This document shows, piece after piece, positions 1-64,000 of a stretch of DNA of 64,000 bases (position 1 is its first letter; every line of letters begins with the position of its first letter). The stretch is taken from the NCBI GenBank assembly GCA_010692635.1, contig JAAHGL010000007.1:161528-225527 (forward strand), given 5' to 3'. Position numbers and translations under genes: made by a program. This DNA comes from Symploca sp. SIO2C1 (GTDB lineage Bacteria; Cyanobacteriota; Cyanobacteriia; Cyanobacteriales; Coleofasciculaceae). Under the pieces are notes generated by a model. The model saw nothing but the letters and a program-made list of their open reading frames with translations, searched no databases and was not told the origin of the DNA.

Positions 1-1071
1 GAGAAAGCTGAAACTAATACCGGATGGCCTGTGAGTAGAGATTTCAAACTTTATACTCCAGATCATAATTCTGTAGATACAAATAAACCAATTAATTTGT
101 ATGACTCTGCAGGTTATGAAGCCAATAAAGAAAATAATTTTTTAGAACGTTTATTTGCGTTTATAGAAGACAAAAAAAACGAAGGATTAGAATCACAAAT
201 ACACTTAGTCTGGTACGTTGTCAATGCTGCATCCAAAAGATTTGAAGGCTTTGATGTGGAGATAATTAACAAAATAAATAGATTAGAAATTCCCGTAATC
301 ATAGTCTTGTCTCAGTGCGATATTGTAAGCTATGAAGACATTTACAAGCTTAAAGAAATAATGGATAATTGTGAATTTAAGAAGGCTTATGAAATTATCG
401 AGGTGGCAGCTAAGCCTTTAGAAATTAACAATCAACCTATTCGCCAAGCTTTTGGACTAGAAGAGTTGGTCAATAAAACAGTTGAATTATTACCAACTAT
501 ATATTCAGATGCCATAGTTGCCAATCAAATAGTCAGTATTGGAGATAAGAAAAAGGTAGCCTGGAAATATATTGCAGCGGCAGCAGCAACTTGCTTTGGG
601 GCAGGCTTTATTCCTGTCCCTCTTTCATCGGTAATAGCAATGACTTCATCTCAATATGGTCTCCTAAAAGCTATAGCTCAATTATATAATTCCGATGATA
701 TTATCGAAATCATACAGCCAATTAGTGGTCAAACAATCACTACGGCACTTACTGTTGCAGCAACCGGAGCTTTAGAAATCTCAGCAAGCTTTTTAGTTGG
801 TTTGTTTCCTCCTGGCTTTCTGGCAACGGAGGCAGCTGCAGGAACAATAGCGGCTAGTTATGTAGTAATTATGGGGTTAACCTATACATCGGTTTTTGAG
901 AAGTTTTCTGAAAGGCGCTTGACTAGTTCAGAAGGTAAGCAAGAAATCAAGCAATTTCTTGAAAGAACATTTACAGAAGAACTTAATAAATATCTCAAAA
1001 TTAGGGTTACTTCTAAAGAAGATCTTAATCAGATAAAGGAAAATTTTTTAGAAAATCACAAGCGAAAGTAG
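1..1071 (+). CDS. GTPase with membrane-associated C-terminus, 5' end outside window
   Basis: The reading frame is open from base 1, so the true start and the G1 P-loop lie upstream of the window. Visible GTPase motifs are G3 (DSAGYE) and a G4-like SQCD in place of NKxD, after the hydrophobic strand IPVIIVL. The C-terminal third holds two hydrophobic, Ala/Gly-rich segments (AAAAATCFGAGFIPVPL and TALTVAATGALEISASFLVGLF...), like the DUF697-type tails of HSR1-related GTPases, then a Lys-rich end. This suggests a membrane-attached regulatory GTPase; target unknown. A roadblock/LC7-like gene follows 34 bp downstream, a pairing typical of small GTPases and their regulators. The first internal candidate start in view (GTG at 31) falls inside the G domain and is not the real start. 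Confidence 0.7.
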   Translation, partial: EKAETNTGWPVSRDFKLYTPDHNSVDTNKPINLYDSAGYEANKENNFLERLFAFIEDKKNEGLESQIHLVWYVVNAASKRFEGFDVEIINKINRLEIPVIIVLSQCDIVSYEDIYKLKEIMDNCEFKKAYEIIEVAAKPLEINNQPIRQAFGLEELVNKTVELLPTIYSDAIVANQIVSIGDKKKVAWKYIAAAAATCFGAGFIPVPLSSVIAMTSSQYGLLKAIAQLYNSDDIIEIIQPISGQTITTALTVAATGALEISASFLVGLFPPGFLATEAAAGTIAASYVVIMGLTYTSVFEKFSERRLTSSEGKQEIKQFLERTFTEELNKYLKIRVTSKEDLNQIKENFLENHKRK

Positions 1072-1105
1072 TTTATTCACTATTAAGCATCTGGTCAGAA
1101 TTAAT

Positions 1106-1567
1106 ATGTCAACCAAAAAAAATTACGAGAGTATTATCACTGAATTAGTAGCTGATGATGATGATATTTTAGGTGCAGTTATTATTTCTGAAGAATGTTG
1201 TCCTGTTACCAACTATATTGGAGAATTAAACGAAGATGAAATTCTATATATAGCAAATATGCTACTAGAATTTCGCGAAAAACTTGTCACAGGTACGAGC
1301 ATAAAAAACACAGAACAAATTTGGATTGAAGCTAAAGAAACATTTTTAATTGTTGTTTTTTACGCTGATGATTCGCTACTGCTAGTAAAGGCTAACAAAA
1401 CGAAGAAGCTTGGCATGATTAGGAATGCTATTGGAAAAACACTGCGCAATATTCAGTCTTTAGTTGAGCTTCAAGTAGCTTCTGAAAATGGTAATCAGTC
1501 TTATATCAAGAAACCAAACAAAGAGGAAATAATTTACAGGAAGCATCCGCAAAGTCCTGAATATTAG
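1106..1567 (+). CDS. Roadblock/LC7-like domain protein
   Basis: 153 residues. The pattern fits the roadblock/LC7 fold: an N-terminal helix, a strand ILGAVIISEE followed by PV, a central helix ending in EKLVTG, two strands (QIWIEAKETFLIVVFY and SLLLVKAN) and a closing helix beginning KKLGMIRNAIGKTLRNI. Roadblock proteins such as MglB act as GTPase-activating or scaffold partners of small GTPases. The gene lies 34 bp after the GTPase on the same strand, so co-transcription is likely. The Asp-rich stretch DDDD at residues 18-21 and the tail after residue 130 are outside the domain. The fold assignment is by pattern only; function as a GAP is inference. Confidence 0.55.
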   Translation: MSTKKNYESIITELVADDDDILGAVIISEECCPVTNYIGELNEDEILYIANMLLEFREKLVTGTSIKNTEQIWIEAKETFLIVVFYADDSLLLVKANKTKKLGMIRNAIGKTLRNIQSLVELQVASENGNQSYIKKPNKEEIIYRKHPQSPEY

Positions 1568-1594
1568 ACAAATCTGCTTTGAACATTCCCTTTA

Positions 1595-2194
1595 TTATTC
1601 AAGAGATGTCTGCAAACCCTCCACATATTGATAAAGATGATCTTTCGCCCGTTCCAAGTGGATGCGATCGCCATACAATTTTGTTAGCATGAGCGCTCCT
1701 TCCATAGTCGAAATTAAAATCGTTGCCACTGCATTGGGATCAACACCAAACTGAATTTCCTCCCTTTCTATGCCTTTTTGAACAACCTGATGAATCAGAT
1801 TACGCCACTGATACATGGCACTTTGCGCCCGCTCCCGCAAGGCTGGATGGGTGTCATCGCTCTCAATGGCGGTGTTGAGCAATGGACATCCGCCTTTGAT
1901 GGAAAACTCATCGGGAGTCGTGGAAAAAGTGTGGATGAGAGCCTTGAGACGGGTGATTGCTCCCCGCTTACCTTTGAGCGCCTGGAGATAACGCTGGCTC
2001 AACTGCTCAGCAGCGAAATCAAAAGCTGCGATCGCTAACTCATCTTTGCTGGCAAAGTGGTTGTAAATCCCGCCTTTTTTTAACCCCGTTGCTGCCATTA
2101 TGTCTGACATAGAAGCTCCGGCATAACCCTGTTGGTTAAACAGGTTTGCCGCTTGCTGAATAATTCTATTTTTAGTTTCTTCAGCTTTTGACAT
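1595..2194 (-). CDS. TetR/AcrR family transcriptional regulator
   Basis: 199 residues, the usual TetR size. The N-terminal HTH is clear: RIIQQAANLFNQQGYAGASMSDIMAATGLKKGGIYNHFASKDELA (given here in parts as NRIIQQAANLFNQQGY, then GLKKGGIYNHFASKDEL). The KKGGIYNHF recognition helix and following all-helical ligand domain match the AcrR-like subgroup often controlling efflux or oxidoreductase genes. It is convergent with the roadblock gene (27 bp apart) and divergent from hflX. The effector and target are not visible; autoregulation is likely from the imperfect palindrome just upstream of its start. Confidence 0.9.
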   Translation of the reverse strand: MSKAEETKNRIIQQAANLFNQQGYAGASMSDIMAATGLKKGGIYNHFASKDELAIAAFDFAAEQLSQRYLQALKGKRGAITRLKALIHTFSTTPDEFSIKGGCPLLNTAIESDDTHPALRERAQSAMYQWRNLIHQVVQKGIEREEIQFGVDPNAVATILISTMEGALMLTKLYGDRIHLERAKDHLYQYVEGLQTSLE

Positions 2195-2200
2195 AAATGG

Positions 2201-2214
2201 AAACCAATCGGTCT
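2201..2214. promoter_or_regulatory. Candidate TetR-type operator
   Basis: The sequence AAACCAATCGGTCT (minus strand AGACCGATTGGTTT) is an imperfect dyad with ACC/GGT arms. It sits 7 bp upstream of the tetR-like start codon, where an autoregulatory operator would be expected. Assignment rests on position and symmetry only. Confidence 0.3.
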
Positions 2215-2383
2215 TTTTTAGGTTATCAGAATCATATCAATAAAGCAATAATCGTCTTTGGGCCAACTTAGGACTTATGGAGTTTAGACTCGTTAACAGC
2301 TTGAATGGTTTGAGAGTAACTCATTGTCGAGATGCCCAACGCAATGAAGTAGTTCGCAGAAATTGGGGTCAACGATCAACTAA

Positions 2384-4180
2384 ATGATAGCTAGAATAGC
2401 ATCAGTCAATTCACTAACCAGCTTACTGGTAAAAGAGCCTATCGAAACTATCTACGGTAATCTCAAGGGTCTGAAGTCCAGCCAGCTCAAGCAGCTAAAA
2501 CGGCTGTATCACCAGCGCTTACCAGGTGATCACCTTACAACGCCAGAGTTTGCCCAGCGACTGGCAGCCATTAGCAGTGAGCTTAAACAACCTTTGTGTA
2601 CTTACATCAACCGTCGAGGACAAGTAATTCGCGTCGCAATTGGTACTCCGGCTCAGACTAAAATTCCGCCGCGAGAATTACCACGTTACGGCGCAGAGCG
2701 CTTATGTGGGATTCGCTGCCTTGCTACTCAGCTTAAACCAGAAACCCCTAAACAATCTTATCTCACTGCCATGGCGATTCAGCGACTGGACGCCTTAGTG
2801 GTGTTGAATATTACCGGTTCAGGATTTGAACGCAGGGGTGGTGGTGCAACAGGTTATGTTAAGGAAACCTATTTGGCTCATCTACTACCTCCTAATGAAC
2901 AGGAACTCAACAATCCTGAGGAGACTGACACTACTAACTTCGGACTCAGTTGGAGTCTATCACCACCCTTAAGCCTCGATATTCTCACTAAGCAAGATTT
3001 CCTAGATTTAGTCGAAGGACTAGAAGCTGAATTCCGCCGACAATTCATTGTCCAACAATTAGATGCTAGAGATATTGAACAAGACCGAGTGCTAATTGTA
3101 GGATTAATGACTTCAGATGTAACTTCAGAGCATTTTGAAGCTGGTTTAGCAGAAATCAGGCGGTTGGTAGAAACTGCTGGTGGTAAAGTGTTACAAACGA
3201 TCCAGCAAAAGCGTTCAAGACCCCATCCTCAAACAGTGGTTGGTGCTGGTAAAGTCGATGAGATTGCTTTGATACTGCAAACCTTAGGAGGGAATCTAGT
3301 AGTATTTGACCGGGATCTATCACCGGCTCAAGTCCGTAACCTGGAATCTCGACTGGGTGTAAGTGTAGTAGATCGTACAGAAGTAATTCTCGATATTTTC
3401 GCCCAAAGAGCCCAATCCCGCGCTGGTAAATTGCAGGTGGAACTTGCCCAGCTTGAATACATATTACCCCGTCTTACTGGTCGCGGTCAGGCAATGTCGA
3501 GGTTAGGTGGTGGTATTGGTACTCGTGGTCCTGGTGAAACTAAACTGGAAACTGAACGCCGTGCTATTCAACGTCGTATTGCTCGACTACAGCGGGAAGT
3601 AAACCAGTTGCAAGCTTATCGCTCCCGACAGCGACAGCGCAGGCAAAAGCAAGAAGTACCTACGGTAGCTTTAGTCGGTTATACCAATGCTGGGAAATCC
3701 ACTCTGTTAAATACACTGACTAATGCAGAAGTCTACACTGCTGATCAATTGTTTGCTACCCTTGACCCCACAACTAGAAGGTTAACAGTTCCTAATGTTG
3801 CAACTAATGAACCAATTTCCCTTCTGCTCACCGATACTGTTGGATTTATCCATGAACTGCCGCCTTCTTTGGTAGATGCTTTCCGCGCCACCCTCGAAGA
3901 AGTCACTGACGCCGATGCACTAGTGCATGTAGTGGATTTATCCCATCCTGCGTGGCAAAGTCACATTCGTTCTGTAATGTCAATTCTGTCAGAAATGCCG
4001 ATTACACCAGGACCTATACTAGTGGCATTCAATAAAGTTGATGGGGTAGATAGTGAAACTTTGACCTTAGCTCAAGAAGAATTTCCTCAAGGAGTGTTTA
4101 TCTCCGCTAGTAAGCGTTTAGGACTAGAAACCCTGCGTCAACAACTAGCTCAGCTAATTCATTATGCGATCGCACTTTAG
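2384..4180 (+). CDS. hflX: GTPase HflX
   Basis: 598 residues, longer than the E. coli protein (about 426) because of the N-terminal extension typical of cyanobacterial HflX. HflX is a ribosome-splitting GTPase used in stress and stalled-ribosome rescue. Visible: the HflX N-domain (VIVGLMTSDV near residue 240, then GGKVLQTIQQKRSRPHPQTVVGAGKVDEI in parts), the conserved glycine-rich GGGIGTRGPGETKLE, a basic coiled-coil linker, then the G domain with G1 GYTNAGKST at residues 432-440, G3 DTVGF, and G4 FNKVD. The chosen ATG has no convincing ribosome-binding site; family similarity begins near residue 19 (IETIYGNLKGLK), so the true start could lie slightly downstream. Confidence 0.93.
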   Translation: MIARIASVNSLTSLLVKEPIETIYGNLKGLKSSQLKQLKRLYHQRLPGDHLTTPEFAQRLAAISSELKQPLCTYINRRGQVIRVAIGTPAQTKIPPRELPRYGAERLCGIRCLATQLKPETPKQSYLTAMAIQRLDALVVLNITGSGFERRGGGATGYVKETYLAHLLPPNEQELNNPEETDTTNFGLSWSLSPPLSLDILTKQDFLDLVEGLEAEFRRQFIVQQLDARDIEQDRVLIVGLMTSDVTSEHFEAGLAEIRRLVETAGGKVLQTIQQKRSRPHPQTVVGAGKVDEIALILQTLGGNLVVFDRDLSPAQVRNLESRLGVSVVDRTEVILDIFAQRAQSRAGKLQVELAQLEYILPRLTGRGQAMSRLGGGIGTRGPGETKLETERRAIQRRIARLQREVNQLQAYRSRQRQRRQKQEVPTVALVGYTNAGKSTLLNTLTNAEVYTADQLFATLDPTTRRLTVPNVATNEPISLLLTDTVGFIHELPPSLVDAFRATLEEVTDADALVHVVDLSHPAWQSHIRSVMSILSEMPITPGPILVAFNKVDGVDSETLTLAQEEFPQGVFISASKRLGLETLRQQLAQLIHYAIAL

Positions 4181-4195
4181 TATTAAAGTTACCCT

Positions 4196-4223
4196 GTAGA
4201 GACGTTGCATGCAACGTCTCTAC
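4196..4223. repeat. Perfect 28-bp palindrome
   Basis: GTAGAGACGTTGC followed by its exact reverse complement gives a perfect dyad centred on GCATGC, 15 bp after hflX. This type of short palindromic repeat is common in cyanobacterial spacers. It may act as a terminator for hflX, but no T tract follows. Confidence 0.75.
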
Positions 4224-4328
4224 AATCTCATGCTGAGGTGATAGTGAAGCCTCTGAGCCGTCTGGAGATCCTTCGCTACCGCTCAGGATGACATAATTCC
4301 GTGACGGTGCGTAAGTCCTATTTTTGCT

Positions 4329-7300
4329 CTAAGCTGCATATGCGATTTGGCAGCTATCGGAGAGTTCCCCTCTCTTCAATAAGTAAGCAAAGTAGGTTTG
4401 GAGCAAGCTAGTATCAACTGCTGGACAAACGGTGTTAGTTCCCGCTATTCCTGCTAAGGTGTTTTGGTAGTCAAATGCCTGAGATACTAAAGCAGCTGTC
4501 TCTAGATAAGGTCGTTCGTTGCCAGTTACCCAGTCTGTAAACAGAAACAGCAGGGGACTGAGGGCATTATCTGCTTGAGCGCTAGCCACTTTGAGTAGTT
4601 TAGCTTGCCACTGATCATAGTCACTCCACTGAATAAAGTAGCCAAAGTCATGGATTGATTTCACCAGCTCACGGAAGTGTAAGGCGTGAGGACTAACTAG
4701 GTGAAAAGCTTTGCCTAAGGATGTTGGCTGTTGAGATAAATGAACGATCGCGCGGCTAACATAGTCTACAGGAGTTAGACTTAGTTTTAAGTCTAAGTCA
4801 GGGGCGCTACCTAGTTGAATCAAGCCTTTGATTAAGCGGGCGATTAGGTCATCTACTGAAGAAGCACCAGTTTGACTATCACCTGTAATCATACTAGGTC
4901 TGTAGATAGAACCAGGAATACCCCTAGCATGAGCTGCCATCACTAACTGTTCACCTACCCATTTACTCTGAGCGTAGCCATCGGAAAGTCCTTCACACTC
5001 AAGGTTGATATCTTCTGAAATTACTTCCATGCCAGCATATTGGGGAGATTGGAAGACATCAAGGGTAGAGATGAAATGAACGGGTTTGACTTTGATTTGG
5101 CTGGCTAATTTCAGAATTTCCTTCGTTCCCAGCACATTAGCTGTCCGGAGGGCAGTATAGGGATAGATTAAATTAACAAATGCCCCGTTGTGATAAATAG
5201 TGTCAATCTCTGTAGCTAACTGGCGAAACTGCTCCTCTGAAAACCCGAACAGAGGCTGAGTTAAATCGCCGCGAACTGGTACAATCCGATGCTCTAGATT
5301 TTCATCAGAAAGTAAATAGCGCTTTAGATTGCTGCGGAGCTTTTGTTTGCCTATCTCAAGATTGGGACAACGGACTAAGCAATGAATCGTAGCTTCGGTT
5401 TGTTGGAGAAGTTCGTGTAGTAAAAAAGCTCCCAGAAAACCAGTTGCTCCTGTTAAGAAGATCTGTTGAGGCTGAGTCCCAGAGTTAGTATAGGGTACTT
5501 CTGGATAGATAGTTGGTTCGAGAACTGCATCCGCCTGTAACTTCTCAACTATGGTGCTGGCTGGCTGTGAGCTAAATTGGGAATTTTGAACTACTGTAAT
5601 TTCCTGAGCCAGTTCAGCAATTGTGGGAGCTTCAAACAAAGACAGCAATGGTAATTCTACCCGGAAGATTTCTCTTATCTGAGATAGTAGCTGAGCAGTG
5701 AGGAGAGAATGTCCCCCCAATTCAAAGAAGTTGTCATGAATACCCACTCGGTTAATCTCCAGAACCTCGCTCCAGATTTGGACTAACTCTTCTTCAATGG
5801 GAGTCCGGGGAGGCACAAACTGGTCCATTAAAACTAGCTTGGCTTGGTTTGGTGCTGGTAGTGCTTTGCGGTCTACTTTGAGGTTAGGCGTTAATGGGAA
5901 TGAATCTAGTAAGATGAAAGCTGAAGGTATCATGTACTCAGGTAGTGTCTTCTTGAGAAAGGAGCGCAAGTGGCTCAAAGATAATCCTTGGGTTTCGATG
6001 ATGTAATCTATGCTCTGAGAAATTTGAGCTACTCGGGGTTGTGCAGCATCGAATACTAGCCCAGCAGATTCTCCAAAGTGCCAAACGACAGTTCCCCTTA
6101 ACCAAAGCTCGTCTTGAATTCCAGGTAGTTGTAGCTTGAGGCGAAGGCGTTGGCCCTCTTGCCAAAGATCTGTAGTCTTCGTTTCGCTTTGCTCACCATG
6201 TTTAGATGCTGTTAAGCGGATACCACCACGACTGATATTTTGCGTAGTCACCTCTAGGGTTTGACCTGACTTAAATTTTGCTAGGCAAGTGCTGTTAAAA
6301 GGTATCCGAGGCTCTGTACGACGTATATCCTTTACTGCTAATCCCTCGGTTTGCAAGATCTGCTTGATGCCTTGATTCAATAGAGCTTGCTTTATGGGTG
6401 TGGTTTGGAAGAGAACTCCAGCATGTTCCTGCTCTCGCCAAGCGAGGGTTCCTTCTAACTTTAGTTCTTGCTCAAGTCCGGGCAACTGGAGGTGGAGGTG
6501 GAGGTGTTGTCCTTGCTGCCAGACTGCTGGTATATCCGTTAGACAGATGCCAGTTGGGGAAAGATCTACAGTAGTTACCGTAACTGCAGGTCCACCGTCC
6601 CATTCTACTAGGCAACTACTTTGTAGCTGTACTCGTTCTACACTGAGGTCGGTCAATAAATAGGCTACTAGACGCTTTTCTCCAAGATCTTCCTCTACTG
6701 GCACTACCACTGCCTCTTTGATACCAGGGTGTTGGTAGAGAGCAGATTCAATTTCCCCCAGCTCAATGCGAAAGCCACGAATTTTCACCTGATGGTCGAT
6801 GCGGCCTAGGCATTCTATCGTACCGTCTGGTAAGTAACGTGCTAAGTCTCCGGTACGATAGAGACGAGCTCCAGGCTTGTTGCTGAAAGGGTCTGGAATA
6901 AACTTTTTTTCAGTAAGTTCAGGTCGATTGAGGTAACCCCGAGCCAATCCTACTCCACCAATGAGTAACTCCCCTGGCTCTCCTAATGGGACTAACTGAA
7001 GCTGCTCATCTTTCTGGTTTCGTTCTGTATCTACTAGATAGATTTGGGTATTAGCAATCGGTCTGCCAATGGGAACATTACTATTCTGTAGCTCTACTTG
7101 CTGTACTGTTGACCAAACAGTGGTTTCAGTAGGGCCGTACATGTTCCAAACTGAGCTACTTCTAGCAAGAAGTTGATTAGCTAGCTCTCTAGACATAGCT
7201 TCCCCACCACAGAGAATTTTGAGGTTAGGAGAACCTTGCCAAGCTGCGGCTAAGAGCATTCGCCAAGTGGCGGGTGTTGCTTGCATGACGGTTGCACCGG

Positions 7301-8063
7301 ATTGCTCTATGACTTTGATTAACTCGATGGCGTCTGAGGCAACTTCCCGTGTCACCAACTCCACACGAGCTCCGACGAGCATTGGTAAGTAGAGCTCTAA
7401 GCCAGCAATATCAAAGGAGATGGTGGTAACAGCCAGTAAGACATCTTCTGGGATAAGTCCAGGTGCTTGGCTCATGGATGTGAGGAAATTAACCAGTGCT
7501 CGATGGGTAATTTGCACACCTTTGGGCTTACCTGTAGAGCCAGAAGTATAGATGATATAAGCCAAGTTGTCTGGAGTGACTCTACTGTCAGGATTCTGTT
7601 GGCTGTATTGAGCAATTGTTTCCCAATCAGTATCCAGACATACAACTTTAGCTTGATGGTCGGGTAACTTCGCTACCTGTTCACTATCACTCAAAAGCAC
7701 TCTACATTGGCAATCTTCGATCATGAAAGCCAAGCGATCTTGAGGGTAGCTAGGATCTAGAGGCACATAGGCTCCACCGGCTTTGAGAATCCCCAGCAAT
7801 CCAATTACCATGTCTAGCGATCGCTTCAAGGAAATTCCCACTAGTGCATCCGGTCCAACTCCCAATGTCTGCAAATAGCGAGCCATTTGATTTGCTCTAT
7901 TATTAAGTTCTCTGTAAGTAAGGGAGCTGTTCTCAAAACTAACGGCCACGCTGTCGGGAGTGCGTTCTACTTGAAAGTCAACTAACTGATGCATGCACTG
8001 ATTTGGATAATCAGCTTGAGTGTTATTCCAGTTTCCAAGTAGTTTGTGATCGATCAAATTCAT
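4329..8063 (-). CDS. NRPS-like A-(PilZ-PilZ)-PCP-thioester reductase
   Basis: 1244 residues, no condensation domain. The adenylation domain runs from about 25 to 740: A3 YTSGSTGKPKG (172-182), A5 NMYGPTETT, A7 YRTGDLARY, A8 RIDHQVKIRGFRIELGEIE, A9 LPEYMIP (707-713) and A10 NLKVDRKAL. Between A8 and A9 about 240 residues are inserted holding two PilZ-like domains: the first with DxSxxG (500-505) but only one of the usual arginines, the second with RxxxR (582-586) and NxSxxG (609-614). A PCP follows with the phosphopantetheine serine in ELGGHSL (786), then a reductase domain with NAD(P)-binding TGATGFLG (871-878), the Tyr-x3-Lys pair GYAQSKW and a full-length C-terminus. Specificity positions read D-I-L-Q-L-G-M-V-W-K, close to glycine codes. 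The likely chemistry is activation of an amino acid and NAD(P)H release as an aldehyde or alcohol. No tailoring, transport or PPTase gene is adjacent. Confidence 0.92.
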   Translation of the reverse strand: MNLIDHKLLGNWNNTQADYPNQCMHQLVDFQVERTPDSVAVSFENSSLTYRELNNRANQMARYLQTLGVGPDALVGISLKRSLDMVIGLLGILKAGGAYVPLDPSYPQDRLAFMIEDCQCRVLLSDSEQVAKLPDHQAKVVCLDTDWETIAQYSQQNPDSRVTPDNLAYIIYTSGSTGKPKGVQITHRALVNFLTSMSQAPGLIPEDVLLAVTTISFDIAGLELYLPMLVGARVELVTREVASDAIELIKVIEQSGATVMQATPATWRMLLAAAWQGSPNLKILCGGEAMSRELANQLLARSSSVWNMYGPTETTVWSTVQQVELQNSNVPIGRPIANTQIYLVDTERNQKDEQLQLVPLGEPGELLIGGVGLARGYLNRPELTEKKFIPDPFSNKPGARLYRTGDLARYLPDGTIECLGRIDHQVKIRGFRIELGEIESALYQHPGIKEAVVVPVEEDLGEKRLVAYLLTDLSVERVQLQSSCLVEWDGGPAVTVTTVDLSPTGICLTDIPAVWQQGQHLHLHLQLPGLEQELKLEGTLAWREQEHAGVLFQTTPIKQALLNQGIKQILQTEGLAVKDIRRTEPRIPFNSTCLAKFKSGQTLEVTTQNISRGGIRLTASKHGEQSETKTTDLWQEGQRLRLKLQLPGIQDELWLRGTVVWHFGESAGLVFDAAQPRVAQISQSIDYIIETQGLSLSHLRSFLKKTLPEYMIPSAFILLDSFPLTPNLKVDRKALPAPNQAKLVLMDQFVPPRTPIEEELVQIWSEVLEINRVGIHDNFFELGGHSLLTAQLLSQIREIFRVELPLLSLFEAPTIAELAQEITVVQNSQFSSQPASTIVEKLQADAVLEPTIYPEVPYTNSGTQPQQIFLTGATGFLGAFLLHELLQQTEATIHCLVRCPNLEIGKQKLRSNLKRYLLSDENLEHRIVPVRGDLTQPLFGFSEEQFRQLATEIDTIYHNGAFVNLIYPYTALRTANVLGTKEILKLASQIKVKPVHFISTLDVFQSPQYAGMEVISEDINLECEGLSDGYAQSKWVGEQLVMAAHARGIPGSIYRPSMITGDSQTGASSVDDLIARLIKGLIQLGSAPDLDLKLSLTPVDYVSRAIVHLSQQPTSLGKAFHLVSPHALHFRELVKSIHDFGYFIQWSDYDQWQAKLLKVASAQADNALSPLLFLFTDWVTGNERPYLETAALVSQAFDYQNTLAGIAGTNTVCPAVDTSLLQTYFAYLLKRGELSDSCQIAYAA

Positions 8064-8821
8064 AGTTGTTTAATACGGCAATTGTTTACAGTAGCGTTGT
8101 TCTAAATCTTGAGACTAATAACCCCTTTTATTGAAACGAGCCAAGATCTAGGAGAAAATAGTGATGACTCTCAGTAAAAGGGTAGCTATTAGAGTAGATA
8201 CAATTTTTAAAATCAACTTCAGGCTAGCAATAAGCGTGCTGAGATACGAGCAACTAAGGAAAAATTTACTTGGTTATCATCAAATACTCAGTTTATAAAG
8301 CTTGATGATAGTTAGCAAAAGAGTTAATTGTACTTGACTTACTTTTGAAATATGGTGGATAATTTATATGATACAAATTTAGACTGACAATCTTCATATA
8401 ATGTTCCCAAAATTGATGACTAATCTTTGAATCCATATAATATCTATTTTAAACATTCAATGTTGATATATTTGGTATCAATGATTACCATGAACAATCT
8501 TATCTGGCAACTTAACGTAAAGTTTAAAAAATGTCTGTCTTACTTGCTGTCTTACTTGTTTTATGGTTTCATAGCTATTTTGTACTAAATCTCTATTTTT
8601 TAGGCTCTAGTTTTGGAGTAATAAGTTAGTTGTGGACTAGGAAATCTACAGAATTGCGTTAGTACCTTGATAACCATATAACAATCTTTGAATTGGACTA
8701 TGGTTTTTTATTTAATTTTAGCAAAATCCAGTTGAAATGCAGGATAGTAGCATCGCCTTCTACAGAAGAGTTCTACTATCGAGAAATAACTCTCTTTTTT
8801 TTGAACTAACAAAAAAGCTTT

Positions 8822-8865
8822 ATTTTACGCTATATCTCAGTAATTACTCGTATATAGCGTAAAAT
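8822..8865. repeat. 14-bp perfect inverted repeat
   Basis: The arms ATTTTACGCTATAT (8822-8835) and ATATAGCGTAAAAT (8852-8865) are exact reverse complements around a 16-bp loop. It could be a protein-binding dyad or a small terminator-like hairpin; the stem is AT-rich and no gene ends next to it. Confidence 0.7.
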
Positions 8866-9116
8866 TGAACAACAAATACAGCGTTTTGTAAGTTCGTGAG
8901 GTACACTGTTTTATCCCTTATTCCTGATAAATCAATCTTTTCTCATAATCTTGGTATGCCTCATAAACCTGAGATCTGCTGTATGAATTAACCCACATTG
9001 CGCACAACAAAATGTTATATTTTGTCCATAGAGTTGAAATTAAGCAGAAATACTCAATGAAGTCCTTCCAGAAAAAGCTACATTTGAACTGTAACACTTC
9101 CATCTTACAGAATTAT

Positions 9117-9182
9117 CCTCTACAGTAAAAGCGTATTTTTACTGAATTACCTCTACGGTAAAAGCGTATTTTTACTGAATTT
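9117..9182. repeat. 33-bp unit in two tandem copies
   Basis: CCTCTACRGTAAAAGCG... is repeated at 9117-9149 and 9150-9182 with two mismatches. Each unit contains a small dyad GTAAAA/TTTTAC. It lies about 60 bp after the stop of the kinase-WD40 gene. Confidence 0.8.
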
Positions 9183-9242
9183 TGCTAATTTAGCTATTGA
9201 TTTTTAAGACAAGCTCTTAGATTGAAGTCTATGCTAGTAGAG

Positions 9243-11135
9243 CTAAGAAAACAGTTGCCAAATCTTAATTGTCCGGTCATCACTGCCGCTAACCAAGAAG
9301 TAGCCATCGGGACTAAAGGCAACAGAGCGAATAGAATTAGAATGACCAGAAAGAGTGCGTAGTCGTTTGCCTGTGTGCCAATGCCACAACTCAATGCTCT
9401 TGTCACTGCCACTGGCCAAAGTCTGAGCATCGGCACTAAAGGCAACAGAGGTAATACGATTAAACTTGGTGGAAAAAGCATGCAGTCGTTTACCGAGATG
9501 TGGCTCCCACAGCTCAATAGTCTTGCCACTGCTAGTGGCTAAGGTTCGACTATCTGCACTAAAGGCAATAGAGGTAATGCCACCGGAGCGATTAGAATTA
9601 CTACGTAGTCGTTCCCCAGTGTTAAGATTCCAAAGTTCTAAGCTACCGTCCAGGCTGCCAATAATGCAAGTCTGACCATCTGGACTAAAAGTAGCAATTC
9701 GAGCGGAGATTGAACGTCCAGTCAAAGGACGTAGCAGTTGGCTTGTACCCACAACCCAGAGTTTGACTTCTGAATCACTGGTGCTAATTAGGGTCTGACC
9801 ATCGGGACTAAAGGCAATATATCGAACTTTTCCTGAGTTTCTGGGGAAGGTATGTAGCAGTTCTCCTGAGGAAAGATCCCAAAGCTTGATAGTCCTGTCG
9901 TAACTACTGCTGGCTAGAAACTTACCATCTGGGCTGATGGCAATGGAAGTAACTCGATTAGTATGACCAGAGAGAGTACCTAGCAGTTTCCCAGAAGGCA
10001 ACTCCCATAGCCTAATAGTTTTATCGTAACTACCACTAACCATAGTCTGACCGTCCGGAGTGATGGCAACTGCCTTAACAGTATTTTTATGTCCAGACAG
10101 GGTACGACGCAGTTGAACTTTTTGCCAGGAACTGGTTGACGGTTCGCTGGGGAGGAAGCTAGCTACAAAACTGGAAGCCTTAACTAGGAAAGAATTTTCT
10201 TTTTGGGTAATGATAGGATTACCGGAGGGAGTAACTGATGCAGGTACTCCGATAGTCTTCCCATTGGGAGTATCAGTAGGTACAGGTAATGGGGTGATGA
10301 TGTCCTTGAGGCAGCGCCTAATCATCTGTGGCGTCTGGGGTCGTCCACCGGGAAAGGTAGCCATTAAATAATCAATCAAACCAGCAAACTCCGTCGAAAC
10401 CTGAGAAGCACTGTCTCGCCAATACAATTTACCTGTTCGGAAGTCTTTCTCAAAATTAGTAGGATGTTGACCCGTCAACAAATAGACTAGGGTACGTCCA
10501 AGAGCAAAGAAATCAGATTGGGGTACAGATTGACCTTCAGCCTGCTCCGGTGGCGTATAGCCTACGGAAATAATCACTGTACCCGTCACATTCTTGGCTT
10601 GCTTCTGCAAGTAGGTATCTGTAATTTCCCGAACCGCACCAAAGTCAATCAAGACTAATTGTCCATTGGGCCTAAGTAAGATATTAGATGGCTTAATATC
10701 CCGGTGAATCAACTCTTGCTGATGGAGTTGAGCTAAGATCTCTGAGAGTTGTTCCAACCACACGATCGCTTGTTCTTGAGTAATCGGTTGATTGTCCCGA
10801 TTCTTCATCCATTTCTTTAAATTGATGCCATCGATTTTCTCCATCACTAAGCAGTACAGTATTTCACCACTGTCGTCAGCCAAGGTAAAATATCCATCTG
10901 GTTCAACTCTAGGAATACCAGGATGATTTAACCGACTTAAGACTGCTCCCTCTCGCTGGAATAGAGATACTGCCTTTTGTTGAGTTTCTGAAGAGTAGAA
11001 ACGATCTAGATTGAGAACTTTTAAAACCTTGGGGATACCGCCATCATCCACCTCAAAGGTTTGACCAAATCCCCCTTTCCCTAGTGGTTCCAGAACTCGA
11101 TAGCGGTTTTGTACTAATAAACCTGGATGAATCAT
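9243..11135 (-). CDS. Ser/Thr protein kinase with seven WD40 repeats
   Basis: 630 residues. The N-terminal Hanks-type kinase domain shows the glycine loop GKGGFGQTF (19-27), Lys39 in the VLKVLNL strand, catalytic HRDIKPSN (144-151) and DFGAV (164-168). A linker of about 60 residues leads to seven WD40 units from about 335 to the end, each close to VxSxAFSPDGxxLxSGSxDxTIxLW, enough for one complete beta-propeller. No membrane segment is seen, so it is a cytoplasmic kinase with a scaffold. It lies downstream of the NB-ARC gene on the same strand; before a small element inserted, its ATG overlapped that gene's TGA (see findings). Substrates are unknown. Confidence 0.92.
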   Translation of the reverse strand: MIHPGLLVQNRYRVLEPLGKGGFGQTFEVDDGGIPKVLKVLNLDRFYSSETQQKAVSLFQREGAVLSRLNHPGIPRVEPDGYFTLADDSGEILYCLVMEKIDGINLKKWMKNRDNQPITQEQAIVWLEQLSEILAQLHQQELIHRDIKPSNILLRPNGQLVLIDFGAVREITDTYLQKQAKNVTGTVIISVGYTPPEQAEGQSVPQSDFFALGRTLVYLLTGQHPTNFEKDFRTGKLYWRDSASQVSTEFAGLIDYLMATFPGGRPQTPQMIRRCLKDIITPLPVPTDTPNGKTIGVPASVTPSGNPIITQKENSFLVKASSFVASFLPSEPSTSSWQKVQLRRTLSGHKNTVKAVAITPDGQTMVSGSYDKTIRLWELPSGKLLGTLSGHTNRVTSIAISPDGKFLASSSYDRTIKLWDLSSGELLHTFPRNSGKVRYIAFSPDGQTLISTSDSEVKLWVVGTSQLLRPLTGRSISARIATFSPDGQTCIIGSLDGSLELWNLNTGERLRSNSNRSGGITSIAFSADSRTLATSSGKTIELWEPHLGKRLHAFSTKFNRITSVAFSADAQTLASGSDKSIELWHWHTGKRLRTLSGHSNSIRSVAFSPDGYFLVSGSDDRTIKIWQLFS

Positions 11136-11162
11136 CGCTGCTGCAATTTACCCCCGATCACC

Positions 11163-11285
11163 GGGTGAGCGAAATTAGGGAAGGAATTTCTAGCGAAGTA
11201 TCCTTTCAAATTATTAGTTCTCCTTTGTTTCCTCATCTCCCCATCTCCCTATCTCCCTATCTCCCCACCCTTTTTTCGTTCACCC
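11163..11285. mobile_element. 123-bp MITE with 9-bp target duplication
   Basis: Termini are inverted: GGGTGAGCGAAA at the left and TTTTTTCGTTCACCC at the right. The direct repeat CCGATCACC flanks it exactly (11154-11162 and 11286-11294), the expected target-site duplication. The interior is non-coding, with a CTCCCTAT-type tract near the right end. A second full copy is at 56752-56876 and a right-end-only copy at 41954-42006. The short size and lack of a transposase make it a non-autonomous element; 9-bp duplications are seen in several IS families, so the helper cannot be named. Confidence 0.85.
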
Positions 11286-12895
11286 CCGATCACCTCTAGT
11301 AAATTGAGAATATTGGTTTGGGCATATCCTACTGCTTGTGGGGAGTGCCGTTGTAGCATTGATAGAACCTGATTTAGCTGCTCTTCAAGAGGATTTGCCT
11401 CGGTTAAGGTCAGATATAATTTATCTACAATCCGTGTCAGAATCAGGCGAACTTGAATTTGTTTTACCTCTTTTGTTGTCTGTTCCTTAACCAATGCATG
11501 AGTTCTTAGGAGTCCCAATTTACTGACTGACTGAGTTGCCACTGTTGTCATTATATCTTTACAGACCTGCTCAATCAATTGGTTAATAACATACTTCATC
11601 ACCACCGGTTGTAGGGTAAAAATAGCCTCATTCCCTTCTCGGTTTGATGCTTTTTCCAGTAGCGAGCGTCGCTTCAGAGATTCAAGAGCTGCTACTAATT
11701 TAGATAACGATGATACAGAAAACTGCATATCTGCTTTCAATTGAAGCAATGATATGGGTTGATTTTCCAGAGCAAACCAATAGACAATTCCCATTTCTAA
11801 GGTTGACAATCGTTCAAAATGCTGATTTAACAGGCTCAGAAGAATATCACCAATGACTAAGGTACTTTGCTCTAGTAATTCATAAATATCGCCATTAAAT
11901 ATCTCCTGAATCGTGGTAGCAATTATTTTTAAAGCTAAGGGATTACCTCTATATAGCTGAATCAGTTCTTCAGAACCCCTCTTTAAATTAGAGAAACCTT
12001 TAGTTTCCAAGAGTTTTTTGGCATCTTCGAGTTGTAATCCCTTAAGTTTTAACTCCCTAACCGGTAAAGTGGCTCCTGCCAAAGACGAAATTTCTATCGG
12101 TTTCTCGCGACTGATGAGAAGTAAACAACTTTGATGCCTTTCTTGTCCTACTCGCCTAATTAACTTGCCATAATCTTCATAACCTTCTCGATATTGCCCT
12201 GCTAGTTCTCCGCTGCGCATTACTGTTTCCCAATCATCCAGTATCAGGAAACAGCGATGTACTTGTAAATACTCAATTAGTCGCGAAATTCTACCATCTA
12301 CAGTTGTTGGTACATCTGTCTTCTGCCCATTGGCTAAAAATTTGAGCCAATCTGCTAAGATATCTTGAATCGGTGGGGCGTTGCGTAGAGAACGCCAGAT
12401 TAGGTACTCAAAAGATTGTTGAATTTGCTCTGCAAGCTTAGCTGAGAGTGCTGTTTTACCAATTCCACCCATGCCTAGCAGTGCTACTAAGTGACAAGAC
12501 TCAACCACAATCCATTGCTCTAGCTGAATTAGTTCTGTGGTACGACCATAAAAGGTAGAGATATCAATCGCTTCTCCCCAGTCTTGACAAGTCTTAGTGG
12601 GCGTTAGGCTGCGGCGCTCAACAACCTCTTCCCACTTTAGTCCGAGAACTTGACAGTAGGCTTTGAAGGCTGCTGCACTAATAGGTTGCTTTCCTGCCAA
12701 AAACCGTTTCCAAGTTCCTCCTGAGATACCCTCAGCATAAGAACCATCTAGAAACCAGTTTTTGTTAGGCTCTAAAACCTTACTAGCCTCCACGAGGCAG
12801 GTGTCATCTTCATCAATACTCCAACCCCACCCCTTTTCATTTCTAGCTTGCTTAATTTTGGCTATTCCCAGTCGAGAGGCTTTAAGCGTCGGCAC
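11249..12895 (-). CDS. NB-ARC (STAND) ATPase, C-terminus replaced by MITE sequence
   Basis: 548 residues. The N-terminal ~95 residues form a helical module (LKASRLGIAKIKQA, TWKRFLAGK, VLGLKWEEVVERR) common at the front of cyanobacterial NB-ARC proteins and resembling an HTH. The NB-ARC domain has Walker A GMGGIGKT (141-148), Walker B FLILDDW (216-222), an RxxR-type sensor region LLLISREKP, and the GLPL-equivalent GNPLALK. Helical repeats follow to about residue 535. Such STAND ATPases act as ligand-triggered switches, normally fused to WD40 or TPR sensors; here no sensor repeats are fused, but a kinase-WD40 gene follows. The last residues (ERKKGGEIGR) are encoded by the inserted MITE; the ancestral end reconstructs to KLQQR. 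Confidence 0.88.
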   Translation of the reverse strand: MPTLKASRLGIAKIKQARNEKGWGWSIDEDDTCLVEASKVLEPNKNWFLDGSYAEGISGGTWKRFLAGKQPISAAAFKAYCQVLGLKWEEVVERRSLTPTKTCQDWGEAIDISTFYGRTTELIQLEQWIVVESCHLVALLGMGGIGKTALSAKLAEQIQQSFEYLIWRSLRNAPPIQDILADWLKFLANGQKTDVPTTVDGRISRLIEYLQVHRCFLILDDWETVMRSGELAGQYREGYEDYGKLIRRVGQERHQSCLLLISREKPIEISSLAGATLPVRELKLKGLQLEDAKKLLETKGFSNLKRGSEELIQLYRGNPLALKIIATTIQEIFNGDIYELLEQSTLVIGDILLSLLNQHFERLSTLEMGIVYWFALENQPISLLQLKADMQFSVSSLSKLVAALESLKRRSLLEKASNREGNEAIFTLQPVVMKYVINQLIEQVCKDIMTTVATQSVSKLGLLRTHALVKEQTTKEVKQIQVRLILTRIVDKLYLTLTEANPLEEQLNQVLSMLQRHSPQAVGYAQTNILNLLEVIGGERKKGGEIGR

Positions 12896-12980
12896 TTGTG
12901 CACCCTATTTTTCCGATTGTCAAGATCAATTTTAGATCGGTTCTGCTGGTTTCAAGATCAGCATTTTAGTGCAGAAGCTT

Positions 12981-13006
12981 TGACATCAATGATATCGTTG
13001 ATGTCA
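12981..13006. promoter_or_regulatory. Palindromic operator candidate for the FitAB-like pair
   Basis: TGACATCAA-T-GATATC-G-TTGATGTCA is a 26-bp dyad with a single mismatched pair, ending 22 bp before the antitoxin ATG. The decamer AGTGCAGAAG is directly repeated at 12968-12977 and 13010-13019, symmetrically around it; the second copy supplies the ribosome-binding site. RHH antitoxins such as FitA bind dyads in this position with their toxin to repress the operon. Confidence 0.6.
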
Positions 13007-13028
13007 ATGAGTGCAGAAGGAAGTGCCT

Positions 13029-13274
13029 ATGGCCAGCATTACTATTCGTGATATACCTGATGCTACTAAAGAAGCGCTACGTATTCAGGCTGCACAATCG
13101 GGCTTGTCCCTTGAGGCATATTTGCGCCATGTGCTCAAACAGTTATCATGCAAAGAGACTACAGCAAATATTAATATCTTGGACATAGCGCAACAATGTT
13201 TCGGTACAAAACACGGTATTGACCTTGAATTACCGGAACGTCATTCAAGACGTTCATCTGTTACGTTTGATTGA
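13029..13274 (+). CDS. FitA-like ribbon-helix-helix antitoxin
   Basis: 81 residues from the ATG at 13029, which has AGAAGG just upstream. The N-terminus MASITIRDIPDATKEALR and GLSLEAYLRHVL are the ribbon-helix-helix DNA-binding domain of FitA/StbC-type antitoxins; the C-terminal half (with ELPERHSRRSSVTFD) would wrap the toxin. Its TGA overlaps the toxin ATG (TGATG). An earlier in-frame start at 13011 lies in the operator repeat and is less likely. It should neutralise the PIN toxin and autorepress through the upstream palindrome. Confidence 0.88.
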   Translation: MASITIRDIPDATKEALRIQAAQSGLSLEAYLRHVLKQLSCKETTANINILDIAQQCFGTKHGIDLELPERHSRRSSVTFD

Positions 13275-13699
13275 TGATTATTTTGGATACGAATGTGATC
13301 TCTGAACTGATGCGTGAAGCACCAAATCAAGCAGTAGCTGAGTGGATCGCCTCTCATAAATCTTTTCATCTGGCATTGACGACTATTTCTATTGCTGAAA
13401 TTCAGCGTGGCTTGGCGCGGTTACCCAAAGGTAAGCGACGTACTGAACTTGAAAGCAACTTCTCAAGCTTTATCAAACAGGCATTTAGTGGCCGCATCTA
13501 TACTTTTGATGAAGATGCAGCATATACTTATGGCAACGTATCCATGCAACGAGAAACGATAGGCTTACATGCTGATGCAGTCGATATGATGATTGCGGCG
13601 ATTGCTACATCGCAAAATGCATCTATAGCAACACGCAACGTTAAGGACTTTGAAGAGTGCGGGGTTCATATTATCAATCCATGGGATTATGTATCCTAA
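13274..13699 (+). CDS. FitB/VapC-like PIN-domain toxin
   Basis: 141 residues. The PIN acidic residues are visible: LDTNVISEL (first Asp), the conserved Glu in SIAEIQRG, Asp in HADAVDMMIAAIA, and the closing TRNVKDFE. These form a Mg-dependent ribonuclease site. The FitB-type end VHIINPWDYVS is intact and length is normal, so the toxin looks functional. Start is the ATG at 13274, overlapping the antitoxin stop; a TTG one codon earlier is in frame but not needed. RNA target unknown. Confidence 0.9.
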   Translation: MIILDTNVISELMREAPNQAVAEWIASHKSFHLALTTISIAEIQRGLARLPKGKRRTELESNFSSFIKQAFSGRIYTFDEDAAYTYGNVSMQRETIGLHADAVDMMIAAIATSQNASIATRNVKDFEECGVHIINPWDYVS

Positions 13700-13723
13700 A
13701 TTATCAATGGACGATTGATAATT
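13699..13723. terminator. Hairpin after the toxin gene
   Basis: AATTATCAAT-GGACG-ATTGATAATT forms a perfect 10-bp stem immediately at the toxin stop. The stem is AT-rich and has no strong T tract, so it is a weak terminator or a 3' stabilising hairpin. Confidence 0.45.
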
Positions 13724-13860
13724 GATTAATTTGGTCTAAGACCTCTTCAGCCAGGGGTGAGAATTTTCGCTAGATTAGATTTGGTACAGAAGCAATACAG
13801 CCTTACTTTTCCTCGTCTCAAAAGCTTGCCTTATCTTCTCTCATAATTGGTAACCTCCCT

Positions 13861-14868
13861 ATGAAAGACTTGAATCTTGACCTAGTGACAGACTTGAATC
13901 TTGACCCAGTGACAGGCGTTATCAAAGCGATCGCTCGCATAGCAGCTTCCCCGATTAAAAACCAGCTTGAGCGTGATAAGAGGGTAATTCAAGTGCTCAA
14001 GAAACTGAAGCTCAATCCTGAGCATCCACCAGCAGATTTCACTGGGGTTTATCGCTATGCCCTTGCAGAGTATGGTGTTGACAAACCACAGCCAGTTCTA
14101 GAACTCTTTGAGCAAAAAGCAATAATGCAGGCGTTTCGGCAAGCCTTTGAGCAGAATGACCAATCAATTCTTTTGCAGGAAGGAGAGGATTTTCTCGACT
14201 GGAATATATTAGGTGATCGCATCCGAGAAGTTAAGATTGATATTCAGCGAGAGTTTGCTGATTTTCAAGCAGTCTTTATTAAGGTGGCAAACTCTACGCG
14301 GACACCTGCTGATGTTATTCAAAGCCAGAAAATAGATCACTTAGCAAAGATTTTAGAAGAGATTGAGGCTAGGATACCAGCACTACCACCACTTACCCTT
14401 GACCACCTCTGGGAGTTATTGCTTGACAAAGCGACTAAAACTGACCAAATGAAACCAGAAATTGCCAATAATTTGGGCATGTGGAATCCTGCACCCAAAG
14501 TACCAAAAGGCACACCATTTTATTTCGTGGTTAATCTTGAGACTTCCGGTTATTTGATTCTGCTGGAAAAGAACCCTGAAAGACAAATTTGGTGTTTATC
14601 ACCATCATTTTTAGCACCACCGTCATTTCTGGAAGCAGGACAAGTGAAGTTACCCTTGGCAGATCAAGATACTTTTACCGCCGATAGTGTTGGTAGAGAG
14701 CAGATGGTGGCGATTATTAGTCACGAGCAGCTTAATTTCGATTGGTTGCCGGGGAGTGATGATGAACCTTTGGAAATGCGGAAGGTGCATTTAAATCAAT
14801 TATTAGAATATTGTAAAAAATTCCCAGACAGCAAAATATTATCTTCGGAATATACAGTGATTTTCTAA
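13861..14868 (+). CDS. DUF4384-like protein with conflict-system-type N-terminal module
   Basis: 335 residues, start ATG preceded by a weak GGTAACC. The N-terminal ~160 residues (RDKRVIQVLKKLKLNPEH, FTGVYRYALAEYGVDKP, DFLDWNILGDRIRE, then DIQREFADFQAVFIKVA) are a module I recognise as recurring at the front of diverse cyanobacterial proteins, including NTPases and TPR proteins; a docking role is plausible but unproven. The C-terminal ~120 residues (PKVPKGTPFYFVVNLETSGY, LILLEKN..., ending in EYTVIF) look like a DUF4384 beta domain, often found with proteases and kinases. It precedes the TPR-CHAT gene by 44 bp on the same strand, so the two are probably co-expressed. Confidence 0.6.
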   Translation: MKDLNLDLVTDLNLDPVTGVIKAIARIAASPIKNQLERDKRVIQVLKKLKLNPEHPPADFTGVYRYALAEYGVDKPQPVLELFEQKAIMQAFRQAFEQNDQSILLQEGEDFLDWNILGDRIREVKIDIQREFADFQAVFIKVANSTRTPADVIQSQKIDHLAKILEEIEARIPALPPLTLDHLWELLLDKATKTDQMKPEIANNLGMWNPAPKVPKGTPFYFVVNLETSGYLILLEKNPERQIWCLSPSFLAPPSFLEAGQVKLPLADQDTFTADSVGREQMVAIISHEQLNFDWLPGSDDEPLEMRKVHLNQLLEYCKKFPDSKILSSEYTVIF

Positions 14869-14912
14869 AATTCAAGGTGATTTGCTACCATTTGTAATTC
14901 CAGTTAAGAGAT

Positions 14913-17900
14913 ATGACAACGTCTATTTGGTTATTAATACTAATTACTTCTATTTTGTTGATCTCTTTTGTTCTTTACAAGAAAATAGAGCATTTTATGC
15001 GACTACGTAAGCTTGCTCAGCTCAATCAAATAGTTACTCAACTATATCAGCGTGGTGATTCTGAACAAGTCCTAATGATAGCAGAGAAATCCTTGGAATT
15101 AAGTAAAAAACTGCAAAAAAGAGATTACTATGATACAGCCAATAGCTTTAACAATCTCGCGATAATATACTCTGACAAAAGGCGCTATTCAGAAGCAGAA
15201 ATTTTATATTTAGAAGCTTTAGCAATATGGAGACGTTTGTTGGGAGACAATCATATTAATATAGTACAAACTTTAAATAATTTGGCATACATATATGAAA
15301 AGCAAGGTCGCTATAAGGAATCAGAAACTTTGTATGTAGAAGCTTTGGATATTCGGGAAAGCTTGCTAGGTTCTGAGCACCTTGATGTAGCACTGAGTTT
15401 AAATAATTTGGGAGGAATTTACACGTCTCAAGGTCGCTATAAGGAAGCAGAGCCTTTGTATGTAAAAGCTTTGGATATTCGGGAAAGCTTGCTAGGTTCT
15501 GAGCACCTTGATGTAGCACTGAGTTTAAATAATTTGGGAGGAATTTACACGTCTCAAGGTCGCTATAAGGAAGCAGAGCCTTTGTATGTAAAAGCTTTGG
15601 ATATTCGGGAAAGCTTGCTAGGTTCTGAGCATCTTGATGTAGCATCTAGCTTTAATAACCTAGCATTTCTACACTACTCTCAAGGACATTACTTGGAATC
15701 TGAAGCATTGTACCTGAAAGCCTTAGATATGCGAAAGCGATTATTAAAAACTGAGGAGCACCCTGATATAGCAACTAGTCTGAATAATCTAGGAGCACTT
15801 TACGAAGATCAGGGTCGTTACTTAGAAGCAGAACAAAAGTATCTCAAAGCTTTAGCAATGCGACAGCACTTTCTAGGCAAACAACATCCTTATGTAGCAA
15901 CTACTTTAAACAACCTGGCAGAACTTTACAAAGATCAAGGACGCTTCGTAGATGCAGAACGAAAATATCTAGAAGCTTTGGCGATATTACAGCATCTCCT
16001 AGGTAACCAACATCCCTATGTAGCAACTACTTTAAACAACCTGGCAGAACTTTACAAAGATCAAGGACGCTTTGTAGATGCAGAACAAAAGCATCTGGAA
16101 GCTTTATCAATGGAACAACGTTTGTTTGGAGATGAACATCCTAGTGTGGCACGCAGTCTGAAAAATTTGGCAACACTTTATGTCTCTCAAGGGCGTTATT
16201 CAGAAGCAGAACAAAAATATCTAGAAGCTTTATCAATGCGACAACGTTTACTAGGCAATGAACATCCTAGTATAGCAACTAACTTAGACAGTTTGGCAAT
16301 ACTTTATGTTTCTCAAGGGCGTTATTCAGAAGCAGAACAAAAATATCTAGAAGCTTTATCAATGCGACAACGTTTACTAGGCAATGAACATCCTAGTATA
16401 GCAACTAGCTTGAATAATATAGCAACACTTTATGCTTCTCAAAGGCGTTACTCAGAAGCAGAACAAAAGTCTATCGAAGCTTTGTCAATGCGACAACGTT
16501 TACTAGGCAATGAACATCCTAGTATAGCAACTAGCTTGAATAATATAGCAACACTTTATGCTTCTCAAAGGCGTTACTCAGAAGCAGAACAAAAGTCTAT
16601 CGAAGCTTTGTCAATGCAACAAAATTTGCTAGGCAATGAGCATCCTGATGTGGCAGTTAGTTTAAATAATTTAGCAGCAATCTACGCCAATCAAGGACGT
16701 TACTTAGAAGCAGAAGAAAGATATTCAAAAGCTTTATCAATGCGACAAAACTTGCTAGGCAATGAGCATCCTAGTCTAGTAACCAGCTTAAATAATCTAG
16801 CGGCTGTGTTTGCTACTACTGGTTGCTCTACTAAATCTCTATCAAACATGCTCCAAGCAAATAAGATAGATGATCAGATAATAAATGATATCTTTGCCTT
16901 TAGTTCAGAAGGTGATCGCCTTGCCTATCTAAAAACAATCAGAGGTAATTTTCATGCTTTTCTTTCCCTAGTCTGCAAGTGTTTTTCTAACTCTCCTCAA
17001 GCAGTGCAAAAGGCACTAGATGTAATTTTAAAACGTAAAGTCCTTACTGCATCAGCACTTGCTGTCCAAAATGAAGTTCTCTACAGCGATCGCTATCCCC
17101 ATCTTACCGAAGACTTCCACAAACTCCGCGACTTAAGCGAACAAATAATCTACCTCACCTTTTCCATCCCACAAACTACAGATTTCACTACTTACCAGCA
17201 ACAATTAGCACAACTACAAGCCGAACATAACAACTTGCAAAAAAATCTGGCGTCTCAAGTGCCAGAAATCCAATTACAAGAACAACTTCCTAACCGTAGC
17301 GATATCGCATCAAAGTTGCCAGCAGGTTCAATATTGGTCGAGTTTGTTCGCTTTGATGTCTTCAATTTCAAAGCAATCCCAGCCAAAGGAGAAGCACAAT
17401 GGCAACCTGCCCGCTATCTTGCCTTTATCTTACCCGCAGGACAGCCAGAATCAGTAGAGATGATCGATATTGGGGAAGCAGAATATATTGATAGCTTAAT
17501 TCGAGAATTTAGAGGGTTGGTATCTGGAACAGGTACAAATCCAGAAAATCAGCTAGGAATGTTCAACAAACGGAATTCTAAATTAATTTTTAGAGAATAT
17601 CATCCCCAAGCAGGTAGCAAACTAGGGCAAGCGATATTTGACAAACTTCGCCCCTATATCCAAGAACACCAACATTTAATTATTGCCCCAGATGGAGAAT
17701 TGAACCTAGTCCCATTTCAAATTCTCCCTAGCGACGACAGTGGAAAGAAAATGCTGATGGATGAATTTACCATCAGTTATTTAACTGTCGGACGAGACAT
17801 CCTGCGGCAGAAAGTAGAGACAAAACGCACTGCATCCCTAAAAGCTTTAGTATTGGCTTCTCCGAATTTTGACTTGAATGCAGAAACCGTTACCCCTCAG

Positions 17901-18788
17901 GCATCACCAGAGCAACAAAATATGCACTCAGCCAATTTGCGAGAATCTATTGCTAGCAATCCTTTAAAACCTGCTACAGGAACGGGCATACTAGGAGAAC
18001 GAATCGCACAGAAGTTAAATGTAGCACCCTATTTGGAAGATCAAGCACTAGAAAACTACTTCAATCCCAGACAATGTCCCCGCATTTTATTAGTTGCTAC
18101 TCATGGTTTATTTTTACCCAACCAGCCAGAAGATCCTACTCCCACCCCGATTTATCATAGAGAAAGTGATTTACTCCAACGCGATCGCATTTCTCGTCGA
18201 GTAGAAAATCCCATGTTGCGATCGGCACTTGCCTTAGCTGGAGCTAACACCTGGGCAAAAGGCGGTAAACTACCCCCAGAAGCGGGAAAAGGCATCCTCT
18301 TTGCTCAAGATGTAGCTGGACTCGACCTTTGGGCGAATGAAATCACTGTCCTCTCCGCCTGCGAAACTGGAATAGGAGATATCGCCATTGGGGAAGGAGT
18401 ATTTGGTTTAAGGCGAGCTTTTGCTGTTGCAGGAGCAAAAACCCTGATCATGAGCTTATGGTCAGTTAATGGGTGGACAACTACCTTACTAATGGAACGC
18501 TTTTTTGATAATTGTGAAGCAGGATTAGGCCGTACTATGGCATTACAAGAAGCTCAGAATTACCTGCGAAATATAACTGTTAGAGAATTGCAGCAATTTG
18601 AACTAGGGCAAGACATCCTCAAATACGAATTTAATAACGGTAGAAAATTAGATGCAGCAATTTTGGCTCGTCAAGCTGAAGATAAACCTCTGGCACATCC
18701 TAAATACTGGGGTGCGTGGATTTGTCAAGGGGAGACAAAAGCTGTAGAAATATTCAAGCTTGATGAAGTTGAGTGGCAAGATTTTTAG
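14913..18788 (+). CDS. Membrane-anchored TPR-CHAT protease
   Basis: 1291 residues. A single N-terminal membrane segment (LLILITSILLISFVLY) is followed by about 14 kinesin-light-chain-type TPR units of 42 residues (consensus ATSLNNLAxLYxxQGRYxEAExxYxxAL). The C-terminal ~530 residues are a CHAT caspase-like peptidase: His1064 in LLVATHGLF and Cys1150 in VLSACETG form the dyad, with the C-terminal GAWICQG strand intact. CHAT proteases are effectors of cell death or immune responses in bacteria (for example the gRAMP-associated and gasdermin-cleaving kinds); TPRs sense or recruit. Some TPR units are identical at DNA level, implying recent unit duplication. The upstream DUF4384-like protein is a likely partner or substrate. 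Confidence 0.92.
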   Translation: MTTSIWLLILITSILLISFVLYKKIEHFMRLRKLAQLNQIVTQLYQRGDSEQVLMIAEKSLELSKKLQKRDYYDTANSFNNLAIIYSDKRRYSEAEILYLEALAIWRRLLGDNHINIVQTLNNLAYIYEKQGRYKESETLYVEALDIRESLLGSEHLDVALSLNNLGGIYTSQGRYKEAEPLYVKALDIRESLLGSEHLDVALSLNNLGGIYTSQGRYKEAEPLYVKALDIRESLLGSEHLDVASSFNNLAFLHYSQGHYLESEALYLKALDMRKRLLKTEEHPDIATSLNNLGALYEDQGRYLEAEQKYLKALAMRQHFLGKQHPYVATTLNNLAELYKDQGRFVDAERKYLEALAILQHLLGNQHPYVATTLNNLAELYKDQGRFVDAEQKHLEALSMEQRLFGDEHPSVARSLKNLATLYVSQGRYSEAEQKYLEALSMRQRLLGNEHPSIATNLDSLAILYVSQGRYSEAEQKYLEALSMRQRLLGNEHPSIATSLNNIATLYASQRRYSEAEQKSIEALSMRQRLLGNEHPSIATSLNNIATLYASQRRYSEAEQKSIEALSMQQNLLGNEHPDVAVSLNNLAAIYANQGRYLEAEERYSKALSMRQNLLGNEHPSLVTSLNNLAAVFATTGCSTKSLSNMLQANKIDDQIINDIFAFSSEGDRLAYLKTIRGNFHAFLSLVCKCFSNSPQAVQKALDVILKRKVLTASALAVQNEVLYSDRYPHLTEDFHKLRDLSEQIIYLTFSIPQTTDFTTYQQQLAQLQAEHNNLQKNLASQVPEIQLQEQLPNRSDIASKLPAGSILVEFVRFDVFNFKAIPAKGEAQWQPARYLAFILPAGQPESVEMIDIGEAEYIDSLIREFRGLVSGTGTNPENQLGMFNKRNSKLIFREYHPQAGSKLGQAIFDKLRPYIQEHQHLIIAPDGELNLVPFQILPSDDSGKKMLMDEFTISYLTVGRDILRQKVETKRTASLKALVLASPNFDLNAETVTPQASPEQQNMHSANLRESIASNPLKPATGTGILGERIAQKLNVAPYLEDQALENYFNPRQCPRILLVATHGLFLPNQPEDPTPTPIYHRESDLLQRDRISRRVENPMLRSALALAGANTWAKGGKLPPEAGKGILFAQDVAGLDLWANEITVLSACETGIGDIAIGEGVFGLRRAFAVAGAKTLIMSLWSVNGWTTTLLMERFFDNCEAGLGRTMALQEAQNYLRNITVRELQQFELGQDILKYEFNNGRKLDAAILARQAEDKPLAHPKYWGAWICQGETKAVEIFKLDEVEWQDF

Positions 18789-18907
18789 CTCAAGGTTTGT
18801 TTGAGCTTTTTGCTGAGCTGCTGCATTACTTTAAGTGCAACTTCTAACTCTGCTGCATCCATACCCTGAGCAAAAGATTCCGCTTCCTGGGCAATCTGTT
18901 CTGTAAT
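18785..18907 (-). pseudogene. Possible C-terminal remnant of a regulator
   Basis: A minus-strand frame of 40 codons (EQIAQEAESFAQGMDAAELE..., LKVMQQLSKKLKQTLS) has protein-like composition and resembles the last helices of MarR-type regulators. It runs into the TAATGAG tandem repeat at its 5' side and has no start. It overlaps the end of the TPR-CHAT gene by 4 bp. The identification is tentative. Confidence 0.3.
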
Positions 18908-18946
18908 GAGTAATGAGTAATGAGTAATGAGTGATGAGTAATGAGT
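18904..18946. repeat. TAATGAG heptad tandem repeat
   Basis: Six near-exact heptads (TAATGAG, with one TGATGAG variant). The same heptad array recurs at 38379-38447. Such short tandemly repeated repetitive sequences are characteristic of filamentous cyanobacteria. Confidence 0.9.
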
Positions 18947-19015
18947 GAATTACCCCTCGATTAGCTCCCAGATTTGTTCAATTGTGCAAGCTTTTTGAGC
19001 CAAAAGGTATAATTT

Positions 19016-19091
19016 CCTTGCACTTATTTGGCTTGCAAAATGATTGAAAGCTTTGTTTGGCATAGCTTCCACACTTATGCAGCAAGCCCTA
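19016..19091. repeat. IS-end-like dispersed repeat, copy 1
   Basis: The stretch ending TTATGCAGCAAGCCCTA closely matches 51973-52047 over about 75 bp (GATTGAAAGC, TGGCATAGCTTCC and CTTATGCAG are shared). Its end resembles the inverted terminus GGGCTTGCTGAATAAG seen at 63876 and, in opposite orientation, near 37003-37018. No transposase is present. Confidence 0.65.
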
Positions 19092-19214
19092 GGTATCAAA
19101 AACTAAGGTGATTTTTGAGAGCTGAAAGTACCAGTAAATTCAAGGGATGGTGCGTTACGCTATCGCTAACAGCACCCTACGAATATCGATATAATTCTTA
19201 CTCTATAAGCATTC

Positions 19215-20054
19215 TTAATTCTTAATTCCGCGCAGCGGTACTAGTAGCTCCCTGAGCAAGCGTTCCTCGTCATTTTTTTCTGGTAACGCTTCTAGCTGAG
19301 CAAGGAAGTTGTAGAGTAATCCTAAGCTAACTGAGCGTAGGGAATGATGGGCAGGTAGAGCAACTAATTCTAATAGTGCTTGATGGCGTACTTTTTCTCG
19401 CCCCAAAAGCCTTAGCCATAGCGTTTTATTGTTGTGCGGTAACTCATCAATCACCACCAATCCAGTTAACATTGCCGGAGGTAGGAAATAAATCCCAGTC
19501 TCCTCTTCTGTGCTTTCTTCCGCTCCAAATCCTGTTAAAGTCTCTTCTGAGATGGTGGGAGTCAAAATCCATAACCAGGGTAAGTCCGACTCATTCCATT
19601 GCAATGTTTCTCTCTCTGCAGCTCGGTGAAACTCTCCCTGAACTTCTAGTAATTTGATCATACTAGCGGTGATCTCATCAGACGTGACAGGATGGTGATA
19701 GGGTTCAAACAAGACTCTGGTCTTAGCTAGTCTCGCTAATAATCCTAACTCTTTGGGTAATTCGGATACACTAGGAGCAAACCATAAGTCGATGTCTCGT
19801 CTAGGGGAGATGGTGAAGGTTCGCTCAACTTCTATTTTCCCATAAGGGGAGAGCAACTTTTCGAGGTAGTCTTTACTAAACTGCTCATAAATAAATCTTC
19901 TCAAGTCTATAGGTTCTTCTTCCTCATCAAGCTCGATAGCAAGCTCAAAATCGTCACATAAATGAGCTTTACCAATATAATCAGGTGCTACGGCACAAAA
20001 GTTTTCATCTAGTTCATAATAGCGACATATACGACAGCTTTTTGTCTTCTTCAT
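19215..20054 (-). CDS. Conserved cyanobacterial protein with N-terminal Cys cluster
   Basis: 279 residues. The first 35 residues carry four cysteines (SCRICRYYE, FCAVAP, LCDDF), a likely metal-binding knuckle. The rest matches a family I recognise as frequent in filamentous cyanobacteria but uncharacterised: KIEVERTFTISPRRDIDLWF, then LLARLAKTRVLFEPYHHPVT, LPWLWILTPT, and a C-terminal helical part LLELVALPAHHSLRSVSL. The acidic residues in DIDLWF and following Glu/Lys positions are reminiscent of PD-(D/E)XK-like folds, but no catalytic motif is certain. No function is assigned. Confidence 0.65.
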   Translation of the reverse strand: MKKTKSCRICRYYELDENFCAVAPDYIGKAHLCDDFELAIELDEEEEPIDLRRFIYEQFSKDYLEKLLSPYGKIEVERTFTISPRRDIDLWFAPSVSELPKELGLLARLAKTRVLFEPYHHPVTSDEITASMIKLLEVQGEFHRAAERETLQWNESDLPWLWILTPTISEETLTGFGAEESTEEETGIYFLPPAMLTGLVVIDELPHNNKTLWLRLLGREKVRHQALLELVALPAHHSLRSVSLGLLYNFLAQLEALPEKNDEERLLRELLVPLRGIKN

Positions 20055-20111
20055 CGTCTTGTAAGATTGTATTAAAACTAAATCAACTATTTTAAAACTA
20101 TTTGTGGGATT

Positions 20112-20222
20112 ATGGTTAAAGGAAGTTGTCTTTGCGGTGAAATTCAGTTTGAAGTAGAACTTATTCCTGTCTCAAGTGATATTCCTTCCTATGAAGGCAT
20201 ACCAAAAGAAATATTGGACTAA
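20112..20222 (+). pseudogene. GFA-family gene with internal deletion
   Basis: A 36-residue frame begins MVKGSCLCGEIQFEVE, the diagnostic zinc-binding start (CxCG) of GFA-family (glutathione-dependent formaldehyde-activating-like) proteins, and ends with a typical GFA tail (SSDIPSYEGIPKEILD). The central ~90 residues with the remaining zinc cysteines are missing, so it is a deletion remnant. Confidence 0.65.
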
Positions 20223-20327
20223 CTCGTAATATCAAGTTCTGTTGAATACTTACACTTTGGTGTAAACAAGGCAGAAGGCAGAGGGCAGAAGGATATGATA
20301 ACTGTTTAGGCCGACATCATATAAACT

Positions 20328-20966
20328 ATGGAAGAATACTTACAATCGAGTGCCATCATTGACTGGCAGCATTCAGCAATTTTAGAACTTGCTGAGAAAA
20401 TTGCCTCAGGATATCACACACCGGAAGCGATCGCAAAAGCTTGCTTTGAATGGGTCAGAGATGAGATTTACCATAGCTGTGACTATCAGATGAACCCTGT
20501 TACCTATCGAGCCTCAGATGTACTTCAATACAAGACAGGTTACTGTTATGCCAAAAGCCATTTGCTAGCTGCATTACTACGAGCAAATGGTATTCCAGCA
20601 GGGTTTTGCTATCAGCGATTGAGTATTGATGATCAGGGTGCGCCTTATAGTTTACACGGTTTCAACGCAGTTTATTTACCTCAAGTTGGTTGGTATCGTA
20701 TTGATCCTAGAGGCAATCGAGAAGGTGTTGATGCTCAGTTTATACCACCCCAAGAAAAGTTAGCTTTCCAGATTCAGTTTCCTGAAGAAGCAGATTGGAA
20801 ATCTGTACTCTCGGAGCCGCTTTCAATTGTTGTAGAAGCTTTACAAGCTCACAGTACTTGGGATGAGATGCTTCAAAATCTTCCAGATATCTCTTCGGAG
20901 TCGGCTACAAGTTATGGTTTAGTTGCCGAAGGTGCAGAACTAGTGCAGCTTGGCGGAAATAAGTGA
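20328..20966 (+). CDS. Transglutaminase-like cysteine protease family protein
   Basis: 212 residues. The transglutaminase core triad is visible: Cys in KTGYCYAKSHLLAALLRANGI (quoted in part as TGYCYAKSH), His in LHGFNAVYL, Asp in WYRIDPRGNR. The N-terminal helix and WVRDEIYH motif match the stand-alone bacterial transglutaminase-like family, probably peptidases or amidases rather than cross-linkers. No signal peptide. The last eight residues (LVQLGGNK) are encoded by the start of a dispersed repeat (20940-21080), so the original C-terminus has been replaced or extended. Confidence 0.85.
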   Translation: MEEYLQSSAIIDWQHSAILELAEKIASGYHTPEAIAKACFEWVRDEIYHSCDYQMNPVTYRASDVLQYKTGYCYAKSHLLAALLRANGIPAGFCYQRLSIDDQGAPYSLHGFNAVYLPQVGWYRIDPRGNREGVDAQFIPPQEKLAFQIQFPEEADWKSVLSEPLSIVVEALQAHSTWDEMLQNLPDISSESATSYGLVAEGAELVQLGGNK

Positions 20967-21080
20967 CTAGTAAAAAAAAGGTTCAAACTCAGATACAGTA
21001 AGCTTTCTTCCCTTCTGCCTTCTGTTCCCCTCCTTGGAGGGGTTAGGGGTGGGTTGGTGCCTTCTGCCTTCTTGTACTAG
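20940..21080. repeat. 141-bp dispersed repeat, copy 1
   Basis: Begins CTAGTGCAGCTTGGCGGAAA and ends CTTCTTGTACTAG, so its ends are weakly inverted (CTAGTRCA). It aligns over its length with the reverse complement of 44936-45075; the first ~30 bp also recur degenerately at 39909-39938 and the last 20 bp near 63853-63872. It overlaps the 3' end of the transglutaminase-like gene. MITE-like, no coding capacity. Confidence 0.75.
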
Positions 21081-21162
21081 CAAATTTGAGGAAGTGATGG
21101 CGTTTCATGATTAAATTGAGAGTTTAGAGCTAACGCTCCCAGCTCCTGAATTTTGCAAAAAT

Positions 21163-22080
21163 ATGTCCACCAAGGTTTTTTCTGGGACGGATGCTGCCGT
21201 CGTTTTAGCTATTCCTGGCTTAGCCGCTATTTCCTGGGGGGTTCCGGAACGTTATTGGCAAAAGATTTGCCGTCGATTAGGACCAATTGCCATTCCCACG
21301 ATAACTGAGAATCCGCAATTGCTTCTCCAAGTAATCCAGGAGACATTAGGCGATCGCAAAATCACCCAATCACCGGAGGCTATTTTAACTCAAATGGCTG
21401 GTGAGCAAATCCTTTCCAGGCTACAACTTCTGAAAGATTACCTTCCCGGTGGCTGGAAACCCAAACTCCAACTCATAGGTCGTGAACATATTGATACTGC
21501 CATAGAAAGCGGTCATGGGGTTATCTTGTGGCTAGGATACTTTGTTTTATGTGACCTACTCCCCAAGATAGCCTTCCATCGTGCTGGTTTAGCAGTGCAC
21601 CATCTGAGTAGTGCTCGCCACGGGTTCTCTTCGACTCGTTTTGGTACAGGCTACCTCAATCCCATTCAAACTACCATTGAGGATCGATATTTAGCAGAAC
21701 GGGTAGTATTATCTCCAGAAAATCCCACTAAGGCAATGTTGACCCTAGCCTACCGCTTGCGGGATAACCAAATCATATCCATTACTGCTCATAAGAACGC
21801 CAAAAACCCCCTTAAGGTAAAGTTTCTAGACGGATATTTATACTTAGCACCAGGAGCACCCCTCCTAGCTCAGAATACCAAGGCAGCATTGCTACCGGTG
21901 TTGCCGTTAAGGGATCAGGCAGGGGAGCTAACAGTTACTGTTGAAGCGCCGCTCCAGATATCAGGGGACATCTCAAAGCGTGAGGTCACAAAGCACCTTG
22001 CTCAACAGTATGCCAAATTATTGGAGCCTTATGTCATCAAATTCCCCGGTCAATGGCTCGGGTGGAACCACTTGTCATAG
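21163..22080 (+). CDS. LPLAT-superfamily (LpxL/HtrB-like) acyltransferase, putative
   Basis: 305 residues. Overall layout follows LpxL-like acyltransferases: AIESGHGVILWLGYF where the catalytic His would lie, GLAVHHLSSARHGFSSTRFG, a middle LTLAYRLRDNQIISITAHKN, KFLDGYLYLAPGAPLLAQNT (given in part), LPVLPLRD, and a C-terminal VTKHLAQQYAKLLE helix plus PGQWLGWNH like the QW/ExW end of the family. The canonical HX4D is not clear (HGVILWLG), so catalytic competence is uncertain. Such proteins in cyanobacteria often sit with natural-product or cell-surface genes, but the neighbours give no clue. A weak ribosome-binding site precedes the ATG. Confidence 0.55.
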   Translation: MSTKVFSGTDAAVVLAIPGLAAISWGVPERYWQKICRRLGPIAIPTITENPQLLLQVIQETLGDRKITQSPEAILTQMAGEQILSRLQLLKDYLPGGWKPKLQLIGREHIDTAIESGHGVILWLGYFVLCDLLPKIAFHRAGLAVHHLSSARHGFSSTRFGTGYLNPIQTTIEDRYLAERVVLSPENPTKAMLTLAYRLRDNQIISITAHKNAKNPLKVKFLDGYLYLAPGAPLLAQNTKAALLPVLPLRDQAGELTVTVEAPLQISGDISKREVTKHLAQQYAKLLEPYVIKFPGQWLGWNHLS

Positions 22081-22430
22081 CCAGGACTAATGATTGCACT
22101 TGCTGGAGTAGGAATAACCACAAAGGCACAAAGTACACAAAGGTTTATCAGGGACTGTGGCAGCTAACTTCAATATCTTGTGTAACCGACATCTTGCTTG
22201 TCACGCACAATGCTTTGCTGACCCTACAGGCGCACACTTATTCCATTATGTAAAAGAATACCACAATAATGTTGCCGAGGTTGCGATCGCACTTCTTTAA
22301 ATAGCAGCATAAGATCCCCGACTTCTCGATTGCACCTGTGATTTCCACGACAAACCGGAAGAAGAAGTCGGGGATCTAGTACCGCTGTTGGTGGTTTCTG
22401 CACCCGAGGAAATCACGATCGCTTTACTAC
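22081..22430. other. Repeat-filled spacer
   Basis: Contains a partial copy of the repeat whose core is CTACAGGCGCACAC...CCATTAT (22225-22266; related copies near 43825, 53052 and 54331), an HIP1 site, and the GATCCCCGACTTCT hairpin at 22312-22377. No coding frame is convincing before the HigB remnant. Confidence 0.6.
22312..22377. repeat. GATCCCCGACTTCT long-hairpin repeat, copy 1
   Basis: AGATCCCCGACTTCT at the left end and AGAAGTCGGGGATCT at the right are perfect 15-bp inverted arms around 36 bp. The same element occurs at 52114-52180 and 53284-53349. Immediately downstream the higB coding sequence is missing its 5' part, so this repeat borders a deletion. Confidence 0.85.
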
Positions 22431-22493
22431 AAATACTTTTTAACTCATGCCGAATACGACAAAGGCAAGTGGAAAAATGACCCTTACTTTTAA
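22431..22493 (+). pseudogene. HigB toxin, C-terminal remnant
   Basis: The frame KYFLTHAEYDKGKWKNDPYF then stop carries THAEYDK, the signature end of HigB-type mRNA interferases. The N-terminal ~80 residues are gone, with repeat sequence upstream. Its stop overlaps the HigA start by 17 bp, the usual HigBA arrangement, which supports the assignment. Confidence 0.6.
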
Positions 22494-22713
22494 CCAAGCT
22501 ACTTATCGTAATCTACTAGCTAAATTTGCTCCCAAAGTAATTGAGACAGCACAGGAGTATGATCACATCTTAGCCGTGGCAGAGGGGTTAACATTTAAGA
22601 AAAATCGCACTCCAGAGGAGCAGGCTTTACACAAGTTGTTAGTTACCCTAATTGAAGCCTATGAGGTACAGAATGATCCAATGGCTCAAGCCGCACCTCA
22701 TGAAATTCATTGA
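22477..22713 (+). pseudogene. HigA-type antitoxin, truncated before its HTH
   Basis: 78 residues from ATG 22477 (MTLTFNQATYRNLLAKF). The sequence YDHILAVAEGLTFKKNRTPEE and LHKLLVTLIEAYE is the N-terminal part of COG5499-type HigA antitoxins, which normally continue past ...PHEIL into an XRE helix-turn-helix. Here the frame stops right after PHEIH, so the DNA-binding half is absent. With the toxin also truncated, this is a decayed HigBA module; a residual protein could still be made. Confidence 0.65.
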
Positions 22714-22734
22714 AGTTAAGGAAAATATTTTTTT

Positions 22735-23280
22735 ATGGCGAAATTTTACAATGAGATTAACCCATCATTACAAAACTTTATCCAAGAACAAAAAATATTT
22801 TTCACAGCAACAGCACCTACTAAAGGTCGAATAAATTTATCACCCAAAGGTATAGATACTTTTCGCTGTATTGATAGCAAAACTGTTGCTTATCTGGATT
22901 TGACTGGCAGTGGTAACGAAACTTCTGCCCATCTCGAAGAAAATGGCAGAATGACAATCATGTTTTGCAGTTTTTCTGATAAACCTCTAATTTTACGCCT
23001 GTATGGTCAAGGGCAGGTAATTCGCCCCAGAGAGCCAAAATGGCAAGAGTTTTACTCTCTATTTGCTTCTCTACCAGGAGAACGGCAAATAATTGTCCTG
23101 GAAGTTGAATCTGTACAAACTTCTTGTGGTTTTGGTGTACCACTTTATGACTTTAAATCAGAAAGAGAAACTCTTGTACAATGGGCTTCTAATAAGGGAC
23201 AAGAGGGAATTCATGAATATTGGCAAGGAAAAAATCTCCAGAGTATTGATGGCCTACCAACTAAACTGTTATCAGATTGA
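22735..23280 (+). CDS. Pyridoxamine 5'-phosphate oxidase-like flavoprotein
   Basis: 181 residues. Pattern of the FMN-binding split barrel: FIQEQKIFFTATAPTKGRINLSPKG (in parts: QKIFFTATAP, GRINLSPKG), VAYLDLTGSGNETSAHLEENGRM, MFCSFSDKPLILRLYGQG, and LEVESVQTSCGFGVPLYDF. This cyanobacterial/plant subfamily differs from PdxH and its substrate is unknown; FMN or F420-type redox chemistry is likely. A weak ribosome-binding site (AAGGAAA) precedes the ATG. Cytoplasmic. Confidence 0.85.
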   Translation: MAKFYNEINPSLQNFIQEQKIFFTATAPTKGRINLSPKGIDTFRCIDSKTVAYLDLTGSGNETSAHLEENGRMTIMFCSFSDKPLILRLYGQGQVIRPREPKWQEFYSLFASLPGERQIIVLEVESVQTSCGFGVPLYDFKSERETLVQWASNKGQEGIHEYWQGKNLQSIDGLPTKLLSD

Positions 23281-23375
23281 GAGTTCCAACAGAAGCGCTT
23301 TGCATCCCCAATTGAATGGGAGAAACAATTCTCTTACCTATTGCCAGACTTGCAGACTCGGTGTTTATTCAGAGA

Positions 23376-23465
23376 TTAGCAATTAGCAATTAGCAATTAG
23401 CTTTGAGCATGTTTCTCGAGAGCAATTAACAATTAGCCATTAGCCATTAGCTATTAGCCATTATT
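23376..23465. repeat. ATTAGCA/ATTAGCC short tandem repeats
   Basis: Runs of AATTAGC and CCATTAG heptads. Upstream at 23310-23337, CCAATTGAATGGGAGAAACA and the following AATTCTCTT are shared with 63678-63705. Non-coding. Confidence 0.85.
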
Positions 23466-23482
23466 TTTTGAGACAACTGATA

Positions 23483-25003
23483 CTAATCCCTTAAATTCGA
23501 TGAATCTTTGGAAGGTGGTAAGTTATCAAATGTTGGTGGAATGCGAATGCGACTTAACTGATTCATTGCCCATTGCGCTGTTTCTTTAACTTCTGGATCC
23601 GGATCATCGGCAGCATGGTACAACATCTGACTCATCTGCGCCACTACTTCATAAATTCGCGTCAAGTCCCGAATAGCATTTTTCCGCACCTGAGCATTGT
23701 CATCCTGTAAAGAGAGAGCCAAAGCCTTATTAAGAGGTTTAAGAGTTTTGTTGCCAATTTGGGATAGTGCCTCCAAAATTAGGCTCCGCTGCTGAGAATC
23801 TGAATCAATCATCAAATCTACTAGAGGCTTGACTGCTCTAGAATCTCCCTGTTGAGCTAGTTCCCAAATGGCTTTACGCCGTTTTTGTGGTGAGCCTTGT
23901 TGTAAGTCTTTAATTAATTCATCAACAATATTAATTTTGGCAAGGCGAGTGGTTTTTTCTAGGGGTAAGTTATCCTCTACTGTCTGAGGTTTCGGTTGAG
24001 TTGGGAAGTTGCTGCTTTGGGAGTTGGCATTGGAGGGGTTGTGATGTGAATTAGAGGAGTTTGGGGGTGAAACAGATAAATTAGAAGAGTTGTAGCCGTT
24101 ATTATGATCTTCTTGGTAAGATGACTGGGTTTGCTCAAGAGCCTCAGTTTGGTCAAACTCTTCAGTTTGTTCAAGTATCCCAGTTTGTAATTGAGATGGC
24201 TGTGTTGGCTCAAGAGTCTCAGTTTGGTCAAACTCTTCAGTTTGTTCAAGTATCCCAGTTTGTAATTGAGATGGCTGGGTTTGTTCAAGAGCCTCAGTTT
24301 GTTCAAGTATCCCGGTTTGTAGTTGAGATGGCTGGGTTTGCTCGAGAGCCTCAGTTTGGTCAAACTCTTCCGTTTGCTCTAAGGCGTTAGTGTTGGCTTC
24401 TAACTGTACTGACTCAGGATTTTCTCTACTTATATAATCATCTTTATCCGACGGAAATTGGGGCTCTGGAAATTTTTTTTGTTTACTCAGCCATCTGAAC
24501 AAGAATAATCCCCCACCAATTGCTCCGCAGACCAATATGCTACTAAGTAGCAACAAAAGTCGTTTCCCACCCTTGCTAGTAGCCTTCTCAGCATCTGGTT
24601 CGGGAGTTTCCGCTTCTGCTAGTTCTGGTTGTTCAGCTACAGTAGCTTGCAGTTTACTCCAGGTAGTGGGACCAACTATACCATCAGCTTCAAGGCCAAC
24701 AGATTTTTGAAATTTGATAATGGCAAGCTCTGTAGCTTCTGAGTAGCTACCATCAGCTAAGCCATCGTAGTAGCCTAGCTGCTTAAGCTTTTCTTGCAGC
24801 GCGATGATTGGTTCTCCCTGACTACCTTTTTCTAGAGGTAGTTGTACCGGTTCAAGGGGAACTTGAGCCACTTCTAGGGAGAAAGCCTGAACTGAGGAAT
24901 AGGCAATTGCTGAGTTTAGTTCAGAGTTATGGCACTCACCTAGAATCGAACCTAAGCAAGTAATACAGGTAGCAAAAAGTAGAGTAGAGCGATGGCTGAT
25001 CAT
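23483..25003 (-). CDS. PG-binding / transmembrane / HEAT-repeat chimera
   Basis: 506 residues. Order: signal or anchor (LLFATCITCLGSI), a peptidoglycan-binding type 1 domain (LQEKLKQLGYYDGLADGSYS, then FQKSVGLEADGIVGPTTW; residues ~60-120), a membrane helix (LLLLLSSILVCGAIGGGLFLF, ~150-170), a long Gln/Glu/Thr-rich repeat tract (EQTEEFDQTEALEQTQPSQL units, ~200-290), a Ser/Asn-rich linker, and C-terminal HEAT/PBS-type repeats (RRKAIWELAQQGDSRAVKPL, LEALSQIGNKTLKPL). This implies a periplasmic PG-binding head joined through the membrane to a cytoplasmic scaffold. The low-complexity unit is repeated at DNA level and likely varies in length. Function unknown; a wall-sensing or divisome scaffold is a guess. 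Confidence 0.8.
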   Translation of the reverse strand: MISHRSTLLFATCITCLGSILGECHNSELNSAIAYSSVQAFSLEVAQVPLEPVQLPLEKGSQGEPIIALQEKLKQLGYYDGLADGSYSEATELAIIKFQKSVGLEADGIVGPTTWSKLQATVAEQPELAEAETPEPDAEKATSKGGKRLLLLLSSILVCGAIGGGLFLFRWLSKQKKFPEPQFPSDKDDYISRENPESVQLEANTNALEQTEEFDQTEALEQTQPSQLQTGILEQTEALEQTQPSQLQTGILEQTEEFDQTETLEPTQPSQLQTGILEQTEEFDQTEALEQTQSSYQEDHNNGYNSSNLSVSPPNSSNSHHNPSNANSQSSNFPTQPKPQTVEDNLPLEKTTRLAKINIVDELIKDLQQGSPQKRRKAIWELAQQGDSRAVKPLVDLMIDSDSQQRSLILEALSQIGNKTLKPLNKALALSLQDDNAQVRKNAIRDLTRIYEVVAQMSQMLYHAADDPDPEVKETAQWAMNQLSRIRIPPTFDNLPPSKDSSNLRD

Positions 25004-25114
25004 AGAAGAGCCGGAGACTTATCAAGTGTAGCCGGTGTTAATAATGGAAATCTCACTCCAAGTTAGCTCAATCCTATACTGCTTTTAATGGTTAGGAACT
25101 AGTTGAGAAAAGAA

Positions 25115-26131
25115 TTAAGTAATTTTACGGAAACTTTTTAGTGCCTGAAGCTGAACAGTTTCAGATTGCTCGAAGATTGATTTTAACTTATTGGTGATTT
25201 GTTCGCGCTGGTTAATCAGATAAATGCTTACTAAAGTCATACAGACGCCCATCCACTGTAAAGGAGTGAGGACTTCGGACAATATTAAGCCACCAAACAG
25301 CAGGGCAAATACCGGGGTAAGGAATGTCAGGGCACTCAAACTAGTGAGATTTCTAGTAGAAGCAAAATAGAAGAATAGACCATAAGCGATCGCAGTACCA
25401 AAAATTGTTGAGTAAGCCAGCGCCATCCAGTTGGATAGCTCAAGATGCACCCATTGCTGATTTTCCCAGACACTGGAGAGGATAAACAAGGGTAAGCCAC
25501 CCAAAATCATATGCCAGCCTGTCGCGATTACCGGATCTGCGTATCGAGTTACCAAGCGAATCATTATCGTCCCTACTGCCATTGATAAGGATGCCAACAG
25601 CATCAGTAGTTCTCCACTGTGTAACAGTTGCTGCCAGTTGAATCCTAAAGCGAGGAAATCGCCCTGAAGGAGGCTGAAAATCAACTCATGGGGCAAACCA
25701 ATCAAGCTAATTCCCAAAATACCAATTCCCAGTCCTAACCAACCCCACAGACCAATAATTTCACCAAATAGTAACGCTGAAAGGAGAGCTACTGTTAGGG
25801 GTTGAGAGTCAATCATTACTGAACCCAAACCAGCACCAGTTTTCACCAATCCTTCTGCTAAAAATCCTTGAAACAGTGCCCCATCAACTAAAGCAAACAA
25901 ACTAATCCAGAGCCATGCTAACCAACTTTTCGGCTGGGGACGTCCCATGACCGTTGCTACCACTAATACTAAAACTCCTGCTGGTAGCAAGCGCACTCCT
26001 GCCATAAACAGGGGCGTTGTGTTTGGAATTACACCTTTCATTGCCACCATTGCTGTCCCCCACAGTAAAAAAGGTGCAATCAGCAAGGAAGACAACCAAG
26101 GCGCTTCAGGGGTGATTCTCTTAGGGTGCAT
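25115..26131 (-). CDS. EamA (DMT) family transporter
   Basis: 338 residues with ten hydrophobic segments in two EamA halves, the normal size for a full DMT permease. Landmarks: FLLWGTAMVAMKGVIPNTTP at the start, GALFQGFLAEGL, SQPLTVALLSALLFGE closing the first half, and AYGLFFYFASTRNLTSLSAL with GGLILSEVLTPLQWMGV closing the second. A drug/metabolite exporter of unknown substrate in the inner membrane. A short charged cytoplasmic tail follows. Divergent from sppA across a 240-bp spacer. Confidence 0.9.
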   Translation of the reverse strand: MHPKRITPEAPWLSSLLIAPFLLWGTAMVAMKGVIPNTTPLFMAGVRLLPAGVLVLVVATVMGRPQPKSWLAWLWISLFALVDGALFQGFLAEGLVKTGAGLGSVMIDSQPLTVALLSALLFGEIIGLWGWLGLGIGILGISLIGLPHELIFSLLQGDFLALGFNWQQLLHSGELLMLLASLSMAVGTIMIRLVTRYADPVIATGWHMILGGLPLFILSSVWENQQWVHLELSNWMALAYSTIFGTAIAYGLFFYFASTRNLTSLSALTFLTPVFALLFGGLILSEVLTPLQWMGVCMTLVSIYLINQREQITNKLKSIFEQSETVQLQALKSFRKIT

Positions 26132-26372
26132 ATGATTTTGGCTTTGAAAAAATAATTCTTTATGATTCTTTACATAATTGTACTAAATTTTATACTATTC
26201 ACTGGTTATTGGTCATTTGTCTTTTGTCATTGGTCATTGAGATAAAGGACAAATGACGTATATTGTCACGTAATACAAGTTGTAGAATGAGCTAAGTTGT
26301 CAACTTCTGGTAGAATTGTAAGAATTGCCCATTCGATCCCATGTGCTCATAAAAAAAATTCGTTAATTGCTC

Positions 26373-27197
26373 ATGCCCTGGCCTTTTAATCGCAAGTCTC
26401 GTAAACAAATTGCTCGCATTGAAGTCACTGGTGTGATCGCTGGTGCTACCCGTAAAAGGCTTCTGGAAGCTCTAAAAACGGTTGAAGAAAAAAAGTTTCC
26501 TGCCTTACTTTTGCGGATTGACAGCCCTGGCGGTACTGTTGGTGATTCTCAAGAAATCTACAGTGCTCTCATGCGCCTGCGAGAAAAGGTCAAAATTGTT
26601 GCTAGCTTTGGTAATATCTCTGCATCTGGGGGGGTTTACATTGGTATGGGGGCAGAACATATCGTGGCTAACCCTGGTACAATAACTGGGAGCATCGGGG
26701 TAATTCTGCGGGGAAATAATTTGGAACGCTTGTTAGAGAAAATCGGCGTTTCTTTCAAAGTAATTAAGTCTGGTCCTTATAAAGATATTCTAGCTTTTGA
26801 CCGAGAGCTGACAGAGCCAGAAAAAAGCATTCTTCAAGAGCTGATTGATACTAGTTATCAGCAGTTTGTGCAAACAGTCGCTGACGCTCGCCAACTGGCA
26901 GTAGAAAAGGTAAAATCCTTTGCCGATGGTCGCATTTTTACTGGTCAGCAAGCAAAAGAATTGGGTGTAGTTGATCGACTCGGAAGTGAAGAAGATGCTC
27001 GTCGCTGGGCTGCAGAATTAGTAGATCTAGACCCCGAGAAAACTGAATGTTTCACTATTGAGGAGCCAAAACCTTTCTGGAGTCGTCTGTTACCTGGTAG
27101 CAGAACTCAAACGAGTTTAGGACTTATAAATGGGATAGATTGGGTAGAATTTGAACTGTCTACGAGTGGTCAGCCTTTATGGCTATATCGACCATAG
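26373..27197 (+). CDS. sppA: Signal peptide peptidase SppA (short form)
   Basis: 274 residues from ATG 26373. Short-form SppA of the Ser/Lys dyad type: Ser85 in NISASGGVYIGMGA and Lys137 in KSGPYKD are 52 residues apart, as in the Bacillus enzyme. The substrate-site motif IDSPGGTV and GTITGSIGVI are intact. It cleaves remnant signal peptides or membrane protein fragments. Unusually for SppA the N-terminus (MPWPFNRKSRKQIARIEV) lacks a clear membrane anchor, as in other cyanobacterial forms. AroH follows 28 bp downstream on the same strand, an arrangement I recall from other cyanobacteria. Confidence 0.92.
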   Translation: MPWPFNRKSRKQIARIEVTGVIAGATRKRLLEALKTVEEKKFPALLLRIDSPGGTVGDSQEIYSALMRLREKVKIVASFGNISASGGVYIGMGAEHIVANPGTITGSIGVILRGNNLERLLEKIGVSFKVIKSGPYKDILAFDRELTEPEKSILQELIDTSYQQFVQTVADARQLAVEKVKSFADGRIFTGQQAKELGVVDRLGSEEDARRWAAELVDLDPEKTECFTIEEPKPFWSRLLPGSRTQTSLGLINGIDWVEFELSTSGQPLWLYRP

Positions 27198-27225
27198 CAA
27201 AAATGGTAACCTGGAGGATTTTATA

Positions 27226-27627
27226 GTGGAGTGGCGAATGCGAGCAATTCGTGGAGCAACAACTGCCTCAGAAAATACAGTTGAGGCAATTCGAGAGGCA
27301 GTGATGGAACTGCTCGATGAACTAGAAGCTTACAATCAGATCGACCACGACCACATTATTAGTGCTATATTTACAACCACCCGTGATTTGGATGCTATTT
27401 TTCCCGCTGCGATCGCACGAGAGCGTCCCCGCTGGAATAATTTAGCTTTACTGGATCTCCAGCAAATGCATGTAGAGGGTAGCTTAAAGCGCTGTATCCG
27501 TTGCTTAGTCCACGTCAACATGCCAGCCTCAAAACTACAAATTTACCATCCTTATCTGCAAAAAGCGAAAAATTTAAGACCAGATTGGAGTTTAGCTCAA
27601 GCTAGTCTAACTATGTCATCTAGGTGA
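27226..27627 (+). CDS. aroH: Chorismate mutase, AroH type
   Basis: 133 residues. The start is taken as GTG 27226, because CTGGAGG lies 8 bp upstream and the AroH pattern begins a few codons later (MRAIRGATTASENT). This is the monofunctional AroH fold: conserved Arg in RAIRGATT, IISAIFTTTRDLDAIFPA, ERPRW and a C-terminal VHVNMPASKLQIYHPYL. It converts chorismate to prephenate for Phe and Tyr synthesis in the cytoplasm. Its 3' end overlaps the convergent symporter gene by 12 bp. Confidence 0.92.
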   Translation: MEWRMRAIRGATTASENTVEAIREAVMELLDELEAYNQIDHDHIISAIFTTTRDLDAIFPAAIARERPRWNNLALLDLQQMHVEGSLKRCIRCLVHVNMPASKLQIYHPYLQKAKNLRPDWSLAQASLTMSSR

Positions 27628-29046
27628 ACTCGGCAGAATCATTCTCCCCCCTACAATAATCAAAGAACAGACAGCAACTATTGGCACAACTGGCAAGAAA
27701 CCCAAAGTCCAACTTGAGGGAATCAGCTTCAGTTGAAAGCCAATTAACATAGCTTCTCCAACTAGAATAGAAATTATACAACTAAGGGGAGGAATATTTT
27801 TCCCATATAAAGCGGCAATTACTGTAGGAAAGAGAACTGCCAAGCCGGTAAAAGATTGAGTAGTAATAGCTAAAATTGTATCTGGTGGATTTAAGGCAAT
27901 TATCAGTCCAATGATTGCTAACATAACAATCAACACTCGACCAATAAATGTTTGTTCTTTGAGAGATGCCTGGGGACGGAGATAGGATATATAGATATCT
28001 CTAGTTAGCATCGAACTCAGGGCTAGTAGTTGAGAATCTAAAGTTGACATAAATGCAGCTAAGGCTCCTACCATCACCAGAGAGCTAACCCAGATAGGCG
28101 TATACTCTGCCAACATAATCGGCAAAATTTGATCGGTATCCTTGCCAACTAAATCGGGGAACTGAATATGTCCCCACATGCCTATAAGTACAGGACAAAT
28201 AAACAGTATGATCGTTACCACAGGATAGAGAACTGAAGAAACTTTTAGGGAATTAGATGTTTTAGGTAAATAAAACCGCATGAACATTTGTGGAAACATT
28301 GGCACACAGAGAAACCAGAGCAACATATAGCTAAACCACTTAGGTTTAGTAAAAAAGTTGTCTAAACCTCCTCGCAGAAACAGTTCTGGTTTTAGTTCAT
28401 GAACAGTAAGGTTAGCTTGGCTAATGCCTCCTAGATTATGAGCGACAGTCAAAAGGGCTACAATAATTAAAATAAACATCAAAATCCCTTGCATTACATC
28501 TGTCAGAGCTACACTCTTCATCCCTCCCATAAAGACGTAAAAGACAATAACAAATGTTAAAAGACTAGCTCCAGCAAAATAAGGGATTTGTCCATTAGTT
28601 AAATTTTCTATTAGATAGCCAGCACCAATAGGCTGTAATGCTAAATAAGGTAGAGTAAAAATAACCATAACCGCCAGAAAAATTAACTTTAGCGTCTGGC
28701 TACGGCAACAATATTCAATCAACTCTGAGGGGGTAATAAAGCCTTTTTCTTTACCCAAAATCCAGACTCTATGACCAATAACATAGAATGATAAAGCGAT
28801 TAACCCACTTCCTAGGGACATCATCGGGTAATAACTAATACCAATGCGATAGCCTGCTCCAGCAAAGCCAAGAAAAAAGAAGGAACTGAAATTGGTGGCG
28901 ATTAAAGTAAAAAATAGTACAAAAGTTCCAATTTTTCTATCGGCGAGGAAGTAGTCATCAGGGGTATTTTTTTGTTGACGATAACCAACAATACCCAAAC
29001 CAAGACTTGACAATAAATAAATAGCAATAATTAGGTAGGGAATCAT
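27616..29046 (-). CDS. Sodium:solute symporter family protein
   Basis: 476 residues, about 13 membrane segments, normal for the SSS family (TC 2.A.21). Typical features: ADRKIGTFVLFFTLIATNFSS at TM1-2, GAGYRIGISY, FITPSELIEYCCRSQTLK, VFMGGMKSVALTDVMQGILM (sodium-site region) and GALAAFMSTLDSQLLALSSM. It imports an organic solute with Na+; substrate not predictable. The small membrane protein upstream on the same strand (41 bp) is the expected DUF3311-like companion. Confidence 0.9.
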   Translation of the reverse strand: MIPYLIIAIYLLSSLGLGIVGYRQQKNTPDDYFLADRKIGTFVLFFTLIATNFSSFFFLGFAGAGYRIGISYYPMMSLGSGLIALSFYVIGHRVWILGKEKGFITPSELIEYCCRSQTLKLIFLAVMVIFTLPYLALQPIGAGYLIENLTNGQIPYFAGASLLTFVIVFYVFMGGMKSVALTDVMQGILMFILIIVALLTVAHNLGGISQANLTVHELKPELFLRGGLDNFFTKPKWFSYMLLWFLCVPMFPQMFMRFYLPKTSNSLKVSSVLYPVVTIILFICPVLIGMWGHIQFPDLVGKDTDQILPIMLAEYTPIWVSSLVMVGALAAFMSTLDSQLLALSSMLTRDIYISYLRPQASLKEQTFIGRVLIVMLAIIGLIIALNPPDTILAITTQSFTGLAVLFPTVIAALYGKNIPPLSCIISILVGEAMLIGFQLKLIPSSWTLGFLPVVPIVAVCSLIIVGGRMILPSSPR

Positions 29047-29087
29047 TTTTTAAGCAAAATAAAATCTAAAATCTAAAATCCTTTAAC

Positions 29088-29297
29088 CTACTTCGACAGA
29101 GTTTCCCAGAAAGTTAGAGAAAAGACTAACAAAGCGATAATCAACACAATCTGCAAACCGATAAAATAGAATAGCCAAGTAGGAAGATAAAACCAGGAAA
29201 AAGATATTTCTTGTTCCCAAGACCAAAAATCAAGGGAAAGGAAGAAAATTAAGGTAAAGCAGAAAAACCAGAAAAATGATGATTGAAAAATCTTCAT
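29088..29297 (-). CDS. Small two-helix membrane protein, DUF3311-like symporter partner
   Basis: 69 residues with two membrane helices (FFWFFCFTLIFFLSLDF and FYFIGLQIVLIIALLVFSL) and an aromatic-rich middle. Size, layout and position immediately upstream of an SSS gene match the small DUF3311-type accessory proteins. Sequence similarity is only moderate, so the family name is tentative; probably translated from the same transcript as the symporter. Confidence 0.6.
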   Translation of the reverse strand: MKIFQSSFFWFFCFTLIFFLSLDFWSWEQEISFSWFYLPTWLFYFIGLQIVLIIALLVFSLTFWETLSK

Positions 29298-29812
29298 CGC
29301 AAGGTTACGTCATTAACAGAAGTCCCATTCTAATTAGATCTTGCACCAGTCGCAACAAAGATGTAAGGGCAATACTACTCGGATAAGCCCTAATCCCTCT
29401 CCCCCAGCTTTTTAATCGCTTCTTCTGTTCAAGGTTAAAAAAAACTTCGCTTGGGTATTAGGCCAAGCGAAGATCACCGTCAAATTAAACAGGGTTGTAT
29501 TCTGAATATTAAATTATGGTTAGGGTCTTTATATTGGCTGACCCCATTTGAATTAATATTAAGAATCTCATAAAACTTCCATTAAGTATCATTAGTTAAG
29601 GTTTTCTTTATATTTCGGTTGATTGAAATTCATCAAAATTAGTCAAGTTTTGTTACAGCATCTCCAACATGACGACTTTAGGTGGTGCTGCCTTTCTCTT
29701 TGAGATGAAAGCGATCGCCACAAGCTGATGTCGTCAAGTGTTGAGTTACCCTATTGCTAACCCAACCTACCATTGAGGTTCATTACATCGTACTAATTTT
29801 AGGAGATACAAG
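29298..29812. other. 515-bp spacer
   Basis: Lies between the divergent DUF3311-like and homocysteine methyltransferase genes. Holds the strong minus-strand terminator at 29437-29472 and one HIP1 site near 29711. The rest is AT-rich, with no riboswitch I can identify in front of the methyltransferase. Confidence 0.55.
29437..29472 (-). terminator. Strong rho-independent terminator on the minus strand
   Basis: On the minus strand CTTCGCTTGG-CCTAATAC-CCAAGCGAAG forms a perfect 10-bp GC-containing stem followed directly by eight T. No annotated minus-strand gene ends upstream of it: the next feature in that direction is the plus-strand methyltransferase gene. It may end a small RNA. Confidence 0.75.
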
Positions 29813-30757
29813 ATGGCAAGATATAGAAACAATTTGCCACAATTATCCAGTGATTTATTCCTCACCGATGGTGGTATGGAAACAACACTCATTTTTCACG
29901 AAGGACTTGATTTACCTGAGTTTGCCGCTTTTGATTTGTTGAAGAATGATAAAGGGTATCAAGCTCTTGAGAAATACTTCCACACTTATGCCACCATTGC
30001 CAAAAATAATGAAGTTGGATTCATTCTTGAGAGTGCTACTTGGCGTGCTAATCCAGATTGGGGTACAAAATTGGGTTATGACGATCAAGCTTTGGCAGAT
30101 ATGAACCGGAAAGCGATCGCGTTACTCCATGATATTCGTGCCGAATACGAAACTGAAAAAACTAAGATGGTGATTAGTGGCTGTATAGGGCCGCGCGGAG
30201 ATGGATATAATCCCTCTGAGCAGATGAGCGAGACTGAAGCCGAGCAATATCACCGACAGCAAATTGCAACATTTCGAGATGCAGATGCAGATATGGTGAC
30301 AGCAATTACCATGACTTATACGGAAGAAGCAATTGGTATTGTACGAGCAGCCAAATCAGTTGGGATGCCAGTGGCGATCTCCTTTACAGTGGAAACAGAT
30401 GGCAGATTGCCAACCAGTCAAACCCTCAAAGATGCGATCGCACAAATTGATGCAACTACCAACAACGCACCCGCCTATTACATGATCAACTGTGCTCATC
30501 CAACTCACTTTGCCGATGTTTTAGTTCCAGGTGAACCTTGGTTAGAACGAATTCGCGGTATCCGAGCCAATGCTTCCACCAAAAGTCATGCTGAACTCGA
30601 TGAGTCGGAGGAACTCGATGACGGCAACCCAGAGGAACTCGGCACTCAATATCATGAACTCAAAGACAGATTGAAAAATTTAAATATTTTGGGTGGTTGC
30701 TGTGGAACAGATCACCGTCATCTTGAAGCAATCTCCAAAGCCTGTATTTCCATGTGA
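29813..30757 (+). CDS. Homocysteine S-methyltransferase family protein
   Basis: 314 residues. A betaine/SMM-homocysteine methyltransferase-type barrel: FLTDGGMETTLIFHEG at the start, FILESATWRANPDWG, ISGCIGPRGDGY, and zinc ligands Cys in YYMINCAHP plus the Cys pair in LGGCCGTDHRHLEAI. It transfers a methyl group to homocysteine or a related thiol; the methyl donor cannot be told. AGGAG sits 8 bp before the ATG (GGAGATACAAG ATG). A short insertion rich in Glu/Asp (ELDESEELDDGNPEEL) precedes the last zinc motif and looks like a duplicated segment. Confidence 0.9.
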   Translation: MARYRNNLPQLSSDLFLTDGGMETTLIFHEGLDLPEFAAFDLLKNDKGYQALEKYFHTYATIAKNNEVGFILESATWRANPDWGTKLGYDDQALADMNRKAIALLHDIRAEYETEKTKMVISGCIGPRGDGYNPSEQMSETEAEQYHRQQIATFRDADADMVTAITMTYTEEAIGIVRAAKSVGMPVAISFTVETDGRLPTSQTLKDAIAQIDATTNNAPAYYMINCAHPTHFADVLVPGEPWLERIRGIRANASTKSHAELDESEELDDGNPEELGTQYHELKDRLKNLNILGGCCGTDHRHLEAISKACISM

Positions 30758-31422
30758 TTGGTGTGTACCCACAAACTCAATTCTCAATTACTGACTCAGG
30801 ACTTACGCCGCTGTACCACATATAGATTCAAAGGTGCGTTACGCTACGCTGGTGGCAAAATATTTCGTAATGTCGTGAAGCGACTGGAAGACCCCTAAAT
30901 CCCCATTGGATCCCCCTCCCGTCCCCCTTTCCAAGGGGGAAGCCAAATGTTTCTTTGATACCAACTGGTTATGAATTGCAAAACAAGCGCAGGTGTTACA
31001 CTCTATCTAGGGTGTATTTTCAAAATCAAATATCTAATATAAAGACGTTAGTATTTGGGGAATAATTCATCACTTAAACTCCAGATAAGCTGTTCTGCAT
31101 TTAAATTTTTCAGGCAAACCTTTTGATATAAAAAATCTGGGCTTCAAAAATTCCAATTTAAATGCATTTTTGCTTCTACAGTTCCAAGGCTGACGCTCTT
31201 TATGTCACTACTACTAGTAGTTCGTCCAGACTAAAACTGTGGGTATGAGTGTAGGTTGGGTTGAGGAACGAAACCCAACGATGTCGGGATTTGTTGGGTG
31301 TCGCTAGCGCTCTACCCAACCTACAGATTTAGCATTGTTTTCCCACTAGGCTAATGCCCTCCAACGGACGAAAAAATAAACCCTAGAGTATTGAGAACAG
31401 TGTTGTCATAGCTTCTATCACA
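30758..31422. other. 665-bp repeat-rich spacer
   Basis: Contains GTGCGTTACGCTACGCT (shared in part with 19150-19170), a C/G-rich hairpin CCCCCTTTCCAAGGGGG near 30924-30940, the AT-rich stretch 31000-31200, and the inverted-repeat element at 31251-31324. No coding frame seen. Confidence 0.6.
31251..31324. repeat. 74-bp inverted-repeat element
   Basis: GTAGGTTGGGT at the left and ACCCAACCTAC at the right are perfect 11-bp inverted ends; inside, GAAACCCAAC and GTTGGGTG pair as well. This GTAGGTTGGGTTGAGG... sequence is a widespread cyanobacterial dispersed repeat, from memory. Confidence 0.8.
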
Positions 31423-34113
31423 ATGAAAGGTGAATTTAGTGATGAATTTCAGCAGCAGATTCTGGAAGCTGAAAATCGGATAGCAAAAGCGATTTCCAAA
31501 CTTTTCGATTTGGAAGATGTCCTTCAGGATGTTTGTTACCAAATCAAATCACAACTGGGTTTTGACTTTGTTGGTATTTCCTTAGTTTTGCTGGCACAGA
31601 ATACGATCGAGGCGGTATATGGAGTAGGTACTGCAGTAGATTGGGCTGACAGGGCAAAGCATTATCTAGAAGAAGAGCCAAATCTCCGGGATATTCAGGC
31701 AGATATTGTCAAAACAGGTCGAACTGAAATCATTGCTGGCTGGGATGAGCGATTTGATCGTTGGATTTACGATACATTTGGTCATGATCGGATGAATCGC
31801 ATCTTTACACCTATTATTCTGATTCGGGATGGAAGTGGGAAAGTAAAAGAAGATTGGTTTGAGAATTATGATTGGGAGCATCACTTTAACCCTCAAGAAG
31901 ATGATAGCGGAGAGCATCACACTATCATCGATATGGAATTCCCTCCTGATCTTTCACCTCAAGTGATTGGCACGCTCGAAGCAGGATATCAAAATCTCAA
32001 TAGATCAATACCTTATGAAAAGGCTGTTCAGCTGACTAAATTCTCTGCTAGACAAGCGTTGGAAATTTGGCAAACGCGCCTGAGCTATGTGTTAGAACTC
32101 ATTGCTCAAAACGCCCAACAAATTTTGCAGGCTGACTTAGTCACATTACATTTTTTATTGGACTCCCATCGAAATTGTTACATCTATGAAGTCAACTCAG
32201 GTGCAACAAATTATCCGCAGTCTGAGAAATTTCCACCTCGTTTGCATGAACAAGGATTAGGATGGCATGCAATTCGAGAAAGACGTCCAAAATTTATTAG
32301 CTCAGATCTAGAATCTTTTAATCCAACTGCATATGAGGAGGGATCGAGATCATATGCAGCTTTCCCATTATTGATTGATCGCAACAAACAAAAAGTTATT
32401 CATCAGACAACTACTGTCACCACTAGCTCTGAAGATAGTTCAAATCAAGAGGAGTTTGAACCTACTGTAGGGGTTCTGTATGTACACTTTAAACAGGAGC
32501 ATAAATTTACTGAAGATGAAATAGCCAAAGTAAATTTCTTTGTTAAACGAGCTGTGACTGCCATTTGGCATGCTATGACCTATCAGCAAGTACGAGATCA
32601 AGCACGTCAGCTAGCAGCTCTTCACTCAGTCACTCAATCTATTAGTCAAATACCAGAAAATGATGATCTCTTAAGTCACATTGCCTGGAATACTTTGAAT
32701 GTTTTGGCAGCAGATGTGGTTACTATCTATGCTTATCTTCAGACAGAGAAACAATTTGTTACTCCACCTGCTATTGCAGGGCGACTCAAAGCAAAAGAAG
32801 AAATGGAAACAAAAGTTCATGAGGGACAGATTCCCTTTGTACTGATACAGGGTGGAGAAAATATCTATGCTGCAAATGCGCTTCAAAAAGAAAATTTTAA
32901 GAATTCTGAGTTTTTGCAACGAGAGGACATTAAATCTGTAGCAGGCATCTTACTAAGGGTAGATGATGATGTTGTTGGAGTCATGTTTATCAACTATCGG
33001 CGACAGCATACTTTTTCTCAAAAAGAAAAACAAATCATCAAAACTTTAGCTTCTTCAGCAGCAACTGCCATCAAGAATCAACGATGGTCCCAAACTTTAA
33101 GTAATATTGATCGCGAAATTATTACTACCTTAGAAACTGATCCGCTCCTAGATCTAATTGTGCAACGAGCAGTTCAAATTACAGGTGCTGATTTGGGGGT
33201 CATTCGTCATCTAGAGCCAATTAGTGAGAATCTCATTGCACAAACTAGATATCCTGCGGATGAACCTGTTGATCAAGCTCGAGCACACATTAGGCTTGGC
33301 GAAGGAATTGCTGGCAGAGTTGCACAGGAGCGAAAACCAAAGTTGGTGAAAAATGTCCAAACTGATCCTGATTACATTCCTTATTTTACTGATACACGAT
33401 CTGATCTCACTGTACCACTTCTGGACAAAAACAGCGGTGTCATAGGTGTGTTAAGTGTGGAAAGCAGAAAAAAATCATTCACTCAAAGAGATTCCAAAAA
33501 ACTGGAGGTACTAGCTGATTTAGCTGTTATTGCCATCCAAAACGCAGATAGTAAGAAAAAGCTCGCCACAAGGGAAACGATGGCTACTCTTGGTGACTGG
33601 ACTAGTCAGTTTTTGCATCGCATGAATTCTGATATTGGTGCTCTCAAAGTATATCTACATGACGCTATTGATAGCCTTGCTAGCAATAATACTGAACATG
33701 TAATGAACAAAATGAAGAATATACAGAGTTTAGTACAGCGCATTAGCCGAAATCTAGGACAAATGCAAGCTTGGAAGCAGGAAGAAACTCGATATATCAA
33801 TATTGAGCAAGTAGTATCCGAAGCTGCGAAGCAAGTCCAAATACCCTCTGAAGTTAGACTACAAAGAGAAAAGCCAGTCTGGACTAAAATAAGAGTTTCT
33901 GATACTGGTTTAGGTATTGTTGAAGAAAATATAGAAAAGATTTTTCAACGTGGTTTTACGACGAAAAGTGAGCGAGGAAATATGGGTTTTGGACTATGGT
34001 GGACGAAAGTTAAAATTGAGGAATTGGGTGGACAATTAGATGTGAGTAGCAATGTTGGTATAGGTACAGACTTTACTGTAATCTTGCCAGCTTATAAACA
34101 AGAAGCCGATTAG
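31423..34113 (+). CDS. Multi-GAF sensor histidine kinase lacking the N-box
   Basis: 896 residues, soluble. Several GAF domains span about 20-700 (for example DVLQDVCYQIKSQLGFDFVG, the segment around EKFPPRLHEQGLGWHAIRER, LLSHIAWNTLNVLAADVVTI, and DLIVQRAVQITGADLGVIRH). The dimerisation/phospho-acceptor region has His732 in FLHRMNSDIGALKVYL. The ATPase part starts with SDTGLGI (Asp827), then FTTKSERGNMGFGLWWTKV and a normal end. The N-box (NLxxNAxxA) expected some 35-50 residues before SDTG is absent: VRLQREKPVW runs straight into TKIRVSDTG. An in-frame deletion of roughly 50-70 residues is inferred. The REC-phosphorylase gene follows after 43 bp and is the obvious partner. Confidence 0.88.
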   Translation: MKGEFSDEFQQQILEAENRIAKAISKLFDLEDVLQDVCYQIKSQLGFDFVGISLVLLAQNTIEAVYGVGTAVDWADRAKHYLEEEPNLRDIQADIVKTGRTEIIAGWDERFDRWIYDTFGHDRMNRIFTPIILIRDGSGKVKEDWFENYDWEHHFNPQEDDSGEHHTIIDMEFPPDLSPQVIGTLEAGYQNLNRSIPYEKAVQLTKFSARQALEIWQTRLSYVLELIAQNAQQILQADLVTLHFLLDSHRNCYIYEVNSGATNYPQSEKFPPRLHEQGLGWHAIRERRPKFISSDLESFNPTAYEEGSRSYAAFPLLIDRNKQKVIHQTTTVTTSSEDSSNQEEFEPTVGVLYVHFKQEHKFTEDEIAKVNFFVKRAVTAIWHAMTYQQVRDQARQLAALHSVTQSISQIPENDDLLSHIAWNTLNVLAADVVTIYAYLQTEKQFVTPPAIAGRLKAKEEMETKVHEGQIPFVLIQGGENIYAANALQKENFKNSEFLQREDIKSVAGILLRVDDDVVGVMFINYRRQHTFSQKEKQIIKTLASSAATAIKNQRWSQTLSNIDREIITTLETDPLLDLIVQRAVQITGADLGVIRHLEPISENLIAQTRYPADEPVDQARAHIRLGEGIAGRVAQERKPKLVKNVQTDPDYIPYFTDTRSDLTVPLLDKNSGVIGVLSVESRKKSFTQRDSKKLEVLADLAVIAIQNADSKKKLATRETMATLGDWTSQFLHRMNSDIGALKVYLHDAIDSLASNNTEHVMNKMKNIQSLVQRISRNLGQMQAWKQEETRYINIEQVVSEAAKQVQIPSEVRLQREKPVWTKIRVSDTGLGIVEENIEKIFQRGFTTKSERGNMGFGLWWTKVKIEELGGQLDVSSNVGIGTDFTVILPAYKQEAD

Positions 34114-34156
34114 TATAATTTCTCTGAAATAAAAGTAGTAGTAGCAGGAGAAAGAT

Positions 34157-35479
34157 ATGGCTAAGTATAAAATTCTTCTAGTTGAGGATGATCTTGTTTG
34201 GATTGATATTCTTGAAGGTAAGATTCAATCTGCCTTACAACGTTTTAGTCACTCTGGTCATTCTGTTAAAACTGTTAGTCAATTTGATGAAGCTTACAAA
34301 ACTCTGAAGACAGAACCGTGGCAGTTGCTTATTACTGATATCGGCTTGGGAGATTCTCAGGAATCTCAGAAAATGAAAGGAAAAATTCTTGTTGCTCTTG
34401 CTCATAAAAAACAAATACCAGCTATTGCAGTCAGTGGAACATCCAACTTGACTCTAAGCGATCTTGGAAATTTATATGAGAAGTTTGATATATCTAGTTT
34501 CTTTGAGAAAAGAAATTTTGCAGAGAATGGAGAACGATTTATCAATAAAATTCAGGAACTTTTGCAAGAAGAAAATACAAATGTAATAAAAAGTACCACT
34601 AACACTATAAGTACAAATCAAATTCAATCAGTCATTTCATCAGTAGATATTGGAATTATTACCATCAAGGAAGAAGAATATAATTCTGTTCTTACAAGAT
34701 TAATTACTCCTAAAATATGGGATGGCGACAAAATTCGCTATCGACTTGCTAAGCTAGAGAACGGTAAGACTGTTGCTCTTACTCGGTGTATAGAACAAGG
34801 AAATCTTGAAGCTCAAGCCATTGCTAAAAATATCCTTGATGATCTTGATCCACAGTGGATTCTTGTAGTTGGCATTGCTGGAGGTTTACCATCTCAGGAC
34901 TTTTCTCTAGGAGATGTTATTGTCTCATCACATATTTATGACCTTACACTTGAAGAGGCAACTACAGAAGGAAGAACTTATGATATTCAAGGTGGACGGC
35001 TTCAAGAGAGAGCCGATCGAGTTATTCAGGATCTGCCTGGATTGCTGAAGATAGAACTAAGCAATTGGCATGATTCTGTAGCACCTCGCCCTCCCATCAA
35101 CTTATCCAACATCCAAGATTTAATTAATGGGGATCAAGAATGGAAGGATAAGGTTGAAAAATCTTTGCATTCTAATTTTTCTAGCGATCGCAAACCTTGT
35201 GCTATCGCAGGTAAGATAGCAGCTAGTGATAAGTTAATTAAAGATTATTCCATTCTCAGTCAATGGAAAGAAGTGGCACGAAAGATTATGGCTGTTGACA
35301 TGGAGTCAGCAGGAGTTTATCGAGCAACACGTCAGTACCCCATATCAATACTAGCAATTAGAGGAATTAGTGATATTGTCGGCTTAAAACGTGAAGAAGT
35401 TTGGACTAAATATGCTTGTGAAACTGCTGCTGCTTTCGCTCTCTCTTTAGCTAGCTCAGATGCACTTGTTATAAGTTAA
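34157..35479 (+). CDS. Response regulator fused to a nucleoside phosphorylase-family domain
   Basis: 440 residues. Residues 1-140 are a REC domain: acidic pair E10-D11-D12, phospho-acceptor D61 in LLITDIGLGDS, Ser in AVSGTS and Lys in FFEKRNF. Residues ~165-440 are a PNP/UDP phosphorylase-MTAN fold: IGIITIKEEEYNSVL, VVGIAGGLPSQDFSLGDVIV, AVDMESAGVYRAT and AIRGISDIVG with the catalytic-type Asp. The output is therefore probably hydrolysis or phosphorolysis of a nucleoside or nucleotide, switched by phosphorylation. GCAGGAGAAAGAT before the ATG is a good ribosome-binding site. Pairs with the upstream GAF kinase. Confidence 0.9.
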   Translation: MAKYKILLVEDDLVWIDILEGKIQSALQRFSHSGHSVKTVSQFDEAYKTLKTEPWQLLITDIGLGDSQESQKMKGKILVALAHKKQIPAIAVSGTSNLTLSDLGNLYEKFDISSFFEKRNFAENGERFINKIQELLQEENTNVIKSTTNTISTNQIQSVISSVDIGIITIKEEEYNSVLTRLITPKIWDGDKIRYRLAKLENGKTVALTRCIEQGNLEAQAIAKNILDDLDPQWILVVGIAGGLPSQDFSLGDVIVSSHIYDLTLEEATTEGRTYDIQGGRLQERADRVIQDLPGLLKIELSNWHDSVAPRPPINLSNIQDLINGDQEWKDKVEKSLHSNFSSDRKPCAIAGKIAASDKLIKDYSILSQWKEVARKIMAVDMESAGVYRATRQYPISILAIRGISDIVGLKREEVWTKYACETAAAFALSLASSDALVIS

Positions 35480-35532
35480 CGTCAGTTCCAAGTTCAATTC
35501 TAAATTCTAAATTCTAAATTCTAAATTCTCCA

Positions 35533-36723
35533 TTACTCACTATTAGGTCCTAAAAACTGAGATTTTATTTCCTCCAATTCCAAATCAATTTGACTTTTTG
35601 ATTTTGGTCGATTGGCAGAAGAAGCTGGCTGGGATGGCGATTTTTGACCTTGTTTTTGGGGAGTAGGACTTCCAAGAAATTCTGACCTCAGTTCTGTTAA
35701 TTCTTGATCAATGCTACTGCTATATTTTTTGGTAACAGGCTGGGGTTTTATCGATTTTGTCCGTTTCACATGCTGCGGAGACTTTTTTGGTAACCCTGAA
35801 GGCTTCTGAGCCTGTAAATCTTGCATTACCTCAGCAGCTGATTGATAGCGCTGGTTGACAGGACCTGCAATCATCTTATCCAAAATGCGACTAAGAGCGT
35901 CACTAACTGGGCGACTCAAGACATCCCGCCATACCCAAACTCCCTCGCTAGTATCAAATAAGTCAAAAGGGTGCATCTGAGTCAACAAATGGATGCAGGT
36001 TACACCAAGACTATACAAGTCACTGGCAAAAACTGCTCTACCGAGCGCTTGCTCTGGTGCAGCATAGCCAGCTGAGCCGATGACGGTTCCGGTTCTAGCT
36101 AAAGCTGTGCCAGTGGCGAGTTTCGATGCACCAAAATCCACCACAACCAATTGTCCCTCTACTACCCCTGTCCTCACTTTACTAAGGGATGCTAAGGAAG
36201 AAAGACTGCGACTAATAATATTTTCTGGTTTGATATCCCGGTGAATGACTTGATGCTGATGAACAAATTGCAGTACTGGTAGTAAATCCTTAAGTACTTT
36301 CCGGACTTTGGTTTCATCGAAAGTACCGCTAGTTGCTAGTTCTTGGGCTAAATTTCTCCCCTCAATAAACTCTTGTACTAAATACTGTTGCCTCTCTTGG
36401 GAAAAATATGCCAACAGCTCAGGAATCTGAGGATGTTTACCCAACTCATCAAGCCTTACTGCTTCTTGGTTAAACAATTCTGCTGCTTTGTGCAGGCTAC
36501 TAGTGCTCTGAGTCTGGGGTAAAAACTGCTTAATCACACAGTATGGGTGGGAAGGTTTATCTTCATCTACTGCTAAGAAGGTTTTACCAAAGCCACCCTG
36601 CCCAAGGGGTTTAATAGCACGGTAACGATCCCTGAGCAATAACTTTGTCCCACAACTGAGGCAAAATTTTGTCCCATCCGGATTCTGGGGAGATTGGCAA
36701 CTAGGATTAAGGCAGTAGCTCAT
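35533..36723 (-). CDS. Ser/Thr protein kinase with N-terminal zinc ribbon
   Basis: 396 residues from ATG 36723 (MSYCLNPSCQSPQN); an ATG three codons earlier is less conserved in the family. The first 30 residues are a four-Cys zinc ribbon (YCLNPSC...KFCLSCG), typical of cyanobacterial Pkn proteins. Kinase motifs: glycine loop GQGGFGKTF, Lys in YCVIKQFL, HRDIKPEN, DFGAS, and APEQALGRAVFASDLYSLGV. The C-terminal ~90 residues are basic and Pro/Ser-rich, with two copies of a short motif (DQELTELRSEFLGSP, DLELEEIKSQFLGPN). Cytoplasmic; substrates unknown. Confidence 0.92.
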   Translation of the reverse strand: MSYCLNPSCQSPQNPDGTKFCLSCGTKLLLRDRYRAIKPLGQGGFGKTFLAVDEDKPSHPYCVIKQFLPQTQSTSSLHKAAELFNQEAVRLDELGKHPQIPELLAYFSQERQQYLVQEFIEGRNLAQELATSGTFDETKVRKVLKDLLPVLQFVHQHQVIHRDIKPENIISRSLSSLASLSKVRTGVVEGQLVVVDFGASKLATGTALARTGTVIGSAGYAAPEQALGRAVFASDLYSLGVTCIHLLTQMHPFDLFDTSEGVWVWRDVLSRPVSDALSRILDKMIAGPVNQRYQSAAEVMQDLQAQKPSGLPKKSPQHVKRTKSIKPQPVTKKYSSSIDQELTELRSEFLGSPTPQKQGQKSPSQPASSANRPKSKSQIDLELEEIKSQFLGPNSE

Positions 36724-36732
36724 ATTCAACAA

Positions 36733-37037
36733 TGGATAATGAACAATGGATAATGGATAATTAGCTCTCCTTGAAAGATGAAGATTGAACTTAAGGAAAA
36801 TATTTTCTTCATATTCTTCATAAATGAAGAGGTCTTAGACCAAATTAACCAATTATCAATTCTCAATTATCAATTATCCATTGATAATAAGCAGTTTGGC
36901 ATTTATCTCTATTGTGCGCAACATTTCCCACTCTTACCCGACAGCTTTCATTTACTGTTCCCTGTTCCCTATTTCCTCCTCTTGCCACCAAACTGTTTCA
37001 GACTTATTCAGCAAACCCTATTTAACTGGAGTTTAGA
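36733..37037. other. Repeat-derived spacer
   Basis: Filled by short tandem repeats (AATGGATA, CAATTATC types) and, at 37003-37018, an IS-end-like TTATTCAGCAAACCCT. An 87-codon plus-strand frame here is made of repeat translation (NQLSILNYQLSI) and is rejected. The following TGGAGTTTAGACTAAA at 37027-37042 is half of the dyad found complete at 54378-54401. Confidence 0.6.
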
Positions 37038-37145
37038 CTAAATGCCGTTTATACACCATATATAAAGGTATTGAACAACTTGCTCATTTCCTTTGAGCAA
37101 GCCAATGATGAAATTGGTATCAAGTAAAAATTTACTCCCACTCAC
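37038..37145 (-). pseudogene. VapC-type PIN toxin, N-terminal remnant
   Basis: From GTG 37145, overlapping the antitoxin stop by 14 bp, a 35-residue frame reads SGSKFLLDTNFIIGLLKGNE, the first PIN strand with catalytic Asp, then loses similarity and stops. The remaining ~100 residues are missing, with repeat/IS-end sequence in their place. A truncated toxin cannot form the PIN active site. Confidence 0.65.
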
Positions 37146-37353
37146 CACGTAGTTCCTGCTGAATTTCTACGGGGTGTTCGTTGAAGTTGGGGGAGTCTTT
37201 CAAAATGCCTAAGTAACTCGCAAGCAATTGTGATTTAGGGGATGGGTGCGACGGCCATTTTAGGCGCAAAAACTCTGCAAAGGCCAACACCATATTAGCT
37301 TGGTCTTCAGGCAAGGCTTTGACGAGTTCGTACACAGCTTCTGCGGTAGTCAT
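37132..37353 (-). CDS. DUF2281-like antitoxin, now without an intact toxin
   Basis: 73 residues. MTTAEAVYELVKALPEDQANMVLAFAEFLRL is the usual helical start of DUF2281/VapB-like antitoxins, with a flexible tail ending PVEIQQELRGEWE. It overlaps the truncated PIN toxin downstream, so it is an orphan antitoxin; it may still neutralise related toxins. Confidence 0.75.
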   Translation of the reverse strand: MTTAEAVYELVKALPEDQANMVLAFAEFLRLKWPSHPSPKSQLLASYLGILKDSPNFNEHPVEIQQELRGEWE

Positions 37354-37540
37354 TGGTAGGTGAGTTGTGCTGAGTGTTGCTCAAATAGGGTTGTAACCTC
37401 AGTTTAGCGAAAGATAGGTCGTTTCTAATTAACTTATCAACACCAACTACTATTCTAATTCCGGTTTCCTAACCTATTTGCTAGAGCCTCTTTATTTCAG
37501 TCATATTAGCTACTTTTTTCAGGTTTTCTCCAAACAGCCT

Positions 37541-37837
37541 CTAAGAAGATGAGCGTTTGTGCTGAATAATGGCTTGACGGAAACCCAATACTACCAAAAT
37601 ATTGGAAAAAGTCAAAAATAATTCTGCACTCCCATGTAACCAATCGACATTAGCTAAAGACTCACCATAAACTACCTTGCAATAAATTCCAGCGGGAATG
37701 GTAATCCCAACAAAAACTAACAGAACATAATAACCGATTAGAGCCAAACGCGGTGTTTGTCCTGAACGAGTCATAAACCACAAAAATCCCAGGTAAGGAA
37801 AGAGGGAAAGGGCAAATAAAGTATCTTTAGAAATCAT
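37541..37837 (-). CDS. DUF3593 membrane protein
   Basis: 98 residues with three membrane segments (LFALSLFPYLGFLWFM, LALIGYYVLLVFVGITIPAGIY, AELFLTFSNILVVLGF). It matches the DUF3593 family of cyanobacteria and plastids: PYLGFLWFMTRSGQTPRLAL and VDWLHGSAELFLTFSN are characteristic. It lies 230 bp downstream of the DUF2499 gene on the same strand, the conserved pairing of these two families. Function unknown; a role at the thylakoid or plasma membrane is inferred from distribution. Confidence 0.85.
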   Translation of the reverse strand: MISKDTLFALSLFPYLGFLWFMTRSGQTPRLALIGYYVLLVFVGITIPAGIYCKVVYGESLANVDWLHGSAELFLTFSNILVVLGFRQAIIQHKRSSS

Positions 37838-38067
37838 TTATTTAAGTAGAAGTAGAAACTAGACAATAACTTTTAAGGAGAAATAGGTTTGGTAAAATAA
37901 CACTCTTCTTCAATGATTGTAGGGATGAATGACCATTCCCTCCCCACTCTTACTTTTATAGCAGTTCTCGCACCCGTGAGGTACAGATACAATTCCCAAT
38001 TCCCAATTTCCAATTCCCAAAAATCAGGATCTTTCTACCTCATCTAAATGAGAAACGCTATATATTT

Positions 38068-38376
38068 TCAACTAGCATCAGCTGGTCGTGTACAGCGCCA
38101 AATCCACCAAGCAGCAGTACAAAGAGTGATGTTACCCACGACAGTCATAAAAGCTTGAAGTGTAACTAACCATTCCAGGGATTCTAAATTATCAAAAAAG
38201 TGCCAAGTGATGGCACACATTGCGCTCACTAGAGCAGGTAACATAGCGAAGGACAAAGCCCACCAGTAACGATTGCCGGTAATTTCACCATAAGTCCAGA
38301 TCAACCAAATGGCGGCAATCCATTCAATGACGCTGGAGATGTGAATGATCCAAGTGGGGATGGAAAGAGCGTGCAT
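38068..38376 (-). CDS. Ycf49-like protein (DUF2499)
   Basis: 102 residues, three membrane segments. MHALSIPTWIIHISSVIEWI and WALSFAMLPALVSAMCAITW then HFFDN are hallmark sequences of DUF2499, known as Ycf49 in algal plastid genomes. Partner of the downstream DUF3593 gene. The ATG directly abuts a TAATGAG repeat array on its 5' side, so the promoter must lie within or beyond that array. Function unknown. Confidence 0.88.
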   Translation of the reverse strand: MHALSIPTWIIHISSVIEWIAAIWLIWTYGEITGNRYWWALSFAMLPALVSAMCAITWHFFDNLESLEWLVTLQAFMTVVGNITLCTAAWWIWRCTRPADAS

Positions 38377-38378
38377 GG

Positions 38379-38447
38379 GTAATGAGTAATGAGTAATGAG
38401 TAATGAGTAATGAGTAATGAGTGATGAGTAATGAGTAATGAGTAATA
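38379..38447. repeat. TAATGAG heptad tandem repeat, long array
   Basis: About ten heptads with one TGATGAG variant, starting 3 bp upstream of the Ycf49-like start codon. Same heptad as at 18904-18946. Confidence 0.9.
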
Positions 38448-38535
38448 ACTCACCGTTCGCCCATTTTGAAATAAGGTTTGTTATTAGTCATTTGTCCTTT
38501 GTACTAATGACCAATAACACTTGACAAATGACAAA

Positions 38536-38593
38536 GCGGCGGGGCAACATTTCCTACAACCCCTTTAAGGAGTTGGCTTCCCCGTCGCTTTTT
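38536..38593 (+). terminator. Plus-strand terminator or attenuator before the MFS gene
   Basis: GCGGCGGGG (38536-38544) pairs with CCCCGTCGC (38580-38588), 9 bp with one G-U, followed by five T. It is oriented towards the MFS gene but no plus-strand gene precedes it, so it is either an attenuator in the MFS leader or the end of a small transcript. Confidence 0.55.
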
Positions 38594-38681
38594 GTGAGTG
38601 GATGACTTTACAAAATTTTACATCTTACTGTTTAATAGACCTCTTGCCGATGATGGTTGTCTAAAATGAGGTATTTGCTTG

Positions 38682-39863
38682 ATGTTTCGTGACCCCAAGC
38701 TCTTAGTCCTGTTAATAGCAGGTTCCCTTACCACTATGGCAGGGGGAGTTGTGGCTCCAGTTCTGCCAGACATGGTACAGCAGCTACGTCTTGATCCAAC
38801 ATTGGCAGGAAATTTAGTCAGTATGCATTGCCTGACTATTGCCCTATTCAGTCCTCCCCTAGGAATGTTAGCAGACCGGATCGGTCGCTTGCGCGTGCTA
38901 GTACCTTCCCTAATTCTCTACGCTCTGTTTGGCGTGTCAGGTGCCTTAATGCATAGCTTAGAACCTCTGTTAATTTCACGGGGATTACTGGGAGCTGCAA
39001 GTGGTGGCATTGCGGCGGCTAGTTTAGGTTTATTGGGTAGTAGCTATGAAGGTGAAGCAAGAGAGCAGGCTTTGGGCTATGCTACCAGTACCCTAACGAT
39101 TACAGGCATTGCTTTTCCCCTACTAGGAGGTTGGGTTGGTGCTACTCACTGGCAGTTTGCCTTCTGTCTTTATGGATTAGGGCTACCTTTAGCAGTAATG
39201 GCAGCATTAACTCTGAGGGAAAAACAACCAAAACCAACCAAGCCCATCAGGCAACACGATCCCTTGAAGTTAAGCCAAGTTTTGGGACATCCTTATACCC
39301 TACGACTGTTAGTGACCCTCGCTCTTGCTTCCGTTTCCATGTATGCTGTGGTAATTTATGCACCGCAATACCTTAAAGAAACAATTGGAGCAGGAGCTGC
39401 CCTCAATGGCGTTGTTCTAGCAACAAGAGCAGTGGGAGCAGCGATCATTTCTGCATTTGGTGCTAAATGGCTGGCTAAGACTTTAGGAACAGCAGCTGCC
39501 ACGGCGGTAGGATTTGGATTAATGGCTTTGAGTTTGAGCACAATCCCACTCCTCAACCAAATTAGCTGGATACTGTTCACCGCAGTGTTGTTTGGTGTGG
39601 GCTTCGGTATTGTATTACCCAGTCTCTACGGTACGTTAGCTAATTTAGCCCCGTCAGCTCTCAAATCCACTGTCATGGCAGCGGGAATTGGTGCTGGTTT
39701 TCTCGGACAGTTCCTTTCTCCTATATTGCTCGGACCAGTGTTAGGTTACGGTGGGCTAGAAGGGGTATTTTATGCAGCAGCACTCATCGCACTGGTAGGA
39801 GGACTTTTCTTTGTTTACCCCAAATCATTTGGGTGCGGCTCTTATAGCAAGACGTTAGAATAG
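38682..39863 (+). CDS. MFS transporter
   Basis: 393 residues from ATG 38682 (GAGG 10 bp upstream; a TTG just before is in frame). Twelve hydrophobic segments with the MFS motif A GMLADRIGRLRVL between TM2 and TM3 and the duplicated-half equivalent region after the loop REKQPKPTKPIRQHDPLK. It belongs to the drug:H+ antiporter-like part of the superfamily by size and pattern (VVAPVLPDMVQQL, RGLLGAASGGIAAASLGLL). Substrate unknown; inner membrane. Confidence 0.9.
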   Translation: MFRDPKLLVLLIAGSLTTMAGGVVAPVLPDMVQQLRLDPTLAGNLVSMHCLTIALFSPPLGMLADRIGRLRVLVPSLILYALFGVSGALMHSLEPLLISRGLLGAASGGIAAASLGLLGSSYEGEAREQALGYATSTLTITGIAFPLLGGWVGATHWQFAFCLYGLGLPLAVMAALTLREKQPKPTKPIRQHDPLKLSQVLGHPYTLRLLVTLALASVSMYAVVIYAPQYLKETIGAGAALNGVVLATRAVGAAIISAFGAKWLAKTLGTAAATAVGFGLMALSLSTIPLLNQISWILFTAVLFGVGFGIVLPSLYGTLANLAPSALKSTVMAAGIGAGFLGQFLSPILLGPVLGYGGLEGVFYAAALIALVGGLFFVYPKSFGCGSYSKTLE

Positions 39864-40007
39864 GGTTAACAAACAAGATACAGACGAACAGTAAGAAATT
39901 AGGCTGACTAGTGCAGTGCGGCAAAAGTAACTGACCAGTTTGAGATGGTTATAATCCTTACTCTATAAGCATTCTAAATTCTAAATTCTTAATTCCGCGC
40001 AGCGGCA

Positions 40008-41528
40008 CTAGTTGTTGTAGCAAGGTTTCAGATTAGCATCTCGCCGGTGTCTGAAGAATCGAGCTAGAGACAGACTTCTTGAGACCTTGACAGCAGGTGG
40101 ATTCCAATCACCTGTCAGAATCTCTGATTGTGGCCAATAGAGGCGAAGCAGTAGACCAAACTCATCTTCAGGAGCACGAAGCCAGTTAGACTCATTGATA
40201 TCAACAGATTTATTCGGCTGAATATAGAGGTCGAGTGAACCGTCAAGATTGCACATTAGATTATCTTGATCATCGATTGAAGAAGGAGCTTGCTCATTAT
40301 TCACAAGGTATCCATCTTTATTCACAAGGTATCCATCTTTGTCATACAACGTTAAAGACCAAAAGCCATTAACAGGGGGCAATTTTCCAGCATCAAAATG
40401 CATCATGTAGTTGTGTTTTGCTCCATTAAATGGCTCATTAATACCTGCCGAAGGATAAATTGCATCCTCCGGAAGGTTAGCTCCTATACCTTGCTTAGCG
40501 ACATAAGCACGGTGTAGGTATGAGGTTGCATAAGTTCCCATAAAATCCCGAGCAATATCCCAGCCATTAAGCGATTCACCAAAATTTCTATCCTCCATCA
40601 AAGCCTGAGCTTGAATAGCCCCTTGCTCTAAAATCTCTTGAATCGATGGGTCAAGGTCTGAGAAAACAAAGTCTTTTCCTATTTCAATATCAATCTGTTT
40701 GAGTTGTTGAATAATGCCCCAATCGATTTTGTGCGGCTGGTATTGTTGCAGCAAATCCGAGAACAACTCAAAATACTCATCTGTTTTCATACCAGCAACC
40801 TTAACAGGAGGGGTGATATCCACAGGTTGACATGGTTGAGGGTGTACAACATCGGGTTGTTCTCCATCTAACCACTGTTGAAGAGGTGTTAGGGTATATT
40901 GCTCTTGAAGGGTATGGATGTAATCATAATCCTCTGACCCATTCGTTTGAATGCGACCACCAATCCAAGCGACATCGGTTGTCAAATATATAGGTTCAAG
41001 GTTAGACGGTAATGTTCCATCCCAGTTGGGACCGACCATGGCAAAATCAGCCTCGGCTGTGCCTGTTGTGCGATTACCTGGCGAGGCAACTACATCAGTC
41101 CACATATCTAGTATAGGCATGAGGTAATACCGATCAGGCATTTCAGGAACATGGAAAACCACAGGCTCATCGGAAACATCAATCCAGGCTGTCGAATAAA
41201 GTGTATCCACATTGGGACGAATGACTGCGTTGCATACTTCATCGGGGAAGGATTGTGCATGGTGAAACTGGTTCATGGGTCTATTCTCTATTGGATCTAT
41301 TGCATCCTGACGGGTGAGTTCCATCAGAATCAACGGATAGGCATAGAGATAAGCCTGTGTTGCAATGTCTTGGAGTTGCTGCTGTTTTTCCCCTGAATCA
41401 ATGCCATCGTCGGCATAACTAGGGGTAATGCCAATGATTCCAAACGAAAGAAATAAGGTGAGTACTACTGAAAGCAGACGTTTTAAAAGTAGTTGATACT
41501 TATTTTTTATCAACAATTTCATTTTCAT
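40008..41528 (-). CDS. DUF1254/DUF1214 exported protein
   Basis: 506 residues. A signal peptide is clear (LLSVVLTLFLSFGIIGITPSYA). DUF1254 follows (IATQAYLYAYPLILMELTRQ, NQFHHAQSFPDE, VIRPNVDTLYSTAWIDVS, MPDRYYLMPILDMWTDV) and then DUF1214 (GANLPEDAIYPSAGINEPFN, NYMMHFDAGKLPPVNGFWSL, LYIQPNKSVD, NWLRAPEDEFGLLLRLYWP). The pair is widespread in exported bacterial proteins of unknown function. A 24-bp internal duplication doubles KDGYLVN in the DUF1214 part (DKDGYLVNKDGYLVNNEQ). Periplasmic or outer-membrane associated. Confidence 0.88.
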   Translation of the reverse strand: MKMKLLIKNKYQLLLKRLLSVVLTLFLSFGIIGITPSYADDGIDSGEKQQQLQDIATQAYLYAYPLILMELTRQDAIDPIENRPMNQFHHAQSFPDEVCNAVIRPNVDTLYSTAWIDVSDEPVVFHVPEMPDRYYLMPILDMWTDVVASPGNRTTGTAEADFAMVGPNWDGTLPSNLEPIYLTTDVAWIGGRIQTNGSEDYDYIHTLQEQYTLTPLQQWLDGEQPDVVHPQPCQPVDITPPVKVAGMKTDEYFELFSDLLQQYQPHKIDWGIIQQLKQIDIEIGKDFVFSDLDPSIQEILEQGAIQAQALMEDRNFGESLNGWDIARDFMGTYATSYLHRAYVAKQGIGANLPEDAIYPSAGINEPFNGAKHNYMMHFDAGKLPPVNGFWSLTLYDKDGYLVNKDGYLVNNEQAPSSIDDQDNLMCNLDGSLDLYIQPNKSVDINESNWLRAPEDEFGLLLRLYWPQSEILTGDWNPPAVKVSRSLSLARFFRHRRDANLKPCYNN

Positions 41529-42074
41529 TTTGTCTCCTTATAATTGGACTTTGGACTTTGGACAAAATTTGATGTTCTGTCTTCTGTCCTCTATATATAA
41601 GACGATTTCACAGGGCAATTTAGGTCAATTTTTTGAGTTAAGGGCAATTTTTTGAAAAATAGGGTCATAACTCGAAAAATTGGCACAAAAAATGGTGATT
41701 TAGCAACAAAAATTTATAAGTCTGGGGACACTTACTGGTTCAACCAGGATGTATAATTTAAGATTTGGACAAAATAAATACTGTGCCACATCGGTAGGGA
41801 CAGTTGAAAACCGGATTTTGAGCAAAATTACAACGAATTCAATTACTCGTCCCACAGGGGTTAGTCCTTGAATTTTTGTGAAAAATCATTTGACAAAACA
41901 GTTCAGAATTGAAGAGTGAAAAGAGGGAGCACTGAGCAGGAAACATCGTATTTCCTCTCCCCATCTCCCTATCTCCCTATCTCCCCACCCTTTTTTTCGC
42001 TCACCCAGTTAGGGGTGGGTTCTACTACCCTGCCCCGCGCTACACTAGTTATCAGCAACAATCAGGTTAGTCCG
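41529..42074. other. Spacer with a solo MITE end
   Basis: Upstream of two divergent genes. GGCAATTT(T)TTGA is repeated near 41613-41660. The right end of the GGGTGA/TCACCC MITE is at 41954-42006, without a matching left end or 9-bp duplication. The plus-strand frame open through this region to the kinase is repeat translation, not protein. Confidence 0.55.
41954..42006. mobile_element. Right-end fragment of the GGGTGA MITE
   Basis: CTCTCCCCATCTCCC through CGCTCACCC is nearly identical to the right ends of the elements at 11163-11285 and 56752-56876. No left terminus is recognisable, so this is a truncated copy. Confidence 0.7.
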
Positions 42075-43649
42075 ATGGAGCGATCGCACCAGCCAGGAGA
42101 AATCATTGCCCAACGGTATCAGATTGTCTCAATTTTAGGGCAAGGGGGAACTGGAGTAACCTACGAGGCTCAAGACCAACATAGCAATAAGCGAATAGCT
42201 CTCAAAGAAATGTCCCTACGTCGCTTGAGGGAATGGAAAGACTTGGAGCTATTTGAACGGGAGGCTAAGGTTTTATCCTACTTAAACCATCCTGCCATCC
42301 CCAAGTACCTTGATTACTTTGAAATTGATACACCACAGAACCGTCGATTTTACCTTGTCCAAGAATTAGCCCAAGGACAATCTCTTTTTACTTTAGTTCA
42401 GAATGGCTGGCGGGCTACGGAAAGGGAAATTAAGGATATCGCGCTCCAAATTATAGAAACCCTTATCTATCTCCACAGTCTTAAAGCACCAATTATCCAC
42501 CGAGATATCAAACCACAAAACGTGATCCGAAGGGAAGATGGACAAGTTTTCCTGGTGGATTTTGGTTCAGTGCGCCAAGCTTATTGGAATCGCCGAAATC
42601 AGGGGGTAACGGTAGTTGGGACTTTTGGCTATATGGCACCGGAACAAGATAGAGGACAAGCTTACCCAGCTTCTGACTTGTATGGCTTAGCAGCTACTTT
42701 ACTATTTTTACTAACCCACCGTCCAACCTCTGAGTTACCTCAGCGTCGGCTCAAAATTGACTTCCGCTCTCGCGTTCAAGTTTCACCAGAGTTGGCTAAT
42801 TGGTTGGAAAAGATGCTCGAACCCATAGTAGAAGATCGATTTCTCTCAGCCAGAGAAGCCTTAACTGCTTTGCAAAAACCCCCAAAAGTTCGTCCTCTTG
42901 TTGTAGCAAGTCACCGTAAACCTGTTGGTAGCCGTATTAGCTTAACTAAAACCAAAAATAGCTTGGCGATCAATATTCCACCTGCTAGCTTTGGCGTACC
43001 CGGTGGTCATTTAAGCTTACCAGCATTAGTTATCTTGATCTTACTACTAATACCTACTGCATTTTTTGCCCTGCCGTTGGTACTATCAATCACCCTCAAA
43101 ACCGTATTAACAATGATCGGCATAGTTTTTGCTAGCGAGTCGATTGTTATATTTCTCTTTATCATGTTTATGGCTTTTAATAAGGATGCCATACTACTGG
43201 ACGGCTTAGCTAATGTTTTGTTTAGAACCAGTAACATCCACTTGAAAATTAACCAACATAATTTCCAGTTGGATTGGAAGTTACTAAATTTTAACTACCG
43301 CCAGATTAAAGGACAGACAGCAAATATTGAACGCATAGAAATCATCACCAAGGAACTGTCGAGCAATAAAAATCAACGAGAGTGGGAATTAATTGATTTA
43401 AGAGGCAATCAGGTTACAGAACGCAAAGTAGACAGTGACAAGATAGAAATAATCACCAGGAAAATATGGAAAAAGAGAAACCAATCGAATACTGATAAGG
43501 ATATCACTGTATCAGTGAAGAAGTGCGCTATTGTGACGAACAAAGCAAGAGGTAAAACTAAATGTCATGAATTTGCTCAATTTATTACACAGCCAGAAAA
43601 GGAGTGGTTGGTAGAAGAGCTGACAACTTTCCTCAAGCAAGTTAAATAG
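42075..43649 (+). CDS. Ser/Thr protein kinase with C-terminal membrane module (paralogue A)
   Basis: 524 residues from ATG 42075, where the kinase pattern starts (MERSHQPGEIIAQRYQIVSI). Motifs: GQGGTGVTY loop, Lys in RIALKEMSL, HRDIKPQN, DFGSV, and APEQDRGQAYPASDLYGLAA. After residue ~290 comes a conserved linker (SRISLTKTKNSLAINIPP), two membrane segments (LSLPALVILILLLIPTAFFA and TIGIVFASESIVIFLF-like), and a soluble tail (IHLKINQHNFQLDWKLL, EWLVEELTTFLKQV). The same tail occurs in the kinase at 45258, so it defines a kinase-output or sensor module. In this copy the tail is expanded with a Lys/Asn-rich stretch. Confidence 0.9.
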   Translation: MERSHQPGEIIAQRYQIVSILGQGGTGVTYEAQDQHSNKRIALKEMSLRRLREWKDLELFEREAKVLSYLNHPAIPKYLDYFEIDTPQNRRFYLVQELAQGQSLFTLVQNGWRATEREIKDIALQIIETLIYLHSLKAPIIHRDIKPQNVIRREDGQVFLVDFGSVRQAYWNRRNQGVTVVGTFGYMAPEQDRGQAYPASDLYGLAATLLFLLTHRPTSELPQRRLKIDFRSRVQVSPELANWLEKMLEPIVEDRFLSAREALTALQKPPKVRPLVVASHRKPVGSRISLTKTKNSLAINIPPASFGVPGGHLSLPALVILILLLIPTAFFALPLVLSITLKTVLTMIGIVFASESIVIFLFIMFMAFNKDAILLDGLANVLFRTSNIHLKINQHNFQLDWKLLNFNYRQIKGQTANIERIEIITKELSSNKNQREWELIDLRGNQVTERKVDSDKIEIITRKIWKKRNQSNTDKDITVSVKKCAIVTNKARGKTKCHEFAQFITQPEKEWLVEELTTFLKQVK

Positions 43650-43956
43650 TATTTTTGCAAACCTGCACCTACAAATTCTTGTGGAACAGGCATCTTGCCT
43701 GTCATAAGGTTTCCTATCTTGGAGGATGCGATTGCCTACGGCAGCAGCATACAGCTCTTTGGGCATGATTACCACGAAGCGTCTCTTTGATAAGCTGTGC
43801 GCATTTACTATCTGCCCAGAAACTACAGGCGTACACGTATCCTATTATATGAAAGAATACCACAAAAACTACTCACGAACCGCAAAACAATTTCCCCACA
43901 AGCGTGTACTCATACTTTTCTCCGCGTCCCCGTGTCCCCACGTCTGGTGCGTTTTC
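43650..43956. other. Spacer with dispersed repeats
   Basis: GTGGAACAGGCATCTTGCCT at 43681-43700 and CTACAGGCGTACAC near 43825 belong to the repeat family found more completely at 52943-53096 and 54194-54375. Several 60-80 codon frames here have no protein pattern. Confidence 0.55.
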
Positions 43957-44916
43957 TCACACAGAGTGCTCCCGTAGCCAGTTGAGCAAATCATCGCTAG
44001 TCTTAAAATCCCACATGGCATCTGCTAAATTATCTAAATCCTGGGAATTTAACCCATCGATTGCTGTACTGAGTTGAGAGGATATTTCTGGGAAACGGCG
44101 CTCAAGCTGTCCCTTGAGTAAGCTTCTTTTGCCTTCTTCCCTACCTCTAATTTCTGCCTGCTCAATCTGAATGAATGGCCATTGCGCCTCAAACTCTTGG
44201 GTACTCCTGATACTGGCTTCGTAACTCTTGTTGTCCATATAGCGGTTGTATGCCACTCTTTCTTGTTCGGAGAGATTATTAACTCGCAGGGTTTCCTTAG
44301 CTTCTACCATGCCTTTAGCTCCAAAGTCCTCCTTGATCTCACTGTTTTTGAGAAAATAGATCCATTCCTCTAGGCTATTTTTCGCTATCCCTTTAAAGTT
44401 CTTTACTTTCAGCAGGTAGTATTCTGGGAAGATATCTGCTACTTTTTGGATCTTGTATCTTACTTCTTGAGCTTTAGTCGGTTCCAGAATATCTCCGTTA
44501 TTCATGCCAATGAACTCTGGGCGCAGACGATAAATATAGTCCTCTCCCTTGCCTAGATTGAAGTAGACGATATTGATGGAGTAGATTTTCCGTATTTTGC
44601 CGTATTCTTCCCCTTGTGCGAGATATTCGGTGACTAGTTGGGAGACACCGTAGAGCATCCGATGGAAATAATCGAGTTGGGAGTTGTTTTGTACTTCGAT
44701 GAGGATTAACTCGGAGTCTTCAGTTTCAGCAAGAATATCAACCCGGTTAATTTTATCTTCCTCTGTCTGTTGATTGCTTTCACTTTCGAGGAGGGTGTGG
44801 ATTTTGATGTCAGTATGTAATAGTTCGCTTAAAAACCCTTCCAAAACTACATAATTAGCTTTATTGCGCAGTAGTCTTTTGATGGCCCAATCAAAGCGTA
44901 TATGTCGAGTAGCCAT
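43957..44916 (-). CDS. Rpn family PD-(D/E)XK nuclease
   Basis: 319 residues from ATG 44916 (MATRHIRFDWAIKRLLRN), the standard family start; the longer frame begins inside a repeat. Rpn (recombination-promoting nuclease/transposase_31) core: Asp in NRVDILAETEDSELILIEVQ with the DxnExQ nuclease pattern, FHRMLYGVSQLVTEYLAQGE, IYSINIVYFNLGKGEDYIYR. The C-terminus carries a DUF4351-like helical end (LLKGQLERRFPEISSQL, DLLNWLREHSV). These are DNA nucleases with proposed roles in recombination or defence. Such genes are highly multiplied in filamentous cyanobacteria. Confidence 0.92.
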   Translation of the reverse strand: MATRHIRFDWAIKRLLRNKANYVVLEGFLSELLHTDIKIHTLLESESNQQTEEDKINRVDILAETEDSELILIEVQNNSQLDYFHRMLYGVSQLVTEYLAQGEEYGKIRKIYSINIVYFNLGKGEDYIYRLRPEFIGMNNGDILEPTKAQEVRYKIQKVADIFPEYYLLKVKNFKGIAKNSLEEWIYFLKNSEIKEDFGAKGMVEAKETLRVNNLSEQERVAYNRYMDNKSYEASIRSTQEFEAQWPFIQIEQAEIRGREEGKRSLLKGQLERRFPEISSQLSTAIDGLNSQDLDNLADAMWDFKTSDDLLNWLREHSV

Positions 44917-44935
44917 GGTTGGTTTGGTGGTGTGA

Positions 44936-45075
44936 CTAGTACAAGAAGGCAGAAGGTAGAACCCACCCCTAACCCCTCCAAGGAGGGGAACAGAAGGCTC
45001 CAAGGGAAGAAAGCTTACTGTACAAGCTTTTTAAGCTTTTTTAACTGGTCACTTATTTCCGCCAAGCTGCACTAC
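44936..45075. repeat. Dispersed repeat, inverted copy 2
   Basis: Reverse-complement counterpart of 20940-21080: starts CTAGTACAAGAAGGCAGAAG and ends CGCCAAGCTGCACTAC. It contains the CCCACCCCTAACCCCTCC and GGAGGGG hairpin. It lies directly upstream of the Rpn start codon (20 bp), so the Rpn promoter is displaced or provided by the repeat. Confidence 0.75.
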
Positions 45076-45226
45076 TAAAATTTTAACGGAATATATGGAG
45101 AAGACGCACCGGATACGGGGATGCGATGGAAGATACCAGATTTTTTGGGTTCATTTACTACAATCAGCACAGCAGAACCAATTTGCGTGTTTCTCATCTT
45201 CTTTTTGAGGCATTGTCCTTCTAACG

Positions 45227-45276
45227 CTCATTATGCAAACCCTACATAAACCTCATTATGCAAACACTACATAAAC
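45227..45276 (+). repeat. Tandem duplication of a start-codon region
   Basis: CTCATTATGCAAAC and the following 11 bp are repeated (45227-45251, 45252-45276) with one mismatch. The second copy contains the kinase ATG. The first copy's ATG (45233) opens a different frame of 13 codons (MQTLHKPHYANTT) that stops inside the kinase 5' end. Confidence 0.85.
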
Positions 45277-46658
45277 CCGGAGACATCATTGCCCAAAAGT
45301 ACCAAATTTTGAGAATCCTGGGTAGTGGCGGAACTGGAACCACTTACGCAGCTCAAGAGGAAAACAGCAATCAGCAAGTAGCACTCAAAGAGTTATCTTT
45401 ACTAGGTATGAAGGACTGGAAAGTATTGGAACTATTTGAGAGAGAAGCACAAGTACTTTCGAGCCTCAATCATCCTGCTATTCCTAACTACCTTAACTAC
45501 TTCCAAGTGGATACTGCGGAGAATCGTTGCTTTTATCTAGTCCAAGAACTAGCAGTAGGCAAGTCTCTAGCCTCATTAGTGCAGCAGGGTTGGCAACCAG
45601 ATGAAACTACAGTTCAGCGGCTAGCAATACAAGTTCTCAAGATTCTGCATTACCTCCATACTTTATCTCCCCCAATTATCCATAGGGATATCAAACCCCA
45701 AAACTTAATCTGTAGCAAGAAGGGAAAGGTCTTCCTGGTAGACTTTGGTGCAGTGCAAAATGTCTATCGCAATACCCTGACCCAAGGTAGTACAGTGGTA
45801 GGTAGCTATGGTTATATGGCTCCAGAGCAGTTTCGGGGACAAGCTTATGTAACATCTGACTTGTACAGCTTGGGAGCAACTTTGCTGTTTATGTTAACCC
45901 ATCGCTCACCGGCTGATTTACCCCAGCGTCGGCTCAAGATTGATTTTCGCTCTCAGGTTAAAATCTCGCCCAAATTTGCCGACTGGTTGGAGAACATACT
46001 CGAACCTGCTGCCGAAGACAGATTTACTTCAGCGAAGGAAGCATTAGCAGCGCTAAAAGGGACACCAATTGCTTTGAAGTCAGAGGCAACTAAGCAGCTT
46101 CAGTTCCCTGGTAGCCGCATTACCTTAACTAAAAGTATTAACCAACTGGTATTAGATATCCCCCCGATTGGATGGCAATCTAAGCAGCAGGAGCTGTTAT
46201 TTGGAGGAGCAGTTATCAGTTTTTTGCTAGCTTTGGTAGTGGTGTTTTTCTTCGGTTCTTTGATATCTCGTTCTTTATTTCTCCTACGATTGGTGTTGTT
46301 TGCCAGAGTAACCATCTTATTTTGCGTACCTGTAATCCTGTGGATGTTTATCAAGAATATTTTTAGGTTAACGGGCCATATCCACCTAGAGATTGACAGG
46401 CAAAACTTTCAGTTGCAATGGACTCTGTTGAGCCAACTAAAGTGGCAGTTGTTACGCCAAAGTTACTGGAGGAAAGGACGAACAACGGATATCAATTGGA
46501 TAGAACTCGATACCCGATACAAAGCGAATGGAGAGCCGGTAACAGCCTGTGTAATTGTAGAAGGAGCACGCACTCATCGGTTTGGGAAATACTTGCAATC
46601 AGCACCAAAAGAGTGGTTGGTGCAACAGGTGAATACTTTCTTAGGGGAAGTACGATAA
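45258..46658 (+). CDS. Ser/Thr protein kinase with C-terminal membrane module (paralogue B)
   Basis: 466 residues. Close paralogue of the kinase at 42075: MQTLHKPGDIIAQKYQILRI, GSGGTGTTY loop, Lys in VALKELSL, HRDIKPQN, DFGAV, APEQFRGQAYVTSDLYSLGA. The C-terminal module is shorter and probably ancestral in form: SRITLTKSINQLVLDIPP, two membrane segments (LLFGGAVISFLLALVVVFFF and LVLFARVTILFCVPVILWMF), IHLEIDRQNFQLQWTLL and EWLVQQVNTFLGEV. The Rpn gene and repeats separate the two paralogues. The start codon is duplicated upstream in another frame, which may reduce translation. Confidence 0.9.
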   Translation: MQTLHKPGDIIAQKYQILRILGSGGTGTTYAAQEENSNQQVALKELSLLGMKDWKVLELFEREAQVLSSLNHPAIPNYLNYFQVDTAENRCFYLVQELAVGKSLASLVQQGWQPDETTVQRLAIQVLKILHYLHTLSPPIIHRDIKPQNLICSKKGKVFLVDFGAVQNVYRNTLTQGSTVVGSYGYMAPEQFRGQAYVTSDLYSLGATLLFMLTHRSPADLPQRRLKIDFRSQVKISPKFADWLENILEPAAEDRFTSAKEALAALKGTPIALKSEATKQLQFPGSRITLTKSINQLVLDIPPIGWQSKQQELLFGGAVISFLLALVVVFFFGSLISRSLFLLRLVLFARVTILFCVPVILWMFIKNIFRLTGHIHLEIDRQNFQLQWTLLSQLKWQLLRQSYWRKGRTTDINWIELDTRYKANGEPVTACVIVEGARTHRFGKYLQSAPKEWLVQQVNTFLGEVR

Positions 46659-46688
46659 TCTAAAATCTGGTGATAACTTTACTGTAAT

Positions 46689-47345
46689 TCAATCCCAACA
46701 AGACTCTTGGCTGTGCTCTAAACTTTTCCACAAGTACCAACAAGCAATACTCCGGTAGGGTTTCCATTTCTTCCCTAACTCTTCTACTGATACCCGAGTG
46801 GGCATTTCCTTCAATGCATAGAGATTCTTGATAGCCTTGCGCACACCCAGATCATCAACGGGAAGAACATCTTGGCGATTTAAGCTGAACATCAAAAGCA
46901 TTTGAGCTGTCCAACGTCCTACCCCCTTTATCTGAGTTAGTATCTGGATAATTTCTTCATCATTCTTTGTTTCTAATTCCTCAAGAGTTGGTAAATCTGA
47001 GAGACTTTTCTCGGCTAAATCTTTAAGGTAGCGAATTTTGGGACGTGAAATTCCTGCCTCACGCAACCTCTCATCTGGTGTTTCCAGGATGGCTTTGGCT
47101 TTCTCCTCTGTTGAGTCATAATCAACGTAAAGTTGAACAAATCTTTTGTAGATGGCAGAGGCAGCAAGAGTGGAAATTTGCTGCGAGATAATACCTTTTG
47201 CTATTGCACTAATTAAATCTGACTCTGAGGAGGCTTTGAGTTGGCACGATCCTACAGCAGAGATTAGTTTGCCCAAAATGGCATCTGACTGCTGGAGAAA
47301 GTTCGTGGCGACATCATAGCTTTTAAATGTTGAACTTTTGCACAT
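46689..47345 (-). CDS. DNA-3-methyladenine glycosylase (AlkA-like)
   Basis: 218 residues. HhH-GPD superfamily: ISAIAKGIISQQISTLAASA, hairpin ILTQIKGVGRWTAQMLLMF and the catalytic Asp in VLPVDDLGVRKAI, with KKWKPYRSIACWYLW at the end. It removes alkylated bases in base-excision repair. Size fits the short AlkA/MAG form without the N-terminal domain of E. coli AlkA. Convergent with the kinase upstream (30 bp). Confidence 0.92.
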   Translation of the reverse strand: MCKSSTFKSYDVATNFLQQSDAILGKLISAVGSCQLKASSESDLISAIAKGIISQQISTLAASAIYKRFVQLYVDYDSTEEKAKAILETPDERLREAGISRPKIRYLKDLAEKSLSDLPTLEELETKNDEEIIQILTQIKGVGRWTAQMLLMFSLNRQDVLPVDDLGVRKAIKNLYALKEMPTRVSVEELGKKWKPYRSIACWYLWKSLEHSQESCWD

Positions 47346-47395
47346 CTCGACAGTTGGGTGAAAATATAAAGCAGTTGCTTTTGCTACATTATCAA

Positions 47396-47677
47396 CTAGG
47401 TGTTATTGACAACACCAACACGCAGGGCAATCCGCTGATACTTCAAGGCATCGTAAGGCATACCTGTGTGCATGACTTGAGAGTTATCCCAAAACACAAT
47501 ATCTCCAGGTTGCCAAACATGGGCGTAAACTGGCGTACAGCCTAAAATTGTTCCAAACAAATCCTGCCAATACTCTTTAGCCTCTTCAGGGTTTTCTTCT
47601 AGCCCCAGTAGTATCGAAGTAGACGTTCGTATCCTAACCTCGACTAAAAAGATGCTGTGAAAAGTCAGAGTAAGCAT
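47396..47677 (-). pseudogene. TauD/TfdA-type dioxygenase, C-terminal fragment
   Basis: 93 codons. VYAHVWQPGDIVFWDNSQVM followed by HTGMPYDALKYQRIALRVGV is the last third of an Fe(II)/2-oxoglutarate dioxygenase, with the distal iron His (MHTG) and 2OG-binding Arg. The first iron-binding HxD and ~200 upstream residues are missing, and the region before residue 25 is not dioxygenase-like, so the gene is broken. Confidence 0.75.
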
Positions 47678-47771
47678 AGGCTAACAATCCATTAGCTACC
47701 TCAAGTTGAGGCAGCTAGTTGCCTTAATATGTCAAGATCGATGGGGTATCGTATTCCAGCCAAGATTCCCC

Positions 47772-50700
47772 GTGACTTCATCTAGTCCTTCCCCTTCCCT
47801 GCCAAACACCAATAGTTCATGGCATACCTTGTCAGTCGAACAATCCCTTACGGAATTAGACACTGATGCTGAAACTGGTTTAACCTCCCAACAGGTAGCA
47901 CAGCGGTTGCAACATTATGGTTTGAACGAACTAGAGGAAACCCAAACCCGCAGTTCTTTGGCAATCTTCTTCGAGCAGTTTGGTGACATTATGTTGCTGA
48001 TGCTGATTGCTGTAGCAATTATTTCCGGGATTTTAGATCTCATCAATTTGCAGCAGGATGGGTTAGCCAAGAGTGGATTTCCCTTTAAAGATACGATCGC
48101 AATTTTATCTATTGTGATCCTGAATGCAGTTCTAGGCTTTGTCCAGGAAAGCCGTGCGGAAAAAGCTCTAGCTGCTCTCAAACGCCTCGCCTCCCCTAAG
48201 ATGCAAGTAAGAAGGGATGGGAGAACAGTGGAGGTAGACAGCAAGCAGCTGGTTCCAGGGGATATTGTACTACTGGAAGCTGGAGGACAAGTAGCAGCAG
48301 ATGGACGGTTAATCGAGGATTACCATTTGCAGGTACGGGAATCAGCAATGACGGGAGAAGCTAACGCCGTCAATAAAGATGCTAAAGTGCAGCTAGGGGA
48401 AGATACACCATTAGGCGATCGCATTAATTTAGTTTTCCAAGGTACTGAAGTAGTCCACGGCAGAGGCACATTCCTGGTTAGCAATACCGGTATGAAGACG
48501 GAACTGGGGAAGATTGCTGAGATGCTGCAAGAGGTAGAAAGTGAACCTACTCCTTTGCAACAGCGGATGTCTCAGCTAGGCAATGCCTTGGTAAGCGGTT
48601 CCCTTGCTCTAGTGGTACTGGTAATTGTTGGTGGTATGCTCAACAGCTGGCTCGATGCTGGTAGATTCGATTGGGGTATTTTCCAACATCTAGTAGAAGT
48701 TTCCCTAAGTATGGCAGTAGCTGTGGTGCCAGAGGGGTTACCAGCAGTAGTTACAGTAACCTTGGCTTTGGGAACTAGGCGCATGGTACGTCGCCACGCT
48801 TTGATTCGCAAACTTCCTGCTGTGGAAACCTTAGGGAGTGTAACTACCATCTGCTCAGATAAAACTGGCACTTTGACGCAAAACAAGATGGTAGTGGAAT
48901 GGGTGAATACCATCAGCAAGCTGTTCCAGATTACTGGTGAAGGTTATGCCCCAGCAGGTGAATTTTCATTGCTCGGTGGAGAAGAATGGCAAGAGGGAGT
49001 CCAAGAAATACCTAGAGTTAACACCTCCATCAGTACAACTGAACCTAGTTCACCCTTTTCTGAAAGAGTAGGAGCAGCAGAAACAAATCCAGAGGAGAAT
49101 TTTTCTACAGACAACCAGAACTTAACTAATCCTACTAGTGAGTATCATTCTTCGCCTTCAGCAGAATCTAACTCCTACTCAGGAAACCAATCAATCCTAC
49201 AGCAATATCCCGAACTAGAACCTCTACTTCTCGCTTGTGCCCTATGTAATAATGCGAGTTTACAGCATGAACAAGAGGAATGGAAGATTTTAGGAGATCC
49301 GACGGAAGGGGCGCTGATTACCCTTGCGGGGAAAGGAGGTGTGGATAAAGAACCTGTGAGCCAGCAATTTCCTCGTGTTAGTGAGTTTCCCTTCTCTTCC
49401 GAGCGCAAGCGCATGAGTGTGATTTGTCAGCTATCAGCAGTTAGTAACGAGTGGTCTGTAGTTCAACAACCGACTATGAACAATGGACAACTAACACCTT
49501 ATATCATGTTTACCAAAGGTTCTCCTGAGTTAGTGCTGGAACGCTCTAGTTCATTTGTAGCTGATAATCAGACTGAGGCTTTAACAGATGCTCAGAGGCA
49601 GCAAATTCTGGAGCGTAACAACCAAATGGCGGCAGCTGGCTTGCGAGTGCTGGGTTTTGCCTACAAGCACCTAGATGTTTTGCCAGAAGAAGAAGACTCT
49701 GAAGCTACAGAACAAGGATTAGTCTGGTTAGGATTGGTAGGAATGTGGGATGCCCCCCGACCAGAAGTACTCGAAGCTGTGAGAGAATGTAAGGAGGCAG
49801 GAATTAGACCAGTAATGATTACTGGAGATCACCAGCTTACAGCTAGAGCGATCGCTCATGGTTTGGGCATTGCAGATCAAGGTGATCATTTCCTTACCGG
49901 TATAGAGTTACAAGTCCTTTCTCAAGAAGAATTAGAGCAACAAGTAGACGAAGTTAGCATTTACGCTCGCGTCTCCCCAGAACACAAATTGCGGATTGTG
50001 CAGGCACTTCAAAGTCGCCATAAGTTTGTTGCCATGACGGGAGATGGGGTTAACGATGCTCCAGCTCTCAAGCAAGCGGAAATTGGAATTGCTATGGGTA
50101 TCACTGGCACCGATGTCAGTAAAGAAGCCAGTGACATGGTGTTACTAGATGATAACTTTGCCACAATTGTAGCTGCCACAGAAGAAGGACGAACTGTCTA
50201 CGACAACATTCGCCGTTTTATTAGATATATCCTCGGTAGCAACATTGGTGAACTGTTGACTATTGCAGCTGCACCCCTCATCGGACTAGGGGATGTGCCC
50301 CTAATTCCCTTACAAATTCTCTGGATGAACTTAATCACTGATGGTTTACCAGCTCTCGCTCTCGCCGTAGAACCAGCGGAACCAGATGTGATGCAACGCC
50401 CTCCCTTTAATCCCCGCGAGAGTATCTTTGCTAGGGGAATGGGTTCCTACATGATTCGCATCGGTATTGTCTTTGCTGTAGTTACCATTGCCTTGATGAC
50501 CCTAGCCTATCAATATTTTCCAGAGCACTGGAAGACAATGGTATTCACCACCCTTTGCATTGCTCAAATGGGTCATGCTTTAGCAGTACGCTCCAATACC
50601 CGCCTAACTTTGGAGTTAGACTTCTTCTCTAATCCTTATTTATTACTGTCTGTGACGGTTACCACTGCCTTGCAATTAATGTTAGTCTACGTACCATTCT

Positions 50701-50828
50701 TGCAAAATTTCTTTGGTACTGAACCCCTAACCCTACAAGAACTTGCCATCTGTCTCGGTTTTAGTACCTCATTATTTGTTTGGGTTGAATTGGAGAAGTT
50801 GTTTGTTCGCTCGTACAAGAGTCATTAG
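47772..50828 (+). CDS. P-type Ca2+-ATPase-like cation pump
   Basis: 1018 residues from GTG 47772, chosen because family N-termini begin about 30 residues before [14 protein letters not shown]; an upstream TTG (47706) is in frame. P2-type motifs: actuator MTGEANAV (TGES-like), TM4 [20 protein letters not shown], phospho-Asp363 in [18 protein letters not shown] in the N-domain, [12 protein letters not shown] and [20 protein letters not shown] hinge, and a C-terminal set of six membrane helices. It exports Ca2+ or Mn2+ across the plasma membrane. The N-domain contains a long Ser/Thr/Asn-rich insertion (~400-470) and a second insertion ([20 protein letters not shown]) that looks like translated tandem-repeat DNA. 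Confidence 0.92.
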
Positions 50829-50930
50829 TTATTTGTTGTTTGTTATTTGTTGTTTGTCATTTGTACCAATAACCAATAACCAATGACCAATGACTAATGA
50901 CCAATAACCAATGACTAATGACCAATAACC
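50829..50930. repeat. ACCAATAA/ACTAATG short tandem repeats
   Basis: TTATTTGTTGTTTG units then ACCAATAACCAATGACTAATG units fill the spacer up to the recF start codon, so the recF ribosome-binding site is replaced by repeat sequence (ACCAATAACCA ATG). Confidence 0.9.
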
Positions 50931-50931
50931 A

Positions 50932-51999
50932 ATGTACCTAAAAACTCTACACCTCCGACAGTTTCGGAACTACCAGGACTGCTTAGTAAATTTTAATGCT
51001 CCCAAGACGATTTTGGTGGGTGACAATGCTCAGGGAAAATCGAATCTGTTGGAGGCGGTGGAGTTATTGGCAACTCTCAAAAGTCATCGCTCAGTACGCG
51101 ATCGCGAATTAGTATGGGAAGAAGCTACTGTTGGTGAAATTCGGGCTAATTTGGAGAGAGCCTATGGTTCAGTAGAATTATCTGTAACCCTTCGTAGTCA
51201 GGGAAGGCGTACTGTTGCCTTAAATCAGGAATCCTTACGTCGTCAGCTGGATTTTTTGGGTATTCTCAATGCAGTACAATTTTCCAGCCTAGATTTGGAA
51301 CTAGTGCGAGGTGCTCCAGAGAAGCGTCGCAACTGGCTGGATTCTATTCTCACTCAGCTAGAACCAATTTATGCCTATATTTTGCAGCAATATAACCAGA
51401 TACTGCGGCAACGTAATGCCCTCCTCAAAAAAATCCGCAAGCAGGAAATAGAAGGTACAAATGAGTTATCATCCCAAGAACAGATTGATCAACTAGCTTT
51501 ATGGGATGCCCAACTAGCAACCGCTGGCTCACGAGTTACTAGGCGTCGAGCAAGAATGCTGCAACGACTAGCTCCCATTGCCCAGGCATGGCACACTAGT
51601 ATTAGTGGGGCTACGGAGGTATTGGATATTAACTATGCTCCCAACGTCAGCCTTGAGGAAGATGATCCAGAAGGAGTACAAAAGGCATTTCTAAGCAAAA
51701 TCCAGCAACGTCGTATCCCGGAACAGCATCAGGGTACAACACTTGTGGGCCCTCATCGAGATGAAGTAGAGTTTACCATCAACCAAACCCCTGCTAGAGC
51801 CTATGGTTCTCAGGGACAGCAGCGGACATTAGTACTAGCTCTGAAACTGGCTGAATTAAAGTTAATTGAAGAAGTGGTAATTAAAAATCTGCTTACTTTT
51901 ACCTCATATTCCGAATTTAAGCGGGTGTTTCCCTACGATGGTGCAAGGAAATTGTCTCGATGGGCTCAAAAACCTTGGACTTGTTTGGCATCAAAATGA
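50932..51999 (+). pseudogene. recF: recF, 3' end lost
   Basis: 355 codons. The RecF head is intact: MYLKTLHLRQFRNYQDCLVNF, Walker A VGDNAQGKSNLLEAVELLAT (in part GDNAQGKSN), RNWLDSILTQLEP, and signature GSQGQQRTLVLALKLAELKL. Right after IEEVV the sequence departs from RecF: the expected Walker B and D-loop (LLLDDVLAELD) and the last ~45 residues are missing. They are replaced by 39 unrelated residues (IKNLLTFTSYSEFKRVFPYD...) ending in the IS-end-like repeat at 51973-52047. ATP hydrolysis should be abolished. RecF normally loads RecA at gaps; a second copy elsewhere cannot be excluded. Confidence 0.85.
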
Positions 52000-52047
52000 T
52001 TGAAAGCCAGGTCTGGCATAGCTTCCAGACTTATGCAGGAAGCCCTA
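51973..52047. repeat. IS-end-like dispersed repeat, copy 2
   Basis: Matches 19016-19091 over about 75 bp and ends TTATGCAGGAAGCCCTA. It overlaps the abnormal 3' end of recF and touches the first direct repeat of the toxin-antitoxin island, marking the break point. Confidence 0.65.
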
Positions 52048-52180
52048 ATTAGAGGTTAGTTGCATTAACCGGGGACGGTGTTGGGCGGGTTTTGATCCCA
52101 ATATTCCGGTGGTAGATCCCCGACTTCTTCTATCGGTTTGCCTTTATTAATCACAGTTGGAATCGAGAAGTCGGGGATCT
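52046..52180. repeat. Left 135-bp direct repeat of the VapBC cassette
   Basis: TAATTAGAGGTTAGTTGC..., with GGGGACGGTGTTGGGCGGGT inside, then the GATCCCCGACTTCT hairpin (52114-52180). About 90% identical to 53216-53349 in the same orientation. The two copies bracket the vapBC genes. Confidence 0.85.
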
Positions 52181-52269
52181 TGAGAGCTCGCAGTAAGCGA
52201 TCGCAAAAGTTATTGGTTGTAGTGAGATTTCATTTACTATATATCTGTTAAGTGTATTCTAAATTCTCT

Positions 52270-52509
52270 ATGCCAAACTCATGTCATGTTCACCTATATC
52301 GCAACGGACAAAATCAAGTCCTAACTATTCCCCAGGAATTTGCTTTACCTGGTAAAGAGGTTTTGTTGCGAAAAGTTGGATCACGATTAATTATCGAACC
52401 CATTCGTCACGATTCTCTCCTATCGCTACTTTCCACATTGCCAGAAATTACAGATAATTTTCCTGATGTAGATGAGGAATTACTGCCACTAGATGACATT
52501 ATACTTTAG
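52270..52509 (+). CDS. VapB-type antitoxin (AbrB/MazE-like)
   Basis: 79 residues from ATG 52270 (MPNSCHVHLYRNGQNQVLTI); an earlier in-frame start at 52252 is less likely. The swapped-hairpin AbrB pattern is visible: RNGQNQVLTIPQEFALPGKE then VLLRKVGSRLIIEPI, followed by an acidic tail (DNFPDVDEELLPLDD) that would block the toxin. The PIN toxin follows 12 bp downstream. Autorepression is expected from the family; no clear dyad was seen. Confidence 0.88.
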   Translation: MPNSCHVHLYRNGQNQVLTIPQEFALPGKEVLLRKVGSRLIIEPIRHDSLLSLLSTLPEITDNFPDVDEELLPLDDIIL

Positions 52510-52521
52510 CATCACTGCCCA

Positions 52522-52926
52522 ATGAGCTATCAATACCTACTCGATACCAACATCATTTCTGACTTGGTTAAACATCCTCAAGGTTTGGTATTCCAGAAAA
52601 TAGTAACCGTAGGAGAAAATAACATTTGTACTAGCATCATTGTGGCATGTGAACTGCGATTTGGCGCAGCTAAAAGTGGCTCTCCTCGTTTGGTTGATCA
52701 ACTAGGGTATATCTTTAATGTGTTACCCATCTTGCCCCTAGAACCTCCTGTAGAACAGCACTATGCAGTAATTCGTAGACACTTGGAGCAAGCTGGGACA
52801 CCTATCAGTCCCAACGATTTACTAATTGCTGCTCATGCATTATCCCTTAACCTGACACTTGTTACAGCAAATATCCGTGAGTTTCAGCGCGTTCCTACTT
52901 TAAGGGTAGAAAATTGGTTACATTGA
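52522..52926 (+). CDS. VapC-type PIN toxin
   Basis: 134 residues. PIN residues: Asp in YLLDTNIISDLV, Glu in IVACELRFGA, Asp in ISPNDLLIAAHAL, and closing LVTANIREFQRV. Complete and of normal length; a site-specific ribonuclease. Pairs with the AbrB-type antitoxin directly upstream. The module is flanked by 135-bp direct repeats. Confidence 0.92.
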   Translation: MSYQYLLDTNIISDLVKHPQGLVFQKIVTVGENNICTSIIVACELRFGAAKSGSPRLVDQLGYIFNVLPILPLEPPVEQHYAVIRRHLEQAGTPISPNDLLIAAHALSLNLTLVTANIREFQRVPTLRVENWLH

Positions 52927-52942
52927 AAATTGAAAATTGATT

Positions 52943-53096
52943 GTGTGGAACAGGCTGGAAGCCTTTTTTCAGCTCTGTACTGGCAAGATGCCAGTTCCAC
53001 AGGAGAAAAGTTTATGCCTATGATTCCAAGATATTAGAAGTTGTACTTTATCTACAGGTGCACAACTTTTCCATTATCTATAATAATAACAAAAAA
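52943..53096. repeat. GTGGAACAGGC dispersed repeat, copy A
   Basis: Runs from GTGTGGAACAGGCTGG through AAGATATTAGAAGTTGTACT and CTACAGGTGCACAAC to CCATTATC and a short A-rich end. It matches 54194-54375 in the same orientation; the two copies bracket the DUF433/PIN-like pair. Shorter relatives lie near 22225 and 43681-43866. Confidence 0.7.
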
Positions 53097-53215
53097 TAAC
53101 AGCAAATACAATATCAATTGCTGTAGGGGAGGGTTTAGGGTCACCCATTGAGGCATTTGACGATAATCGACCTACAAAACCCGCCCTGAGGATAACCTGG
53201 GAAAGGTCGAATTGG

Positions 53216-53349
53216 TAATTAGGGGTTAGTTGCCTTAACAGGGGACGGTGTTGGGCGGGTTTTGAGCCCAATATTCCGGTGGTAGATCCCCGACTTCTTC
53301 TATCGGTTTGTCGAATTAATCACGGTGTGAACCGAGAAGTCGGGGATCT
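53216..53349. repeat. Right 134-bp direct repeat of the VapBC cassette
   Basis: Same orientation and about 90% identical to 52046-52180, including its GATCCCCGACTTCT hairpin at 53284-53349. Confidence 0.85.
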
Positions 53350-53374
53350 GTGAGAAGCGATCGCACTAAGAATC

Positions 53375-53770
53375 TTATGGAATAAAAAGCCTTCTTGAAC
53401 CTCTATAGTCATCAATGTCAAACACAATCTCAATCAATCGATCAACACAGAGATTGCGATAATTAGGATCACTCAGAACTCGATCCGCATCTCCAATCGT
53501 GACAACAGGTAATGAAGTTAAGGTATTTTCTTCACGCATCACTTGTTCTAGAGAATCCTTACCTTTCATACTTCGATTAGCTGTTAGCAAGATCATTTGA
53601 TGTGCCTGTGCAAATCGCCAAACTACTCTATCATCACTCTTTACTGATAATTCAATTTCTTCAAAGGTGATAAAACGAATTGGCAACAGCTCTAGCCAGC
53701 CAAGCCTAGCAATAATACCGGACAAAAGTAGAGAATGTCCTTCAAGATTATGATCAACCAAGAAAATCAT
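53375..53770 (-). CDS. PIN-like toxin candidate (DUF5615-type)
   Basis: 131 residues. Starts MIFLVDHNLEGHSLLLSGII, with the single early Asp of the DUF5615/Mut7-C-like PIN group, then acidic SDDRVVWRFAQAHQMILLTA with NRSMKGKDSLEQVM, and VVTIGDADRVL near the end. Its ATG overlaps the DUF433 stop (ATGA, 53767-53770), the standard order antitoxin-toxin for this pair. Function as an RNase toxin is inferred from the family and pairing. Confidence 0.75.
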   Translation of the reverse strand: MIFLVDHNLEGHSLLLSGIIARLGWLELLPIRFITFEEIELSVKSDDRVVWRFAQAHQMILLTANRSMKGKDSLEQVMREENTLTSLPVVTIGDADRVLSDPNYRNLCVDRLIEIVFDIDDYRGSRRLFIP

Positions 53771-54153
53771 GCTTGGGACTCAAGTTGAGCTCGATGTTTG
53801 GCTTTCTGTGCTTGAAGCTTTTTCCAAGCAGTTTCCATGCCAGGTAATGGTGCTTTTGCTGCAAGTCGAGCAATGAGTTGACGATTTTCTTCTTCGTAAT
53901 ACTGTCGAAGTTCTTCAGCTTCTTGGAGTACAATTTGATACTCAACTTCAACTTCATCTCGATTTAGCTCAATGTAGGCAAGAGCAACATTAATTTGCTC
54001 ATGGGAGAGATTGAAGAGACTACGGATGAACTTAGAAGGATATTGGGCTTTTACGTAATCCATCACATCGTAAAGTGTGATTCGTGTGCCTGAGATTGTT
54101 AGTCCACGCTCAGTACGAATAATTGAGGGTTTCTCATTGGAGGATGAAGTCAT
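53767..54153 (-). CDS. DUF433-type antitoxin
   Basis: 128 residues. SIIRTERGLTISGTRITLYDVMDYVKAQYPSKFIRSLFNLSHEQINVALAYIELN (quoted here as GLTISGTRITLYD and LSHEQINVALAYIELN) is a DUF433 winged-helix-like domain. A charged coiled-coil tail of about 55 residues (EEAEELRQYYEEENRQLIAR in part) follows and is longer than usual. It is translationally coupled to the PIN-like gene and probably binds it and the operon's promoter. Confidence 0.82.
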   Translation of the reverse strand: MTSSSNEKPSIIRTERGLTISGTRITLYDVMDYVKAQYPSKFIRSLFNLSHEQINVALAYIELNRDEVEVEYQIVLQEAEELRQYYEEENRQLIARLAAKAPLPGMETAWKKLQAQKAKHRAQLESQA

Positions 54154-54193
54154 TGAGAATTGAGAATTGAGAATTGAGAATTGAAAATTGATT

Positions 54194-54375
54194 TTGTGGA
54201 ACAGGCTTCCAGCCTGTGTAAGACTCTGTACTGGTCAAGATGTTAGGTTTAACGGTGAGCCTTTTTTTTCATTCTACATTCATCTCGTTGATGCCTTTGT
54301 ACTTCAAGATATTAGAAGTTGTACTTTATCTATAGGTGCATACCTTCTCCATTATTAATAATCCTAGCAAAAAAC
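54194..54375. repeat. GTGGAACAGGC dispersed repeat, copy B
   Basis: Same orientation as copy A; shares TTGTGGAACAGGCT, CTCTGTACTGG, AAGATATTAGAAGTTGTACT and the TATAGGTGCATAC end. It differs by a central insertion. Confidence 0.7.
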
Positions 54376-54377
54376 TG

Positions 54378-54401
54378 GAGTTTAGACTGGTCTAAACTCC
54401 A
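54378..54401 (-). terminator. groESL terminator
   Basis: GGAGTTTAGAC-CA-GTCTAAACTCC on the minus strand is a perfect 11-bp stem, followed by AGTTTTTT. It lies 57 bp after the groEL stop. Confidence 0.8.
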
Positions 54402-54458
54402 ATCCTTAGTAGTAATCGATTAACTACCAATGATCAATAACCAATGACTAATGTCTGA

Positions 54459-56114
<1,656 letters not shown>

Positions 56115-56149
56115 TTAGTTGTTGGTTATTTGTTGTTTGCCTTGAGGTG

Positions 56150-56461
56150 CTAGCTAACCACAGCCAGGATGTCTTTTTCTGAGAGTAGAACGTACTCCTC
56201 TGAGCCCAGCTTGATATCAGTACCGGCGTACTTGGAATAAAGAACCTTGTCACCAACTTTGACTTCTATGGCGACATAAGAACCATCATCTTTGCGCTTA
56301 CCAGGACCAACATTAACAATTTCGCCAATTTGGGGCTTCTCTTTGGCGGTATCAGGTAAGAGAATGCCACCGGCAGTTTTCTCTTCACCAGCGCTGATTT
56401 TAACGAAAACGCGATCGCCTAAGGGCTTAACTTCAGTTACACTCAGTGTTACAGCTGCCAT
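56150..56461 (-). CDS. groES: Co-chaperonin GroES
   Basis: 103 residues. [20 protein letters not shown], the mobile loop [20 protein letters not shown] and the conserved [20 protein letters not shown] are all present. It caps GroEL. First gene of the operon, 35 bp after the CIRCE element. Confidence 0.98.
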
Positions 56462-56495
56462 ACAAATTCCTCACTATCTACTTGTTCGAGCTACT

Positions 56496-56522
56496 TTAGC
56501 ACTCTCTGCTCTTGAGTGCTAA
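56496..56522. promoter_or_regulatory. CIRCE operator (HrcA-binding)
   Basis: TTAGCACTC-N9-GAGTGCTAA, a perfect match to the CIRCE consensus, 35 bp upstream of groES. HrcA should repress groESL here under non-stress conditions. Confidence 0.97.
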
Positions 56523-56897
56523 TTTACTCAAACTCAGCAGGCTATGGCAACAAATTCTCTTGTACGGGTTCCCGAACTGTGGAGATAGGGTAATGGGATG
56601 AGAGGATTATGGGGTAAGGAGATAAAGGACTTCCAAATAGGTAGAGTTAGGAATTTAGAATTTAGAATTTAGAATTTAGAATTATTTTTCTTGCATTCTG
56701 CATTCTTGATGCTCTACCGGATTACCGGGAGTTAGCGAGAAGCCTGGGCTAGGGTGAACGAAATTTTGGGTGGGATTTCCTAGCTAAGTATCCAAAAATT
56801 ATAAGTTCTCCCTTCTCCCTCAGCTCCCTCAGCTCCCTCAGCTCCCCCAGCTCCCCACCCTTTTTTTCGCTCACCCCCTGGGCTATATCTACTCCGA
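56523..56897. other. Spacer upstream of groESL with a MITE
   Basis: Contains the groESL promoter region, AATTTAG tandem repeats (56650-56685) and the MITE at 56752-56876, which ends 21 bp before the rodZ-like stop. No gene seen. Confidence 0.65.
56752..56876. mobile_element. 125-bp MITE with 9-bp target duplication, copy 2
   Basis: GGGTGAACGAAA at the left, TTTTTTTCGCTCACCC at the right. CCTGGGCTA is directly repeated at 56743-56751 and 56877-56885. The interior matches the copy at 11163-11285 (TTTCCTAGCTAAGTATCC, then TTATAAGTTCTCC) but has CAGCTCCCT repeats in place of ATCTCCCT. Confidence 0.88.
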
Positions 56898-57947
56898 TTA
56901 GCGACTGGAGTTGTTACTAAAAGTAACTTCTTCCACAGCACCAGTAGCTCCCAAAGATTTAGGCTCTTGTTGGTTCAACGAAATCATTACAGCACCAGCA
57001 TTACCAGCCCTAATAGTTAACTGTTCTTTAGCAGTCCAAGTTTCCTTATCTCCCTTGGTTAAAATGCCTTCAAACTCAGTTTTACCATCAACTATGACTC
57101 GTACCCAAGACTCATCATTGAAGCTCACAGTTAACTCGACAGATTCAATAGGCTCAGCTACCGTTGTTTGGGGTTGAGGACTAGGTGATGGTGATGCTTG
57201 TGTTGGAGGACTAAGTGATGGTGATTCTTGTATTTGAGGACTAGGTGATGGTGATGCTTGTGTTGGAGGACTAAGTGATGGTGATTCTTGTATTTGAGGA
57301 CTAGGTGATGGTGATGCTTGTGGTTGAGGATTAGGTGATGGTGATGCTTGTGGTTGAGGATTAGGTGATGGTGATTCTTGTGGTTGAGGATTAGGTGATG
57401 GTGATGTTTGTGTTTGAAGATTAGGTGATGATGTTTGTTGTTTACTCAGTAAATGAAATAGTGCACTACAGGCAGCTATTACTAAGACAATATAGATTAG
57501 ATAAATAGCAATATTATTGAAGCTACTTTTAATTTTTCCCAGATTAGTTATACGTGATTTTATCAGAGATTTACTAGATAGAGTTTTAGGTTCTTCTTCA
57601 TTAGAAGAATCATAATATTGGACTGGTAATACACCGGATATAGTCTCCGATTTTTCTGAATTAGAAGTATCAGATTTAACTAGGGATATACTAGTAGGAA
57701 AACTATTAGCTAAAATTGCACCATCTAGCTTGAGGACATTGGCATAGCGACGAATAAATCCCTGAATATAAACTGGCTCAGGTAATCTATCTGATTCACC
57801 TGCCTCTAGAGCTTGCAAGATATGCAAAGGAATAAAAGTTTGCTTGGCTACTTCCTCAATAGATATTGACAGACTTTGTCTGTGTTGTTTGAGGTGCATC
57901 CCTATTTCCTTCAGTTTATCTATTTGAGTTGGATCTAAATGATTCAC
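56898..57947 (-). CDS. RodZ-like protein
   Basis: 349 residues. N-terminal HTH (LKEIGMHLKQHRQSLSISIE and EVAKQTFIPLHILQALEAGE, then IQGFIRRYANVLKLDG), a membrane helix (IAIYLIYIVLVIAACSALFHL), a Pro/Ser-rich periplasmic stalk of SPSPNPQPQ/SPSLSPPTQ decapeptides (~180-275), and a C-terminal DUF4115 domain (SVELTVSFNDESWVRVIVDG, GDKETWTAKEQLTIRAGNAG). RodZ links MreB to the wall synthesis machinery. The stalk is encoded by 30- and 60-bp DNA repeats and is probably variable. No mreB gene is near. Confidence 0.9.
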   Translation of the reverse strand: MNHLDPTQIDKLKEIGMHLKQHRQSLSISIEEVAKQTFIPLHILQALEAGESDRLPEPVYIQGFIRRYANVLKLDGAILANSFPTSISLVKSDTSNSEKSETISGVLPVQYYDSSNEEEPKTLSSKSLIKSRITNLGKIKSSFNNIAIYLIYIVLVIAACSALFHLLSKQQTSSPNLQTQTSPSPNPQPQESPSPNPQPQASPSPNPQPQASPSPSPQIQESPSLSPPTQASPSPSPQIQESPSLSPPTQASPSPSPQPQTTVAEPIESVELTVSFNDESWVRVIVDGKTEFEGILTKGDKETWTAKEQLTIRAGNAGAVMISLNQQEPKSLGATGAVEEVTFSNNSSR

Positions 57948-58111
57948 TGGATCCCTTTACTATTACTTGCAACAGGTTTTAGGTTTTAGGTCGTAGGTTG
58001 AGAAAAAAGTCAAGAAAGAGTTATTATCCCAACAATACTATTAATTAGGGTTTCAACCTTGATGCATAACTTAAAAATCTCATTACCTAACACCTAACAC
58101 CTAACACCTTT

Positions 58112-59566
58112 TTAAGTTTCCCCACCAACAACTACATCCTTAATCCGCAAACTCGGACCACCACAGCCGACGGGTAAACCACTTTGTCCTGCTTTACCAC
58201 AACCGCCGGATTCATCCCAGTAGAAGTCATCGCCAATGCCTTCAATATCTGCCAAGGTTTTGAAGACGTTACCCGATAAAGTTACATCTCGCACCGGCTC
58301 AGCCAGTTTACCATCCCGAATCATCCAAGCTTCACCAGCACTGAAGGTAAACATTTCGCCGTTAGTCATACCTCCCAACCAGTTCCGGGCATAGACTCCT
58401 TCTTTGATATCTTTGAATAAGTCTGCTACTGGTGTGGTTCCTCGTTCAATCCAAGTATTTGTCATCCGCACGATAGGAGGATAGTGATAGCTCAGACAAC
58501 GGGCATTACCTGTGGGTTCTTCTCCTAATTTACCAGCAGTTTCTCGGGAGTGGAGACGTCCAACTAAAACTCCATCTTTAATGAGCTGAGTAGTAGTGGC
58601 TGGGGTGCCTTCATCGTCGTAGAAGTAACTACCCCGATGTCCTACCGGTGCTGCACCGTCAAAGATTTGCAGTTCTTTGGGACCAAAACGACGTCCCATA
58701 CTCATGGTTTCTAACAGATCGGGGTTTTCGTATGCCATGTCAGCTTCGGAAAGATGTCCGAAGGCTTCATGGACGAATAAACCGGTGAGAATGGGGTCTA
58801 TCACTACGGTGTAGATACCACCTTTCACCACTGGTAAGGAAAGTGCATCTACAGCTCGTTGAGCAGCACCGCATACCTGTTTATCTAGCTCGGTTAGATC
58901 TTCGTAGGCTTTGCGGGAGCCAGTGGTTTCTCTGCCGGTTTGCATAATTTCACCATTACGAGCTGTAGCAGCAAAACGCATTTCCATATCTACCCAGGAT
59001 TGCTCAATCAGGGTTCCTTCAGAAGTAGCAATAATTACGCACTGGGTAGCATCACCATAACGGACAGAAGACGTGGTAATACAGGGGGCAAAATCTTTGA
59101 GAAGCTGGTTGTATCGATCGCACAGTGCTTTTTTTTGAGCTAGGGGAACTTGGCGAGGATCTGTACCAGTCAATGGTAGCTGACATACATCCTGCAGTGG
59201 TTTAATGGGAGCGAGGATAGTTTCTTCATCACCAACGATTCGCGCTGCGGTGATAGCTTCTTCCACTCGCTCTGATAGGGTAGAAAGCTCATTGAAACTG
59301 CTTATACCCCAGCCTCCCTTATAACATGCCCTGACTTGTCCCCCAATCGAGAGACCTTCACTAAGGGTTTCTACCTTCTCGCCCCGTAACATAATACTGG
59401 TTCCCTCTGATTTTTCTAGGCGAATCGCTAAGTAATCAACGCGGGAGCGATAGTTAGTAACCAGTTCGGAGAGTAAATTTTTGACATCAGCAAATACAGT
59501 TGGCATTGGAGGTAGTAACAGCAAAGAACTGCTTCTATTCTGCAATGACTGGGTACACCTTGGCAT
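58112..59566 (-). CDS. tldD: TldD/PmbA family metalloprotease (TldD-like)
   Basis: 484 residues from ATG 59566 (MPRCTQSLQNRSSS); a TTG five codons earlier and an ATG at 59506 are alternatives, the family pattern starting at DYLAIRLEKSEGTSIMLRGE. Zn site: FVHEAFGHLSEADMAYENPD with HExxxH. Other hallmarks: GSYFYDDEGTPATTTQLIKD, GNARCLSYHYPPIVRMTNTW, FTFSAGEAWMIRDGKLAEPV and the C-terminal CGKAGQSGLPVGCGGPSLRI. TldD with TldE (PmbA) degrades peptides and matures some RiPPs; cyanobacteria often carry the pair adjacent, but no tldE follows within view. Confidence 0.92.
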   Translation of the reverse strand: MPRCTQSLQNRSSSLLLLPPMPTVFADVKNLLSELVTNYRSRVDYLAIRLEKSEGTSIMLRGEKVETLSEGLSIGGQVRACYKGGWGISSFNELSTLSERVEEAITAARIVGDEETILAPIKPLQDVCQLPLTGTDPRQVPLAQKKALCDRYNQLLKDFAPCITTSSVRYGDATQCVIIATSEGTLIEQSWVDMEMRFAATARNGEIMQTGRETTGSRKAYEDLTELDKQVCGAAQRAVDALSLPVVKGGIYTVVIDPILTGLFVHEAFGHLSEADMAYENPDLLETMSMGRRFGPKELQIFDGAAPVGHRGSYFYDDEGTPATTTQLIKDGVLVGRLHSRETAGKLGEEPTGNARCLSYHYPPIVRMTNTWIERGTTPVADLFKDIKEGVYARNWLGGMTNGEMFTFSAGEAWMIRDGKLAEPVRDVTLSGNVFKTLADIEGIGDDFYWDESGGCGKAGQSGLPVGCGGPSLRIKDVVVGGET

Positions 59567-59961
59567 CGGTAATTCTTTCAAGACTCTCGATAAACACGCT
59601 CAAAGCTAATGGCTAATTGCTAATTGCTAATTGCTAATTGCTAATGGAAGAGAATGGTTTCTTCCATTTGTAGCGAGCACTACACCGCTAGAACACCGAT
59701 TCACTAACCAGAATTAGATGTAGGGGCGAAGCATTCTGGCGATAATTTATCTGGTCAAACCCTAGTTTTTCTGTCCGAATGCTTCGCCCTGAGATGTCGA
59801 TTTTAGCGTAAATAGGAATATTGAATCGGTGTTTTAGTAGTCGATTTAGGGGTTCGCAATATACAATTTAAATGCGCAATAGCTGAGCATTTGCCTTGAT
59901 ATCGATCACCGAATTTAGGGAGGAGTGCACTTGTCCGTGATATGCTTCACCCCGCACCCAG
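59567..59961. other. Spacer with nested inverted repeats
   Basis: Begins with GCTAATT tandem repeats (59608-59645) and then holds the nested inverted-repeat element at 59688-59837. The region 59838-59961 shows nothing identifiable. Confidence 0.65.
59688..59837. repeat. Nested double inverted-repeat element
   Basis: Outer arms CTAGAACACCGATTCA (59688-59703) and TGAATCGGTGTTTTAG (59822-59837) pair with one mismatch. Inside, GGGCGAAGCATTC (59724-59736) and GAATGCTTCGCCC (59777-59789) are perfect 13-bp inverted arms. The layout suggests one MITE-like element inserted in another. Confidence 0.75.
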
Positions 59962-60372
59962 TCAACCGAAGGACAATAGAACAATAGAGAATAACCCCAA
60001 AATTACACCCATCCCCTGAGACAAACTCAGGGATTCCTTCAGGAACACAAATGCCAAAGCAATCGTGAATAAAGGAGACAAAGCCGTTACGACAGAAACA
60101 ATAGACGCACTGCCCTTACTTATGGCTTCAGTAAAAAACAAGGTTGCGAGCATCCCCGTCACACCAACCAGAAACCCATAACTCCCCCCCTGCCATTCAT
60201 ACTCAATTTCGATGTTTGACAAACCTACAGCCAGCAATGTGACAAACACTCCACCCAGCATCTGAAATAGAAAGACTGAAAGGGAATTTATCGAAGATGT
60301 AGCCAACTTCGATAAAAATCCCCAAACACCGAATAAAACTGTTGCTATAAATGCATTGATTAACCAGCCCAT
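59962..60372 (-). CDS. Half-size EamA family transporter
   Basis: 136 residues, five membrane segments, one EamA unit only (WGFLSKLATSSINSLSVFLF, GFLVGVTGMLATLFFTEAIS, SIVSVVTALSPLFTIALAFV, FLKESLSLSQGMGVILGLFS). This is the size of single-domain DMT proteins that work as dimers. The ATPase-like motifs are absent; substrate unknown. It ends close to the window's photosynthetic carrier cluster but has no obvious functional link. Confidence 0.88.
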   Translation of the reverse strand: MGWLINAFIATVLFGVWGFLSKLATSSINSLSVFLFQMLGGVFVTLLAVGLSNIEIEYEWQGGSYGFLVGVTGMLATLFFTEAISKGSASIVSVVTALSPLFTIALAFVFLKESLSLSQGMGVILGLFSIVLLSFG

Positions 60373-60499
60373 AAGATTCTGTTAATAATTAATACTAATG
60401 GCTAGTCACTCATCACCAGTAGAAAAAATCAACTAGGAATTAGCAACTAGCCATTTAACAACAGCTGAATTTAACATTCAGACAAATTGTGCCCCAAGC

Positions 60500-60832
60500 T
60501 TACCAGCCTTTCTCTGCTTGTTCTAGCACGTAGGTAGCAACATCTTCAATCTGATCCGGTTTCAGGTGTCCCTTAAAACCGGGCATCGGATCTTTACCAT
60601 TAGTTATCTGGTAGACAATTTTATCAAGCGAGTACCTATCATACTTTTCCAAGTCTTCTTTCTTCAAGGTTTTAGAATCCTTAACGAGGTTCTTGCCACC
60701 TTTATGACAAGCCGCACACTCGGCAACAAAGATTTGTTTACCCTTTGCTGCGTCACCCGCTAGGGCAGGAGTTGCTAAACTAAAGCACAACAAAGCGATC
60801 GCAATCCAAATAACCGACAGTAATTTTTTCAA
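60500..60832 (-). CDS. petJ: Cytochrome c6, copy 1
   Basis: 110 residues from TTG 60832: AGAGGAG lies 8 bp upstream and translation gives [20 protein letters not shown], a normal Sec signal ending TPALA before [10 protein letters not shown]. The mature part has the haem site CAACH, axial Met in [10 protein letters not shown], and a closing [13 protein letters not shown]. It carries electrons from cytochrome b6f to photosystem I or the terminal oxidase in the thylakoid lumen. A longer upstream frame in the same phase would ruin the signal peptide. A diverged paralogue follows upstream on the same strand, and plastocyanin after that. Confidence 0.93.
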
Positions 60833-60909
60833 GAATGTTCTCCTCTTGATCAACACAAGCAACAACCTTGAGTTCCAATGAACAGTCAGGCAAAGTTAGT
60901 ACATCAAGC

Positions 60910-61239
60910 TTACCAGCCGTTCTCTGCTTGTTCTAGCACATAGGTAGCAATATCTTCAATCTGAGCTGGTTGCAGGCGTCCCTGAAAACGAGGCATAGCA
61001 CCTGCACCATTAGTTATCTGTGTTTTAATCGCCTCCAGGGAGAACTTTCCATACTTTTCCAGGTCTTCTTTCTTCAAGCTTTTAGCAGGAACAACGAGAT
61101 TCTTGCCACCTAGATGACACTGATTGCAGTTGGCAGTAAAGAGTGTGGCTCCGTTTGCTGAATCACCTGCTAGGGCAGGAGTAGCGAAAGCAAAGCTGAA
61201 CAAAGCGATCGCCAAAATAACCGACAGGATCTTTTTCAA
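60910..61239 (-). CDS. petJ: Cytochrome c6, copy 2
   Basis: 109 residues from TTG 61239 with AAGGAG 8 bp upstream, the same start arrangement as copy 1. Signal [19 protein letters not shown] ending TPALA; haem site CNQCH; axial Met in [10 protein letters not shown]; end [13 protein letters not shown]. It differs from copy 1 in the residues around the haem edge ([18 protein letters not shown] against [18 protein letters not shown]), which could change redox partner preference. The gap to copy 1 is 77 bp, so they are a tandem duplication, possibly one operon. Confidence 0.93.
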
Positions 61240-61388
61240 TTGTGTTCTCCTTTTTCTCGACACAGGCAATAAGCCATAATACTGCTGTCTATTATTCAAT
61301 AGAATGGTTTTCCAAGTCAAAAATATCTTGCGGCAAGTCAGGATGAAAGCGTTGTTGTGTCATCAATCAAGCCTAATTTTTGGAAATA

Positions 61389-61802
61389 TTACTCCACAGT
61401 GATTTTACCTACCATAAGAACACCCTGGTGGGGTTGGCAGTAGAATGAGTAGTTTCCAGATGGTGCATCAACAGGGAAGGTAGTTTCAACCAATTCTCCT
61501 GAAGTAAACAGTAGCTTTTCTTTAGACAGGGATTTAGCTAAATCAGCATCTTCGCCTGGGGTATGATCAAAGACAACGTTATGGGGACCTAATTTGTTCA
61601 TCACCCATTCGATTGTATCTCCTGGCTTGACAGTCAAAGTACTAGGGACAAACTTTAACCTACCGTTGTCTGATCCCATTTTTACTGTATAAGTTTCTGC
61701 AGCTGCCGGGGACGCTAATAAAGGGAAGCTAGCGACTAGAAGCAGGATTATGGATAGTAGTACCCCAAGCTTGCGTAGAATTGAGGTTCTAAATTGCATC
61801 AT
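61389..61802 (-). CDS. petE: Plastocyanin
   Basis: 137 residues with a signal peptide (LLSIILLLVASFPLLASPAAA) and mature start ETYTVKMGSDNG. Copper ligands: His in LGPHNVVFD, then Cys, His and Met in YCQPHQGVLMVGKITVE with the correct C-x2-H-x4-M spacing. The usual PHRGAGM is PHQGVLM here, and the Arg replaced by Gln affects a residue used for docking to photosystem I in cyanobacteria. It carries electrons from b6f to photosystem I when copper is available. It is followed 149 bp downstream by two cytochromes c6, its copper-independent substitutes. Confidence 0.95.
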   Translation of the reverse strand: MMQFRTSILRKLGVLLSIILLLVASFPLLASPAAAETYTVKMGSDNGRLKFVPSTLTVKPGDTIEWVMNKLGPHNVVFDHTPGEDADLAKSLSKEKLLFTSGELVETTFPVDAPSGNYSFYCQPHQGVLMVGKITVE

Positions 61803-61929
61803 GTTCTTTATTGATCATTGGTGATTGGTCATTGGTTATTGATCATTAGTCATTTGTAAGAGTTTGACAATTATTTACATTTCTTAATATAGTTGAGCTT
61901 ATTTCCGTCTACCTACTTACCTATGCTCC

Positions 61930-62745
61930 ATGAAAGATGGACTTGACAGTTATACCCATCTGAACTCCCGAATTCACAATTGGGAACCTAGATGTAAGTT
62001 GGTGGCTCTATTGACTTTAATTTTTGTCTTTTCTTTTGTACAGCAGTTAGTTTTGCTACCAGCAATGGTTCTAGTAACCGTAGTTTTGTATAGTATGTCT
62101 CGGTTGCCAGTATCTTTTCTTTTGAGTCGGCTACGCTATCCTGGCTTGTTTCTAGCAGCGATCGCACTTTTGTTACCTTTTAGTGTTGGTAGTACAGTAA
62201 TTTTCCAGCTTGGTTACCTAGAACTCAGGCAGGAGGGACTTTTGTTGCTAGTGCTAGTGATAACTCGGTTTCTCTGTATTCTGACGGTGAGTCTGATTTT
62301 GTTTGGTACTACACCATTTTTAACCAATATCAAAGCTATGCGCTCGTTGGGACTTCCACCTACCTTGGCTGATATGATTCTGCTGTCTTACCGCTATCTT
62401 GAACAATTTGCAGAGGAGTTGACGAAGATGAAGCGAGCAATGCAGCTGCGGGGGTTTCGAGCAACTAAGTTGAATCGCCGTAACTTGGCTGTTTTGGCAT
62501 CTCTTGCTGGCACACTCTTGGTGCGGAGTTATGAGCAGTCGGAGCAAGTCTATAAGGCTATGATTTTACGAGGGTATGGTTATCTTACTCCAAGTCGCCG
62601 ACATACTAGCAGTAAGATTAATTCCGTCTCTACATCAGATGCGATCGCGTTGGGGATAACTTTGCTAATTGCAGTGGGATTTGTGTTCATTAATTATCAA
62701 TTATCAATTATCCATTATCCATTGGTAAGTGAATGGCTATATTGA
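61930..62745 (+). CDS. ECF transporter T component
   Basis: 271 residues. Five to six membrane segments (LVALLTLIFVFSFVQQLVLL, PAMVLVTVVLYSMSRLPVSF, LFLAAIALLLPFSVG, LLLLVLVITRFLCILTVSLI) and the two coupling helices with the ARG-type signatures AMQLRGFRA and MILRGYGYL. EcfT/CbiQ joins the substrate-binding S component to the ATPases. The final residues (INYQLSIIHYPLVSEWLY) come from an ATTATCA tandem repeat that runs into the frame. The ATPase gene overlaps its end by 13 bp. No S component is next to it. Confidence 0.88.
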   Translation: MKDGLDSYTHLNSRIHNWEPRCKLVALLTLIFVFSFVQQLVLLPAMVLVTVVLYSMSRLPVSFLLSRLRYPGLFLAAIALLLPFSVGSTVIFQLGYLELRQEGLLLLVLVITRFLCILTVSLILFGTTPFLTNIKAMRSLGLPPTLADMILLSYRYLEQFAEELTKMKRAMQLRGFRATKLNRRNLAVLASLAGTLLVRSYEQSEQVYKAMILRGYGYLTPSRRHTSSKINSVSTSDAIALGITLLIAVGFVFINYQLSIIHYPLVSEWLY

Positions 62746-63485
62746 ATCATAAAAATTACACCACACCAGCTATCAAAGTTTCCCAGCTTGGTTTTTCTTA
62801 CCCAAACCAACTACAGGTTTTACAAGATATAAGCCTCACCATCAACTCAGGAGAAAGAGTAGGCTTAATTGGTCCTAATGGCGCAGGTAAATCTACCTTG
62901 TTTCTCTCTATCTGTGGGATATTAAAGCCAACTGCTGGAGAAATACTGCTCTTTGGTAAACCAGTAGTGATGGGAGAATTTCGTCCAGAAATTGGATTAG
63001 TGTTTCAGAATCCCAATGATCAGTTGTTTTGCCCCTCGGTATGGGATGATGTGGCATTTGGTCCAGAAAATATGGGACTATCGGAGACAGAAATTGAGCA
63101 TCAAGTTCAGGAAGCACTTGCGGTTACTGGTATCCAGAAACTAGCTGAGCGAGTCCCTCACCATCTCTCTGGGGGTGAAAAATGTATGGTTGCGATCGCG
63201 GGAGTTCTAGCCATGCGCCCCAAACTGATACTATACGATGAGCCAAGTGCTAACCTAGATATGCGTTCCCGGCGTCGCCTGATCAATTTCCTCCAAACTT
63301 CTCGGGAAACAAGACTTATTTCATCCCACGACTTAGAATTAATCATCGAAGTATGCGATCGCGTTTTGCTTCTTGATCAAGGAAAGCTCTTTGCTGATGG
63401 CAATCCTAGAGAAGTAATGAAGGACAAACAGTTAATGGAGGCACATGGTTTAGAACCACCACTTTCATTGGTGACTTCTGAATAG
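62733..63485 (+). CDS. ECF transporter A component (ABC ATPase)
   Basis: 250 residues. Walker A GPNGAGKST, Q-loop FQNPNDQLF, signature LSGGEK, Walker B LILYDEPSANLD and switch His in SSHDLEL. FQNPNDQLFCPSVWDDVAFG is characteristic of CbiO/EcfA subunits of vitamin and metal ECF importers. A single ATPase here implies an EcfA homodimer or a partner elsewhere. It is translationally coupled to the T gene. Confidence 0.93.
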   Translation: MAILNHKNYTTPAIKVSQLGFSYPNQLQVLQDISLTINSGERVGLIGPNGAGKSTLFLSICGILKPTAGEILLFGKPVVMGEFRPEIGLVFQNPNDQLFCPSVWDDVAFGPENMGLSETEIEHQVQEALAVTGIQKLAERVPHHLSGGEKCMVAIAGVLAMRPKLILYDEPSANLDMRSRRRLINFLQTSRETRLISSHDLELIIEVCDRVLLLDQGKLFADGNPREVMKDKQLMEAHGLEPPLSLVTSE

Positions 63486-64000
63486 GGCTTGCTTCAATGA
63501 GTAATGAGCGCCTAACGGCGAATTAAGAATTAAGAATTAAGAATTAAGAATTAAGAATTCATACATTGATTGAATCGCCGAAAAAGAAGATTATAAACAA
63601 GTCAGCTTTCCTTGAAGCCTCCTGCCTTCTGCCTCCTGCCTTTTTTCTGGAGAGCTCCCCAGGAGCGCTTCGCGCCCCCAATTGAATGGGAGAAACAATT
63701 CTCTTCCATTAGCTATTAGCTATTAGCCATTAGCCATTAGCGTCTGACGATGCAGGGAGCAGGGAGTAGGGAGTAGGGCAAAATTCCACGTCGAAAAAAA
63801 GATGAGAAACAAGTCAGATTCCCTTAGCTCCTCCTGCCTCCTGCCTCCGAGCCCTCTGCCTTCTTGTACTAGTTAGGGCTTGCTGAATAAGTAACAAGTA
63901 ACAAGTAAAAAGTAACAAGTAAGAAGGAATGAAGCATTTATCCTCGTGGGTGAGCACTTCCATTCCTCAAGGTTACTCAGGGATTTCCCATCAAAGTGCA
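63486..64000. other. Repeat-only end of window
   Basis: Holds TTAAGAA hexamer/heptad arrays (63521-63560), CTCCTGCCTTCTGCC tracts, the shared CCAATTGAATGGGAGAAACA (63678-63697), ATTAGCC repeats, AGGGAGTAGG repeats, the CTTCTTGTACTAG end of the 141-bp repeat family (63860-63872), and the IS-end-like GGGCTTGCTGAATAAG (63876-63891). No gene seen. Confidence 0.65.

Follow-up and report, generated by a model that had tools for sequence, protein, structure and literature searches.

Domain organization of the synthetase

The open reading frame at positions 4329..8063 on the reverse strand of the window, by which we mean the whole 64-kb stretch of DNA analyzed, encodes a single-module synthetase of 1244 residues, in which an adenylation (A) domain interrupted by two PilZ domains is followed by a carrier (T) domain and a thioester reductase (R) domain. 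The AMP-binding core of the A domain (residues 31-378; 6930..7973, reverse strand as for all features below) matches PF00501 with an E-value of 1e-93, the carrier domain with its LGGHSLL motif (residues 759-821; 5601..5789) matches PF00550 with 8e-16, and the reductase domain (residues 867-1232; 4368..5465) matches TIGR01746 with 351 bits and PF07993 with 8e-69. Pfam and NCBIfam thus give AMP-binding, PP-binding and thioester reductase in the order of the A-T-R reductases, such as aminoadipate reductase and carboxylic acid reductase, to which the fungal ATRR also belongs; the NCBIfam models TIGR03443 and NF041592 match as well, below their equivalog cut-offs. Unlike the known A-T-R reductases, the protein combines a glycine-type code with a PilZ insert. 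Its code, DILQLGMVW, placed by motifs, probably denotes glycine as the substrate, and the product is probably set free as the aldehyde or alcohol.

Core motif A8, the hinge to the C-terminal subdomain, spans residues 420-439 (6747..6806). The first part of this subdomain, hereafter the lid, covers residues 437-471 (6651..6755), ends in KRLVAYLL and matches PF13193 with 37.4 bits, the best stretch being profile positions 1-35 of 76. The remainder, comprising A9 (LPEYMIP, residues 707-713) and A10 with K729, follows only at 5838..5987. The insert is therefore nested between A8 and A9, with AMP-binding_C split into two stretches and the other motifs intact, as in an interrupted A domain. Its point of entry, after LVAY(V/L), is also that of the inserts in the relatives P0085 and P0088, whose Pfam accessions we take to be methyltransferases; the motif positions bear out the A8-A9 site named in the preliminary description, all of whose motif coordinates proved correct (A8 ending at 439, A9 at 707-713, RTEPR within 582-589, NISRGG from 609 and DLSPTG from 500).

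The insert is a PilZ tandem

PF07238 (PilZ) matches the protein in two stretches with an E-value of 2e-22, and in a whole-genome scan both units separately exceed the curated 22.5-bit cut-off, with 50.8 and 38.9 bits. Profile, AlphaFold model and relatives place PilZ1 at residues ~472-576 (6336..6650) and PilZ2 at residues ~577-692 (5988..6335); the two are 36% identical. In the AlphaFold model of residues 466-705 (mean pLDDT 82.6), each unit folds into a beta barrel of six strands with a helix after it, the arrangement that defines PilZ, while the angle between the units is not fixed (pTM 0.51). The best Foldseek matches to this segment are two-domain PilZ receptors (E-values of about 1e-9 to 2e-7), headed by the c-di-GMP receptors PlzA, MotI, YcgR, MrkH and VCA0042. 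Profile scores, barrels and fold matches thus uphold the earlier proposal of two PilZ units between A8 and A9, and the profile and structure-prediction checks suggested for it agree. A chance or artefactual match was ruled out by the two scores above cut-off, the confident fold and the relatives from many sources. A catalytic insert was likewise excluded, as PilZ is the sole Pfam family with a best stretch within residues 472-692.

How does this arrangement compare with known systems? In YcgR, MrkH, MotI and VCA0042, two barrels are combined, the second being a canonical PilZ with an RxxxR motif in the linker just ahead of it, and an RxxxR linker lies between the two barrels here as well. Unlike in these receptors, both barrels of the insert are Pfam PilZ domains, and they reside inside the mobile subdomain of an enzyme. 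Fusion of PilZ to biosynthetic machinery has precedents in cellulose synthase BcsA and in Alg44, both membrane polysaccharide systems, whose PilZ folds match those of the insert, but here PilZ interrupts an amino-acid-activating enzyme. We know of no catalytic role for the PilZ fold, which is a ligand-binding fold. This sets the insert apart from those of TioS, KtzH and McyA, in which a nonribosomal peptide synthetase (NRPS) A domain is likewise interrupted by a foreign domain between a8 and a9 (PMC11355689). The A-domain inserts described in PMC11355689 and PMC8097286 are catalytic, namely methyltransferase, oxidase, ketoreductase and monooxygenase.

Conservation of the c-di-GMP signature

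Both units carry signature residues, though to different extents. PilZ folds are known to bind the bacterial signal c-di-GMP, which governs sessile life, and the signature of canonical receptors is RxxxR together with [DN]xSxxG. PilZ2 has both parts, RTEPR at residues 582-586 (6306..6320), directly preceded by R581, and NISRGG at residues 609-614 (6222..6239). PilZ1 has a half-site only, R477 with DLSPTG at residues 500-505 (6549..6566). Across 41 tandem relatives this half-site, R477 and [DN]xSxxG, is kept throughout, and the first arginine of PilZ1 is present in none, as had been noted for the window protein. The complete signature first reported for the second unit is confirmed by the sequence with one refinement: it is R581 and R586 that never vary in PilZ2 (41/41), whereas R582, the first arginine of RxxxR, is kept in 36 and changed in five. 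[DN]609 and G614 are also invariant (41/41); position 611 is serine in 29 and glycine in 12. The full PilZ2 signature is therefore found in 24 of the 41, and a canonical residue is missing in 17, twelve with G611 and five with a changed R582.

Forms with other copy numbers behave differently. In the six three-PilZ forms, RxxxR and [DN]xSxxG are kept in all 12 downstream units, and the PilZ1 half-site is gone in five, which are closely related to one another. Among one-PilZ forms, the 127 of 139 that matched the scoring pattern all retain the half-site arginine and [DN]xSxxG and all lack the first arginine. One-PilZ relatives are therefore expected not to respond canonically, and the notion that every PilZ-interrupted A domain is a c-di-GMP receptor was discarded. 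To judge by these residues, the one-PilZ forms are probably not canonical receptors, and the tandem forms are likely c-di-GMP-responsive lids. The PilZ units evolve with dN/dS ratios of 0.14-0.28, within or below the carrier range of 0.19-0.33, with dS near or above 1 in three of the four comparisons.

Distribution and history of the insert

By motif spacing, 186 PilZ-interrupted A domains are present among 230 listed relatives, 139 with one PilZ, 41 with two and six with three; their named sources are cyanobacterial, and genome scans added gammaproteobacterial cases. A scan of genome contigs with two narrow patterns found one locus, a result that is not a measure of abundance. Of 386 genomes sampled evenly across the phylum, 11 matched, the genome of the window included; on inspection, ten held A-domain inserts and one (G129) a response regulator with PilZ. 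Among the relatives, 18 of 97 matched, again including our genome, with 16 A-domain inserts and two free-standing forms. Within the class to which the Parabeggiatoa genome G444 belongs, nine of 185 genomes matched, G444 included: G444 and G476 hold A-domain inserts and G561 a free-standing form, five others had no insert by pattern or were not settled, and G581 yielded no locus. G444 itself has seven matches, of which six were inspected (L062, L071-L075) and three have an insert by pattern.

The free-standing forms comprise a lid and two PilZ domains without a catalytic core; their flanks match the A lid at z-scores of 10 to 22, and ten of 12 retain RxxxR while NxSxxG is kept in all 12. The lid-PilZ module thus occurs apart from catalysis, and PilZ inserts are found in several domain contexts. 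Conversely, five orthologs (P0061, P0064, P0066, P0067 and P0068) lack the insert, with stubs left behind. Adenylation is therefore probably independent of the insert, and any gating would be dispensable in some lineages. In our trees, PilZ units fall into few lineages, while the A cores carrying them are scattered. The A-core tree, from a quick search of 73 rows and without an inferred root, omits 13 named proteins (among them two one-PilZ forms and one without PilZ), N-terminally truncated cores and the later comparators apart from 22; the label '3' of row P0088 reflects its length, the insert there being a different one, and the label 'p' of P0092 reflects nothing more than a longer spacing. 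The deep forks of the PilZ-unit tree are weak, as 119 columns serve 109 rows.

A candidate c-di-GMP-gated lid

What might a PilZ tandem do in the lid of an A domain? We favor a reading, to which we assign a probability of about one half, in which c-di-GMP binds PilZ2 of this A-T-R enzyme and likely gates the swing of the lid. By analogy with YcgR, MrkH and MotI, where c-di-GMP is held by linker arginines and the PilZ barrel, the ligand would engage the corresponding arginines and the barrel of PilZ2, and once bound it would re-orient PilZ1 relative to PilZ2. Because the tandem is anchored in the lid at either end, such a movement could alter the ease with which the lid closes or turns. The movement affected would be that between acyl-adenylate formation and carrier loading, and the switch could work in either direction, on or off. 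We counted in favor of such gating the two units above cut-off with their PilZ folds, the conservation of PilZ2, the three-PilZ forms, the dN/dS ratios, the free-standing forms, the few lineages of PilZ units on scattered A cores, the GGDEF and EAL domains in the genome and the intact A, T and R domains and motifs; counted against it were the 17 tandem relatives with a non-canonical PilZ2, the one-PilZ majority (139/186), the insert-less orthologs, the pTM of 0.51 and the lack of GGDEF or EAL domains in the window.

The alternative that survives best, although we consider it rather unlikely, is that PilZ has a structural or docking role as a portable barrel in the lid, used for partner binding or dimerization, and that no ligand gates the enzyme through it. 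It would account for the prevalence of one-PilZ forms devoid of the first arginine, for its absence from PilZ1 and the changes at R582, and for the tolerated losses; VIA moreover lists a PilZ-like structure, XC1028, whose title speaks of trivial c-di-GMP binding. However, a pure scaffold would not need R581, R586, [DN]609 and G614, which are invariant in PilZ2, and the full site persists in every downstream unit of the three-PilZ forms. Distinctly less probable is feedback control by a different ligand, be it a nucleotide, a cyclic dinucleotide other than c-di-GMP, or the substrate or product of the enzyme itself: the half-site kept in PilZ1 and in all scored one-PilZ units would be unexpected if it bound nothing, but PilZ2 has the c-di-GMP consensus, c-di-GMP receptors head the two-domain fold matches and the genome encodes c-di-GMP enzyme domains. 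That the insert is a drifting passenger tolerated at a permissive loop, as the loop shared with P0085 and P0088 and the deletion stubs might suggest, is very improbable given the low dN/dS, the invariant site residues, the several domain contexts and the free-standing forms.

Extending c-di-GMP gating beyond the window protein is more tentative, and we rate it slightly below even odds: the PilZ-bearing lid would be a portable element that lets the second messenger act as a direct switch on the opening step of nonribosomal synthesis. It would have spread among unrelated adenylation cores of cyanobacteria and gammaproteobacteria and would also have been released as a regulator, perhaps a trans-acting one. 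The control of NRPSs is known chiefly from transcription. As two domains of a known c-di-GMP-binding fold sit in the moving lid, c-di-GMP is predicted to switch the enzyme directly, and this would likely be the first known control of its kind in this enzyme class. In agreement with the preliminary description, which knew of no example, a search of open-access literature for PilZ or c-di-GMP in connection with synthetases yielded no description of a PilZ-interrupted A domain, the principal overview of such interruptions (Lundy 2020) lying outside that coverage. If correct, a receptor in the moving lid would provide direct and fast c-di-GMP control of natural-product synthesis as well as an allosteric part for adenylation-domain engineering. 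Gating can be tested on a single protein, for which relatives with zero, one, two or three PilZ domains are natural controls.

Genomic context

The genome has nine GGDEF and four EAL matches, none of which falls within the 64-kb window. A conserved pathway context was considered and dropped: the permease homolog of this genome lies on a different contig from the A-T-R gene, and therefore no cluster is claimed. Among relatives, an amino-acid permease or a homolog is found near the A-T-R gene in four of the six loci compared, several of them on short contigs, Pfam having been applied to two of these four.

Domain architecture and family of the interrupted synthetases

How is the insert of this adenylation (A) domain built, and how widespread is it? 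The open reading frame at 4329-8063 on the minus strand encodes a product of 1244 residues, in which Pfam places AMP-binding (residues 31-378), AMP-binding_C in two stretches (437-471 matching best), PilZ likewise in two (E 2e-22), PP-binding (759-821) and NAD_binding_4 (870-1106); the NCBIfam models AA-adenyl-dom and Thioester-redct both exceed their cut-offs. The motif positions of the preliminary description were all correct: core motifs A8 at 420-439 and A9 at 707-713, DLSPTG at 500-505 in the first unit (PilZ1), and RTEPR at 582-586 and NISRGG at 609-614 in the second (PilZ2). When the genome was scanned in all six frames, the two units matched one by one at 50.8 and 38.9 bits (cut-off 22.5), and three further PilZ matches were found, each in a different protein from this one; two of these proteins, judged by eye, look like cellulose-synthase-type glycosyltransferases.

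The PilZ-interrupted A domain is a real, recurrent architecture. Residues 440-720 as a query yielded 146 proteins, the best 120 of which were used; with a one-PilZ region as a second query, the closest 7981 candidates were scored and the best 120 of these used. Among the listed relatives the A8-A9 spacing rises stepwise, with approximately 57 residues for no PilZ, 160 for one, 265 for two and 363 for three, and the 274 residues of the window protein fall into the two-PilZ class. A Pfam check of these classes found three PilZ units in the relative P0007 and none in P0061. By spacing, the two lists, which together comprise 230 distinct proteins, include at least 139 one-PilZ, 41 two-PilZ and six three-PilZ A domains, numbers that are lower bounds with fragments lacking A8 or A9 left out, and whose ratio depends on which regions served as the two queries. 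Among the named sources are Symploca, Coleofasciculus, Allocoleopsis, Oscillatoria, Microcoleus, Kamptonema, Laspinema, Rippkaea and Nostoc; beyond the two lists, a one-PilZ form is present in the gammaproteobacterium Candidatus Parabeggiatoa. The insert begins directly after LVAY(L/V) and ends just ahead of LRxFLxxxLPxYM(I/V)P, the same point at which the relatives P0085 and P0088 carry their inserts.

Two further cases were noted. In the NRPS at loci L017 and L058, a second PilZ-bearing lid (the mobile C-terminal subdomain of A domains) follows the first, separated from it by a truncated carrier-like stretch, and lacks its own adenylation core. Locus L065, from the gammaproteobacterial genome G548, contains an open frame of 1321 residues that matches PilZ in tandem, and one frame at this locus resembles a degenerate synthetase.

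As far as our literature search reaches, the architecture is undescribed. Combinations of PilZ or c-di-GMP with adenylation, synthetase and thioester-reductase terms gave no paper on a PilZ-interrupted A domain in the open-access literature searched, judged by titles and abstracts, and no discussion of the co-occurrence was found in the portion searched. Two papers on interrupted A domains name methyltransferase, oxidase, ketoreductase and monooxygenase inserts (PMC11355689, PMC8097286), and the word PilZ is absent from the texts of both, as from PMC8949500 and PMC9259500. A paper on the c-di-GMP genes of Microcystis describes PilZ as sitting on cellulose synthase or alone (PMC7063779). PF07238 is already annotated on these relatives in public databases, and the co-occurrence is therefore findable there.

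The c-di-GMP signature

Site scoring covered 41 tandem proteins, leaving out the fragments P0043 and P0045. In PilZ2, R581 and R586 are invariant (41/41 each) and R582 is kept in 36/41 (otherwise H in three, C in one and D in one), while of the second motif [DN]609 and G614 are present in all 41 and S611 in 29, with G in the remaining 12. The full RxxxR plus [DN]xSxxG thus occurs in 24/41. PilZ1 has the first Arg in 0/41, and its half-site of R477, [DN]500, S502 and G505 is complete at each position in 41/41. In the six three-PilZ proteins, the signature is complete in all 12 downstream units, whereas PilZ1 has lost both Arg and G in 5/6, these five being closely related to each other. As the downstream units keep the signature while PilZ1 decays, the canonical site is the one retained as copies are added. 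For the tandem forms, the window protein included, the likeliest predicted function is to gate the enzyme in response to c-di-GMP.

The scoring pattern for one-PilZ forms requires Arg at the second place and fits 127 of 139 units; the first Arg is found in 0/127 of these, and R plus [DN]xSxxG in 127/127. Several of the 12 units outside the pattern differ in other ways at these positions, two of them by having Cys in place of the Arg. Because the first Arg is missing from every scored unit, we do not expect the one-PilZ forms to act as ordinary c-di-GMP receptors. Their half-site, one Arg plus [DN]xSxxG, is conserved.

Evolution of the insert

PilZ1 and PilZ2 share 36% identity (E 1e-21), and the tandem therefore probably arose by duplication. 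A tree of 109 PilZ units places the one-PilZ units in approximately one lineage (32/33, support 99) and groups PilZ2 units with those of free-standing proteins (support 93). The latter, 355 and 359 residues long in genomes G040 and G066, are open frames that run lid-PilZ-PilZ-lid without an adenylation core. At least 12 clusters of this form occur among the matches listed by protein search; loci that carry it include L014/L015 and, in a gammaproteobacterial version, L064. On either side of the PilZ pair, these proteins align to the lid of the window protein (z 10 to 22); the Pfam lid model gave 19.2 bits, below its cut-off, in one of three such proteins and no match in two. Their PilZ2 has RxxxR in 10/12 and NxSxxG in 12/12. 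The G040 gene (L056:9388-10452) adjoins a Cache histidine kinase and a response regulator.

The PilZ-number labels are scattered when 73 A cores are placed on a tree, with at least seven changes for nine one-PilZ rows, and the tandem is present on very distant cores (P0046-P0049). This is most simply explained by a PilZ-bearing lid that was retained or moved while A cores were swapped. Insert stubs remain in the PilZ-less orthologs P0061, P0064, P0066, P0067 and P0068, all of which but P0067, not in the tree, are placed among PilZ-bearing relatives; their lack of PilZ is thus probably a loss, and they would serve as natural ungated controls. Against four relatives, dN/dS is 0.14-0.28 for the PilZ units, 0.12-0.18 for the A core and 0.19-0.33 for the carrier, with dS about or above 1 in three of the comparisons.

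Probable substrate and ligand supply, and neighbouring genes

With specificity-code positions that we take to follow gramicidin synthetase numbering, motif placement gave DILQLGMVW for the window protein and no code for 23 of the A domains tried. This differs at one position from DILQLGMIW(K), reported in PMC12283262 as the code of four glycine-activating domains; thus, glycine is the likely substrate, and the predicted product is likely an amino aldehyde or alcohol. The genome has nine GGDEF and four EAL matches, none of them within the 64-kb window, and c-di-GMP therefore probably exists in the cell.

In four relatives an amino-acid permease or homolog lies near the A-T-R (adenylation, carrier, thioester reductase) gene (L050:12232-13695, L052:4810-6321, L054:12301-13764 and L055:342-1817, with locus L061 listed alongside); the homolog in the genome of the window is on a different contig, its match interrupted by two stop codons. 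Elsewhere in the window, an NB-ARC ATPase (11249-12895), a protein with a NACHT-associated helical domain (NNH5; 13861-14868) and a TPR-CHAT protein (14913-18788) lie near one another in what resembles a locus for defence or a programmed response, and a short open reading frame at 13271-13699 on the plus strand resembles, by sequence, a PIN-domain (VapC-like) protein.
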